From: Cloeon dipterum
Lineage: Eukaryota > Arthropoda > Insecta > Ephemeroptera > Baetidae
NCBI RefSeq assembly: GCF_949628265.1
Contig: NC_088786.1
Span: forward strand, 23,147,681-23,211,680
DNA: 64,000 bases
Direction: 5' to 3'
This document shows positions 1 through 64,000 of this stretch, in pieces. The notes beneath the pieces are model-generated. The model had not been told where the DNA came from. It saw nothing but the letters and a program-made list of their open reading frames with translations, and made no database searches. Made by a program: the position numbers and the translations under genes. Within the stretch, counting starts at the first letter, position 1. Each line of letters begins with the position of its first letter.

Positions 1-19
1 TAATAATGCTGCATTGCTC

Positions 20-21
<2 letters not shown>

Positions 22-89
<68 letters not shown>
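22..89. repeat. (AG)n microsatellite
   Basis: About 34 uninterrupted GA/AG dinucleotides near the left edge of the window. It is a simple-sequence repeat. GAGA tracts can bind GAGA factor in insects, but nothing else here marks a promoter. Confidence 0.97.
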
Positions 90-92
<3 letters not shown>

Positions 93-3000
93 CGAAAACA
101 GATATACGCGCGGAGGAGAATGGAACAGCTTTTGCGCCACTGTTTGTTGTTCCGTTGAGTTGAGCACGATTCCCTCTCGTCGCAGTTTGACATTCAGGCC
201 AAAAGGCAATTTAATTGCTCCACTTGGTGTGGCTTGATTATTCTATTAACCTTAGCACTGTGCAAGGTTACTGCCACAGATTGTACACATTTAATCCGAT
301 TTGAACGAGCATGAGTTATTTTGCATGTGCGTGGGACACTACGGCTTTAAATAAATTGAAATCCACTGCGTTTCATGTAAATTAGGATTTTTCCCTTTGT
401 GAGCGCGTAAGCTTCTGATTATTGGAGTTAAAAATCTTATGTTTAAATCAGGTTGATGATAAGAAAATAAATATCCGTTTCATCCATTGTAATTTATCGC
501 TTCCAGGAGTCAAAACAAATTGAAAATTAATTGAATTTAGCACCTGGTACATCCCAACTAATCAAAATCATAGAATTGAACCCATCGCCGTGCCCCTTTT
601 AATTATTCTCACGTTCGCTTCCAAACAAATGGGTAACCTCCCACCGAGAGGAAAGAATATAATCACTAATTTGATCCCGCACGATTCTACTGCCGGTCGC
701 TCTGAATAGGTTCAGAAATCGCGCCGGTGAGTCACACTTACATTATGAAACCAGGTGTAAATGGATGCAAATTGCCCTCCGCGGTGAATCTACAATTTGC
801 CAGCTTCCGCGTGCAAAGTGAAATCTATTCATGTTCAAAAGTAACTGTCGATGCATATCTGCGATAGATTTAGGTGCGCAGGTGTGTCGAATTTCGAGCG
901 CGTGAAACTCGGCACACAAAAGAATGGTAATTGCAACTTAACTCTCATCCTCACTTTGTGTGACAATCGGAAACTGTTTTACAAGTAGAGTGGGTCGCTG
1001 AATGGCCTTTCCGTGTTTTGGTTCGCAACCTTTAGTCACAAAATCCTTATTCAGAAGAAATCGAAGGAAATGAACACTTATGCAAATTAATTTTTCTCTT
1101 ACATTAAATGTATTTTCTTAGAAGATGATAACTTTGATTCTGGTGTCTTCTTGATTCTTACAAGTTTGTATTGCGATGAGATATTTTCTGTGTACGCATT
1201 GAATACATTTTCCCCCGCCTAAAGCTGCTCTGATCCCATTCAGTCACGTCCAGCAAAATGAAAATAACAAAAGATGCTCTCTCATTCCTGCTTTGCAGAA
1301 AGCGGTGGAATATTCTGGTGCGCATATGTGCCTTTTTTCTCCTTTTCCACTCTCAGCAAAGCAATTTGAAAAGCCTGCTAAATGCTAGTAGCATCAACGC
1401 ACAACCGGCATCGAACAAAAACAATTTCAACGCTCGCTAACTGGTGACGCCGTGGCGAATATATTCACGGGTACAGATGATGTGTGCGTTGAAAGGAGCA
1501 ACGAGACTCTCGCACAGGTGCACTGTGGAACGTGTGTAAAAACCGGACCGCGGATATTAATGAAGCATCTCTACACAGCTTCCAACCGACTGCCTTCTTT
1601 GGTGCAAAAAACGGGCGTGTCTCGCATGGCCGAGATAACGGAGATGCTGATTGCGCGAATTGAAGCTAAACAGCTTCGGCGACCCAGTGAAGCAAAAATA
1701 TTTCTATATGTCACAGTGACGTACCTTTTAAATCAAACATTTAATAAATCAAGGTCAAGTTGGTCACCACCTAAAAAGAGCATGGTTGATCAAAAATGTC
1801 TTTTCATTTGTATTGTTGGTATTTTTCCTATTTTCTTTAAGTGCTAGATATTGTTTGATTTGAACATTTTATTTGAGTAGATATTGATGAGTAAGAGACT
1901 ATCCTCAACTACATAATATTATGCTAAAATGCACATAAATATTTAGCCCTGTATTGTGTTATTTCACTCGCTGCAGGTGAATGGTCTGTTTTTTGCAAAA
2001 TGAAAAATGATTTTATCCGTGTAGCGCCGCGAGCTGTGCATTCGCGTGTAGAATTTATTGCCCAGGTGTTATTTATTGTTGAATAACAATATCGGCGCTT
2101 TTCATCAATGAAGCGTAAAGGTAACAACTAAACCTCTCTGTGCCCGAGAGAGTGAATCACTACACCATTCAAGTATAGAAGATACGAATTTCCTCATAAC
2201 GCGAGCAAAATTAAAATGTGCATGGTTTTCCTGCTCCATCAAAGGGAAAAACCAGAGCACCTTGGAAAAAATAATTATTGCTCATTTTTTTTATATTCTT
2301 GGCAAGCCGCAAGATAAACACGAAATACAATATTTTTATCATTATTTTATGCACGCTCTTTTCTTCTCTCACGCTTGATTGATGGACGTCGGCTCGTTTT
2401 TATTTCTTATCTGCTCGAGAGTGATTCGCAGGCCGAAAATGTCTTCCCATCATTTATCTTCGAGCATAATCCAGTGGAAAGGCGGTTCTAACGACGAACT
2501 TGCTGGCTGCCGAAAACGAGTTCATTAGCAAGCGCCTACGTCCATGGTCTTAAAGCCAGTGATTTCATTGCGACGAGACAAAATCAAATTAATAAGCATG
2601 GGCAGTGAACTAATTGGCTGTAAAACGAGGGGAAGACACTCCGCGTTTAAAAATCACAAAAAAAATCGAGCAAGCAATTCTTAGTTCTAGTTTTTTCCGT
2701 AAGATAAATAGGCGAGCAGAAACTACCTGCTCGATATTTCAGGCGCCAAAGCATCCCCTTAGATAAAAACGAACGTCCGCTCCCCCACTTTGCTTTGAAT
2801 ATTTACCTCTGAGATTTATGGCCGGTTGTTTTCTAATTTCACGACAAGCAAACGAACTTGACTTTGAACTTGAGAGCTTTTGTATATCATTTACTATGTG
2901 TGAATGCAGCCGGTGCTCTCTGAGCTTCGTGCGAATTCCCACAACACGAATCGACTTTAATTGCCCTCTGCGCATTGATTTGCCACTTTGAGCCTATGCA

Positions 3001-6000
3001 AGTACGCAATTTACGACTTGCTTGCAAGCGAATTAACGGTCGATTTTGACGCTGAGGACGTCGTTCCTGCCGCTGAAAGGTTCTCACCGACGCGAAATCA
3101 CAGTTGAATATGAAAAAGAAGTTTACGGCGTGTTTTCGTTTTTATTTCTTCTATTGTTGCATCTTACCTGAGTGTAATCCTATCTGTAGATGGATCGAGT
3201 GTCGCGTTGTTCACGCAAAATGAGAGTAAAGCTAGCGAGCTTAAATAGAATACTACGGATTTTGAGTATTCACGTCGACTGCCGCATAATCACACACTGT
3301 TTGAAGGTACTAGAACACTCGCAGATTCACCCAAGAGCGACTAGGTAACAGAGATGTTGCTGCTGGGAGGCCACGCGACGAACTGAACTGAGCTTACTGG
3401 CGCACCGCGGACGAATCGCCAGTAGAGCTGTAAAGCGCCGCTCGCGTCTCGATCGCGTGGTGGCGTCTCTCCAAACTTAGCTCTCTGTAACCTGAGGAGC
3501 GACCTTTACACCTGCTTGAACTGACCTGAGAGCTGCTAGTCAAACCATTAACTCGAGTAATACAAGTTAAAGTGCTCCCGAAATGTAATATATTGTTTAT
3601 GTTTTTGTCGTATTCTTTCATGAAGTATTTATTAAAAGTCCTTTAAAATATATGTTTTCCAGAAAAAATATTTTGGTTTACACGACATTAATGTGTTTAC
3701 GGTATCTTATCTCGTTTGAGTGCTTTTTTAATTCCCAACTGTTTGTTCTAGAATTTTTGCCTTTAATTTTTAATCTGATTCACTGTTAAATATAAATTAT
3801 GTTGTAATATATGCTTAATGAAAATGGGTAGAAGAAAGAGCTAATAATTTTGAGACCTAAAAGATATAGCTCCTTGAAGCCCATCCGTGATAGGGCTAGC
3901 ACTTAAAGGAAGGAAAATATCGTGATTAATTTTATGCAATAAAAAAAAGAATGATTATGGAGAATTATTAAGTACACGTGGGGGTCATAATAATTTTTAT
4001 ATTAGCATTCAAGCGAAACACTGCCCAATTATATCCACCAAGAACGCAGCATTAAATGTGCATATTTTGTCTGAACGTGATGACGTTAACCGCATGGATA
4101 GAATTAATTTAAATTTCCACTTGATTGGCCAGATTTAATAACCCATTCAGGCTTTACATCGGCGTGCCATTATCACGCACAATGCATGATTGATTTCTCG
4201 GCCATCCGCTTTAACGCAATATTCAGGCGCTCTCAGAGACCCGATTAATTTGCATCAGATGCAGTAGATTTTTATTGATAACCACAAATTAAATTAATAA
4301 ATCAGTTGAGTGTGCTGTTGGCGGTGTGAATTTCTTTTCTCCGCTCATCCCACTTTGGCACGTGAAGCTGACACCTTTTTTGATTGGATACGATTTTTAA
4401 ATATTTCTCTGCTAAATTGAATTGTTATGGAAACGCCTCTGTGTGTGTTCTCTCTTGTGCAATTTTAATTTATTACGGTATCAAAATATCCGCTTTATGC
4501 GCAATTACAAGCATGGTATATATACCGTGTCTCGGTGTAGAATATTTAAAGAGTCTCGTATAAAAAGCTCGTCGCCATAAAACTCGTCCTTTTTGTGAGT
4601 AACGTAGACAGCAATTACCCTCGCGACGGTTTAGCACATATTATTCGGTGCTAAACCGTCGGCATGTGAGTTCCTGTAATTTACTAAATAATCAGTGTTG
4701 TTACACACTTGGTAAAGGCTTGCTGGTTTTGTAACTACCTCAATTAAAATACTCATGACCCAACCTTCAAAATATCAGTCTGTCTGAGAAGAACAAAATT
4801 GTGGTAACGCCTCATGACTGGACATCATTTTTATTTGTGTATAAATATTAGCATTTAACTAAATTCTTTTGAAAGCTAATAATCGTATAGCACACGAAGG
4901 CCAGGGATGAAATTATCGCGCGGAGGAAGCGATGCAATGTGTGGCTTCATTTAAAATGAAACACCTGGCCAGCAGCAGCCAGTATAGTTATTAACAATAA
5001 AGAGGGTTGCTAGGTCTTTTATTTGGATTCGGGGGCGCCCATTCCAACTCATTATTCATTTATGTATTGAAAGGCGAAGCGGACAATAATTGAAAAGCTG
5101 CGGGGGGCGAAATGAGTGGACAGCAGGCGCTGGACCGAAAAGAGCAATCAGCGGATCTGCCACGCAGAATTTATTTCCATTGGCACATCTGCCCGTATAT
5201 TTTAGTTTTGCTGAAAAGATGGTTATGTGGTGCAATACGCTAACTGGTTGAAATCGGACACGCACCACTTTTTCTATGCACCGACGGGAGCAAAACGAGT
5301 TTGCTCCATGGCAAGATTAGGATTTAATTTGCATTTTTATGTTTTATTCACGCTCTTCCTCATTCGTGGCAGTTTCACCTCCGGCAGGGAGGAGATGAAA
5401 AACTCCCCTCAACGTGAGCGAGATTTACAGATGCCACTTTTATCCGCTTTGTTGAAACATCAATAGATTTCTTAGAATTCTCCTTTTTATTTTGTACCAT
5501 CAAACAAGAGTCTCGAGTTTCCAAACTCATGGAAACGAGGCCATAAATCCTATAAATGAGAAAAATTCTATAGCAAAATAACGCTTATGAAACTTAAAGT
5601 GACTCATCATTTTAAATATCGTCAATTAAAGAAAGTTGAACGAGCAGTGAGAGCAATTAAATTAAAAAGCGATTGGGATTATAAAAACATACCGAGAGAT
5701 AATCAATCTGGGGCATCACCTCTCAGTTTCAAAGGGTTTGTATAGCATCTGGCCCTTTTTATTGCCTGCGAGAAGAGTGCAATTTGATTGCACGTTAGAT
5801 TTCCACCGAGATTGCAGTTTTTATGATGTTGCTGAGTGACCCCGCACGCCGACACCAGAGAATACGTTAAAATGCTATCGGGACAAAAATGTAAATATTA
5901 GTTTGCTCAAGGCCAAAAAAAGCTACGCGAAGCCACCCCCGAGGTACTTGGATTAATTGTCAAACAAGTGACGTCACTCGCTCCAAAATGAAAGGACAAT

Positions 6001-9000
6001 TTGGCCGGTGGCCAAGAGCAGTGGCAGAATGACTGAGCAGCGATTTCGCCCAAGCCTAACTCGCGTTACGTCATTTTGCAGCACAAACGATGAGTCGCCT
6101 AATTTGATTTCCTCTCCTGGCGATGCGAAAAGGGATGAGCGAGCCGATGATTCACGCACCGCTGCCGTCCCTGCGACAATTCAAATGTGCGCCTGAATAA
6201 TGGCGCTTGATGCGTCGTCCGTCTGGCGCACCGCTGTGAAAAATGACCCTTTAATGGCTTTTCCGTTTTGGACAGGTGAAAAATGCGAGCATTGCACACT
6301 TAACTTACCTGTTTGCTATAGTTCACGCAAAACGTTTCCTACTAGCTTTTAAAAATATTTTGGCTCGCAAAACATTTATACACCTAATATTGTAGATCAA
6401 TATTCGCAATCGACAATTTATCCGAAGGAGTTTAATTAAAACTATCAATTAGCTCTTTTTCTGAAAAAATTCAGCATGCTAAAATAATGTGCATACACTC
6501 CTAGGATCTTTATAAATTTGGAAAACAAAAACACACTTGACATACATTTATCAGTTTGTAAGGATTGATTTATTCAGATCAACTTTTAACGGTTCTTGAT
6601 TCCCGAAATACAAGTCCAGTAAGTGAATTATCACCGTTAAAATTGACAGAAAAACTTCAAAAGCTGATAAATCCACTTTTTAACGTAAACAAACTTGAAT
6701 GATTTAAAAAGTGGTACTATTTCTTGTCGTTTTCTAGCGCGCGCGTGTGAACCGATCTTGCCTCGTTAATCTATCAACTGGCTCGACTCGCATCAGCGTG
6801 TAATACACACTATTTGCCCTTATCCCGTGCGTTCGCCGCAGCATCACAGTTAGAGGACCGAAGAAACCTCACTAAGCCATGGAACGACCTGATTCCCAGC
6901 GTAAATGTAGTTTATTGGAGTGGAATTTGTTCAAATGTTGGTCCATATATGCTTTGACTAGTCACTGAGCAGTGACGTTGTTTGGGCTTCTGGAGATGAA
7001 ATTTAAGAATGACGTGGCCGGGCAATATCTTGGTCCTTGTTATGCGCTGCACAAATGAGCGTTGGACGCCATCCTCAATTTAAACCTCATTAAATTAGAA
7101 AAAAGAGCGATGCTCGCGGGTTGCAGTTAATAAACAAAGTTACTTTTGAAGATTCAGACAAAAAGTTAAGCTATTTATATTTAAATTTTACAAGCAAGTC
7201 TTTTGGCCACGCAATAATGGAAAGAGGTGAACAATTCAAATCATTTCCGCCAAAAGTTGCATGTAGTTTTTTTTCTGCCGCCTTACCAAAAATTTTAGGT
7301 GTTGAGAAGAGAGTTAATAACACTTAAATCGACCACTTAAATGCTAATTGATTTCTAAGTGGAATCCGCAACCTTGCCAAGGTCATGTGTGACTCTTCAG
7401 TTTGGACCGTGAGTGTTGGCTTTTATTAAAAGGTGTGAATACCCTGAGGGCTTTCCTCAAAATACCGGGGTAAAAAAGAATTCACAACAAAAGATAGTGA
7501 AGGATTGCCGCAAGACAACAGACCAATTATGATGATTTCCTTTTAAGTTGTGAGAAATCGAGACCGCAAATCATGTCCCGGCACTCTAACCGATTCAGAC
7601 CACAGAGGTAAACAGCGAGGGAAAAAGTTTCGTTTGAAAATTATCGCTATATGAACTGTAAACCGGTTATTCGAAATAAAATAATGATGACTTTTCCTGT
7701 TTCAAAGTGAGATCAAACACAGTCATATTTTCATAGTGCTAGGGCCGTTCCCCGCTGTGAACAACGCTTTCATTTAAACGTTTTGGACTCCGTTTGCTGC
7801 ATTTTTGTGTTACCGGCGGCTATCGGAACCGAGATGCACTCTTGAAGAATCACGCTCGTCACGATGCAAGCGTCACTACTATTATAAAACCCCGATTGTT
7901 TTGAAACCACGAACTAGGGAGGCGACCAAGCGTGAAATCCTACCGCTCAAATAACCAATTGCTGTTCAGGGCAGTGAATCGCAATTTCAATAGTCATTTT
8001 TCACTTCCTCAGCCGATTGGAATGTTGTCAAACAATTTATTTTTCGCTTTTATTATTCGTATCACTGAGTTGGTTGAATTGATATCTCACACCAAGATTG
8101 AAATCATTGGCGGAACGTGATCATGGGCACAGCTGCAACAGCATTCTAATCTAAAAGATATAATTGTTATGCTTCCCCATAAAGCATTACATTACTTATG
8201 CTATGTGATCTAGGCTTAGAAATTTATGTTCAATGCCGCAATGCGTGTTCCATCAGCAATAAAATTAATCTGTCAACTAATTTCTATTGAATATTACATT
8301 TAAATTTAAATTCAAAATATTTGTGAAACTATTAAGCTCCAATCGCGTCCAGCATTTTTCTACCCCACATATTATCTGTGAGTGGTTTTTGTGAGCAACC
8401 ATCTTAATAAAATTGCTATTCATCTTAATCCTTAACCACATTATGAAATGTATAGGTTTCTATTAAACCATGAAGACTCAATATAGTATTTATCGTGGCA
8501 CCTTATGCGTTCATTGTGTTTTTGTTGTTTTACATCTTGTACTACAAAATGCTACAAGTACATATGTATCGGTTTTGAACTAAAATGAGCTGCCTATTTG
8601 TTCAGTTGACCAATAATGATGTTGGGTGTTTAGAGCAAATAAAAACAACTTATCGACAACACTTGAAATATTCCAATCAATTAAGTTCAACAAATGAAGG
8701 CTGCCTTCTATCTATTTTTTAGATGGGTGGCAAAGTAAAAATTCGAATAAGGTAGAGTTTTCAAATATCTTTTGTCTGTTCATATATTTTAACTTTATTG
8801 CCAATCGAGAAAACACATGGGAAATCCATTTGTGTAATAGAATCGCGAATGTTAATATTGAAATTTTACTATATTTCATTATTCAAAGCATTTTCGGTGC
8901 TTAAATACCATAAATATTATGTATGCTCCTCGAAACTAAATAAAGCTTATTTTACTCTTCATGATGTTAAGTTATATTTTATATTTTCTTGAGGTTCCTC

Positions 9001-12000
9001 TCTCATCGCCTGACAAATCATTTATTATTATTATTTATGGTCCACTTACTGAAAGGTACTCAGATTGTGACCCGGTGGTTTCCACATCAAACGATTGTTA
9101 TTTCATGTACCATTGTTAGCATTCAACAGCTGCAATGGTGTCATTTGAAACTGCGGTAGAAAAATATCTACAACCGAAGATCAAAGATCAAACGACCTAT
9201 TGATTGTTCTTAAGAAAGTGGATAGAATAATTAACGATCGCATTTGTATTCCACACCGCAGCTGTGATTGAAAGCAAATCACGGTCTCTTCGAAATTAAC
9301 TCATTCCCATTCAACGGGATACTGACATTTCTCGTTCGCCAAGACTTTTTTGACTCGCAATCGATACGAAAAGCAGGTCTGCTCATTTCGTGGTTAATGC
9401 CTGCCTGATTCTAGCTAAGCAGCTTTTTAAATAGATCAGCCGACACAATGCAGTAGTTTTGGATCGTGATAGCCAAGTAAATTGCCTGCGCTGTGGTGTA
9501 TGGGCGTGATGTAGTCTCTCTCTCGCGCGGACGGAGGTCGATGCCAGGTCACATCAATTCATTCGGCGTAATTCGCCACAATAGTCGACTCGGTTTAGTA
9601 TAAGGGACGAGTGACTAACTGTAAATGTATTCATCTCTCTGTGAGTCATTGTTCCTCATAGTTAAAATTTTGAAAACAAGGAGAAATGAAACAAACATAA
9701 AAACAGAAAAATATTTTTTGAATCGTTTTACTTAATATCGTTTTTTTACTTCAAGTGAATAATAAATTTTGAGGTTTTTACATTTTCCCCCTCTTTGAAT
9801 TTTTTATTTAACACTATTCGTTGACAATTGTAATCAGTACAATCACAATATAGTGTTCAGAATAGATTTGCATGTGGTGAAATAAATTTTTCCTTAAAAA
9901 CAACACTCTTAACAATTTTCTAAACTGATGGCAACTTCTCGCGCTCATTTTACGCATTGTTTTCTTAATTACTGCAGAACCTAGAAACGCTCCCTTTTTT
10001 TCAAGTGAGTCACTACCAAGATGGAAGAAAATGCTACGCAATTTTCAGTCGCAAACAAACAACAACTGCAGAGGCAATTTTCTATTACTCGCATGACAGC
10101 GCAAGCAAGCTCAAGTTCAGCTCAGCGCAGATGAATGGCACATGAAAAGTGAGGGTGGACGGGGGCCTTGGCAATGTGGGTCATTCGATTGTCCCGAGCA
10201 ATGCTTTTACGCGGACCAAAATTACGCACATGGCACTCAAATATAGCATAACTGGTCAGATCCTTGGCAATTTCTGCACCGTGTATATGTTTGGAATTAT
10301 CTTGCGAGCTGCTGACGAGAGATATGCGAGCAATTTTTTGCACAGTGGTGAAAATGATAGGGTGCTCTGTGAAATTATCATCCGCCTCCTCTGCAAGACG
10401 CTGGAAGCCATCCAAACAACCGTCTTGCAAAAAGGTTATCTCTTCATTTTTTTTGGCTAACTTGGTGCATGAATAACGCCCAATCTTTGTGTGGCCCATT
10501 CTGATGGGAAGTGAAGGTCACTATTTCCTTACAATGAGTACTCAATTAGTAATTTCGTTATAATACTTATGAATTACAGTCCGAGATTGTAATTATTGTT
10601 CATGCATAAAGATAAAATACATTTGACTGAACAATCTAAATATGGAGGAAAACTTGCTAAAAATATTTTTAATGTGACCTGAAAAAAGAAAATGTTGTAA
10701 TCCAAAGTTGTTACAAATAATTAGGAATGCAAGAAATCGCTCTAATTTGTTCCAAATTCCATTCATTCATTGCCCAGACTCAGAATGATCAAAACAACTG
10801 GTCATAAACCTTAACTACTTGGTCTTTTACTGCTACAAAAGTAAGAACTGAATCACGCTGTGGTTATAATCTCGTGTGCCCATTTCACTGTGCACGGTAC
10901 CTCTGAGAAATTCGCGCGGTGTGGGTGCTGTCGTCAGCACGAAGATTTCTTCGGAGTGGGCGAAATCGATTGTATCGTGCGCTCGTGGCTCAATTTAAAA
11001 TTCAATGTTATACAACACACAAGCATACGAATGACGCTTTGGTGCCGAGAAAATCGCCTCCAGCCAACTGGCATAGCATTTGTTTGACCAGCAATTTCAG
11101 CGCATTTGTATCCTCTATGCCTTCAGCTGCATTTACCCGCTCACAAGAAAGAAAGATACCGTGTCGGTCGGAGAGGTGGGTTAAGGACACGCTAAAGTCA
11201 GGACAGAGGATTCCTCCGATGATAAATTTAATTGGAAAAAACGTCATACTAAAAGGATTCATTGAATAGATTAACCGATGGCAAGATAATTCTACTTATA
11301 AATAAGTTATGTAGTGGTTGCGGAGCCGAGCTTCCACTCCTTTTTCATTTTTGGTCTAGGGTATTGTTATTAATGATTGTTAGACAATATTTGTTAGAAA
11401 TTCGTTAATGCAACAGAGAGAGATTTTGAATTCAAATTAGTTTTCGCCGGACATTCAAGCCAACAAGTCGCATCTTAATTGTTCCGAGCGTTTAATTGAG
11501 AAGGACCCGGCTCATTCGGGTAAATTCTTTTCTAATTTTAAATTGTTCTTCAAGTCAAATCTCTTAAATTGTCAATTCTAAAGTCGATTATCAATTCTGT
11601 TTAAAGGTCCTTGTATTCTGTTAGACTTAGTCGCCAAGTGACTGTCGCATAAAGAGAAGAATTGTTAAAGATCCCGCAAGTTTTCATTTTCACCTCCTAA
11701 CCCCCAAAGTTATATTGAATGAAATAAATAGGAAGGTGCAATCAGAGGTTTTATGTTAAGTTTATTCCGTAGGTTTTTTTTCTTAATTATTTCTTGAGTA
11801 ACGTTTGATCTTCAATTATACAAAAAGTATTGGGAATGTGCTCTCTAACATCATGAATTTTTAAATTTGGAAGATGAATCAATACAAGATATTTTGGACG
11901 TTTCCACTACGCACTACGCAGCGGAATGTTGCTCAACGTGCGTGCTCCACTTTTGAACCAAAGATTGCTGCCGGGCTGATGCACTTTTGTCAAGAGTGCA

Positions 12001-13697
12001 TTTCCTCATTGCAGGACAAAGCAAGCAGCCCGCGCAGCCTTGGAGCAAAAGACGAGTGCCAAAGCCCATTTTCTTTCAGCAGGCCATTAATGACGGCGCG
12101 CGAAGGTGCCATTAGCACTCGTTAAACACGAGTCTGCCGTCATTACTTTTAGCGTCTGATTTCTCTCCTCATTTTTTATTGTCTTTTAATTGGAAGGAAA
12201 TGCATTAGCGCAGCGTGCCTCACCTTTCAACCTGCTCCAAAGAAAAGAGTCATAGGGGCCTGGGACTTCGTGTCCATGTCAGTTTCGAAAGGCGAAAGTA
12301 TGTGTTTGGAGATGAGTGTCGCGCGTGCCGAATCACTCTTCTGTGCGGCTAATCTGATGCAGACCGAACTGCTCGCCCATCACGGCGAACGTGACACCGG
12401 ACGAACGCAGCCTCTGCCTCGCCGCCTGACCTGGCTGAAATGCAACCACACACTCGCTGGCGTCATTGGTTGATGCAATCCACTCCGAGCGTGCTTACTT
12501 GGACGAGGTGTCAGATTTTTTGTCAACATAAAGAGCGAGACTGACTGCTTTCTCAGTTAGTTAGACGCAACAAAACATTCCAGTTGATTTAAAAAGATTT
12601 TCTTTTAAGAATATTACACACAATACTAAATTTTGCCATTAAAAAAATGCTTGGAAAAACGCTTTTTCCGAATCTCCATAAACCGAGCCTGACTGATTTT
12701 CAAGCTTTTCGTTAATTTTTAAAATAAAAACGTCAATAGCCGCATTACCCGAAATATTAAAGTGATAAAAGTTATTAAAAATATTTGAATGGTGTTCTTT
12801 TACAGTCAAAAGTCGCAACCAAAAATTATTCACAAAAATAAGCAAAACATCTAGATTTCTCTTCTCGGCAAATTTATGCTGGTAGCAGATTTTGGAGAGT
12901 GGACAAGTTCAAAGCAAAGCGCCTCGTTTAGAAAACAAGCCCCTTCAACGTCGAAATTTTAGTAAAGCAGACAACTGGATAATGTATCAGGTTTCTCCGT
13001 CTCGGAGACAAACAGGTAGCACCTGACCACTACCACTCTGTGCTGTGCTGTGTGCTCGTCTGCCTCAATTAAGATCTCTCGCTGTGATCTCTAATCTAGC
13101 AAAAGAGAAATTCCCGTGGATTAAAAGCCCTTTGGTTGACTATTTCTGCTGACCAGCCATATAATTAGGAGGCTAATCTGCAATTCGAACGCGTTGGATC
13201 GACAGACGAGGCCGTGAATCGGTCAATAAATCAACCTAATGTGGGAGCTAGCGAATTTGACTTTCAAATTTCAAAATAAATATTTGCATCATCTGGCTGT
13301 GTGAAATTGAAAACTGCTGCCAGAGTAAAGAAAAAAATTGTATTTATGAAAGAGACGTCCGAAACGCTAACCAAATTTTCTGATATATATAATAATATTT
13401 TTCATTCAATATAAAAATATTTTCAATTACCTGCAACGGTCAGATTAAATTTTCTCTCACACGCTGAAATGTTTTCAAAATTTATACGAACCGTGGTAAA
13501 TATTTTTACTACGCAAATTAGGTTGTGATAGATATGTGAAACTTAAAAAATATCCAATCAAGTTCTATGATAACCTTTTTCTTCGTTACTTTATTGTGTT
13601 TCATTTCAATAAATGAGATTTTCATTACCTCTCTGATTGTAATTGAATAAATCAGAATTAAACGTTATGCTTAATATCATTTCCCTTGTGATTGCAG
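90..13697. other. Long stretch without a recognisable gene
   Basis: I see no exon chain, RNA gene or transposon coding region here. Short open frames (for example 1258-1440, 1452-1847, 10122-10499 and 10919-11269) have no family signature and no consistent splice context. Relatively GC-rich islands (about 2740-3110, 5960-6300, 10130-10500, 11870-12130, 12250-12480) may be conserved non-coding elements, but that is a guess. The Miga exon at 13698 needs upstream exons, so part or all of this stretch may be a Miga intron. I could not find the N-terminal exons encoding its membrane segments. Confidence 0.5.
4624..4661. repeat. Perfect 14-bp hairpin
   Basis: The arms at 4624-4637 and 4648-4661 are exact reverse complements (core GACGGTTTAGCAC / GTGCTAAACCGTC) around a 10-nt loop. 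The stem is too short for a typical pre-miRNA. It may be a decayed transposon end or a protein-binding palindrome. Confidence 0.7.
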
Positions 13698-15796
13698 GCA
13701 TGGAGGCGATTGAAACCGCCATTAACTTTTGGGAAGACGCGCTGGAAGGCTACCGAAACCTGTCCAAAGAAAACCGAGGCGCCCTTGCGGTAACCACAGC
13801 CGAAGAGGCGGAATTCACGCGAGACCTGCAGAACCTGCTAGACGCAGCGTACAAAATCCAGTCAGACTCGGAGCTCCTGTTCCTCGACCAAGTTAGATTG
13901 ATCGCCTGGCTTAACGAGTTTGTTTTAGACTGACCCCGCGCTCAATTAATTTCAGAGATCGGTTTTGTTCCGGGCGGACAGTTCGGTGGCAGGTCGCTCC
14001 ACAATCAGCAGGCGGACCCGATCGAGTTGGTCCTCGAGGGACTCGTTTGTGTCGGCGCAAGATGAGGTATGAAGACAGAATTCCATTTAAAAATAGTGTT
14101 AATTATTCTATTTACATTTTAAAAACATGTTATGTATTTGAAAAGAATAATACCAGCAGTGCTACATATTTTTGCTTAGTTTGTGAGTGTTAACGATGGA
14201 TTCGCTTGGATTGCAGATCGCAGATTTAAGAGATTTGGACGAGTTTAATGATATTCCTGATCTGGACTCTCTTCCCCTTTATCAAGCAGCAGTCCAGAAA
14301 TATGAAGAAAACAATGGCATCCCATACAGGTTAAATTTGAATATAATTATTATTTTCCTCGGTGTTTGAATGATAGCGGCCCACAAGATAGAAAAACTAT
14401 TTATATAAGCTTGCATGTATTGATGAAATGAAATTAATCTCCGTTTTTTATTTCACTTCAGGTGCTTGAGATCAGACATGGTGAGGTGCTCCTCGGATGA
14501 AGAGTACCAGTGCAAATTGCACTGCATCCGCCTTGCCTTTAAGTGGCTCCTCAGTGAGCCAAACAACCAAAGCTGGCTGGTGGAAACCGGCAGGCAGGTC
14601 TTGGCAGACCTCATGATAAACGCAGAAAAAGACCCTAGAGATTTTTTAATCGCCTACGAGGATATGATTCAATACCTTGCTGAGCAGTCCAACTGGAAGG
14701 ATATAGAGGACGAAATGAACGAGAGGGACGTGAAAGCCCTCACCTTTTTTGACATCGCCCTTGATCTCATCCTGATGGATGCCTTCGACGACTTGGACTC
14801 GCCGCCTGCCTGTGTGTCGTCAGTTGTCGGAAACCGGTGGCTTTCCAATGGGTTTAAAGAAGCGGTAAGTTGCATTTATCTGTGAAATACATGCATGTAA
14901 ATGAGGATATTTTCAAATGTACAGTTAAAATTCGAAACTTGCGCTCTCATTAAAGCGTAAATTTAATTCAGTAAATGTAAAGCAACCTCCAACTAAGAAA
15001 ATTTTTGCAAATCACCAGGCTGGAAGGCACACCTTTCCAGTGGCTTTAGGGGCGTTTCAATAAAAGGCCTCGGTGCATGGAGGCGAAAAGATGGCCACAG
15101 TGGCCCAAGCTCCTTTGCGGCCACTCGGGTTTGATATTATCTGCTCGGCAGTGTTATTGGGACTTGGTGATCTCATAACCCACGGGATGTGCTGAGCAGA
15201 AGTCCTAATAGAAGTATTAAAAAAGTCCTGAAGTTTAAATAAACAAGTCCTTGTAAGTGGAGCATGCATCTCTTGGGTGTCAATCTTGATATTACCCCAA
15301 GACCAGTTCTTTTGTTACTCAAAATGGCTGGAAGGTGATCCCAATAATTATTTAATGGCATTTTATGATTGATGTGATATAAAATATATGAAATATTCAA
15401 TATTTTTTCAGGCATTGTCGACTGCCCTCTGCTCTTTGTTAAAAGCTAAACGAAGAATGCTGCAAAATCCAAGTGGCTTCATGTCTCATTTCTACACAAT
15501 CTCAGAGCACATTTCGCCTCTGATGGCCTGGGGGTTCCTGGGCACTAATGAAAACCTGAAAGAGACTTGCAAATATTTTAGAGTAAGTAACCTTACAGTT
15601 TAATTTCAAGCTCAATCTCCCTGACACTTTTTTCTTGTTCTAATTACAGAACCAAGTAATAGGCTTCTTGCAAGACATGTTTAGTTTTGACAAAATGAGG
15701 TATGTCAGCGTAGAAACTCTCGGAGAAGACATCTTAGCAAATATGAAATGTAGAGTGGACGAATTGAGAATAAGATTTGCGCCAGCACAAATATAG
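13698..15796 (+). CDS. Miga: Mitoguardin (MIGA/FAM73), C-terminal exons
   Basis: Six exons: 13698-13891, 13956-14066, 14217-14329, 14462-14864, 15412-15582, 15650-15796 (stop TAG). Phases agree throughout, giving about 378 residues. Mitoguardins are outer mitochondrial membrane proteins that promote mitochondrial fusion and lipid exchange. Recognition rests on GMEAIETAINFWEDAL (the first Gly codon is split by the upstream intron), on SSDEEYQCKLHCIRLAFKW, on the DPRDFLIAYEDM segment, and on the end containing KAKRRML and NQVIGFLQDMFSFDK. The N-terminal part with the membrane segments (roughly 150-250 residues in relatives) is missing and must lie in upstream exons, perhaps outside the window. 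The ATG at 13700 is internal in the family and is probably not the start. Poly(A) signal candidates AATAAA lie at 16007-16012 and 16237-16242. Confidence 0.93.
15017..15212 (+). repeat. SINE-like dispersed repeat, copy A (5'-truncated)
   Basis: It matches copy D (53051-53435): both have GTGGCTTTAG, GTTTCAATA, CCTCGGTGC, GGCGAAAAGATGGCCACA, GTGTTATTGGGAC and CCCACGGGATGTGCTGAGCAG in the same order. It lies in the Miga intron 14865-15411. The first half of the full-length family is missing. Confidence 0.8.
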
Positions 15797-18700
15797 TAGT
15801 ACTATTTGTTACAAAATAAGTGTACTGTTGACTACTTTTAGTCTTTTAGCTTTCTGACTTGATTAACTTAAAAGTGACATTAGATCCTTAGCGTGGGATT
15901 TGTTTTGATTGTAATCAACGTTAGCTTTTGTCCATTTGTAATATTTATAAAAGTATATCAATTTGCTGCTTTGATAACAAACAAAAATAGATTAACCTGC
16001 ACTGCCAATAAAATTGAACAGTTTATGCTAGTCTAAAGGAATCAGCTATCTGTTTCTGTACAAACACGTCACAAAGTATGGAAGTTCATTTGAAAAGAGC
16101 ATTTTTCTTAAACAAAAACCAACCATACATTTAATCTAATCTTGCGAAGCACGCACATTCCTCTTATTCTTCATCTAACTCGACAGAAAATCTTCAGTGT
16201 TATTTATTTGTATTGGCGTTGCATAGTTTTAAATTAAATAAACTCCTATACAAGGGTAAGTGGTAATGATAGCACCGTTCGCTCCCATGGTGGCGTTTCA
16301 TCTTACATCTATTTGGGAGTCATTGTCTGAACATGAACCAGATGGAAATTGTACATAATCAAAATACAAGTTTATCGATGAAACAGAGAACTGCTGCTTT
16401 TATTACATTTAATACCAAACTCTGGATCGTCAAACTTCATAATATAGTATGTGCACTACCTCGGGAACACTACTGAATTGAAGTAGAAAAGATCCTGCGA
16501 CTGCGGATAGTATGCAACCTGTTAAGCTTTACTGTATCGCGTGCAGCGTACATTCCAGGACTTCACAACGTGTGGTCTTGATAGCCAGTCAAACCTAACA
16601 GGCGCGGTTCATTAAATTGCTATTCAAGCCTTCTCAAAATATTTGTAAACTTCTTAACTACACATCGGTAATTTCCAGGAATGCTTGGGCTTTATCTTGC
16701 TTTATCTTGTTTCTTCAAAAAGTTTAGTAATTAAATTTAAAGTAATATATACACATTTCTACTTTTTTCACTTCATTAATTACGCTCTACCTATACTTTT
16801 AACTGGATGAAAATTCAAGGATGTTTCTTCTGGTGTTATGTTTGCACCATGATTTTACAAATAATTATCACAGAAGAAATTTAATTTAATTTGGCAGATT
16901 ATGGATTGATGTCAATGTACATAGAATCACTTGGGCTGTCATAAATGTTTGGTTGAAATTGAGTTTATACCGAACAAAAATTTTTTATAGCAAACTAATA
17001 ACTTGAACTCGCTACTTGCTGGTTTGCACCTTTCCAGCATGCGTGATTTGGCTTCACGGGTCAAATGTCTAGCATTTCAATGCAGTCCTCGGTGCCTCGG
17101 TGCGGAGGCAAGTGGCCCTTGAGTGGGCTGGTGCACCCATGTTATCCGTTCGCGGTGTTATTGGGACCCGGGCTTCAGCATTCGTGCTAATGCAGTGCGC
17201 GCCCTTCCCGGTCCGCGAGATCAGGGATAAAAAGAGCAAAAAAATAACATTAAAAGAGTAAATCAGCCAGCATATTGATCTTGTTGCTACCACATTGAAA
17301 AATAAAACATTTGCGGAGCATTTGAGAAATGCTTGTAGTATAATCCGTCCTTAAATACTCCAAGTAACTTTCATTCGCATTACATGTAGTATTGTCACAC
17401 TGTCTTGGAAATAATGAAGATTTCATAAAATTCAATGTGGCAATATTAGCTTCACGAGAATTGTTAAGGAGGTTTTTTAGTATTTGTCTTGTTGTTTTGT
17501 GTTGGGACTGTTGAGTAAGGTTTTAAAATCATTAAAAATATAGGAAATATTTTTTGTTGCTCTTGAGCAGGAGCGAAAATTAATTCGTGGTTTTTTACTG
17601 ACTTTAAATTCTAATTGAAAAAATTGAAAACTAAAAATTTTATTTTTAAGTAAAACGAATAAAATATTATTTATTCTCAAAGCCAAAATCGTGATGAATA
17701 TCCTAGCGGTGGGGGCTGGTTCAGGCACAACCGGCTAAACAACTTTTGCGTGACTTTTACACACGTGCTTGACTCCGCACCTTGATAGCCAGACCGACTG
17801 AGCGCGAAAGCGGGCGCAAAAATAAAATCGTGTGCTGAGTGTAAATGGCTCCCAACGCAATTTGTGTTATATAACGTTCCGTAAAATGCAATGGAATGCG
17901 GCACATTTTGATTCGAATAAGGGTGCGAAAAATGCCTGATCCCGCAAGTTTAACTATTCCTCATAATTTTGCCCCACCAACACATTTTTCGGCTCTCTAG
18001 CTCACGTGGCTTTCACGTGTTCTCCGGCCAAGAATGTTTCATTTTCGCCGCCAATAGATTGCTTCACAAAATTGTCAGGTTGTCGCGGCCTCGCCAGGCT
18101 TATCCTTTACCACTTCCCCTCTTACCCTTCCCGACTGAAATGCGTTGAATTTTGTGAGTGTAGTAGGCGTTGCTTTCTGTTTTCCTGGCGTAGGAACAGG
18201 TGCCGGAATGAAACACAGTTGAAGCAACTCTTTCTAACGAAACAACTCAACTCATTCAGAGCCTACAATTTTCGTTTGGAGTTTGGATTCTATTTGAAAA
18301 GGTAAGCGTTTTTATTAGAATAACAAATAAGAAGTGTTAACTCTTCGTCGTTCCTGGAACACCATGGTTTTTGTATGAGTTATTGCCAGTGAGAGTTAGT
18401 TGATTGGAACCAAGTGTAGAAATTGAGAGATAGCAATCAGTTACAACGGCTGCATATTAATACTCACCAGCAAGACGCCCACTCATGATTTATTAATTTT
18501 ATGTGGCGAATGGTTTATGAATTAAAATTAGGCTCATATGATACTTCCCTGTGGTAAAGGTGTCGTTGATAATTGAATTGATTCTGCAGTATTTCATGCT
18601 ATTAATATCGTTCACAATTTTTTCTCGTGTGAAAGCTGTGATAGTATCTGAGCTATTGTTAGGAAATGCGACAGGAGCAATTATTACCGCGATCCTCCGA

Positions 18701-19353
18701 ATTTACTTTAGATACACAACTTGTCTTTATGTTTATGTTTAACCAACATTTCAACGGTTAAAAGCTCAAATTTTAATTGCTCTTTGTCATTTTTATCTGA
18801 AATATATCAACGTGTCAGCTGTGTACCGGTACCGGTCACGAGAGCGCATAACCAGTTCACCAACGCGCCTATGTTATTACAACCCAAGACCTGAGCCATC
18901 TCAAGCGTGAAAGTAGGACTGCTTCTGCTGAACAGTGAACAAAAACAAGCGCCGTTTTTTTATCAATTATTTCAAACTTTTGAAAGCCTTTAGCAGTTAT
19001 TCATTTTCGAAAGAAAAATTTTAGAAAAACAGCTTTATAGCACAAAATTATTTTCATTGAGATATACCCGATACATTAATTTTGAGAAATAATAAAAGCA
19101 GATATATGATATAATAAGAATAAAACACTGCACAATATGATTTCAATAAAATCCAATTTTGTTGTTGGCAAGCATAAGATTTTTATTTTAGTAGAAATTA
19201 AAAGTACTTTGTATCTGTCAGCAGGTATCACGTAGGAAGAAAGCTGTGAAACATCAGGTAACTCCCAAAAATTTTATCCCCTATACCTCTGTCATTTGAT
19301 AAAATCCCGCCAGTAAAGAAGGCCGACTCTCTAATCACCCCCTTGTATTTCAG
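15797..19353. other. Miga 3' UTR and intergenic DNA
   Basis: It holds the Miga 3' UTR with AATAAA signals at 16007 and 16237, SINE-like copy B at 17005-17246, and otherwise no supported gene. A candidate non-coding first exon of the next gene may end at 18301, where G|GTAAGC is a good donor; the matching acceptor would be TTTCAG at 19348-19353. That pairing is inferred from splice consensus alone. Confidence 0.5.
17005..17246 (+). repeat. SINE-like dispersed repeat, copy B (5'-truncated)
   Basis: Almost identical to the reverse complement of copy C (26502-26937) from CTCGCTACTTGCTGG to the end GGGATAAAAAGAGCAAAAAAA. The A-rich 3' end and the variable 5' truncation are typical of retroposed short elements. 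Confidence 0.85.
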
Positions 19354-19499
19354 CCCCGGACCAGGAGCAGGGTGAGTGCAGGTCGGAGAGACAACGAGGA
19401 GAGTTCACGCCGCTTATCAGCGAGCGGAAAAAAGCAGCAGGCAGGCAGGCGGAGCGCTAAGTAGCACCTAGACGGGCGTGGGTCTGGTCGAGCGGCAGC

Positions 19500-22400
19500 A
19501 TGCCGTCGACGACCAGTCGCATCATCATGGCCGTGGGGGGCGCATCGGCCTCCGAGTGTCAGCCACTGAAGGCCGGAGGCGGCGGCGGCGGCAGCGGTGA
19601 CAAGCAGGAGGTGAAGCTTCGAAAGGAGCTAGGCCTGTTCGACGGCGTCGCCATCATCGTCGGCGTCATCATCGGCGCCGGCATCTTCGTCTCGCCCAAG
19701 GGAGTGCTGCTGCACGCCGGCTCCGTAGGACTCGCCCTTATTGTCTGGATCCTCTCGGGCATCTTATCGCTCGTCGGCGCCCTTTGCTATGCCGAACTAG
19801 GTGAGACTTTTATTATTCGCACTTTTTCCTGAAATTGGAGCGTTCGCGCCCACCCGCTTATCGCTCTTGTTAGGCTTTTGCGTCAAACTCGGGGTGATAA
19901 GCTTTTCGAGTTTTCCTGCTTGCCTTACAATATAATATGATTTTGGCAGATAAATTTTTTGTCGAGCCACATTTTGCTGACAAGCCAATTCACCGCAGTC
20001 GGTGCGGTGTAAACTCCACAAATTCCCTATCAAGTAAAACACAAGTTTAGTTTTAGCCAGCCACTTGTATCCTGACAGCTTCTGTTATTTCTGAAAACAA
20101 AGAGGTGACGTTTTTCTACAAGAGATAATTAAAATAAAAACAAGGAAACGTCACGAATATGCTAAATTTGTTCACTTCCCCTGCTTTTAATATGCCAAAA
20201 TAAAAACAGATTAATGAAAAATCAATTGAATTTGGATGATTTTTTTACTCTGAATGAAAACAAAATACTACAACGTACGTCTCCTTTTTACATTGCCGCA
20301 ATGTCTCACACCTTATTTATGGTAAATAAATAATTATAGGTGAGGAACCTCAGCGTGTGTTGTACAAGCTGAATGGTGCCTAACTAACCGAAGTTCATAA
20401 TAAGTAATTAATATAATTTTGGAGAGGGCGGCTCATTTTGAACGCCATTCCCTCATTGTCCTGATGTGCAATTACCACGCACTACGCCCAAACTATGTAC
20501 ATTTCTAGGAACTATCTTCATGAGTTATTAGCCCGGCGTGTCGCGTTGTTCACACCGTTGGCTGTTATTTCATCACATTCTTGCATCAGCTTAAAATTTT
20601 GTACCGCCCCGCCGGGGTTATAAAGTTTTACAGCCTCCACACATTTCGTGCCCGGGAATGATATCGTCAGCGGAATGTGCTGCCGGTGTTCCCTTACCGC
20701 GGCACTCCAGGATGGGACGAACAATTCCCTTTTTTGCACCTTATTAAAAGAGTAAAATAAAGAACGTTTGAAAGTGTGAAGGGAAATCAGCTGCAGGGCT
20801 TGTTATATAGAGAGAGCGTTGACACCTCCGCCGTTTTTGTCTGACGAGCACTGCAAAATACAATGCTCGCTCAAAGTCAGTCACGCTCAAAATCATTCCT
20901 CTGAAACCACCCCAGCAGCGCAAAAAATTTGACTTTTCTAGCCTGTTCCAGCATTCACCATGGCCCATAAAAGTTTTTTTTTTATTTTCTGCTCGGTGAA
21001 GAAGTTCTAATATGAAAAATTAAACTGCTTAAAAAATAACGCTGATTTCATGGCGGTGCTATGTGTATTAATAAATTTTGTTCTTTAAAATGAAGTAGCA
21101 AAATGCGTTCTTTTTAAATTCAAACTTTCCAAATTTTTATTCCGTAATTTTTCGTTTTTCCTCCATTTTATAAAAATGTTTAAATATATTCTTAGATATT
21201 TTTTACGAGTTGAAAGCTTTTTATAGTCCGTTTTCTGGTCACATCGAATTTATTAGGAAACCTTTCATTCAAAGTTCCCAAGAGAAAAATATTCATGCAT
21301 ATTTTTACATAATGAAAATGGAAACAACAATGTTTTTTTATCAATCTCTGAATTCCCCTCTTTGGCGGAGGAAAAAAGTGCATTTAGGGCAGAGCACAAG
21401 CCATGATACAAAAACGCGCGTTGTTCGTTTCATTCATTTTGGTTTGTGTTAATAAGTGAGGTGTCTGTTCACTCCAAAAGAGAATTTCCTGCTTCTTTCG
21501 GTTGATTTATTGCTTCAGACATCTGGCATGGCGTTTGTTTGCTTTTGAAATAAATACTTTTAGGATATCGAAAGAACTCTGAGATGGTATGTTTAGTGAT
21601 AAAAGCTATGGACATAATTTGAAACTATTGTGTGACTATATCACTTAAAAACTTCGAGACAAAAAGGCAAAATGTGTAAAATAATTTTTTTTCTTGTCAA
21701 CATTTTTTTAGCATTAGTTGAAATATTGCATGGGATTTACTTTCAAATTCTCATGAGGCCCTCCATTTCAATAGCAAAAATGCCTTATTATTTCCAGTTT
21801 TGAACTCTAATTTGTGAAATTAAAAAATAAAACACACGGACCATTTTCGCAAACATAATTATTGAGGTGGCAGCTTGTTGATTTCAATTTGAATTTTGCT
21901 TCCAGGAACGATGATCCCGAAGTCGGGAGGCGATTACGCTTACATTGGGGAGGCGTTTGGTCCTCTGCCGGCCTTCCTCTACCTGTGGGTGGCCCTTTTT
22001 GTGATCATTCCGACAGGAAACGCAATCACGGCGCTGACGTTTGCCCAATATGTGCTGCAGATGATTCAGCCCAACTGCGAACCCGACGTGGATGCGATCC
22101 GACTGATCGCAGCACTGGTCACATGTGAGTTCGCTCAATGAAATCTGCGCTTGATTTTTATTGGAAACGAGTGGGCCGTTGAGTCGGTCGCTGCATCTTG
22201 AACAATGGCAGCTAATTAGCCTTAATAGCCCTTGATTTCGGATTACACTCTGACCCCAGCGCGCGATTCGGATCGTGCAGTGAAGCATCAGCAGCAGTTC
22301 TAATGTGAGATAAATATGTATGCATCTGCATTAATTGACATTGAGTCGGCAGAGAGAACTAGATGAGGGTCTGGTCCCTTCCTGTTTCACGCTCGCAACA

Positions 22401-24770
22401 TTTTTGAGCATGCCTGACAGGCAAGAATTTTGTTTGCGCATCGCCGCGCTTGTCAACCCGGGGTGCACAAAAATTGTGATACTTTCAAATCGTACGCGTG
22501 TCTGTTGAAAGATACTTTTTTTAATAAAATTTCGAAATGCGATGTTACTTTTGTTTTAAAAGCAATTAAGTCAGCTTTTGCTTCACTAAAACGCTTCAAC
22601 ATTCCTAATATTTATGTACAGACGAAACTGATGTTAAAATAAAATATATTAATTATTTTAAAAATCAAAAGTCTGAATAACCTTATAGGAATATAGATCA
22701 GTAATATTCAGTGTGCTGGAGGGCGTGCGACTAAATTAGAACCTGAAGAAAAAAAATAGTGTTTTCAGCAAAATAAATTGACTGGAACAATTTATGAATA
22801 TTACACTTCAATTAAGTTTAAATCAGTTGAAACTTTGTAATAATTTTAAACACTTTAAGAGGTGCTCTTTTCAAGTGCGAATTCCCTTTGTGAAAGATAA
22901 GTCCCATGTTTGCGCGCAGCAATAACGTAACGAGGTAATTGGTCAAACTATATTGAATGTCAAGGCAATAACATTCTTCAGAGGCTCTAATCGCAGTTCA
23001 TTGGAGTGTCAATAAAAATTTTAACGCCTCTGTGCCTCATTGTGTGTGCTGCGGAAGAATGACCGAGTTACACTTTAAAGAGGGTGTATGGGCCCGCTGT
23101 GTCCCGTAATTTAAAAATATTAACGAATAATGCTTTGAAACACCAAGAGGTGTTGCTGCTGATAGGTCAATAATACTATTCTTCTTTTTTCGTTTCAGGC
23201 TTGCTCACGGCAATCAACTGCCGGAACGTGAAATTGGTCACAAAGGTTCAGGACATTTTTGTCGGAACCAAAATCCTGGCGCTGGGAATAATAATTGTCG
23301 CCGGCTTGGTCTACATCTTTCAGGGCAACTTGGGAAATCTGAGCCAACCGATGCAAGGGTCGTCCACTGAGCCTGGATTGATCGCACTCTCTTTCTACTC
23401 AGGTCTTTTCTCCTACGCAGGATGGTAATAATTATTTCATTTTATCCTAACCTGCATCCCAAATTTTTATTTTTGTCCACCAGGAATTATTTGAATTTTG
23501 TGACAGAGGAATTGCGAGATCCATACAAGTAATTGTTTGCCTTTATTTTTCCATCCGATGTTTAATATTCGTTTTGTGATTTTATATAGAGATTTACCAA
23601 AGGCCATAGCAATATCCCTTCCTCTCGTCACTGTTGTTTATGTGCTCACTAACGTGGCTTATTTTGCCGTGCTCACACAAAACGAAATTCTCGCATCGGA
23701 AGCTGTGGCTGTGGTAAGAAAAACGTTTTCCTGTATTCTAAGTGGAAAGAATTAATTCACGAATTCAAAAAGACTTTTGGCAGTAGAATGCTGGGAGCCA
23801 TGAACTGGGTTATGCCCTTCTTTGTTGCCTGCTCAACCTTTGGAGCCCTGAACGGCGCGATTTTCGCGTCTGCCCGACTCTTCTTTGTCGGCGCGCGCCA
23901 GGGTCACCTGCCCGCCGCGATCGCCCTGATCAACGTCGATTGTCTCACCCCAGTTCCTTCACTTATCTTCCTGGTTAGTGCAAAGACAAAATAGCTTTTA
24001 AGAAATTCAAATATTTGAAAAAATTGTTTTGTAAATTTTCAGTGCCTTATCACGCTAGTCTTGCTGCTGATCGATGACGTCTACGTGCTCATTAATTATC
24101 TCACCTTTGTGGAATCTCTATTCATTACAATGTCGATTGCGAGCCTCTTGTGGCTCAGGTACAAGCAGCCAAACGCAGAGAGACCCATCAAGGTACCATC
24201 AGGCTATTTTGACTGGCAATAATTATATGTTTAAAAATGAATCCAATAGGTGCACATTTCTCTACCCATCATGTTTTTGTTCGTGTGCCTGTTTTTGGTG
24301 ACAATGCCAGTTTACGAGAGACCATGGGAGGTCGGTGTAGGACTTCTGATAATTGCTACTGGCATTCCTGTTTATTTTATCTGCATCCGCTGGAATAATA
24401 AGCCCAAGTGGATGGTCCGAGCGTCAGGCAAGTGCAGTGTGTGTTATTTTATTAAAGGAGCATCACGACAAAATGCTCATTACTATTCAAAAACAGTTAA
24501 GATTTAAATATTACAATCAAACTCAAAGGAGAGAATGTTTATGTTTATCCTTTATTTTTGATTTTTACTACCGCGCGTATCCATAATAAAAGCAAAAAAT
24601 ATCTCATTTATTTACTATCAAAATTTACGGTTAAACTTTTCATGCAGATTTTGTTTTCAACTCGTACATTATTTGTTTTATTAATTGAGACACGTCTTTT
24701 CCTTTTAGATGGACTCAACCTGCTGTGCGCAAAGTCGTTTAAGTGCGTATTGGAAGAAAAAGAAGATTAA
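19500..24770 (+). CDS. SLC7 L-type/y+L-type amino-acid transporter (CD98 light chain)
   Basis: Nine exons: 19500-19800, 21906-22124, 23199-23424, 23484-23528, 23590-23713, 23773-23973, 24043-24192, 24250-24427, 24709-24770 (TAA). They add to 1506 nt, or 501 aa, the usual LAT size. The product is a 12-TM plasma-membrane exchanger for neutral (and possibly cationic) amino acids that pairs with a 4F2hc/CD98 heavy chain. Visible marks are [15 protein letters not shown] in TM1 (unwound GAG motif, residues 59-61), [21 protein letters not shown], the heavy-chain disulphide cysteine C158 (PNCEP), [35 protein letters not shown] and the RPIKV block. Drosophila relatives include minidiscs, JhI-21 and sobremesa; I cannot say which is the orthologue. 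The N-terminus has a Gly tract of about eight residues. One intron is GC-AG (24428-24708) and one is 59 bp with an acceptor lacking pyrimidines (23714-23772). Confidence 0.95.
19801..21905 (+). other. First intron of the SLC7 transporter gene
   Basis: A 2.1-kb phase-1 intron from G|GTGAGA to TTCCAG|GA. I see no gene, RNA or mobile-element coding sequence in it. The ORFs on both strands (for example 20518-20739) show no family features. Confidence 0.75.
22125..23198 (+). other. Second intron of the SLC7 transporter gene
   Basis: A 1.07-kb phase-1 intron between T|GTGAGT and TTTCAG|GC. Nothing recognisable lies inside. Confidence 0.75.
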
Positions 24771-25694
24771 CTTTGACGCCATTCCTGTTTCCATTATTGC
24801 GAGTGCATTCTACCAAAAGTCTATTCGATCAAGCAGCACTTTGTCAAAATATTCACGAGATTATATTTATTCCATTTTGGAAGTTGAGTATAGAGCGAAA
24901 GAAAGAATACAGGGAATACAACGATCTCGAGAATGGAATTGAGTAAAAGACGTTGTTTTGTGTGCGCGCATCGAGAGTGAATTTACTGTGAGGAACCTTA
25001 CCAACGCATTTATATATGAAACATTTGCTCCATATTTTATCAAGTATACAGCTAATTATTAGGCCCACAAACCAACAGCTCGAAGAATTCCAAGCTCGTC
25101 ATTCCATGAGTGATGGTAATTGTTAATCTCATTTAACAAAAATAAAAAAAATTACTTTTTGCTAAAAATGTGACCTGAATTTTTATTTGTATGAATAAGT
25201 TGAGGAAATGGACGGTAAATTATTTTATTTGAGTTTGTTCTTCTTTAAATCCTTTTCCAGTTTCCATTTATCATATATGCGATCAAAGATGCCTCATATA
25301 TAAGACTTTAAAAGCGAAAAACGTTTTAAATTATATCAATACCGCCTTTACTGGTTGAATATACTATCACAGAAAATACATAATACACTTTTGCAGATAA
25401 ATATTTTTAAATGGCGTTTATTTTAGCGTAGCAAAGATTTAGTAAAAATAAAAATTAAATATAAATGGAAGAAAAAAGTTCAAAAAGTTCGACTATGAGC
25501 CCGCACTGGCCAAACCTTACTGCAGTCGTGACTGTCTGTAGGAAGTGGAAGTAGGAATGGTCTGGTGCTCACTTGCGGAAGGAGGGGGAGGTGGGGATTG
25601 GGGAAGAAGAGAAAGGATAGTGGTAGAGCTACATTTTTCTTAAGTAGGGCAATTGGCATAACAAGATCAGAGCAAAGAAACGAAATTTGTAACT
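24771..25694. other. Transporter 3' UTR and spacer before the tRNA cluster
   Basis: A candidate poly(A) signal AATAAA sits at 25141-25146, 371 bp after the stop. No further gene is visible before the first tRNA. Confidence 0.55.
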
Positions 25695-25783
25695 CCTCTG
25701 GTAGCTCAGTTGGTAGAGCGGTGGACTGTAGAGGAATTCATGCAGAGATCCATAGGCCGCTGGTTCGAATCCGGCCCGGAGGA
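25695..25783 (+). tRNA. tRNA-Tyr(GTA), intron-containing, copy 1
   Basis: A complete cloverleaf can be drawn. The acceptor CCTCTGG pairs with CCGGAGG, allowing one T-G pair. The D arm is GCTCAGTTGGTAGAGC, the anticodon stem GTGGA/TCCAT, and the T arm GCTGGTTCGAATCCGGC. The discriminator A is at 25783. Anticodon GTA is at 25728-25730. A 16-nt intron (25732-25747) lies after G37, the standard place, leaving a 73-nt mature tRNA. A T5 run follows for Pol III termination. Confidence 0.97.
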
Positions 25784-25891
25784 ATTATTTTTAATTGCAA
25801 CGCAATATTTGCAATTAGTTTTTAACTTTCTCTTTACAATTCAGGTCAATATGTTCGATAACAAATCAAAGATATCTTCCATTCTCCAACT

Positions 25892-25980
25892 CCTCTGGTA
25901 GCTCAGTTGGTAGAGCGGTGGACTGTAGAGGAAAACGTGCAGAGATCCATAGGCCGCTGGTTCGAATCCGGCCCGGAGGA
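25892..25980 (+). tRNA. tRNA-Tyr(GTA), intron-containing, copy 2
   Basis: The mature sequence is the same as copy 1. Anticodon GTA is at 25925-25927 and the 16-nt intron at 25929-25944 has a different sequence (AAAACGT core). T5 and T6 terminators follow. The upstream block at about 25841-25870 resembles that of copy 3. Confidence 0.97.
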
Positions 25981-26094
25981 AACTTTTTAATTTTTTCGCA
26001 CTATATGTAGATGTTACAATTTTTGTCACTTTCACTCAAAGATTCAGGTCAATGAAATTGATAACAAATCTAAGACCGCAGCAATGTCTTGTCT

Positions 26095-26183
26095 CCTCTG
26101 GTAGCTCAGTTGGTAGAGCGGTGGACTGTAGAGGAATTCAAGCAGAGATCCATAGGCCGCTGGTTCGAATCCGGCCCGGAGGA
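26095..26183 (+). tRNA. tRNA-Tyr(GTA), intron-containing, copy 3
   Basis: The mature sequence is the same as copies 1 and 2. Anticodon GTA is at 26128-26130. The 16-nt intron at 26132-26147 differs from that of copy 1 by one base. A T8 terminator follows directly. Confidence 0.97.
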
Positions 26184-27340
26184 ATATTTTTTTTCTAATT
26201 TCGATAAATTTACTGTGAATGTATTTTATATGCGGATTGAGTAAATGCAAGTCAATTGCTCTGAAAGTCTTGAATTTCTGCCTGTTAAAGATGGAAAACA
26301 AAAAATCCCTTATGTATCTTTATAATTGTTTAAAATGATGGACACCTGTATGATTGACCATTTTGATCAGTTAATCAACAGTAGTTTGACTCCTAGTAAA
26401 GAATTGTGTGTGGACAAATTAAAATTTTGTTCATGTAATGTCATCACTAGTTATCATAATATATCATTTCAATTTAAAACAATTGTTTTTTGGCATTGGC
26501 AATTTTTTTTGCTCTTTTTATCCCTGTCCTCTCGGACTGGGAAGGGCGCGCACCGCACTAGCACGGATGCTGAAACCCGGGTCCCAATAACACCGCGAAC
26601 GGATAACATGGGCGCACCAGGCCGCACAGGGACCCAGTAGCCCACTCAAGGGCCACTTGCCTCCGCACCGAGGACTGCACTGAAACGCTAGACATTCGTC
26701 CCGTGAAGCCAAATCACGCATGCTGGAAAGGTGCAAACCAGCAAGTAGCGAGTCGGCGCCTGGGCGCCTCCCAGCCCGTTGAGTAATTTGAGAGCATTTC
26801 GAGTCACTTAACTAACCACTTTTTGCAATCTCTGACATTGGGTAGCCAGTATTAGATCTCCGAACTGCTCAAATACCTCCCATTGCTTTGACAGTCCTGA
26901 GAGTGCCTTAACAATACGAGCCAACGGGCTGGTTAAGTTTTTATTTGACTGCGGGAAAGCCATTTTTATTTGTTTCTCAAAGAATTCATCTGATAGAAAA
27001 TATTATTTTTATGATAAATAACTAATAAATGAGGGAACATAAGTTAATGATAAAAACGAGTACAAAGGATGTCAGAAAAGTTCATATTAAACGCTTTACC
27101 ACCAACATATATGGCAAAACTGTAACACATACAATTCAATCGAGTTTGGTGATATGGCTTATCCAGTGAGCAAGAAAGACTTGTATGATTGGTATTCAAG
27201 GCGGAGCTAATGCAGGACAAGAAAGTACGTAACGTGACCACACCTATTGCAACTGCCGCCAGGTATGAAACACCCCTCCAACATCTAATTCAGGGCAAAT
27301 CGAGAAAAGAGTTCGATTGAAGGTTCTACCTGAAATAACT
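26184..27340. other. Spacer between tRNA-Tyr copies 3 and 4
   Basis: It contains SINE-like copy C at 26502-26937 and otherwise AT-rich DNA with no gene I can support. Confidence 0.7.
26502..26937 (-). repeat. SINE-like dispersed repeat, copy C (near full length)
   Basis: On the minus strand it begins CTTAACCAGCCCGTTGGCTC and ends GGGATAAAAAGAGC plus an A-rich tail, about 435 bp. The first ~95 bp look tRNA-like: GGCTCGTATTGTTAAGGC resembles a Leu/Ser tRNA A-box region, and CAGTTCGGAGATC a degenerate B box. It pairs with copy D along the head and the AACGGGCTGGGAGGCG block, and with copy B in the 3' half. Confidence 0.82.
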
Positions 27341-27432
27341 CCTCTGGTAGCTCAGTTGGTAGAGCGGTGGACTGTAGAGGAAATATCTTAGCAGAGATCC
27401 ATAGGCCGCTGGTTCGAATCCGGCCCGGAGGA
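27341..27432 (+). tRNA. tRNA-Tyr(GTA), intron-containing, copy 4
   Basis: The mature sequence is the same as the other three copies, with anticodon GTA at 27374-27376 and a longer 19-nt intron (27378-27396). A T7 run follows. It stands about 1.2 kb from the triplet, separated by SINE-like copy C. Confidence 0.97.
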
Positions 27433-28163
27433 ATACTTTTTTTAATTAATTAATTAATACGAATAAAGTTGGAGAAATAAACCACCCCTACCCTTAAAAA
27501 TCGGCATAGTCTATTATTTTATCATTTTTATTTATTGAAATAATCATTTTGGGGTGTAAGCAGCACATCAGTTTTGGGATTGAGTGATAAAAAGCCTAAA
27601 AAAACATCTACTAAAGTGTGCTAAAAATAAATGTGGAATATACAATAATTAATGAAATCAAAAATGGATGAAATAGTTTTCTGTAAGCAAATATTTTATG
27701 TGGAGTTGGTACAGGTACACATCATGTTTAATTAGTTGGGCAAACTATAGCTCCTGTGGTGCAGTGCCCGCATAAATGAAATTGCCACCGGCCGACGTGA
27801 CAAATCGGAGGCCACGTGCGTCCGCGAGTTTGTGCGCGGTTCTGTGCGAGAAGCCCGCATGCTCATAACTATTGATTCCCCGTCGAGGTGATTGTGAAAC
27901 GCGACTGTGGTCTGCTATAATGGCACTTGTGGAACGGCGTTTTTAATTCATATCGGTGCTTAAATTTGTACCTTGAGTGCAGCCGGGTCGGCGAAATGCA
28001 GTTGTAGAGGCGCCAACAGCTTTTCGGCAAGGTGAGCTTGAGCTGATGCAAAGGGGGCGCCGGGAGCGCCGACGGACCCTCGCAGCGCTTACAATAACAA
28101 ACGGGAAAATTGCAAAATCCACCAATTTCATATAATGAAATTCCGAATTTCCAGGCATAAATT
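27433..28163. other. Intergenic stretch upstream of the Cngl-like gene
   Basis: The first half is AT-rich. The second half (about 27740-28160) is GC-richer and runs up to the ATG, so it probably holds the promoter and 5' UTR. No open frame here has recognisable content. Confidence 0.5.
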
Positions 28164-30704
28164 ATGGCGAGTCCCGATTCGTACGAAATGTCCAATCGGA
28201 GGGGCTTCAGGCAACGACCTTACACAGCCCCGATGGCCACCTACTCCTTCGATTCGGAAAACTCGACGGCAAATAACACGCCGAGACCCTCAATCTACAC
28301 GATAAGCCGAAATGTGGTCATGGACGACAGAATGTGAGACTCCTTTTGAAGGAAACGACGATGAGCTAAATTAATTTTCCAGATGGCAAGGGGGCAGCTC
28401 ATTGTCAGAGCCTGCCGACGCTTTGGGAAGGAGGAGGTACGTTATACCGAGAGGGGTTGCAAGACTGGTCAGAAATCTCTCAGGGAGGAGAAGAAGGGAG
28501 CCCGTGCCACTTCGTCCAAGGTCTGCACCATTTAGCATTGGTCAGGAAAATTTAACTTTACAAATATTGTGATGATAATATAATTTGCTCATTTTAACGC
28601 GCAGCTTCTCAAGAGCCATCAGCAAACACAGTACGTTTGGCGAGGCTCTCGGTGGAAAAACTGCAGCCAAAGAAGGCAGCACCGAACCTTTCGACGAAAG
28701 TCGCCCCTAGCCAGAGCACCGACCTGATCAACAGCATTGCCAAGTCGACCATATCACTAGACGACCCGACCATGATGAGCAACACAGGCTATTGCTGGAA
28801 GAGAAATATAGATCCTCAAAGTGCGAAAATCGACCTTGCAAGGGCAAATTAATTTTTTTCCTATATCCAGGTCACTCCTACATTGGTTGGCTAAGTCTAG
28901 TGGCGCTGGCCTGTCTCTACAACTGTTGGGTCATCCCCCTGCGGTGCTTCTTTCCATATCAAACACCAGAAAACACCCCCATCTGGCTGACTGTCGATTT
29001 TTGCGCAGATATAATCTATGTGATCGACATGGCGTTAATTCAGCCGAGGGTCATGTTCATTAGTCAGGGCTTGTGGGTCAACGACCGCAGCCAAATGAGG
29101 AGGAACTACCTCACAAAAATTGAATTCAAGGTTAACAACAAGTTACAACAGTTTTCTGCTTGGACAAATTATTCATTTTGTTAATTTCAGATGGACATTA
29201 TGTCACTGATTCCGTTGGAATTGCTTTACTTTTGGCTTGGGACTGACAAACCCTACCTGAGAGTGCCTAGAATTTTAAAAGTAAGCAATTTATTCGCACT
29301 GCATCAAAATTGTAGCGAAATTTTGTAGATTCATGCGTTTTACGAATTCTTCTCTCGACTGGAATCGGTTTTGGCGTCGCCCCATTTGGTCAGGGTGGCC
29401 AGGACGGTGCTCAACATGCTCTACATGGTGCACCTGAACGCTTGTGCCTACTATGCCTTCTCGGACTGGGAGGGTCTCGGTTCAAACCGCTGGACGATCG
29501 CCGATACAGGAAATGTGTAAGAAATTCGCATTATTGTAAGATTTAACGAAGTTTGAAGGTGACCCAACCGCAGGTACGTTCGCGCCTTTTACTTTGCAAC
29601 AAAGACGGCAACTTCGATAGGAAAGAACCCTAAACCAGAAAATGAAAAAGAGTACGTATTTATGACGATTAGCTGGTTGATGGGAGTGTTCGTGTTTGCT
29701 CTGCTGATCGGGCAAGTGAGGGACATAATAGCAACAGCAACCAGAGGAGAGACGGAGTACCGAAGACTGCTGGACCAGATGCTGCAGTACATGCAAAGGT
29801 TAAATCTACCTCATGACCTCCAGGTCAAGGTAAAACTGTGGCTCACCTACACCTGGCAGCAGCAGAAAACTTTAAGTAAGCCCCATGATTGTTTGTCACA
29901 AAGAAATAATAATAATATAAATCGCGTAGACGAAAGTGCAATTTTGGAATCACTCCCGCCGAAAATGAAGACGGATCTGGCACTCGAGGTGCACATTTCC
30001 ACGTTGCAAAAGGTGCAACTTTTTAGTGACTGTGACGCCGCCCTGATTAGAGATTTGGTGCTTAAGCTGAGATCCGTGGTTTACCTCCCTGGAGATTACG
30101 TCTGTAGAAAGGTGACGGAATGAGAACAATCAAGTGGAAAAATCTAATGATTGAATTTAAAGGGGGAAGTTGGAAAAGAGATGTACATTGTGAAAACGGG
30201 GGTGATCCAAGTGGTTGCGGACAATGAAGAGGTCCTTGCAACATTGAAAGAAGGTTCCGTGTTTGGCGAGATAAGTTTGCTTAGCTTGGCTGGAGGAAAT
30301 AGGAGAACAGCGGACGTGCGGTAATCTATTAATTATTTTCATCGTTGTAATTTTTAAAATTCAAAATTACCAGCTCTCATGGTTACTCGAACTTATTTGT
30401 TCTGAGCAAGGCAGATTTGAACGAAGCCATTCAACACTATCCTGAGGCTCAGGAAATTTTAAGGAAGAAAGCCGAGTAAGATTTAAAAAATCGAATTGTG
30501 CAACAAGTTTCAAATGTTAATTCTAGGGGATTGGTTGCTCAGAACGCGGAGCGAGAGCGACAAAAAGAGCTACAAGGTTCAAGCGCAAGTGGCATAGGAG
30601 GAAATTCTTCTTTAAATTCATCTAGAACTGGGGAATCAAAATTCTTCATTCAACCACTCACTCCTAGTCACAAGTCAGCCATAACCTTGCAGAAGGAAAA
30701 ATGA
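28164..30704 (+). CDS. Cngl: Cyclic-nucleotide-gated channel subunit, Cngl type
   Basis: Eleven exons: 28164-28333, 28383-28540, 28605-28820, 28871-29130, 29191-29280, 29329-29516, 29574-29875, 29930-30111, 30163-30320, 30374-30475, 30527-30704 (TGA). The total is 2004 nt, or 667 aa, in consistent phase. It is a six-TM plasma-membrane cation-channel subunit opened by cyclic nucleotides. S1 is near residues 184-205 and S2 near 218-240. S4 is weakly charged. The pore loop [15 protein letters not shown] has its filter at residues 374-378, and S6 includes [15 protein letters not shown]. The C-linker contains YTWQQQK and [11 protein letters not shown]. The cyclic-nucleotide pocket shows FGEISLL and NRRTADV. 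The filter has Lys where vertebrate CNGA subunits have an acidic residue. The N-terminus (about 180 aa before S1) is short and basic. The second donor (28541, GTCAGG) is weak and was chosen by phase. Confidence 0.92.
29876..29929 (+). other. In-frame 54-bp intron of the Cngl-like gene
   Basis: It starts AA|GTAAGC and ends CGCGTAG|AC. Its length is a multiple of three and it has no stop in frame, so retention would insert 18 residues (including four Asn in a row) into the C-linker. Other family members lack any insert here, which is why I call it an intron. Confidence 0.75.
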
Positions 30705-30802
30705 AAACAACGTGCCTGGCTTTTCAATAAGAGAGACCGAGTTTGTGATTCAGACGAACGAAAGAAGATATTTATTATGGACAGTTACACCTACTTTATA
30801 AT
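30705..30802. terminator. 98-bp tail-to-tail gap with a minus-strand poly(A) signal
   Basis: Only 98 bp separate the Cngl TGA from the Rlip stop codon. AATAAA on the minus strand (plus TTTATT, 30771-30776) serves Rlip. On the plus strand I see only the variant AATAAG at 30726-30731. The two 3' UTRs must overlap, or Cngl must end inside Rlip. Confidence 0.65.
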
Positions 30803-33800
30803 TCATGCAGACGCCTTTTGAAGCAATTTCTGTTGCTGCAGCTTGAAGTTCAACTTGGCTCTTGTCCTGGACATGGCCTCTCTCTCCTCAGCTATCAGCC
30901 GACAAAGGTTGTCTCGTTGTTGCTTTAATGGGGACCATGGTTAGAAAATTTATGTCCAAAGCACAATAATGCGCCTTTTGAGAGACCCAGTTGCGTTTTA
31001 GTACAATTCATTTTCAGTTAACATATTATGGTTTCAAACTTAATTTGATGACTTTAATTCCTGACAAGATTTTGGGTTAATCAAAAGGCGAATTGGTTGA
31101 CATACTAGACATTGGTCATTTCAAGGTGTTAATCATTCCAAAATTGAAATGTTCCAATTAAAAATTAAAAAAATGCTTTAAACAGTGTTTGATATTCTAT
31201 GATGGATTGTTAACATCAAAGATTATTATTTTAACATGATTGTTACTATCAAAATATAAAGCACTAATGTTTAGATTTTTAATAAATAAAATGGTGCAAA
31301 CCTGCAACGCTTGGTTTTGCTGCAGCAACTCCTCCAGACTATCCATGTCGTTGCTATCACCCGTTTTCCTCGGCTTCACCCAACCATCCTCGATTTTCTT
31401 TGCCATATCCTGCTTTATTCTATCAACCTCGCTTCTCTCCTTTTCTATCCTCTCCATCAAGCTGTCAACAAGATTTTCTAACTGCTCCTGAATGCACCTC
31501 TGCTCTCGTGTTTCCTCATCTTCGTCAGGAATAACAGGCGAAGGAGTTGTCTCCCTTGGAACCTCATGCACGATCGCAGACACATTGATTGTTTCAGTTA
31601 CTGTTGGAAACAGAACGAACATTGAAATTGATCAATGTATGTTAAGTAACGAGATTTAAAACAAGCTTGTTTTGCTAAATTAAAAATTATATTTTTAAGG
31701 AGAAAAATTAAATCCTGATCCTGAACGCCAATATGTAGCAAATAAAGAGAATCCCAAACCTGTGGTTGGACTACTGCTGTCCTCTTGAGTGGTTTGAGAT
31801 TTTGAACTGATATCATTCGAGATTTCTGTTGCAATGTCAGCATCTTCAGCTTCTCTTGTCTCTACTTGCTCTGCCTTTTCCTCGGCATCATCTTTATTGA
31901 CCTGGATCAAACACTATCAGTTAAAATCTCGGTCGCTCATTTAAACACTCACGTCTGCCTTTTCTGCAATCGCTGTGGGTACTGATGTTGCAGTTGCTGA
32001 CTCCTCTTGCTTTAGAGAAAAATCCATTTTCTCATCATCAGAAGCCCTTGGTTCTGAAGGTTTCTGAAGCAATCTCAGTCTCCTCTAAAATCCAGTTATT
32101 ATTAACCGCACAATCCAAGATTGAACAAACAAACTTTTAGCTGAGTAACGATTCTCTGGGCATCCCACATTTGCTCCTCTCTCCGCGAGCCAGTCAGTCC
32201 AGCATTCATTTCCTCATGGACTTGAGCCAAGACCGACTCAAGCTTTCTCAGTTCGTCATTACAGCCATTAATTGTGTTAGGAATATTAGGCGTTGGACCG
32301 CTAAGAGGAGGAATGTACCTAAAATTTAGTGTTAGAAAATTCATTCAAAGAAATATTGAATTTTTCTTACTTGTGGAGATGCATACTTGGGAACAATGTG
32401 GCTGAGTAGCAGATCAGAGCAGAAAGTATTTTAGGCGACGTTTGCAGCAGCGGCGCAAAAGTGGAGCATACGCCTTGCAGTCCGCCACACTTGTTGAGTT
32501 TTTCATTTGCAACCAAGTGCTTGCAATGAAACACCATCCAGGCCAGGAGCTCCCTATAAAGCCAATTTTAGTTGCTACCCTTTAATGTTAGAAAAGATTT
32601 ACTTATTCGTGGGCGGCGTCTTTTGAATTAGCGCTTCCAGGCCATCGCCCTTTTTAGCAGCAGCTTCTTCAAATTCAGCAGCGAGATTCGATGGAATGAT
32701 GGCTTCAGGAAGTTCCCTGAGTAGATTTCATTAGCAAAGTGTAAATTTTTAATAGTAAATGTCAAACGTTAAAAATTTAATTTATTGATTGTGAGTACAG
32801 TAAATAAAATTGGAATTTATTATCTTGTTACTACTTTGCTTACTAGGACAAGAAAAAAAATTATTTTCATCTTCCATAGTTTCATATCATATAAATTATA
32901 ATGCCAAAGAAAATTTTTTAAAAAGAAAAGCCGTAACATTTCTGCATTTTGTTTTGTGGCACTTTTGTGTCAGACATTTAGGAAAAATGATGAAATTTTC
33001 CAAGAGTATAATTATTCTAGATCATTCGATTAGTCTCGCTGAGTAGATTCCAAATACGTCAGGTTTGATTTTTTTAATCCAATCACTTTTCAAGAAATTA
33101 TGGCAATTTAAAATTTTGTTAAGCGTGGATTTAGCAAACTATTAAAAACGAGAGCTTTGTACTCCTTTGGAAATTGTCACCTTTTATCAAACAATATTGA
33201 ATTGTAGAGAAAATAACCATATTTTTTAGGATTAATGGTTGTATTTTTCTTGTTAGGTGTATTTTACTAACATACTATCTATGGGTATAAAATTATATAA
33301 TTTATAGTAAATAATAATATAATAAACGGAAAACCTACTATGATCATAGCACTGCGTCATGATTAAATTAGGAAAGAAAAAAAGATGTTCTAACATTTTG
33401 TTGTACAAGTGATAAATTGAATTGGATTTGTCAATGGCTTTTACCTCAGAAATAGCTTTAGAAGTCCCGCTACCGTGACTGGGTCGGTGTCAGTGAAACT
33501 GACTGCTACTCTGTTGTTGTAGTTTTTGCGCAAGATCTGCGCTTTTGACTTGTTCCCAGAAGATTTGTAAATCCCGTCCACGGTGAGGCCACATTCCTCG
33601 ACAAAGTCTATGCAGTTCCTCACGACCAGTGGCAATTTGACGCCATCGTGACACCGACTTCGAGCAACAGCAGTCTCCAGAGGCACTCCAAATATAGGTG
33701 GTTCATCTGTGGTTTTTACAACAAATTAACAAGCGTAATGAATTTGGTTTCAGCATTTCTGTACCTGGAATCTCTATTGACTCCTCAGAGTGCTTTGACT

Positions 33801-34327
33801 TGAGCTTTTTCTCCTTTAGCCCTTTGAGTTTAGAGGATTTGTGAGCCTCCTTCTCCAATTTCTTCTTTTCCTTTTGCTCCTTTTCTTTAAGGTTCTCCAC
33901 ATCCCGACTGCCATCCTTTTCTCTTGACTTCTCCCGCTTTTCCTTCTTGCTAGGAAACTTAAAAGCCTTTTTCTTAGATTTTGAAGGACTCCTAACACAA
34001 ATAATAATAACAGCATTGCACTTTTCGCACGCAAACAAGACTCACTTCATTTCCGAATCAGCCTCATCAGGGGAGCTTTCACCCTCAAGAGCGGCATAGC
34101 CTCTGTCCTTTTTTGAATCCTTTTTGTCCTTAGATCTCAGAAGACTGTCTCGTTTATGTTTGTCGTGAGAATCGTCACTGACTGCAATAGAATACATGTA
34201 TGTAATTCAACAACTTAAGAGACACTCTATCGCAAAAATTACAGTCACTCTCGCTTTTCTTGCCTCCAGATTCCGAGGCAAACAATCCTGGAAACTCTTT
34301 GGCCACGTCAGGGCTCTCAAACTCCAT
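30803..34327 (-). CDS. Rlip: RalA-binding protein 1 / Rlip (RhoGAP plus Ral-binding coiled coil)
   Basis: Eleven exons, listed from the start: 34327-34249, 34181-34046, 33991-33765, 33706-33445, 32716-32603, 32553-32371, 32318-32135, 32084-31953, 31901-31760, 31600-31302, 30922-30803. The total is 1878 nt, or 625 aa, all in phase. RalBP1 binds active Ral GTPases and links them to Rho-family control and endocytosis. Marks are EFPGLFASE at the N-terminus, RGYAALEGESSPDEADS, a Lys-rich stretch, PIFGVPLETAV opening the RhoGAP domain (about 150-330), LRELPEAIIPSNL, and a C-terminal coiled coil (about 455-620) where Ral binds. Oddly, the arginine finger in the GIYR-S-G motif is Lys (residue 195, codon 33566-33564), and the conserved Asn of the NxQN-type helix is not seen. 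The GAP activity may be lost. A 728-bp intron (32717-33444) interrupts the GAP domain. Confidence 0.94.
32717..33444 (-). other. Largest Rlip intron
   Basis: A 728-bp AT-rich intron inside the RhoGAP coding region. The plus-strand ORF at 32810-33046 shows no family features and I do not regard it as a gene. Confidence 0.8.
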
Positions 34328-34536
34328 GACGCTGACTAAAATCAAATTGTAATGAAAAATTGATTAGTATGAACAACGCCTCATGTCAATGACGGAAAAA
34401 TGATGTGTCAATGGGTTGAAACAGTAAATAAATTAAAACAATCTCCGTTAAATATTTTTTCTGCGCACTGCGGGAAATTATGATAATACATAATATATCC
34501 ACTTAATAAAATAGTAATACACACATCTTTGATTAA

Positions 34537-34545
34537 TATTTATAA
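34537..34545. repeat. Left 9-bp target-site duplication
   Basis: TATTTATAA stands immediately outside the left end of the transposon and is repeated exactly at 51639-51647. Nine base pairs is the usual Mutator-superfamily duplication. Confidence 0.85.
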
Positions 34546-34554
34546 GGAAATAGA

Positions 34555-34825
34555 TATATATACAACAAAGTTGTATATACAACAATGTATATCCTATATA
34601 TACAACAATGTTGTATACCTACAACAATGAATAACCTATATATACAACAATGTTGTATACCTACAACAACGGTATATCCTATATATACAACAATGTTGTA
34701 TACCTACAACAACGGTATATCCTATATATACAACAATTGTTGTATACCTACAACAACGGTATATCCTATATATACAACAATTGTTGTATACCTACAACAA
34801 CGGTATGTCCTATACCTACAACAAT
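34555..34825. repeat. Subterminal palindromic minisatellite (left)
   Basis: About six units of 43-45 bp with core TATATACAACAATTGTTGTA or the variant with ...CAATGTTGTA, then TACCTACAACAACGG. Each unit contains a near-perfect palindrome. Subterminal repeats of this kind often bind transposase; that role is inferred. Confidence 0.85.
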
Positions 34826-34829
34826 AGCA

Positions 34830-35192
34830 ATCTGGCAACATCGCAGAATGGGCGGCAACGACAAGCACTGAAAAGCCCGTGGACGACACCGACTGCCGGC
34901 GCCGGCTCACGGTCGTCGCCGCCATCTTGCCAAGCGGAGAGCGGAGCGCGGACCGGAGCGGAACTGTGAAAATTCCGGAAAACGAAGCCACGAGCACCAG
35001 AAAACAGGAAATGCTAGTGGTAAGCGAACAAAGAAAGCGGTCGCCAACTTTGCAAATCACACAGGAAGATTCGCCGTATTGTTCACAGGGACAAACGACC
35101 TGGGGACGACCCTGCGCGTCCAAGTCTGAACGGTGCCGATTCCCGCGTGGCATGGACACGACCCGAGGAAGGAAGGATTTGGCCTTGTTGAG
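34830..35192. promoter_or_regulatory. GC-rich subterminal block with YY1-like motif (left)
   Basis: CGCCGCCATCTTG (34917-34929) is the reverse of the YY1/Pho consensus with ATGGCGGC, set in GC-rich DNA that differs sharply from the AT-rich tips. Its mirror in the right TIR, read on the minus strand, points towards the transposase gene, so this may be the element's promoter. No TATA box is evident. Confidence 0.45.
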
Positions 35193-37010
35193 GTGAGTTT
35201 TAGCAGTGAAATTAGCACTGTGGGCTAATAATAAACCTGCCTTGTCTAGGTTGAGCAGCAGGCCCAGCAAATGTCGTCCGCAGTGGCGACGAAATGCAAA
35301 ACAGGACACCTGGACGGTGCCGATTTTTGTTCGGTCGAGGAAGGAAGGGTTAGGCCTTGTTGAGGTGAGATTTAGCAGTGAAATTAGCACTGTGGGCTAA
35401 TAATAAACCTGCCTTGTCTAGGTTGAGCAGCAGGCCCAGCAAATGTCGTCCGCAGTGGCGTTCAAATGCAAAACAGGACACCTGGACGGTGCAGATTTTT
35501 GTGCGGTCGAGGAAGGAAGGGTTAGGCCTTGTTGAGGTGAGTATTTTAGCAGTGAAATTAGCACTGTGGGCTAATAATAAACCTGCCTTGTCTAGGTTGA
35601 GCAGCAGGCCCAGCAAATGTCGTCCGCAGTGGCGTTCAAATGCAAAACATGACACCTGGACGGTGCAGATTTTTGTGCGGTCGAGGAAGGAAGGGTTAGG
35701 CCTTGTTGAGGTGAGTATTTTAGCAGTGAAATTAGCACTGTGGGCTAATAATAAACCTGCCTTGTCTAGGTTGAGCAGCAGGCCCAGCAAATGTCGTCCG
35801 CAGTGGCGACGAAATGCAAAACAGGACACCTGGATGGTGCCGATTTTTTTTCGGTCGAGGAAGGAAGATTTTTGTGCGGTCGAGGAAGGAAGGGTTAGGC
35901 CTTGTTGAGGTGAGTATTTTAGCAGTGAAATTAGCACTGTGGGCTAATAATAAACCTGCCTTGTCTAGGTTGAGCAGCAGGCCCAGCAAATGTCGTCCGC
36001 AGTGGCGTTCAAATGCAAAACATGACACCTGGACGGTGCAGATTTTTGTGCGGTCGAGGAAGGAAGGGTTAGGCCTTGTTGAGGTGAGTATTTTAGCAGT
36101 GAAATTAGCACTGTGGGCTAATAATAAACCTGCCTTGTCTAGGTTGAGCAGCAGGCCCAGCAAATGTCGTCCGCAGTGGCGTTCAAATGCAAAACATGAC
36201 ACCTGGACGGTGCAGATTTTTGTTCGGTCGAGGAAGGAAGGGTTAGGCCTTGTTGAGGTGAGTATTTTAGCAGTGAAATTAGCACTGTGGGCTAATAATA
36301 AACCTGCCTTGTCTAGGTTGAGCAGCAGGCCCAGCAAATGTCGTCCGCAGTGGCGTTCAAATGCAAAACATGACACCTGGACGGTGCAGATTTTTGTGCG
36401 GTCGAGGAAGGAAGGGTTAGGCCTTGTTGAGGTGAGTATTTTAGCAGTGAAATTAGCACTGTGGGCTAATAATAAACCTGCCTTGTCTAGGTTGAGCAGC
36501 AGGCCCAGCAAATGTCGTCCGCAGTGGCGTTCAAATGCAAAACATGACACCTGGACGGTGCAGATTTTTGTGCGGTCGAGGAAGGAAGGGTTAGGCCTTG
36601 TTGAGGTGAGTATTTTAGCAGTGAAATTAGCACTGTGGGCTAATAATAAACCTGCCTTGTCTAGGTTGAGCAGCAGGCCCAGCAAATGTCGTCCGCAGTG
36701 GCGACGAAATGCAAAACAGGACACCTGGATGGTGCCGATTTTTTTTCGGTCGAGGAAGGAAGATTTTTGTGCGGTCGAGGAAGGAAGGGTTAGGCCTTGT
36801 TGAGGTGAGTATTTTAGCAGTGAAATTAGCACTGTGGGCTAATAATAAACCTGCCTTGTCTAGGTTGAGCAGCAGGCCCAGCAAATGTCGTCCGCAGTGG
36901 CGACGAAATGCAAAACAGGTCACCTGGACGGTGCCGATTTTTGTTCGGTCGAGGAAGGAAGGGTTAGGTCTTGTTGAGGTGAGTTTTAACAGTGAAATTA
37001 GCACTGGGCT
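35193..37010. repeat. Tandem array of ~174-bp units (left TIR)
   Basis: Units begin at GTGAG positions 35193, 35365, 35537, 35711, 35910, 36084, 36258, 36432, 36606, 36805 and 36979. The spacings are 172, 172, 174, 199, 174, 174, 174, 174, 199 and 174. The 199-bp units carry a 25-bp internal duplication around CGGTCGAGGAAGGAAG. Because 174 is 58 codons, long open frames arise on both strands. I take these as by-products, since different frames and both strands are open and no protein family is recognisable. Each unit contains a strong 5' splice consensus, GAG|GTGAGT. Confidence 0.95.
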
Positions 37011-37111
37011 GATTTGGATCTGTATTTTGGGCCATTATTTCTCGATTTTCTTTGGTGGAACTTGATTTTCTATTCATAATAATCATACATAAACAGATTG
37101 CATATAATATG

Positions 37112-38551
37112 TATGGCGGAGACACAATTCTGGGCCAGTCCACACTTCTGGGCCACTTCCATAAGAAAAGCATTGATTTTATGGATTTTATTGTTGTGAC
37201 CCACGTGATTTTAAATTGAACCAATTGGTTCAAAGTTTTTTGGTTCAAAGGGGGACAAAAATTGAACCAAATCCTTAATGCAATGATTTCAAATAAAGAA
37301 CCAATTGGTTTAATGAATAAATTTTCAAAATTTTAAATATATTTTAAATTTAGATGCAATTTGCACTTTTCGCACCTAAGGATGAATAGACTGATTAAGT
37401 CTTGTAATTTAATTGGCTGAAAACACATAACTTAATTAGTTCTTACCTGGATTCGAACCTTGTGATTTGTGAGCACATCCTCTACCCTCTGCACCACTCG
37501 CGTAACGGTATATGTTTTAAAAATTTGACGTATATATATCAAATAGGAAAAAACCGTGGAAGATGCGCCTGCTTTTAGTGACTAATCAGCCATTATGTGA
37601 GAAAACGTCCTGATTTAACTTATATTCTACTCTCATTGGGCCAGTTGCAACATTAAATATACCTACAAAAACTTATTAATAAAGATTTCCGGGGTTATGT
37701 ACCAATAAAATTTTCAAATTTTTATAAAAGGTTTGTTTTTTGGCATTTGGTTATTTGCAAGAAATTAAAAAATGATTGCACACACCATTTGATGTTGGCA
37801 AATAATGAGTTAATAAACTGAAAAAAATTGAGAAATTTTTAATTTTGTGGTACTGAAACATATGAAGTTTTTGGTTCTCTGAATGAAAACAGCAATGTAG
37901 CAAAATTATACATTCCACCCCATCAATACTTAAAATGTTATTCTATATTGAAACCTAAAAAATATGAACCAAATTCCCTGTTTTCTTGTGCATAGTGATT
38001 GTTTAATTAATGAAAGGAGTTAAAATTTAATCGGATCATAACATAATTTTTAAGATGTTCATATGGAAAAAATCCAAAGTTTTTATTCGTTTTTTCCTAA
38101 ATATTAACCAAAATATTTACATTATTCTGAGTCAAAAATACATACGAATGCTTGAAGTTTTGATTCTTTGTTGCAAATTATTGAACCAATAGATACTCTT
38201 AAACAAACTTTGCTTCTATTTTTTAGAAATAAAGAACCAAAACTCTGTTACAGACATGATTTGATTCTTTATTTTAAAAAATTGAACCAAAACTTCTGTA
38301 TGTTGCTTCATTAAAACAAAAAATGGAACCAACTTGGTTCATTGATTTGATTTTGAACCAAAATTGGTTCTATTAATAGGATAATTGCATCAATTGGTTC
38401 AAAAAAGTGCAATCTTTGAACCAAATGACCAAAATTGAACCAATTGGTTCAATTTAAAATCACGTGGGGCCCCATCAACAATGAAAACAATGCTATTTAA
38501 ATGGAAGTGGCCCAGAAGTGTGGAATGGCCCAGAATTGTGTCTCCGCCATA
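37112..38551. repeat. 1.44-kb module with its own inverted ends, inside the left TIR
   Basis: It starts TATGGCGGAGACACAATTCT and ends with the reverse complement of the same sequence. The arms continue through GGCCCAGAAGTGTGG, GGAAGTGGCCC, CACGTG and GAACCAATTGGTTC on both sides. Between the arms lie many GAACCAA/TTGGTTC motifs and a tRNA-like segment. It looks like an older non-autonomous element, or a former TIR pair, captured by the larger transposon. The mirror copy lies at about 47650-49090. Confidence 0.8.
37443..37507 (-). other. tRNA-like segment (left TIR)
   Basis: On the minus strand it has a perfect B box GGTTCGAATCC (37459-37449 read downwards) and, about 30 nt before it, GTGGTGCAGAGGGTAGAG, which resembles a D arm/A box. 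I could not fold a convincing full cloverleaf or assign an anticodon, so it is probably a tRNA-derived relic or a Pol III promoter remnant. Confidence 0.45.
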
Positions 38552-38781
38552 TGTAAAATATTATCAAAATGCAAACAGAGAATGTATACATGCAAATATA
38601 TGTACCATAACTTTTAGCGCATTAAAACCTGCCTTGTCTAGGTTGAGCAGCAGGCCCAGCAAATGTCGTCCGCAGTGGCGTTCAAATGCAAAACAGGACA
38701 CCTGGACGGTGCCGATTTTTGTGCGGTCGAGGAAGGAAGGGTTAGGCCTTGTTGAGGTGAGTTTTAGCAGTGAAATTAGCA

Positions 38782-40089
38782 ATTCATTTATTAAGGAAAT
38801 TTATATATAAGGTCAAATTCAAGTACATTAGAATTTTGGTAATATATCACGCAAGACGTGGGAAAGGAGTGTTTGATAGGAGTCTTGTGTACTTACTTGT
38901 TGATGTTACGAACACACAAAAGATGAGGAGATAGTTTGTTTGGAGAAATTTTCGGCACTGCATGTGTGAGTGCCTTCGTCAGCTCGCGTAGGTAGAATGA
39001 GATGAGAGCGGTGATGATGTAGGAGTACACACGTTATGGTCAGGGTTTGTGGAGGGGGGAAGGGTAGTTGGTGGAGGTGGTTGTGTGATATATTGCTTGA
39101 TCTTAAAATTTCTATTTTTTACTTTTTATTTACATGGTTAAGTCTTGCTCTGAATTTATTTAAATGTATCTATTTATGCCAGGGACGGTTTGAGATTGGA
39201 AATCGTAAATAAAGGCCTGTTCTAATCTACGTAGGTCGCCGGGGGTTGATTTTTTTGGGAGTGATCTAATTATTTTTACTGTGAAACATTTTTCTAATTC
39301 TCTTTTATTGTGAGAGAGCGCATGTTCAGCTACCGGAACATCTGCTTCACGCCGTACCGTTTGTCTGTGGCCATTCATTCGTGATCTCAGGGTATTTATT
39401 GTTTTGCCAATATAATGGGCGTCGCAAAATTTGCATTGAAGGAAGCAAACTAATTTTTCAGTTGTGCAGGTGTTATGGCCTGAAATAAGGTAATTTTTGC
39501 CTGTGTTTGGGGCTGTCACAGACTTTGCTGGTTTGTGGATTTGGCATGTTTTACACGGCGGGCCTCTTGTGGCTTGGGTTTTGAATTGTTTGCAAGGGTA
39601 TGAGCCTTGTGGGCCTTTTGGTGGCGCCGGGTTTAGATTTTCCGTTGTGGGTTTTTTGCAATAATGTTTGCTAAATTGGCGCTCCTTGAGAATGCGAGAG
39701 TCGCTGGCTCTTTAAAGATATCTTTTGTGACTTTTGACGAAGTAAGGATGTTGGAGGCTAAATTTATTACTTTGCGCATTTTTTCTAAGCTGGGTTGATA
39801 AGGGAGTACTAGCGGAGGTATGGTATTTTCCCTATTATTTTTAGATTTTTTGTGATATATCGTTCTTTTAATTTGCTTTTTAATTAATGACTCGTCATAA
39901 CCTTGTTTTTTGAAAGCATCTGAGATCCTTGTTTTATATTTTTCAAATCCTTCTTCTGTCGTGCATATTCTTTTTCCTTCCTTTACCAAAATTCTAATGT
40001 ATTTGAATTTGACCTTATATATCAATTTCCTTAATATATGAATTTATATTTCCAAAATGGATAATATTTTCATGAAAAATATTGCAATA
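38782..40089 (-). mobile_element. Penelope-like retroelement fragment inserted in the left TIR
   Basis: It interrupts a 174-bp-type unit between GAAATTAGCA and AGCACTGGGCTAATAAT, leaving a probable 4-bp duplication AGCA (38778-38781 and 40090-40093). The right TIR lacks it. Its ends are inverted copies of one ~61-bp sequence (38782-38842 against 39983-40043, about four mismatches), as expected from the inverted partial copies common at Penelope insertions. Only the C-terminal coding part remains. Confidence 0.82.
39160..40025 (-). pseudogene. Penelope-type RT C-terminus plus GIY-YIG endonuclease, truncated and frameshifted
   Basis: The upstream piece (40025-39633) shows the thumb region: PPLVLPYQPSLEKMRKVINL followed by LAFSRSANLANI, as in Penelope reverse transcriptases. 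The downstream piece (39519-39160) has a Cys-rich linker (PPCKTCQIH just before the open frame, then CTTEKLVCFLQCKFCDAHYI) and the GIY-YIG nuclease core YIGKTINTLRSRMNGH. The two are in different frames, with the shift near 39630. The catalytic RT core is absent. The fragment cannot move itself. Confidence 0.85.
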
Positions 40090-40090
40090 A

Positions 40091-40170
40091 GCACTGGGCT
40101 AATAATAAACCTGCCTTGTCTAGGTTGAGCAGCAGGCCAGGTGAATGCCGTCCGCAGTGGCGATTAAGAT
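40091..40170. repeat. Degenerate partial 174-bp-type unit
   Basis: It resumes the interrupted unit after the Penelope insertion (GGCTAATAATAAACCTGCC through GCAGCAGGCC), then diverges with a small deletion. It marks the inner limit of the left repeat region. Confidence 0.8.
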
Positions 40171-40793
40171 TCAGTGCAAGTAACCATGGATATGGAGGGA
40201 GCTGTCATAATCTCCTTGGACTTGATTGGATATCCATGGTAATTAAAATTTCAGAGTTGCATTGACAGCAGCAATTAAAAGTATTGGTATATGGAAGCAT
40301 TTATAATGCAATTTAATTAACATTGTTTCCATTAATAAATATTGAGGATTTTTTAAAACATTTCCGTAATATGCGATATTAATGGAAGTGAATATATTTT
40401 CTATCAATAATATGCGACTGAATGGCAATGAGAGTGTGACCTTCAAAGACACAAGAGTAACTGGTAGAACTGCGATGTTAAGAATTTGCATTTAATCATC
40501 ATAGTCAAAAATTAATTCACATTTTATTTGGAAAAGGATTTTGTTTAAAATAAATTGTAGATCTGCTTGTTTTATGAATGAAAACTAATGTTCGCGGCGA
40601 GTATCTACCAGTATTTTTAAATTTTTAAGAATTAAACGCTGAGTGTTAATGAATGGAAATTTTATTAAATTTTGCTTTTATTGACAAGTATTTGTAATAA
40701 ATAATTGTTTACAATCAAATGTGAACCTATTGAACTGACACACATGAACAGAAATTCATATTGTTTTACATGTTCACAACTTGCTCTCTAATG
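40171..40793. other. 3' flank of the transposase gene
   Basis: AT-rich DNA between the repeat remnant and the stop codon of the minus-strand gene. The ORF at 40243-40491 has no recognisable features. The gene's 3' UTR should lie here. Confidence 0.6.
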
Positions 40794-43700
40794 TCAATCA
40801 TTTACTTGCGAATCTTCACAAGTTGAACTAGCACTGTCTGAGTCATTTAGGCCAAACTCTTTGATTGGCGTCTGCCTGATAGTGACTGTTGCACTCAAAT
40901 TTTTGTCACCACATAGACCACATTTCCAGTTGGCAATTTCCTTGAATGATAAATTCAGGTCACCCTCAATTTCTGCTCTAGGGTGTCCAATACACCTTGG
41001 ATGTAGCCAATTTTCACAAACAGGACACTGCATTGTGCGTTTGTCAAACGATTGGGGCATTTTGCAAATGCAGTAGAGGGGGACAGTAATGACTTCTCGG
41101 ACAGAAGTTGTGTTCTTGGGACCAGGCTTTGCCTTCGAAGGGAAAGCAATCAGTTTGTCAGTCACAAGTAAATAGGCCAAATGGCGCTTCATCAAATTTG
41201 TTACAAAATGCTTGTTGGGATCAACATGGCCATACATAGCAATCTCTGTTGCATTTGCAATAGCAAACAGTCCACAATTGTTAGCATCCTTCTTTTGATA
41301 TTGACAGACCATCTTGTTAATTTTCAACTCATTTAAGTCACAATCTTTGGCGATATGAGCAAACTGAATTTCTGTAGAATCTGCAATTGGCCTATTTCGC
41401 TTTGAATCGTAGTAGAAAAATTCCTTTCCATCAAACCTAACGGTAATCCAATGCGCAAGGGTGTGCAAAATCTGCACGTATTCTTTTTTAAGACAAGCTT
41501 GGTAACAGTCTACTTGCAATTGCACCAGTGCAGGTGACTGAAGTCCTTGATATTTTTCTTCTTTGTCCAGCTTCTCAATAAACATGGCCACAAAGTCATC
41601 AGGCACCTCAATGTTGTTGTCGAAAAATTCTTCAATCAGTTTCACACTAAAAGGTGTTTTTTCCATGAGTAGCTCCTTCAGTTTTTCTATAATATTAAGA
41701 AATTTTGCAAATTTCATTAACGTAACTCATTTGATCATTATATATGCTTCATAATATAATTGCAAATTGTAATTTTTTTACAATATACCATCATCATTTC
41801 CAGCTGGATTCTTGCTCTGCGCGTGCTTCTTCAGCTTGTCCCGGTGCTCGTTACTTGTCCCTTTTGGTCGACCACGGACCTTTGGTTTTAGTGGAAAACC
41901 AATCTTCTGCTGAGAAGTGATGTTTCTCAAAAACTCTGATGCTGGAAGAAGTGAGTTATAATTAGTATGCTCATAATTTATTAATCATGATTTTTGTACC
42001 TGAAGTAATTCTGATTGTATCAAATCCAGGCTCAGTTGCAATATCTCTGCTCTTACTTGCCTCATTTCTGCCTGCATTGTTCTCTGAAATCGAATACATT
42101 GTTTTGGTGAAAAATTTACATTTGTCTTACACACATACCACCTTCTGATTGCTTGCTGTCCAAGCCAGAATTGATTCCAGTGCTGAGAGCTGAAATCTCA
42201 GCCTGGCTTATCTGTTGTAAACCATACTCGCTGATTTCATCTGAACGCAGAAAAAAGAAAAATTAATAATTTCATACTTTACAATCATCTCAGTACCACT
42301 CAGTTTGCTCTGCTCCTGCCTCTCTCTCTGAGAAAGAGCAATGTCTTCTATTTGTGAAATTTGTCTCAGCGCCTCGTCATCGAGAGCTACGGGAGATAGT
42401 TTTTATCAACATTATACAAGATATTGTTGCTGTAAACTAAAAATACCATCATCCTGTTCAACAGCATCAACCTCTGCTTTCTCACTTTTGGTAACGCTTG
42501 TTGTTGCATTTATCATTTCATCAGATTCATCTTGTAACATTGATTGTTAGTGGATAAAATACTCTTAGGGAACGGAGTTTTTACCTATTGTAAGATCAAT
42601 TTCTATCACTTTTTTAGGCGTGCTGCTAATTAGTGGTGGTCCAGCTTTGGCCTCTTTCACATCATCGCTCTTCTCATAAACCTCGACTTCCCCAGAGCTA
42701 TCTTTCTCATTCTCTAAATCCTTGCCAGCGTCTTGACCCCTAGAGCCAAATTCCTCAATTGCAGATTCTTCTTCATGAGCCACTGCAATTTCCACCGAGC
42801 CATCTTTATCCTCCTCGAAATCCTTGCCTGCCTCTTGCCCAGCAGATTCAACTTCTGACACTTCAACCAGCGCCAATCCGTCTTCCGCAGAGCCAATTTC
42901 CCGACCCTGTGACTCCTCAGCTTGCACAGAATAGTTTGCCTGTGCCTCAACATTATTTCCATCATCTTCGCAAGAGACAGAGCAGACTTCTTCAACGTCA
43001 AAAACTCCTACGTCTTCCACTGGACGCAACACATTCGCATTTCTGCCAGCTATAAATGTGAATTAATGTAAATTTCTAGTACAAATCATATTATTATGTA
43101 AAATTACAATTTTTTCCAGCTACAAAGAAAGCTCCTTCAGTGTCAATTAATTGCTTAATCTGCTGCAGGTTCAATAGACTATCGTCAAATTGCTTTGTGC
43201 CAAGGTGTGATGCAGAATCAGCAATTTGCTTGCAGATGGCCAGAGCTCTGTTGTATTTTTGTTCTCGGCTCTGTGCTTTGGTAGCCCTTCTCGGAATTTG
43301 CACTAGCTGACTCTGAAATACATTTTAATTAAAAATACTAAACCAAAGTTCAATATTGTACCACATACCTCATCATTTGTTTCAGAAGGAGGCAGCTGCT
43401 GCTCACAAGTTTGGTATTGAATGGTCCAGCGCATTGGGATTTCCACAGCATCGATCATGGGAAGCCCAATTTCCTTCCTCAGAGCCATGATGTGGTAGCA
43501 AGGTAATTTAATGCCCTTATAGAAAGGGCATTGACAGTTTAGCTCTGTAGTTTTGTAAGTAGTGAAGTATTCCCTCTTGCACAAAGGCACATATTTTTCT
43601 TGCTTTTCGAGCAGAGTGATGCAGTACTCGGTATAATCTTTGAGAGCTTTTCGTGCCTCCGAGACCTCTGCTCCCTGTTGTGGCCTGTATGTGCTAACCT

Positions 43701-45938
43701 TTGTTGTGTAGCAGTGCTTCTTGTATTCAAGGCTTACGGTTTTGTCATATTGGAGCATGATGAGCTTTTTGATAGTAAACACTAGGGATCCATTCCGTTT
43801 AAGAACCATGGATAAGGCTTTATTGTGCGATTCACAATGATTTGTCGTCCGGATTCCGAAGTTCTCTGACATGGACCTGCCAAAAGCAGTCCACATTTCT
43901 TTGCAACTGTGCCAATTCTTGTCATAGTAGGCCCTGAACTTCTGTTTGCTATCCGGAATCAGTTGGCACAGTTTGTTGTAGAGTTCCATGTATACAGCTT
44001 CTGTTCGTGCTTCGAACATTAGTTTCTCGACAATGGCCTGAATTTCTTCTTTGACTTCTGGTGGTGCTGCTGTTCTAGCTTCATTTCGCAAGTGCTTGCT
44101 GCTATGGAACAGACAGTAGTCAACTTGAGCATGTGGGAAAACAGCTTGAATGGCTGCGAATTCTGACATGTCCTTATCGATAAAGACAGTCTTAAGCTCC
44201 CCAGTGTAATTCTTGTGTGCTTCTTGCAGTGCTTGCAGGGCAGATGTCACTGTTGAAGCCCTCTCGTCAGCCAAAACACTATAACCAACCACTCTCCCTG
44301 CTCTATTTCCATCGACCACCATGAAGCATGTGATTGGTAACCGATATGCATTTTTGTTGTAGGTTGAATCAAACAGGAGCAGCTCTGGAAATTTTGCGTA
44401 ATTCTTCTTCATCTCTGAGGTTGCGATGAAAAGACATGAGAAGTTGCCCTCCGGACCAGTGATGATTGTGTATGATCCTAATTACAAACATAATATGCAA
44501 TGGTAAGCTCAATTTAGCTGACATTTTCATAAACACTGGATACCTTCAGAGTCCTTTTCAAACAAATCCCTCATAGTTTCTGCTGCAAGCATCAATTCCC
44601 TCTCATGTGGCTCAAAATTTGCATATTTTTCGGTTTCTTCCCTCTTCTTCCTTTGTCTGTGATAAAAAGATGAATATAAACCTGTTTCAAGTAAATTCTA
44701 AATTTGTTTATTTTTTTTCAGGCAATCTATTGGCATGATATGGTTCAGGACTTGGGGTCTAAAGGATTGAGAAAGCCTGGTGTCAGATAAGTGAAACATA
44801 ACAAGTTGATAAATGTGTACTTTGTGAGCTCCTATTTTTTCAGATTCCGGATGGTGGATCTCCATTGGCAAAAAAATAAGCTGGTATGCGAATGTCATAA
44901 ATAATATTCAAACCCTCTGAAACGAGAACTAAAGGTGCATGGAGACAAGATAATACCTAATGAAATCAAAATGTGCTGTCATCGAGAGTTCACTACTTGA
45001 GAGACTCGATTTTAATCATATAACCATCTTTAGAATATTTACATGTGAAAGTATACCATTTTATAATCAATAGAAAATTTTGTAGCCAGATTTTTATGTG
45101 TTATATTGATATATTACTTCTCATTGTCCAGATCCTTGGGTAGGACTGCTTTCCCCGTCTCCTTCATGATAACCTCTCTTATCTTGGTTGGATTCACTCC
45201 AAGGTCGTCAAGCTGCTGCAGACGCTCCTTCTCTGTGTTGTTCAATCTACGCTGCTTAGGGTATTGTGCAAAATCAGCCGGACATGGTTTGTGCACCTTT
45301 TCATGTACGTCTGTGGTCACGTGACAGTCGTAGATGTATAGCATTTCATTACGAGTGCCCACCTTGAAATAGGCACCACAGCCAAGTTTGTAGGATCTGA
45401 AAAATTATTGTTCCTTATAACAATGTAGCTAATGATATGCAATATTGAAAGAAAAAATTTGGATAATATGTATTGCATACAAAAATCAAAATAATATGTG
45501 CTTAGCATTAAGGATATGTGAAGTTTTTGTATTAATGTATTACAAATAATCACAATTTTCAAATTAAGGGCACATTGTAGTGCAAATTATTCTCATGTTT
45601 CCAATTGCTCAAAATCCCTCATAACTGAATGCACATGTTGGAAAATATGTAATGTATATTTACTTCTGATTGGGGCGCTGCCCTGTCGAACGACCATCAA
45701 CGGGATCTCCATAATGGATACATGCATATTTGGCAGATCTAATGACCAATTTGTTCTTCTTTGTCTCCAATTTGGCCCTGGCCGCTGCATCAACCACCTT
45801 GTCAGAGATTTTTATGTAGTTGCTGCTTAGGCATGTATACACAATGAAGGTTTCTTGTTCCAATGCCTTAATTGCCTCTGAAAGATCACTAAAACTTTTG
45901 AAGGTCTTGCCATTTGTGATTGACAGTGTTTGTGCCAT
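40794..45938 (-). CDS. MULE transposase fused to Ulp1/C48 protease and PHD finger
   Basis: Twelve exons, from the start: 45938-45664, 45396-45118, 44656-44544, 44477-43369, 43312-43108, 43049-42585, 42530-42447, 42386-42297, 42240-42142, 42083-42000, 41941-41789, 41686-40794 (TGA). They sum to 3849 nt, or 1282 aa, with every junction in phase. Residues ~1-185 resemble the N-terminal DNA-binding region of ZSWIM3/FAR1-like proteins. The DDE nuclease has D259 (FDSTY), D323 (FIDKD) and E438 (NHCESHN). A SWIM finger CQC-x9-CYH lies at 537-551. An acidic linker (about 660-930) and a GRPKG AT-hook-like motif (about 955) follow. The C48-type protease shows H1064, D1079, Q1116 and C1123 (DANNCGLFAIA). 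A C4HC3 PHD finger follows at about 1195-1250. DDE and SWIM make it a Mutator transposase; the protease could process SUMO/ubiquitin-like chains, which is inferred. Splicing of exons 5-6 was set by phase. It might instead be two transcripts. Confidence 0.85.
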
Positions 45939-46879
45939 TTTACAAAACCGCTTGAATCACAGATCACATACAGACTAAAGAGCAGGAGCACAAGCAAAGA
46001 GTACCCAGAGCTGCAGATCTAATTGAATTTGAGCAGTGTTGAAACATGTTCTGTTTGCCTGCTGTTCCCCCTCTTACACTCTCAAAGTTCCATTCCCTGA
46101 TTGCAAGTGAAGATGCAATAATAATACTGTGCTGTCACCTCTTTTTGTTTGGAGAATGATGTTTATGTATTTGTAGCCAATCTAGCTGCCGCAGATTCAC
46201 AAAAAAGTTATTGTAAAAAATTGTATTAATAAAACACTGATTGTGTTTTCCCATCGACACCAGAACATTTATTATGAATTTCATAAACATTGGAGTTCTC
46301 TGCTACTTACATGTACAGTCGATTCCATGATGCTAAGATTTACAGTGCAAGCGATATACATCTTGACGTATGAAATCTTAAATACGGGAATGGATATAAT
46401 CACAACCTCTGGCGGCTTTACCTCCTGAATTTCCTGGCTAAACCAGGACCCCCAGCCAACAAAGGGGTGGTCCGAACCGAGGGATTAATAAAATTAAGTG
46501 GGTACAAAATTTTGACTTCCAATCAGGGCCCCCAGCAATGAAAATCCACTTGTGTACTCTACAAACACGTCTGAGAGTCAAGATATCGAAGTGGTCAAAA
46601 ATGAGTAATAAGTATTTATATTCCATTTCTCGGACTATGGGTAGTTCAAAATGTGTATAAGATCTTGGGTGTGATGAAAAATTCAAAGCAGGAATTCATC
46701 AGCGGGAGATAAAATTTATTGATAATGGTTCCAATGCAAGTTATAAAATTTGACTGCCTGTGTAACAATAATGCAAATCATAGTAGGTACCGTTAAATTT
46801 AAGAGAATTGAATTACAGGTTTGCTTATGTAACAATAAATTCCAGGTATAGCAAAATATGTAATGCTACACTGAAAAAC

Positions 46880-46906
46880 TTTTAAGAGCTGTCGTAGCTC
46901 TTAAAA
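46880..46906. repeat. Perfect 11-bp hairpin
   Basis: TTTTAAGAGCT, loop GTCGT, then AGCTCTTAAAA. Read on either strand it looks like a small stem-loop followed by A/T. Its role is unknown. Confidence 0.7.
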
Positions 46907-47046
46907 ATACTTGTCACAGGACGAAATCTCGTGCGGTCGTAGCTCTGTTTAAGGCCAATGCTCGCTCTTCAGAACAGCAGCCGCAGCTCGTCCTAAGTGC
47001 TGTAACAGCAGGAACAGAATAATTTTTGCAAATTCCAATTTCACTG

Positions 47047-47402
47047 CTTCTTTCTACACATTCCTCAAATTGATGGTTCAAGTGATTGACAGTCATCCGT
47101 GAAAAATGTTTACTCACCACTCATTTTAGCATAAATCTAATGGATCACCCAATCCAAAATCCACCTCTAATTCAACCAACGTCCAGTGCACCCATCATCC
47201 ATAATATAATAAAAATTTTTACAGTAAACTAGGTACAATTGAATTCACGGTAACTGTAATTTAATTATATTTTCTCCAAAAAACTGACATACCCCCCCTT
47301 TACCAATATTTTGGATTGGGAGATCATAAGATTCATGCTAAAATGAATGGCGAATAAACATTTGCAAGGATGACTGTCAATTTGAGGTATGTGTAGAAAG
47401 AA
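47047..47402. repeat. Imperfect palindrome with ~100-bp arms beside the right TIR
   Basis: Arm 47047-47157 (CTTCTTTCTACACATTCCTC through CCAATCCAAAA) is the imperfect reverse complement of arm 47302-47402. A ~145-bp spacer holds a T-rich and C-rich stretch. It ends exactly where the right TIR begins, so it may be a remnant of an older element end or a nested MITE. Confidence 0.75.
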
Positions 47403-47649
47403 GCATTATTAGCCCACAGTGCTAATTTCACTGCTAAAACTCACCTCAACAAGGCCTAACCCTTCCTTCCTCGACCGCACAAAAATCGGCACCGTCCAGG
47501 TGTCCTGTTTTGCATTTGAACGCCACTGCGGACGACATTTGCTGGGCCTGCTGCTCAACCTAGACAAGGCAGGTTTTAATGCGCTAAAAGTTATGGTACA
47601 TATATTTGCATGTATACATTCTCTGTTTGCATTTTGATAATATTTTACA

Positions 47650-49090
47650 TATGGCGGAGACACAATTCTGGGCCATTCCACACTTCTGGGCCACTTCCAT
47701 TTAAATAGCATTGTTTTCATTGTTGATGGGGCCCCACGTGATTTTAAATTGAACCAATTGGTTAAATTTTGGTCATTTGGTTCAAAGATTGCACTTTTTT
47801 GAACCAATTGATGCAATTATCCTATTAATAGAACCAATTTTGGTTCAAAATCAAATCAATGAACCAAGTTGGTTCAATTTTTTGTTTTAATGAAGCAACA
47901 TACAGAAGTTTTGGTTCAATTTTTTAAAATAAAGAATCAAATCATGTCTGTAACAGAGTTTTGGTTCTTTATTTCTAAAAAATAGAAGCAAAGTTTGTTT
48001 AAGAGTATCTATTGGTTCAATAATTTGCAACAAAGAATCAAAACTTCAAGCATTCGTATGTATTTTTGACTCAGAATAATGTAAATATTTTGGTTAATAT
48101 TTAGGAAAAAACGAATAAAAACTTTGGATTTTTTCCATATGAACATCTTAAAAATTATGTTATGATCCGATTAAATTTTAACTCCTTTCATTAATTAAAC
48201 AATCACTATGCACAAGAAAACAGGGAATTTGGTTCATATTTTTTAGGTTTCAATATAGAATAACATTTTAAGTATTGATGGGGTGGAATGTATAATTTTG
48301 CTACATTGCTGTTTTCATTCAGAGAACCAAAAACTTCATATGTTTCAGTACCACAAAATTAAAAATTTCTCAATTTTTTTCAGTTTATTAACTCATTATT
48401 TGCCAACATCAAATGGTGTGTGCAATCATTTTTTAATTTCTTGCAAATAACCAAATGCCAAAAAACAAACCTTTTATAAAAATTTGAAAATTTTATTGGT
48501 ACATAACCCCGGAAATCTTTATTAATAAGTTTTTGTAGGTATATTTAATGTTGCAACTGGCCCAATGAGAGTAGAATATAAGTTAAATCAGGACGTTTTC
48601 TCACATAATGGCTGATTAGTCACTAAAAGCAGGCGCATCTTCCACGGTTTTTTCCTATTTGATATATATACGTCAAATTTTTAAAACATATACCGTTACG
48701 CGAGTGGTGCAGAGGGTAGAGGATGTGCTCACAAATCACAAGGTTCGAATCCAGGTAAGAACTAATTAAGTTATGTGTTTTCAGCCAATTAAATTACAAG
48801 ACTTAATCAGTCTATTCATCCTTAGGTGCGAAAAGTGCAAATTGCATCTAAATTTAAAATATATTTAAAATTTTGAAAATTTATTCATTAAACCAATTGG
48901 TTCTTTATTTGAAATCATTGCATTAAGGATTTGGTTCAATTTTTGTCCCCCTTTGAACCAAAAAACTTTGAACCAATTGGTTCAATTTAAAATCACGTGG
49001 GTCACAACAATAAAATCCATAAAATCAATGCTTTTCTTATGGAAGTGGCCCAGAAGTGTGGACTGGCCCAGAATTGTGTCTCCGCCATAC
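47650..49090. repeat. 1.44-kb module with its own inverted ends, inside the right TIR
   Basis: Mirror copy of 37112-38551, with single-base differences only in the parts compared (for example TTTAACC for TTGAACC near one arm). The same TATGGCGGAGACACAATTCT ends and GAACCAA motifs are present. Confidence 0.8.
48692..48758 (+). other. tRNA-like segment (right TIR)
   Basis: Mirror of 37443-37507. The B box GGTTCGAATCC is at 48742-48752, preceded by GTGGTGCAGAGGGTAGAG. It has the same limits: no convincing cloverleaf. Confidence 0.45.
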
Positions 49091-49219
49091 ATATTATATG
49101 CAATCTGTTTATGTATTATTATTATGAATAGAAAATCAAGTTCCACCAAAGAAAATCGAGAAATAATGGCCCAAAATACAGATCCAAATCAGCCCAGTGC
49201 TAATTTCACTGTTAAAACT

Positions 49220-51060
49220 CACCTCAACAAGACCTAACCCTTCCTTCCTCGACCGAACAAAAATCGGCACCATCCAGGTGTCCTGTTTTGCATTTGAACG
49301 CCACTGCGGACGACATTTGCTGGGCCTGCTGCTCAACCTAGACAAGGCAGGTTTATTATTAGCCCACAGTGCTAATTTCACTGCTAAAATACTCACCTCA
49401 ACAAGGCCTAACCCTTCCTTCCTCGACCGCACAAAAATCTGCACCGTCCAGGTGTCATGTTTTGCATTTGAACGCCACTGCGGACGACATTTGCTGGGCC
49501 TGCTGCTCAACCTAGACAAGGCAGGTTTATTATTAGCCCACAGTGCTAATTTCACTGCTAGAATACTCACCTCAACAAGGCCTAACCCTTCCTTCCTCGA
49601 CCGCACAAAAATCTGCACCGTCCAGGTGTCATGTTTTGCATTTGAACGCCACTGCGGACGACATTTGCTGGGCCTGCTGCTCAACCTAGACAAGGCAGGT
49701 TTATTATTAGCCCACAGTGCTAATTTCACTGCTAAAATACTCACCTCAACAAGGCCTAACCCTTCCTTCCTCGACCGCACAAAAATCTTCCTTCCTCGAC
49801 CGAACAAAAATCGGCACCATCCAGGTGTCCTGTTTTGCATTTGAACGCCACTGCGGACGACATTTGCTGGGCCTGCTGCTCAACCTAGACAAGGCAGGTT
49901 TATTATTAGCCCACAGTGCTAATTTCACTGCTAAAATACTCACCTCAACAAGGCCTAACCCTTCCTTCCTCGACCGCACAAAAATCTGCACCGTCCAGGT
50001 GTCATGTTTTGCATTTGAACGCCACTGCGGACGACATTTGCTGGGCCTGCTGCTCAACCTAGACAAGGCAGGTTTATTATTAGCCCACAGTGCTAATTTC
50101 ACTGCTAAAATACTCACCTCAACAAGGCCTAACCCTTCCTTCCTCGACCGCACAAAAATCTTCCTTCCTCGACCGAACAAAAATCGGCACCATCCAGGTG
50201 TCCTGTTTTGCATTTGAACGCCACTGCGGACGACATTTGCTGGGCCTGCTGCTCAACCTAGACAAGGCAGGTTTATTATTAGCCCACAGTGCTAATTTCA
50301 CTGCTAAAATACTCACCTCAACAAGGCCAAATCCTTCCTTCCTCGACCGCACAAAAATCTGCACCGTCCAGGTGTCCTGTTTTGCATTTGAACGCCACTG
50401 CGGACGACATTTGCTGGGCCTGCTGCTCAACCTAGACAAGGCAGGTTTATTATTAGCCCACAGTGCTAATTTCACTGCTAAAATACTCACCTCAACAAGG
50501 CCTAACCCTTCCTTCCTCGACCGCACAAAAATCTGCACCGTCCAGGTGTCATGTTTTGCATTTGAACGCCACTGCGGACGACATTTGCTGGGCCTGCTGC
50601 TCAACCTAGACAAGGCAGGTTTATTATTAGCCCACAGTGCTAATTTCACTGCTAAAATACTCACCTCAACAAGGCCTAACCCTTCCTTCCTCGACCGCAC
50701 AAAAATCTTCCTTCCTCGACCGAACAAAAATCGGCACCATCCAGGTGTCCTGTTTTGCATTTCGTCGCCACTGCGGACGACATTTGCTGGGCCTGCTGCT
50801 CAACCTAGACAAGGCAGGTTTATTATTAGCCCACAGTGCTAATTTCACTGCTAAATCTCACCTCAACAAGGCCTAACCCTTCCTTCCTCGACCGAACAAA
50901 AATCGGCACCGTCCAGGTGTCCTGTTTTGCATTTCGTCGCCACTGCGGACGACATTTGCTGGGCCTGCTGCTCAACCTAGACAAGGCAGGTTTATTATTA
51001 GCCCACAGTGCTAATTTCACTGCTAAAACTCACCTCAACAAGGCCAAATCCTTCCTTCCT
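49220..51060. repeat. Tandem array of ~174-bp units (right TIR)
   Basis: Unit starts (CACCTC) lie at 49220, 49394, 49568, 49742, 49941, 50115, 50314, 50488, 50662, 50859 and 51031. From the outside inwards the spacings are 172, 197, 174, 174, 199, 174, 199, 174, 174 and 174. The left array has the same number of units, but its long units fall at different places and there is one fewer. The two arrays have therefore rearranged separately since the TIRs were last identical. Confidence 0.95.
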
Positions 51061-51404
51061 CGGGTCGTGTCCATGCCACGCGGGAATCGGCACCGTCCAG
51101 ACTTGGACGCGCAGGGTCGTCCCCAGGTCGTTTGTCCCTGTGAACAATACGGCGAATCTTCCTGTGTGATTTGCAAAGTTGGCGACCGCTTTCTTTGTTC
51201 GCTTACCACTAGCATTTCCTGTTTTCTGGTGCTCGTGGCTTCGTTTTCCGGAATTTTCACAGTTCCGCTCCGGTCCGCGCTCCGCTCTCCGCTTGGCAAG
51301 ATGGCGGCGACGACCGTGAGCCGGCGCCGGCAGTCGGTGTCGTCCACGGGCTTTTCAGTGCTTGTCGTTGCCGCCCATTCTGCGATGTTGCCAGATTGCT
51401 ATTG
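51061..51404. promoter_or_regulatory. GC-rich subterminal block with YY1-like motif (right)
   Basis: Mirror of the left block, with CAAGATGGCGGCG at 51297-51309. Its orientation relative to the minus-strand transposase gene would suit a promoter with a long 5' intron. Transcription from here is inferred. Confidence 0.45.
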
Positions 51405-51630
51405 TTGTAGGTATAGGACATACCGTTGTTGTAGGTATACAACAATTGTTGTATATATAGGATATACCGTTGTTGTAGGTATACAACAATTGTTGTATAT
51501 ATAGGATATACCGTTGTTGTAGGTATACAACATTGTTGTATATATAGGATATACCGTTGTTGTAGGTATACAACATTGTTGTATATATAGGTTATTCATT
51601 GTTGTATATACAACTTTGTTGTATATATAT
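51405..51630. repeat. Subterminal palindromic minisatellite (right)
   Basis: Units of GTTGTTGTAGGTATACAACA and TTGTTGTATATATAGGATAT, the reverse of the left tip. It ends in the GATATATAC-type terminus shared by both element ends. Confidence 0.85.
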
Positions 51631-51638
51631 CTATACCC

Positions 51639-51647
51639 TATTTATAA
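51639..51647. repeat. Right 9-bp target-site duplication
   Basis: TATTTATAA, identical to 34537-34545, immediately outside the right end of the transposon. Confidence 0.85.
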
Positions 51648-53050
51648 ACCTGACATCTGGCAGCTTCCCTCTGGTCCGTCACAATCATAAAGGTAATAAA
51701 AGCTGAACCTCAGCTCTAAAGTCAATGCGTAACAAAATAGCTAGAAACGAATAATAAAACTAGAATTTTCGACTTTGTTTATGAAGCGGCAGAGAGGCAC
51801 ACCCACTTTCCAGACTGCTTCTGCTGCCATCTCCGAAGGAAGGCGATTACGGTCTCTTGTATGTTATGCAACACGCGACGCAACGATGTGTGACAAGTTG
51901 CATACCTAACACCTAACTCGCAAGCTGTTGCAAAATTTATTCTCATACATTGTATTTTACTTTTGATTATTATTTTCGGCAAAATACATAGAGCTATTTC
52001 TTACTCTTGCTTCGAATAACTATAATTAAAAAACTGTAGTTATTATCAATTAATCATGAATTTCCCCTAAATCCATTTTGCAAATAAAATAGGGGTTTTA
52101 GTTTTTATAGGTCTCAAGATCGTGTAAATTTTAATTCTTTAGCACCTAATATTTTTGGAGCACTTCGAGAATTTCCAAATATTTTTATTTGTTTCTGGTC
52201 TAATAAAAAACATGAAATAATCGCAAATCAATAGACTGCAATTAAAAAATAATATATGTATTGTACTTCACGCAGCGAGTGAAGATGTAGCTGATGCAAA
52301 GGTGACTTTTAGTGCGGCAGTTCTCACACTTTCGAGGTTTTGTGGTCAGCATGAAGACATTAAATATTTTATAGTGGCTTACATGTAGGACGATATTTAA
52401 TTTCGCTTTACGTACGAAGTTTCATTTCCCTGCTCAAATAGTAATCCTATAAATATATGACACAAAACGCAAGGTACTGCCTTTGACGGGTATAATCCTT
52501 GCAATGATGATCACATGGTTTTTGCTACGATCATTCTATTTGAAAGGCAGCTGAACAACTCAATTCCAGTTACATATAGGTATGCGAGTTAAATTACTCA
52601 ATACATATATTAGTGTACTATATTTTTTTACTCTTCCACCGCATGTCAAGAAATCTCTGCTATTAAAATTCAAGTTCGTCATCTTGTATCTATGTAAACG
52701 GGTTGTAAATTATTGTTTATTGACATTCTCCGTTGTTTTGAAAGCCATGTCACGGAATTTTTCCGATGAAGACTATGTATTATCATCTGTTACTAAAAAC
52801 TTAAGTTCGTCCAAATGCTTCTCGGTTTTCGATGAAAAAGAAATTGCAGCCCAGCGCAATATTTGAATTTTAAAGAAGCGCTTGACAGGCCAAGTGCGGT
52901 TGATTGAGTCTAATGTTTGTGGAGTTTAGCAACCTCTACAATGTGCAATAATGAAAATTTCAGATTTTGCCGAATTTCTCAAAGAAAAAATAAACAGTTT
53001 TTGTCAATGAATTTTCGCTTGATTTCAATTCCCTTCGTCATCGTCGCGAT
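51648..53050. other. Intergenic DNA right of the transposon
   Basis: AT-rich, with no recognisable gene. The open frame at 52582-52866 has no family features and no splice context I can support. Confidence 0.65.
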
Positions 53051-53435
53051 CAACCAGCCTATTTGCTCGTATTGTCAAAGCATTATCAGGATAGTGTCAA
53101 GCCAATGGGAGGTATTATTGAGCATATCAGGGTTCTATTTTGACTGCCCAATGTCAGAGATGGCAAAAAGGTGATTACTTGAGTGTCTCAAACTGCCCAA
53201 GTATTTCAACGGGCTGGGAGGCGCATCGGCGCCGACTCACCACTTGCTGGTTTTCGCACCTTTCAAGTGGCTTTAGAGACAAATTTCTGGCGTTTCAATA
53301 GAAGACCTCGGTGCGGGGCGGCGAAAAGATGGCCACATTGGCCCCAAGCTCCTCTGCGGTCACGTGGGTCCCATGTTATCTGTTCAGAGGTGTTATTGGG
53401 ACCCACGGGATGTGCTGAGCAGAGGTTGTAATAAA
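53051..53435 (+). repeat. SINE-like dispersed repeat, copy D (near full length)
   Basis: It begins CAACCAGCC and shares with copy C the tRNA-like head (GCTCGTATTGTCAAAGC), GCAATGGGAGG-like and CCCAATGTCAGAGATGGCAAA blocks and AACGGGCTGGGAGGCG. Its 3' half matches copy A, ending CCCACGGGATGTGCTGAGCAG. It defines a subfamily with A, against B and C. Confidence 0.82.
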
Positions 53436-56400
53436 TTATGAAAAAATCTATCCAACGGTGTACGTATCAAGAGGTAAATTTCCTTCTGGGAAAATAAATC
53501 CTGATTTTAAAAAGGGAGACAATGCTCGCCACTTGATTAGCATGCAAGCGTTAAAGCCGCTTTTCTCGTAAATTTAAACAGCAGCCTGGCAAAATTATAG
53601 CTTTTTCCTAATTTTCAGAGATAAAAAGGATTTTTCACAATTTTTCTGTACATTTTTTTAAGTAGAGCAATTATTCGGGGGCCCGGGGAACCCCCAAAAT
53701 ACTGATCATGATGCGTGTGTCTGACTTAATTACGGTACAGACGGAGACCGAAGTGGTCATACGCGAAATTTGACACCCGCTATACACCGCCACAACACGC
53801 AGTGTGCGGTGAAAATATAAAATTTATATGCGCTCTTTGGCGAGTTCTCAAGACGATGGGAGCAAGGAAAATTATGCTTATGTAAAATTGCTTTGTGACG
53901 CGACTGCCTGACAGCTTCACGGGCTTCTGTTTTTTATCTGTTCCGACGCATTGATTTTGGTAATCCTTTCTCTTTCGGGCTTGGCAGAAACACGAAGTTT
54001 ATTTCCATCGAGGTGGTTATATAATTTGTTTCTCCACAATTTCGGCATATTCTTCATGCTCGGTAATTCCAGCGAAAATCACGTGAACTGGATTGCTTGT
54101 TTTTCTTTATCTCTTATTGCCCCTGAAGTCGAAATAAGCAAGCAACCTACCATTAACGGCCTTTCAGATTTTTCTTTTTTGCACGATGGAATCTCTGCAT
54201 CACATGACTGCAAGAGTCACATGAGCGGATGTGGGGAACAGCGTGCAAATGAGCTGCGAAACTTTTCTTTTTCTCAATCCAGCGTACCTTCAAAATCGTC
54301 AATAAAATGACTGGCGTGAATTGTATTCAAACTATTCGAAAATTGCATTGAAGCATATTTTTAGAAATAGGAACCGACAATCCTTTGATATCCCCAAAAC
54401 AATATTATGGCGGGGTAACAGGATTTCTGACCAATTCCATTGATTGATAAGCCAAATTTTTAACAATGGTGAAGACTGCCAAATGAACAGCTCTTCAGGG
54501 ACAGCAATTTAAACTACAAGTTGCGACTTTAAGTAGCGTCTCTCGAATGAATAACGTAGTACAATGTGTCATTATCATAACGGGTGGGGAAATTAAATTA
54601 TCGGAATTAAATATTGGCTTGGTACATCCGCATGGCTACGTGCTTCTGCATGCAATCATGTTATCTGCTCACTCAATTTTAATGTGATTAAGCTAAATAC
54701 AGCCAATCGAATGCCAGAGAAACAGATGGATAAATATTGCCTTCTGCTGGCAATATTACCATGGAAATCCTGAAATCACAAGTAATAATTAAAATCGCGT
54801 TATGTAATCAGTGAGTGGAGAAAAATTATTTTTTTAGACTTTTGTTAATATTCACAGTTCAATACTGATTCTTACAAAATAGTAAAAGCCAACGCTGGCA
54901 TGCAACTGCTGGAATGGCTTGTCTTGAGACGCACAATAAGCACAAAGTAGAATCATATGTATTTATATTAATGCAACATCCTTGAAAACAAGTCTTGCAT
55001 GCGACTTGTGCATTTTCGTGAAGGTATATTGCAGTAAATTTTCTCTGCTTCTCCGCCGCCGAGGCATCTTTGCTGGACGAGCAGTGCGCTACACCTACAC
55101 GCAATTAAAAAGTTAAAAGCTCTTGAAGATCAGATTAATTCCAAACAGTGCTTTCTCTCTGAACGCACGGTCGAATAATTTAGTTTTTTCAATTTTTGAA
55201 AGAAATTCACTAATGCAACGCTTTGATATTTGATTTTGATTAAAATATGAATCTAAATATTCTCTTATACTTATGAATAAAGTTAGTTTTAATTTATGCT
55301 TTATTCACCATAAAAATGACGCATTTAATAGTCAATATTCACGATAAAAATGCACATTAAAAATCGTTTCTACAGATTATTTACATTTAAATTTGAACCC
55401 TATTTCTCCTTCTGTCAATTGTAATATTTCCGTTACTTTATTTTCCCATTTATAAATACACCATTTTAGCGAAATTCGCAAACACCTCTGTCTAATTAAT
55501 CAATTAAATTGAGACGAAACCTATTTCTACTCATGTAAATTCCATTTTAAATCACACTCTACAGTTAAAAAGGTGATTCCACAAATCAAGGCAACAGTTG
55601 AAACAAGAGTGTGACAATTCAAGTGAAACTTCTTTGATCACCAATATTATTTATCATTAAATACCCATAGCAGAACTGTTAATTATCAGTCCGTGAAGCG
55701 GTGAATTAAGTTTACAGCAATGAGCATTATGCTAAACTGGTTTTAGAAAGAAACTCGGGAATGATTGACGAGTAAATACAATATATCATCACACACCATT
55801 TGATTTTGCAAAGTTGTTGCAAAAATGTGTGATGGGATTTAACACTGCAATTTAAATCATAATAAAAATTAATTTAATTTCTTCTAAACGATTTTCATTT
55901 AGTAAAATTTGAACTTGCGTAGACGGATTTTTTTTTGTTTGAAAACATCAAGACAATGATTTTCTTGATTTTACTTCACTTTAGTAGAAGATAAATAAGA
56001 TTATATATCTAAATTTTCTGACTGCAGGTGTTTAGTAAATAACACACTCTGGTGAAATTTGTTTGATATTTCTTTATTGGATTATCGAGGAATGGATGAG
56101 TTCAAATTTACCCAGGCAGTGAAAATTGAACACCTTGTCGCCGATCTAGAAAGCACTGTCTGCGTGATAGGCATTATTAGGTATTGAACTCGTGACCAAC
56201 CTGCACCGCCGCGATGCTTTGAATGTAATACGAGATCTGCCTATATGCCCGGTGGAGACCAGTCGAGTCCCGTGACTCTGACGTCACGACTGAAAGGCTG
56301 TGGGATGGAAGCGCGTGGAGCAGGACAAACACCGAGGATAACGCCGCAAAAACAATATTTTTTTTCTGGAGAGTGTGGTCCATTAGTTTTTTGCACATGT

Positions 56401-56879
56401 CACATGTTCTCATCTCCGTGTGGACACGAATATAACGACCAAACTCACGCGCTGTTGAGAATTTTTGCTCCACCCTAGTCACATGATTTGGTCGAGAAAA
56501 AATTTGAACGACCGCAGCTTAAATTATTTTCTGATCATCAAATTTGAGAAAGATAATTTTTTTTGCACACAAAAGGAAGCTTTTTATAGCCATTTTAAAT
56601 ATTTTAAACATGATATTTTCAAATAAATTTCATTTTTTAACCTTAAAAATATGTTATTTTGGCTAAAAAGAGGCATCAAAATTTATGTAGACCTGGAAAC
56701 TTTTTAAAATAAGTAAAATAAATAGTACTGTGATTGAGGTACCTTGGAGTTTAGCTGCGATTGGTTTAAAAGCAGCATTAAAAGTTTATGGGCGAAAAGC
56801 TATGCCTGAGTAAAGTTTCCAGAAGAGTGGGGAACATAGTGAGCATTGCAGTAGAAGGCCAGCGTGCATCTCTCCAGTT
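53436..56879. other. Intergenic DNA upstream of the peroxidase gene
   Basis: No gene recognised. The frames at 53951-54310 and 56177-56482 lack family signatures. An imperfect ~46-nt hairpin occurs at about 55788-55833. The distal promoter of the peroxidase may lie in the right part. Confidence 0.6.
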
Positions 56880-56997
56880 GCGCCGCGCACCAAAGAAGAC
56901 CCACACCTGCGACTCGGCGGAGCAGGCCAAATCGTCGCACAGTTAACTTCCGAACACTGCTATTGGAAAAAAGCAGCCTCAGAATTTATACCGACAC
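56880..56997 (+). other. Candidate non-coding first exon of the peroxidase gene
   Basis: A GC-richer patch ending in a strong donor ACAC|GTAAGT (56998-57003). It fits the acceptor CATTTTAG at 58141-58148, just 5' of the ATG at 58170. The exon start is not visible. This rests on splice consensus only. Confidence 0.35.
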
Positions 56998-57003
56998 GTA
57001 AGT

Positions 57004-58147
57004 TGAACGCATTTTTCTTTCTTAAATATGTGTTCAATTGTGCTCAGAGTGAAACAGACACAAAATTTTGGGAAGGAAGGAGCTGATAATTCCAATCTTG
57101 AATCCCGACAGTCACTTTCCAATTTTAAGCTAGATGTCAAGATATAGGTCCACTAATTGACGTAACTGATGTCAACATAGCATTCAAGAGTAAAATTATT
57201 GTAATAGTTTTCAGTCAGTCTCAGTTATTATTTATTTTTTCATTCAAGCTTGTTTAGTTATTTTCCAACTTAATTTTATTTAAAATGCGCACTAACCGAG
57301 GAATTAATGCTGATCATGTGATGGTTTTGTTTTTACTTATCCTAGTAATAGTTGAGTTTAAAATTGATCCATGTTACTAAAATTGCTTTTATGTGCATAT
57401 TTATGACTAAATTTCTAAGCATGGTTCAATAGTAGTATACTAGTTAAAATACTTTACAATTTTTTAAAGCATAAAGCGTTTTACTATACACCTTGTTTAT
57501 TTTCCTTTTAACTTTTCATTGCAATATTTAAAACAGCAAAAAATAATTGCTAAAAATTATCAGACGTTTTTGTCAGTAAAAGTCAGATAAATGGTTAAAG
57601 CATTTTTTTTAGTAAACTTAAGATTCCACGTCTCTGTAAGATTGATTTGCGAGATGCATATAAATTTGACGATACACACGTGACAAGGAACCCGTCATAA
57701 TATTTTAGTGAGTCCTGCACGTACACACACAGGCGGGGACTGACCATCAATAAGTAAGAGATCGTGTTACTCCCTCATTATTGGGGCTTCTGGCTCGCTC
57801 GATTTCCTTGTCACACAAAAATATCGCGTTGCCAGAATAAATTAATTAGTGTATTCTTTGAAAGAAAATGTTAAAACTAAAGGGATGTAGAACAGTGCTA
57901 ACCAATTTTCAGTCGAATATTGAGCTCGTTAAGTGTCCGACATATTTTTCATTTAAACCAGCTAGTTAGTGAAGTAAAAAGAGGAGCTAATTTAATTAAT
58001 TCACTTTCTATTATTTTATTAAGTGGTATCATTTTATCAGTGGCCACTTTATTCCTGCTTCCCATATTTTGTAAAACTTCGAACTTGTCAAGCCGAAATA
58101 TTTATTTTCACCAAGTCAGTAATGAGCTCTATTTACCCCTCATTTTA
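57004..58147 (+). other. Probable 5' UTR intron of the peroxidase gene
   Basis: AT-rich stretch with no gene of its own (the frame at 57920-58180 overlaps the acceptor and is not conserved-looking). It is bounded by the candidate donor at 56998 and the TTTTAG acceptor ending at 58148. Confidence 0.4.
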
Positions 58148-58169
58148 GGGCAAAAAATTAGCCGTCGTC

Positions 58170-61100
58170 ATGGAGACTGACGAGTCAACACCATTGCGCG
58201 TGACGGAGCCTGAAAGATCATACGTGTACATGTCGGCCAGGAACCGAGTGTACCGATCAAAAGTGCGACAGTTCCAGTGCTGCATTTGTGCTGGATTGCT
58301 GTGAGTAAATAAATCATTGTCATGCTGTCATGTTGCATGATCGATTCTTAGTTATGTTCGTCTGCGGTTTCTGCAATATCGTGCCTATAGACAATTAGCT
58401 GACGTCGTGAACCTGATAATTAAAAAATTGATTCTCCTATTGCGCGCTTCTCCAGTTTACTAATGATTGCTGGTAGCTGCGGTTGCGCTGTAATAATGTT
58501 ACTAGTGAAACAACAACTGAAATTTCAATAAATATTATCATATCAATAATTAACTCTTGAGAAACGATAATGATTGATTTAAATTCTATATAAAAGACTT
58601 AAAATCTAATTTATTGTAAAGTTATAGAGTACATATAAATTAAATGGGAATAATTCCTTTATATTATAAAAACGAGATTTTCAACAACTTTTATTTCATA
58701 ATATCTTAGACGTGGTGTAACCTCTCAAAACAATGTGAGAAATGTAAAGGGGGTAATTATTGCACATCACGATCGTTTGATTTTTTCATTTTTCTATTTC
58801 AGCGGCGTCTTTGTGCTCGCAATGATAATTACCGTTGCCTATATGGTAAACCATGATGTTGATGATCAGCCCTCTGAGCTAGAAACAAATAGCTCCACAA
58901 TCACTCCTTTGCAAGAGTTAAAAATGCTCTTAATGTCACCAAATTTTATGAAAGGTAATAAATTAATCTCAATCACGCTGCGTGCAATTGAAACTAATTT
59001 AACGTAGACACCGAGAATTTGCGAATTCCCGTCAGCGGCTACAACTCAGTTGAGCTCAACGAAGCCTTTATCAAAGCGGAGGCAGATGTGGACAAGAGCT
59101 TGCAGGATGAGAAGAACAACCCCGCTGTTCCCCTACCGCCTAACCACCCCAGCAACCTGCATCAGAAAGTCATGTACAGTTCGCCTAACGCGCTCAAGGC
59201 ATCAAAAACTGGACAGATCATCTTGGCAGCAACAAAAAATATTTACAAGTAAAGTGTAGCATTTATTTCGCCACACTTCGAGTTCAGATATTTTTTGTTT
59301 AAACTAAACATCATTTGATTAAAAACTCGTGATACAATAGTGTTAATTTTTGAAATGTGGATTTTTTTATTAGTAATTAATTATATCTGATTGAGAAACA
59401 TAAAAATAAATAAATAATCACGTTATTACAGGGACAAATGGACTACTGGCGGGTGGACTGGTCGCGGACCCAAACTTCCTTCCTCTAAGTGGGTGTCTTC
59501 AGAATGGTGTCCAGCAAAAGAAGACGTGTTATCAAACTGCGACCCTGCGTCTCCTTACAGGACAATCGACGGCACATGCAACAATTTGGTCAACCCGGAG
59601 TACGGCGTGACCATGAAACCATTCCGCAGGCTCATGCCGCCTGCCTACGGAGATGGTATTACATCAGATATGATTTGTCCATTTTGGTACTTTAAGGAAA
59701 AGGCCTGGTCTTAAAAGCGGAAATGAATGGTAGCCAAGTGAAAATGACTGAAATAGTACAAAATACTACAATTTTATAATCCTTTACAAGTCAAACGAGT
59801 TCGTTGCCGCATCGAGTCTATTTTTAGCGCTTAGGAGAGATTTTTGAAAGCACGCTCGTTAAAATACACGCGCACGACACATTTTGCACTATAAATAGCC
59901 TATGTCTGTTTGGCCTTGGTCCCAACTTTCCATTTAAAAAAAACCTTGCGCACAGATAGATTTCTGGTTGAACTAGATCAGAATAATCGTTGCTTCAATA
60001 TTTTGCGATAATCAATATTCTGGGATACATATTTTCATAATTTTTAATATGATAATTATGATAGTTAAATTATATTTTTTATTTTTGCTAATCATCCAGA
60101 AAAGTATGGAAGTTTATGTGTGTAAGGAAGTACGAGCTACAATGATCATAATATTCATTTACAGGAATTTCCTCGCCAAGAGTGTCTACTGGATCTAAGC
60201 CATTACCGTCCGCCCGCGAAGTGAGCATCATCGTACACCGTCCCACCTACAAGAACGACCCTCACTTTACAGTAGTGCTTGCAGTTTGGGGCCAGTTTGT
60301 CGATCATGATTTCACGGCCACCGCTCTGAGTCGAAGTAAGAAAAAAAGCAATACTGATTTTACTACCATACACGTCTAAATCAACTATAGTAAATAATTG
60401 CATGCGATTCGTAAAAATTTGTAGAAATAATTTTCAGTATTATGCAGTATTCATTTCAACAAAAAATGCCCAGCCATGCTTGCGTTTCTTAAATTAACTT
60501 GACAGTAAAAAGATCTAGTATAAGGCGGAATGTGGCTATTTCGCCTAAGTTAACTTGATGAGACCGTTTTCGTAATCCCGCAGCATATCAACTTCATTTT
60601 CATAGCGTGGACGCATGGAGGCTTAGACCAAACCGGTTTCTTATTTATTCGTTTCTATTTTTTTCATTCAGGAGCTGACGGCCAGGCAATCACATGCTGC
60701 AACACTGTGTGGCAGCATCCTGAGTGTTTCCCAGTTCCCCTTAGCGCAGGAGACCCCTTCTACCATCAGTATAATATCACGTGCATGGATTTCGTGCGCT
60801 CCGCACCGGCACCGTCTTGTTCTCTAGGTTTGTTGAAATAAATTAAATCAGCAAAAAAATCAAAAGTGTTTGAAGACACCAAAAATGTTAATTATTAGAT
60901 ATTTATTTGGAGAATTTCTATTAATGAAAACAATTTTATATAAATAATGCTATTTTTTATGTCAGATTAAATAATTGGTGCACACATTCTGCCAATGAAT
61001 CTAAATAAAAAATTACTCTTAGGTCCAAGAGAGCAATTCAACCAAGTGACTCCTTACATCGACGGTTCAGTCGTCTATGGCGCCGACAAAAATTTGGAGT

Positions 61101-64000
61101 CAGAGTTGAGGACTTTCACTGATGGCCTTTTGGTTTCGTCTCGCTCGGCGGACGGCCGGGAACTTTTGCCCGTCGACCGCACTCCTAAGGACGGCTGCAA
61201 CCAGGCCGAGGAGGCGGCCAAGGGCCGCTACTGTTTCAAGTCCGGCGACGCCCGCGCCAACGAGAATCTCCACCTCACGACACTGCACTTGATTTTCTCC
61301 AGAGAACACAACAGGCTGGCTACAGAGCTGAAAAAGCGAAACCCCACTTGGTCTGACGAGAAATTATACCAAGAGGCAAGGAAAATTGTTGGAGCAGAGA
61401 TGCAGCACGTTCACTACAACGAATTCTTACCTGTTGTTCTTGGTAATTGCAATTTTTAAGAAGTAGAGAGTGTAATTAAAAACTGATTACTTGGCATTTC
61501 AGGAAAGGACCTGGCTAATGACCTAAACATTACGTCGGAGGCGAACGGATATTATCATGGATATGATCCAACTGTTAATCCTCAAATTGCAAATGAATTT
61601 GCTTCTTGCGCGTTCCGTTTCGGTCACACACTTATGCAGGTAATATAAAAATGAATGAAAATATAAGAATCCATAAATTTATATTCTATGCACGCGTTAA
61701 GTTAATAGGTGGGTCGTAATATGAATGGAATAATTTTTAATATAATTATTTGCTGTATTTTAAATGGTAAAATTTTGTTAGGAGTACGCCAATTCAATCT
61801 TTAATTTTATAAAAATCTGGATTTGTTTTAGGGCTTAATTAGAATGATTTCTGGGGACACAAGCAGCGAAGACTATGTTCAGCTGCACAAAATGCTGTTC
61901 AATCCGTTCGGACTTTACGAGAAGGGCTACATTGAAAAGACGTTGAGAGGCGCCACACGGACGGGCATGAACAAACCTGGCAGCTCTGTTTCTCCCGAGG
62001 TTTGGATATTATTATGAGATAAGGTTTTATTTTTATTAATTAAATTTCACATTTAGCTCCAAGGAAATTTATTCAAGCCACAATCTGGTCCTTGCGGACT
62101 TGATCTTGTGTCATTGAATATCCAGCGCGGACGCGATCAGGGCCTACCACCTTATCCCGCCTGGAGAGAGCACTGTGGATTTAAACGACCTACTACGTTT
62201 GAAGATCTTGAAGAAATTATGGATACGGAGTCAGTGGACCGTATGAAGACTATGTACAACACAGTAGATGACATCGATCCTTACACTGGTCTTTTGTCTG
62301 AAACACCTGTTACTACCTCTGGAATTTTGGGACCAACTGCAACTTGCGTAATTTCTGACCAGTTTGTTCGTCTTAAAAAAGGAGACAGATTTTGGTATGA
62401 GACACCTTCGGCACCACAAGCTTTCAGCCCAGGTTGGTGACATTTATATTTTGTGAAATATTGTATATTATATTCAATAATATTGCCACACAAATTAACA
62501 ATCGCCTTATTATTTTGTTTTAGCTCAACTGAACGAATTAAAAAAGGTTTCTCTTTCGTCTCTGTTGTGTGACAACACGGACACGCTCGAAGAGGTGCAG
62601 CCTCTCTCAATGCAAGCGATTACAACAGAAAACGCCATCACCCCATGTGCAAATCTCCCTAGACCCAATCTGGACGCGTGGATTGAAATGCCGTCCGTTC
62701 ATCTCGTTCAGTTCTCGGGCATTAGACCAAGACCACTTCCCAATATTGAAGAGTTGGACAGGATTCCTCGAGATCCGACCGAACCAGTCAGCCGCAAACC
62801 AACGAAAAACGAATTGGTCGTCGGCGCCACAGCTGTGGCTGGCTCGGTGACTGCGTCCTTTGACGGAGGCCCTACTGAGACCCTCTGGGATGGCACGCTA
62901 CCCACGACCATCCCCACCGATTTCATCAACCAGGTGCTGCCTCCGGATGGTGAGCCGCTTACGCCACTCGACCCCGCCTTGATCGACCACAGAGCTGGTA
63001 TCATTTGGACCGGCTCGGTCGACTTGATTGGCACCAACAGGCTTCAGCTTACCGCTTCTTTCTCTGTGCCCGTCTTCATGAAGGGCATGGGATACACGCA
63101 GAAATGGTGGAATGGAAACGCAAAAGTCCAACTCAATGTCAACTGGAACACAACTGAACTGGCTGGACAGGCCTTGGGTGACTTTTTCACACCGATTGCC
63201 TTGCGCATGAACACGAGCGATGAAGGCATTGGCGCTGTGCCAATTCTTTCTACTTCGACGGTCTCCTCCATGCGATTTCCAGTCTTGATGCGAGGCACCT
63301 TTAATTTCGACCACTCAGAATTTTACTGGAACGGAAATGTGACGATAATTTATCCACCCAAGCCCAAGCCGATTCTACAAATGCCATACAGTGGCTCTTC
63401 TTACTGGGGCACACCGTACGTTCGTCCTCCTCCGAGGTTGGTGATCGGCGGCAGTGCAGAGACTGGAAGCATTAGTGCCTCTTACGATGGTGGGCCGTCT
63501 CAGACATTATGGGATGGAACATTCCCACTCTCCATTCCATCGCCCTTCCTCGACCGAAAGCTGCCTGCGGGCACCGTTCTTCCTCCACCAGACCCAACCG
63601 TGCCAGTCGAGCACCGCGGCGGTGCCTTCTGGAACGGGAAAGTTGATATAAACGAAAACGACCAACTGGTGCTGACCGCAACTTTCTCCATGCCCGTTTT
63701 CCTCCACGTCACAGGCGTTTTTGGACCTGCAGTACAGAAATGGTGGTCCGGCAATGCCGAAATCACCATCAACATAAACTGGAACACAACTGAGATACAC
63801 GGCTTGCCAGATGCGAAATACTTCACTCCTCTTTCATTTAGGCAGATCGCGAAATTCGGTCCAAGCCACCCGTACCGCTTCTTGTCGACAACCGACCCCA
63901 ATTCATTAGACAAAACCGCGCCTACTCCCCTGCCAACTTTCCCGATAATTCTCCAAGGCGATTACAATACGGACCACAGCCAATTCCTCTGGAATGGAAA
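58170..64000 (+). CDS. Membrane-anchored haem peroxidase with C-terminal repeats (3' end outside window)
   Basis: Eleven exons: 58170-58300, 58803-58954, 59008-59248, 59432-59655, 60165-60335, 60672-60827, 61023-61442, 61503-61639, 61832-61999, 62057-62432, 62524 to beyond 64000. In phase they give 1217 residues so far. A type II signal anchor (about 37-57, [15 protein letters not shown]) follows a ~36-residue cytoplasmic tail, so the enzyme should face outside or the secretory lumen. The animal-peroxidase domain (about 205-800) shows [10 protein letters not shown], the distal His in QFVDHDF (H297), the catalytic Arg block SREHNRLA, the proximal His in FRFGHTLM (H540) and [13 protein letters not shown]. 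It resembles insect chorion-type peroxidases, which use H2O2 to oxidise or cross-link tyrosines. After it, exon 11 encodes two ~208-residue repeats (from about 822 and 1030) that I do not recognise, and the frame is still open at the edge. Confidence 0.93.
62811..64000 (+). repeat. Two ~208-residue protein repeats in the peroxidase tail
   Basis: The first repeat starts near 62811 and the second near 63435, a period of 624 nt. Shared landmarks in order are DGGP followed by TLWDGT, a Pro-rich stretch with a DP, HRAG or HRGG, LTA-FS-PVF, QKWW-GNA, NWNTTE, FFTP or YFTP, a G-(T/D) pair, and DHS-F-WNG. Both have an N-glycosylation sequon at NTT. The alternating hydrophobic pattern suggests beta strands. 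The second copy may continue past the window, and more copies may follow. Confidence 0.85.

Follow-up and report, generated by a model that had tools for sequence, protein, structure and literature searches.

In the window, the 64,000-nucleotide stretch of Cloeon dipterum DNA that was analysed, one predicted gene, running from 45938 down to 40794 on the minus strand, combines a MULE transposase, a Ulp1-like protease domain and a PHD finger. The best explanation, to which we assign a probability of about 65%, is that the gene's product is the transposase of a large Rehavkus/Foldback-like MULE that was recently active, and that the tail of this protein would serve in cis as a SUMO or ubiquitin eraser at chromatin. 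The gene is an unusually intact example of a fusion type already known from other animal transposons.

Rebuilt from the sequence, the gene model consists of 12 exons and 3849 nt including the stop, encoding 1282 aa. All 11 introns are bounded by GT and AG, bearing out the preliminary description, which had proposed twelve exons in one phase over 1282 codons. Exon phases are compatible across the whole model, including the exon 5-6 junction, which had been singled out as the place to look for a stop or frameshift. Each residue cited in that description also lies at its stated position: D259, D323, E438, CQC...CYH at 537-551, H1064, D1079, Q1116, C1123 and the first Cys of the PHD finger at 1191. 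The observation as a whole, one frame with these sites, holds. The exons, all from the gene model, and the domains are as follows.

45664..45938, minus strand: exon 1, start ATG at 45938
45348..45917, minus strand: N-terminal ZSWIM3_N/FAR1-like domain, residues 8-108, in exons 1-2 across intron 1 (ZSWIM3_N 0.0012, FAR1 0.067, both below cut-off)
45118..45396, minus strand: exon 2
44544..44656, minus strand: exon 3
43369..44477, minus strand: exon 4, transposase core and SWIM (D259, D323, E438)
44095..44379, minus strand: MULE domain, residues 256-350 (PF10551 5.8e-16; PF21056 2.5e-26 over residues 217-341)
43492..43536, minus strand: SWIM zinc finger, residues 537-551 (PF04434 0.00077)
43108..43312, minus strand: exon 5, whose counterpart in a second family belongs to the same ORF as the SWIM part
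42585..43049, minus strand: exon 6, acidic linker
42517..42609, minus strand: SUMO-interacting-motif-like VIEIDLTIDESDE, residues 808-820, made across the exon 6-7 junction (strict pattern in the linker)
42447..42530, minus strand: exon 7
42297..42386, minus strand: exon 8
42142..42240, minus strand: exon 9
42000..42083, minus strand: exon 10
41789..41941, minus strand: exon 11, with AT-hook-like RGRPKG at 41859-41876
40794..41686, minus strand: exon 12, protease-like domain, PHD finger and stop
41133..41645, minus strand: Ulp1-like (CE-clan) cysteine protease domain, about residues 1000-1170, limits approximate (hhalign against two host C48 proteases)
40911..41072, minus strand: C4HC3 PHD finger, residues 1191-1244 (PF00628 1e-4, just below cut-off; PHF2 1.9e-07)

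Profile searches place the first half of the protein among the MULEs. The ZSWIM1-3 RNaseH-like model (2.5e-26) and the MULE model, a search the preliminary description had proposed, both match above the Pfam cut-off, and the D-D-E residues that characterize the RNase-H core of the superfamily are present. The SWIM and PHD models, likewise proposed, also match, but just short of their cut-offs (19.4 versus 19.6 bits and 20.2-22.7 versus 24 bits, respectively). PHD fingers of PHF2 and BPTF match at 1.9e-07 and 1.5e-06; by the usual cage positions, the finger retains only two of the four methyl-lysine cage residues. For the transposase core, NCBIfam gave IS256 at 1.9e-10, below cut-off, PHROGs gave two transposase families (1.5e-06 and 0.0007) together with a chance-level ligase, and a PDB search returned no match. 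The N-terminal domain, a weak match, had been overlooked in the preliminary description, as had the 17-kb transposon around the gene.

This transposon is complete and spans 17,093 bp (34546-51638). Its inverted arms, about 4.2 kb long, each carry an array of units of about 174 bp. The parts of the transposon are:

34537..34545, unstranded: left 9-bp target-site duplication TATTTATAA, identical to 51639-51647
34546..38781, plus strand: left inverted arm, outer part, with end GGAAATAGATATATATACAACA (inverted match to the right arm; outermost bases set by the terminal motif)
35164..37006, plus strand: left-arm tandem array of 172-199-bp units, mostly 174-bp, 1843 bp (repeat match)
38782..40085, minus strand: nested insertion with a GIY-YIG-like ORF (GIY-YIG 17.7 bits versus a cut-off of 22.6)
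40086..40167, plus strand: left-arm inner end past the nested insertion (start placed by comparison with copy c3)
47405..51638, minus strand: right inverted arm, with end GGGTATAGATATATATACAACA (inverted match to the left arm)
49195..51062, minus strand: right-arm tandem array of 172-199-bp units, mostly 174-bp, 1868 bp (repeat match)
51639..51647, unstranded: right 9-bp target-site duplication TATTTATAA, identical to the left copy at 34537..34545

From 34595 to 38781 the left arm matches the right in inverted orientation at 96% over 4262 aligned positions, the inner 2021 bp at 100%. Past the nested insertion, 40107-40167 matches 47516-47576 in inverted orientation at 89%, with a unit match at 40095-40167. 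The insertion, which we take to be probably a truncated Penelope-like element, interrupts a 174-bp unit and is found in four of five copies. The copy without it, c3, is not claimed as an empty site: the adjoining left-arm sequence is missing from c3 in the match table as well, and for that reason the loss can be explained by recombination between 174-bp units.

Five copies of the transposon are present in the 190-Mb arthropod genome, and at least ten arm-terminus matches were scored there, all ten within these copies. Each has complete arms, with 4-12 unit motifs per arm, and is flanked by its own perfect 9-bp duplication (5/5), within the 8-11 bp that, with inverted termini, typify MULEs. All five retain an intact frame of 1282 codons and every splice dinucleotide, and they differ from one another by 1-12 substitutions per ~6840 bp. 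Such small distances, together with perfect duplications and intact frames, indicate that the family moved recently.

More distant relatives occur in the same genome. In two diverged families the domains again follow one another as transposase, SWIM, protease-like domain and PHD, which supports one fused protein. In the second family, both copies have perfect 9-bp duplications (2/2), and the counterparts of the second half of exon 4 and of exon 5 lie in one ORF. The third family (L027) has the protease-like domain and PHD finger in an open frame and, judged by eye, retains the phase-1 intron ahead of the protease; its ends were sought in L027 and L028 and not found. A degraded relative (C5) shows no protease or PHD in the 9 kb of its sequence that was examined. 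No relatives were found in viral contigs or, in one scan, in prokaryote genomes.

The domain in exon 12 is likely a CE-clan Ulp1-like cysteine protease, as predicted from profile comparison. Aligned by hhalign to a profile built from two host C48 proteases, the domain scored a probability of 82.1 (E 1e-5) with H, D, Q and C in register, versus 0.2 for an unrelated control profile. A Peptidase_C48 search, which the preliminary description had suggested, yielded no Pfam C48 match at E up to 5 or up to 10, with most matches above ~0.1 filtered out. Profile searches gave weak ElaD/SseL and ULP matches, the NCBIfam ElaD/SseL match at 0.042 being below cut-off, and PHROGs gave one family of unknown function at 0.36. 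A structure model of exon 12 from the single sequence was unusable (mean pLDDT 32.9). Recent capture of a host C48 gene is not favoured, because identity to the host proteases is only 22% in the profile alignment and the domain is common to relatives that are ~33-34% identical in exon 12. Where the five copies differ in amino acids, the H-D-Q-C residues are unaffected; they are also intact in the second family. In L027, N stands in place of both D and Q, and S in place of C; catalysis is therefore not universal, being dispensable or replaced in the third family.

Small motifs in the linker may bear on how the tail is held in place. VIEIDLTIDESDE, which we take to resemble PIAS motifs, fits a strict SIM pattern reached in 0 of 2000 linker shuffles, a pattern chosen after the sequence had been seen. 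A looser pattern occurs twice, a count reached in 7.9% of shuffles and thus not significant, and is absent from the ORF segments of both relatives; a PDB search with the SIM-like peptide gave no match. RGRPKG in exon 11 is presumably AT-hook-like; RGRPK is present in L027 too, and GRPK in the second family.

In the mechanism that we propose, the N-terminal zinc-finger-like domain and SWIM would bind the repeated arms, and the DDE RNase-H core would cut and join DNA, giving rise to the 9-bp duplications observed. The single predicted polypeptide would continue via the acidic linker, with its SIM-like and AT-hook-like motifs, into the protease and PHD finger. Tethered by SUMO and histone contacts, this tail would act in cis and strip SUMO or a ubiquitin-like tag off the transposase, or off nearby chromatin or repair proteins, during transposition. 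The preliminary description had proposed SUMO removal and guidance of insertion by the PHD finger, and either role may apply.

Alternative splicing could instead give distinct products: a transposase that stops after exon 4 or exon 5, together with longer and shorter linker forms. Exons 6-11 all start in phase 1 and have lengths divisible by 3 (465, 84, 90, 99, 84 and 153), so that each is skippable in frame, and past its donor the frame of exon 4 stays open until a stop. However, in the second family the sequence homologous to exon 5 adjoins the SWIM ORF without a break, and the five copies keep every splice dinucleotide; we regard this account as unlikely, though a serious contender. Somewhat less probable is that the protease-like domain is a non-catalytic SUMO or ubiquitin binder, its fold bringing the transposase to modified chromatin and cleavage being incidental. 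L027, which keeps domain and PHD in frame but lacks D, Q and C, points that way, as does the SIM-like motif, whereas the preserved H-D-Q-C here and in the second family, untouched by differences among copies, argues for an enzyme.

It is improbable that the protease, instead of acting on SUMO, cuts segments free from the polypeptide to which it belongs. A long predicted polypeptide whose halves are separated by an acidic linker would suit such processing, but among the relatives found the nearest are proteases of the deubiquitinase, ULP and C48 kinds. A domesticated host gene of MULE origin has next to no probability: the best Pfam match is to a ZSWIM1-3 model named for host proteins, but at this locus the idea is refuted by five near-identical copies with complete arms and different perfect 9-bp duplications.

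For a recently mobile MULE, the closest counterpart by anatomy is Rehavkus, compared by its described features. Rehavkus is described as having a 9-bp duplication, a PHD finger in its transposase, minisatellites and an arthropod host (PMC6446971). In Repbase the group includes Rehavkus-1_TC of Tribolium. The inverted termini of a 9.5-kb element carry 164-bp units in tandem, mostly in runs of five and eight (PMC10218199). Our element fits best here: it shares the 9-bp duplication (in five copies and in the second family), the PHD finger, tandem units in the termini of all five copies and, among the arthropod or annelid hosts of the group, an arthropod one, as indicated by 94 matches in the genome to Chitin_bind_4, a family characteristic of arthropods. 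It differs in its 17-kb length and ~4.2-kb arms of mostly 174-bp units, versus TIRs of 26-400 bp (PMC6446971 Table 1), and in its Ulp1-like domain, which the passages describing Rehavkus do not mention (PMC6446971, PMC10218199).

The preliminary description's reading of a MULE transposase, Ulp1-like domain and PHD finger in one frame of one predicted mobile-element protein stands, but the novelty implied in its view of an animal protease-transposase fusion as a notable parallel does not, since such fusions are known from Ginger1 and Mutator. Bao et al. 2010 describe a C-terminal Ulp1 in Ginger1 transposases of Hydra, joined in one family, Ginger1-9_HM, by a PHD finger. They also report Ulp1 in the Mutator elements of Hydra and of lancelet, and a figure legend announces an alignment of the Ulp1 and PHD domains of both groups (PMC2836005). 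Ginger1 is thus similar as an animal DNA transposon with a C-terminal Ulp1, but its core is Gypsy-integrase-like and its duplications are CCGG/CCGT; the Hydra and lancelet Mutator elements were compared by description (PMC2836005). The parallel drawn to plant Kaonashi elements holds in that both are MULEs with Ulp1-like sequence, but in Kaonashi, a non-TIR MULE, the ULP is reverse to mudrA (PMC2528002), whereas here protease and transposase share strand and frame between long TIRs. Other ULP-bearing MULEs of melon, rice and grapevine, as described, carry the ULP in either orientation, with or without TIRs, that of grapevine downstream of the transposase ORF (PMC2528002; PMC13317346). Tm1 Mutator/Foldback elements of root-knot nematodes likewise have 9-bp duplications, a MULE transposase and Foldback-like composite inverted repeats, which vary in length, but their transposase is Phantom-like, 496 aa long, and the abstract mentions neither protease nor PHD (PMC3169594).

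Set beside these descriptions, the element suggests a link between Rehavkus-type anatomy and a Ulp1-PHD module, a link that the Rehavkus passages cited leave unmentioned. For the animal protease-transposase fusions already listed, a role in transposition has been proposed, and the passages cited here mention no test of it. Because one genome holds five intact copies that moved recently and whose ends are defined, as well as relatives with and without the active site, the role of the Ulp1-like tail is testable. More tentatively, and we would lean against it for now, Rehavkus-type MULEs as a group may encode a single protein that cuts DNA, erases SUMO or ubiquitin and reads histones, the eraser being old in the lineage, active in some families and a pseudoenzyme in others. 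If this is true, Rehavkus-type transposons would themselves bring along what is needed to edit the marks on host chromatin at donor and target sites.

The minus-strand gene (45938 to 40794) can be spliced from 12 exons into a frame of 3849 nt, 1282 codons plus a stop, with compatible exon phases and GT-AG borders in 11/11 introns. The rebuilt model bears out the preliminary description, which had proposed a single phase over these exons, and the catalytic, SWIM and PHD residues claimed there were all found at their numbers. In Pfam scans of the predicted protein, ZSWIM1-3 RNaseH-like (2.5e-26) and MULE (5.8e-16) score above cut-off. SWIM reaches 0.00077 (19.4 bits vs a cut-off of 19.6), and the N-terminal matches to ZSWIM3_N (0.0012) and FAR1 (0.067) are both under theirs. 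Exons 6-11 (42000-43049 plus exon 11, 41789-41941) are all phase 1-1 with lengths that are multiples of three, so that each is skippable in frame.

The gene sits between the two inverted arms of a 17,093-bp element, laid out as follows.

34546-38781 plus 40086-40167: left inverted arm, inverted match to the right arm
38782-40085: insertion carrying a GIY-YIG-like ORF, nested in and interrupting one 174-bp unit of the left arm
47405-51638: right inverted arm, inverted match to the left arm

The arms are 96% identical over 4262 aligned positions and 100% over the inner 2021 bp. Each measures ~4.2 kb, of which ~1.85 kb is a tandem array of 172-199 bp units (mostly 174 bp), and 44-bp repeats lie close to the outer tips. 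The element ends in GGAAATAGATATATATACAACA and GGGTATAGATATATATACAACA and is flanked on either side by TATTTATAA, a perfect 9-bp duplication. The GIY-YIG match in the nested insertion is under cut-off (17.7 bits, Pfam scan), and we take the insertion to be a truncated Penelope-like element. A palindromic segment (47045-47405; complementary arms 97% and 87%) lies at the right arm's inner edge and is perhaps a small nested MITE-like insertion.

A search of the genome (190,111,064 bases, 10 contigs) located five near-identical copies of the element, the window copy c1 on contig C1 and four more (c2-c5) on contig C3. Their lengths are 17,093, 14,482, 13,024, 13,681 and 14,658 bp for c1-c5, and all five are flanked by perfect 9-bp duplications, each different. 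The element is a complete mobile unit that has recently multiplied. The 1282-codon frame is unbroken and all splice dinucleotides are kept in 5/5 copies, so that one open, spliceable frame is preserved throughout; relative to c1, c5 has two amino-acid changes and each of c2-c4 has one. Over ~6840 internal bases the copies differ pairwise by 1-12 substitutions, a 90-column alignment gap distinguishes c3, and c5 has a 2-column gap. A 334-bp arm probe hit ten places in the genome, all of them scored and each one an arm of one of the five copies. Within these counts, which are lower bounds, solo arms and miniature derivatives are absent, a pattern that points to the family's recent arrival or to a recent burst. 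The nested GIY-YIG-like insertion is common to four of the five copies; the composite has thus itself multiplied, carrying the insertion along by transposition. The number of unit motifs per arm ranges from 4 to 12 across the copies. On the gene's 3' side, c1 and c5 carry the GGAA terminal variant and c2, c3 and c4 carry GGGT; these two orientations relative to the gene suggest that the interior may have been inverted via recombination between the arms. The genome gave 94 Chitin_bind_4 matches among 97 candidates and, this family being a mark of arthropods, we take the host to be one.

Relatives in the same genome supply the best available argument that the proposed exon joins are real. A second family has two copies (on contigs C2 and C4) that are 99.8% identical over 11.6 kb, with ~2.5 kb arms containing tandem repeats, ends reading GGGTRATKATATATACACGG, and perfect 9-bp duplications, AACTAAAAT and AAACAAAAA. 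A third relative lies on C3 (L027/L028). The order of transposase, SWIM, linker, protease-like domain and PHD finger is conserved in both families; identity is 30-47% over the parts that hold domains, and one part of the linker reaches 23%. The counterparts of the second half of exon 4 and of exon 5 form a single ORF in the second family, and the third keeps, as read by eye, a phase-1 intron directly before the protease domain, with RGRPK upstream. A relative on C5 (L041) is degraded, with stops, and no protease or PHD was detected within the 9 kb fetched. Across the seven duplications observed, 54/63 letters are A or T, vs 60% in the window. The two second-family copies also differ in the orientation of their terminal variants, and their arms (L022-L023, L025-L026) extend into the end of their own PHD exon, so that some PHD-coding sequence is present in both arms.

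The protease-like domain had been described as Ulp1/C48-like. Pfam C48 gave no match to the predicted protein, and C48 membership by that test is not accepted. Exon 12 had weak matches under cut-off to ElaD/SseL_C (0.0071) and Josephin (0.0098), and one ULP-annotated PDB chain gave a match of 0.018 in which H, Q and NCG line up. A profile of the three families was compared by hhalign with a second profile, built from two C48 proteases of the same genome (two of three fetched stretches were included). The match has a probability of 82.1 (E 1e-5) and brings H, D, Q and C into register, against 0.2 for an unrelated control. On this profile match we accept the predicted domain as Ulp1-like, of the CE clan. 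The second family retains H-D-Q-C. The third retains H, with D replaced by N, Q by N and C by S; its open protease-PHD exon (L027:6691-7494, C3 5.46 Mb), in which protease D, Q and C are replaced, encodes a predicted pseudoenzyme relative. In the linker, a SIM-like VIEIDLTIDESDE (residues 808-820) spans the exon 6-7 junction and, we presume, resembles PIAS motifs. A strict SIM pattern, picked after seeing the sequence, arose in 0/2000 linker shuffles. A looser pattern was not significant in the linker (two instances, a count that 7.9% of shuffles also reached) and had no match in the relatives' ORF segments. The peptide itself, searched against the PDB, returned no match.

The identity of the PHD finger is secure. 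Its Pfam scores are slightly under cut-off (0.0006 in the whole protein, 1e-4 in exon 12), and the assignment follows from matches to the PHD fingers of PHF2 (1.9e-07) and BPTF (1.5e-06) and from PF00628, matched by 3/3 members of alignment A1 (best 1.7e-07, at a lax limit of E 10). Of what we take to be the methyl-lysine cage, the first Tyr and the Trp are retained and the middle two positions are absent; copy c5 carries Y1190N at that first Tyr. One may envisage that the N-terminal domain and SWIM bind the element arms, the transposase core performs DDE chemistry, the protease-like domain cleaves a SUMO/ubiquitin-like tag in cis, and the PHD finger reads histones. Stronger mechanistic claims are limited because the third family has lost the protease active site.

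The excerpted text of PMC2836005 describes Ginger1 transposases with C-terminal Ulp1 or OTU domains, one of which, Ginger1-9_HM, has both Ulp1 and PHD, and Hydra and lancelet Mutator transposons with Ulp1. It includes Mutator transposases in its Ulp1/PHD domain alignment and already proposes a role in transposition via SUMO/ubiquitin control of repair. Given these precedents, fusions of this sort were already known in animals, and the idea of a notable new parallel is not supported. By anatomy, the element is best placed near Rehavkus, described as having a 9-bp duplication, a PHD finger, a minisatellite and arthropod or annelid hosts (PMC6446971); Rehavkus-1_TC is 9.5 kb, its inverted ends carrying 164-bp satellite units (PMC10218199). 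At 13.0-17.1 kb, the five copies are longer than the complete elements of a 2026 arthropod MULE survey (1.4-10.0 kb), from whose main text the terms Ulp1, protease, peptidase, PHD and SWIM are absent (PMC13359780). Taken together, the original observation is confirmed, and its interpretation is partly supported: a predicted Ulp1-like domain and PHD finger in the transposase frame remain, but not the novelty in animals. The element is an unusually intact new example of an already known type of fusion.
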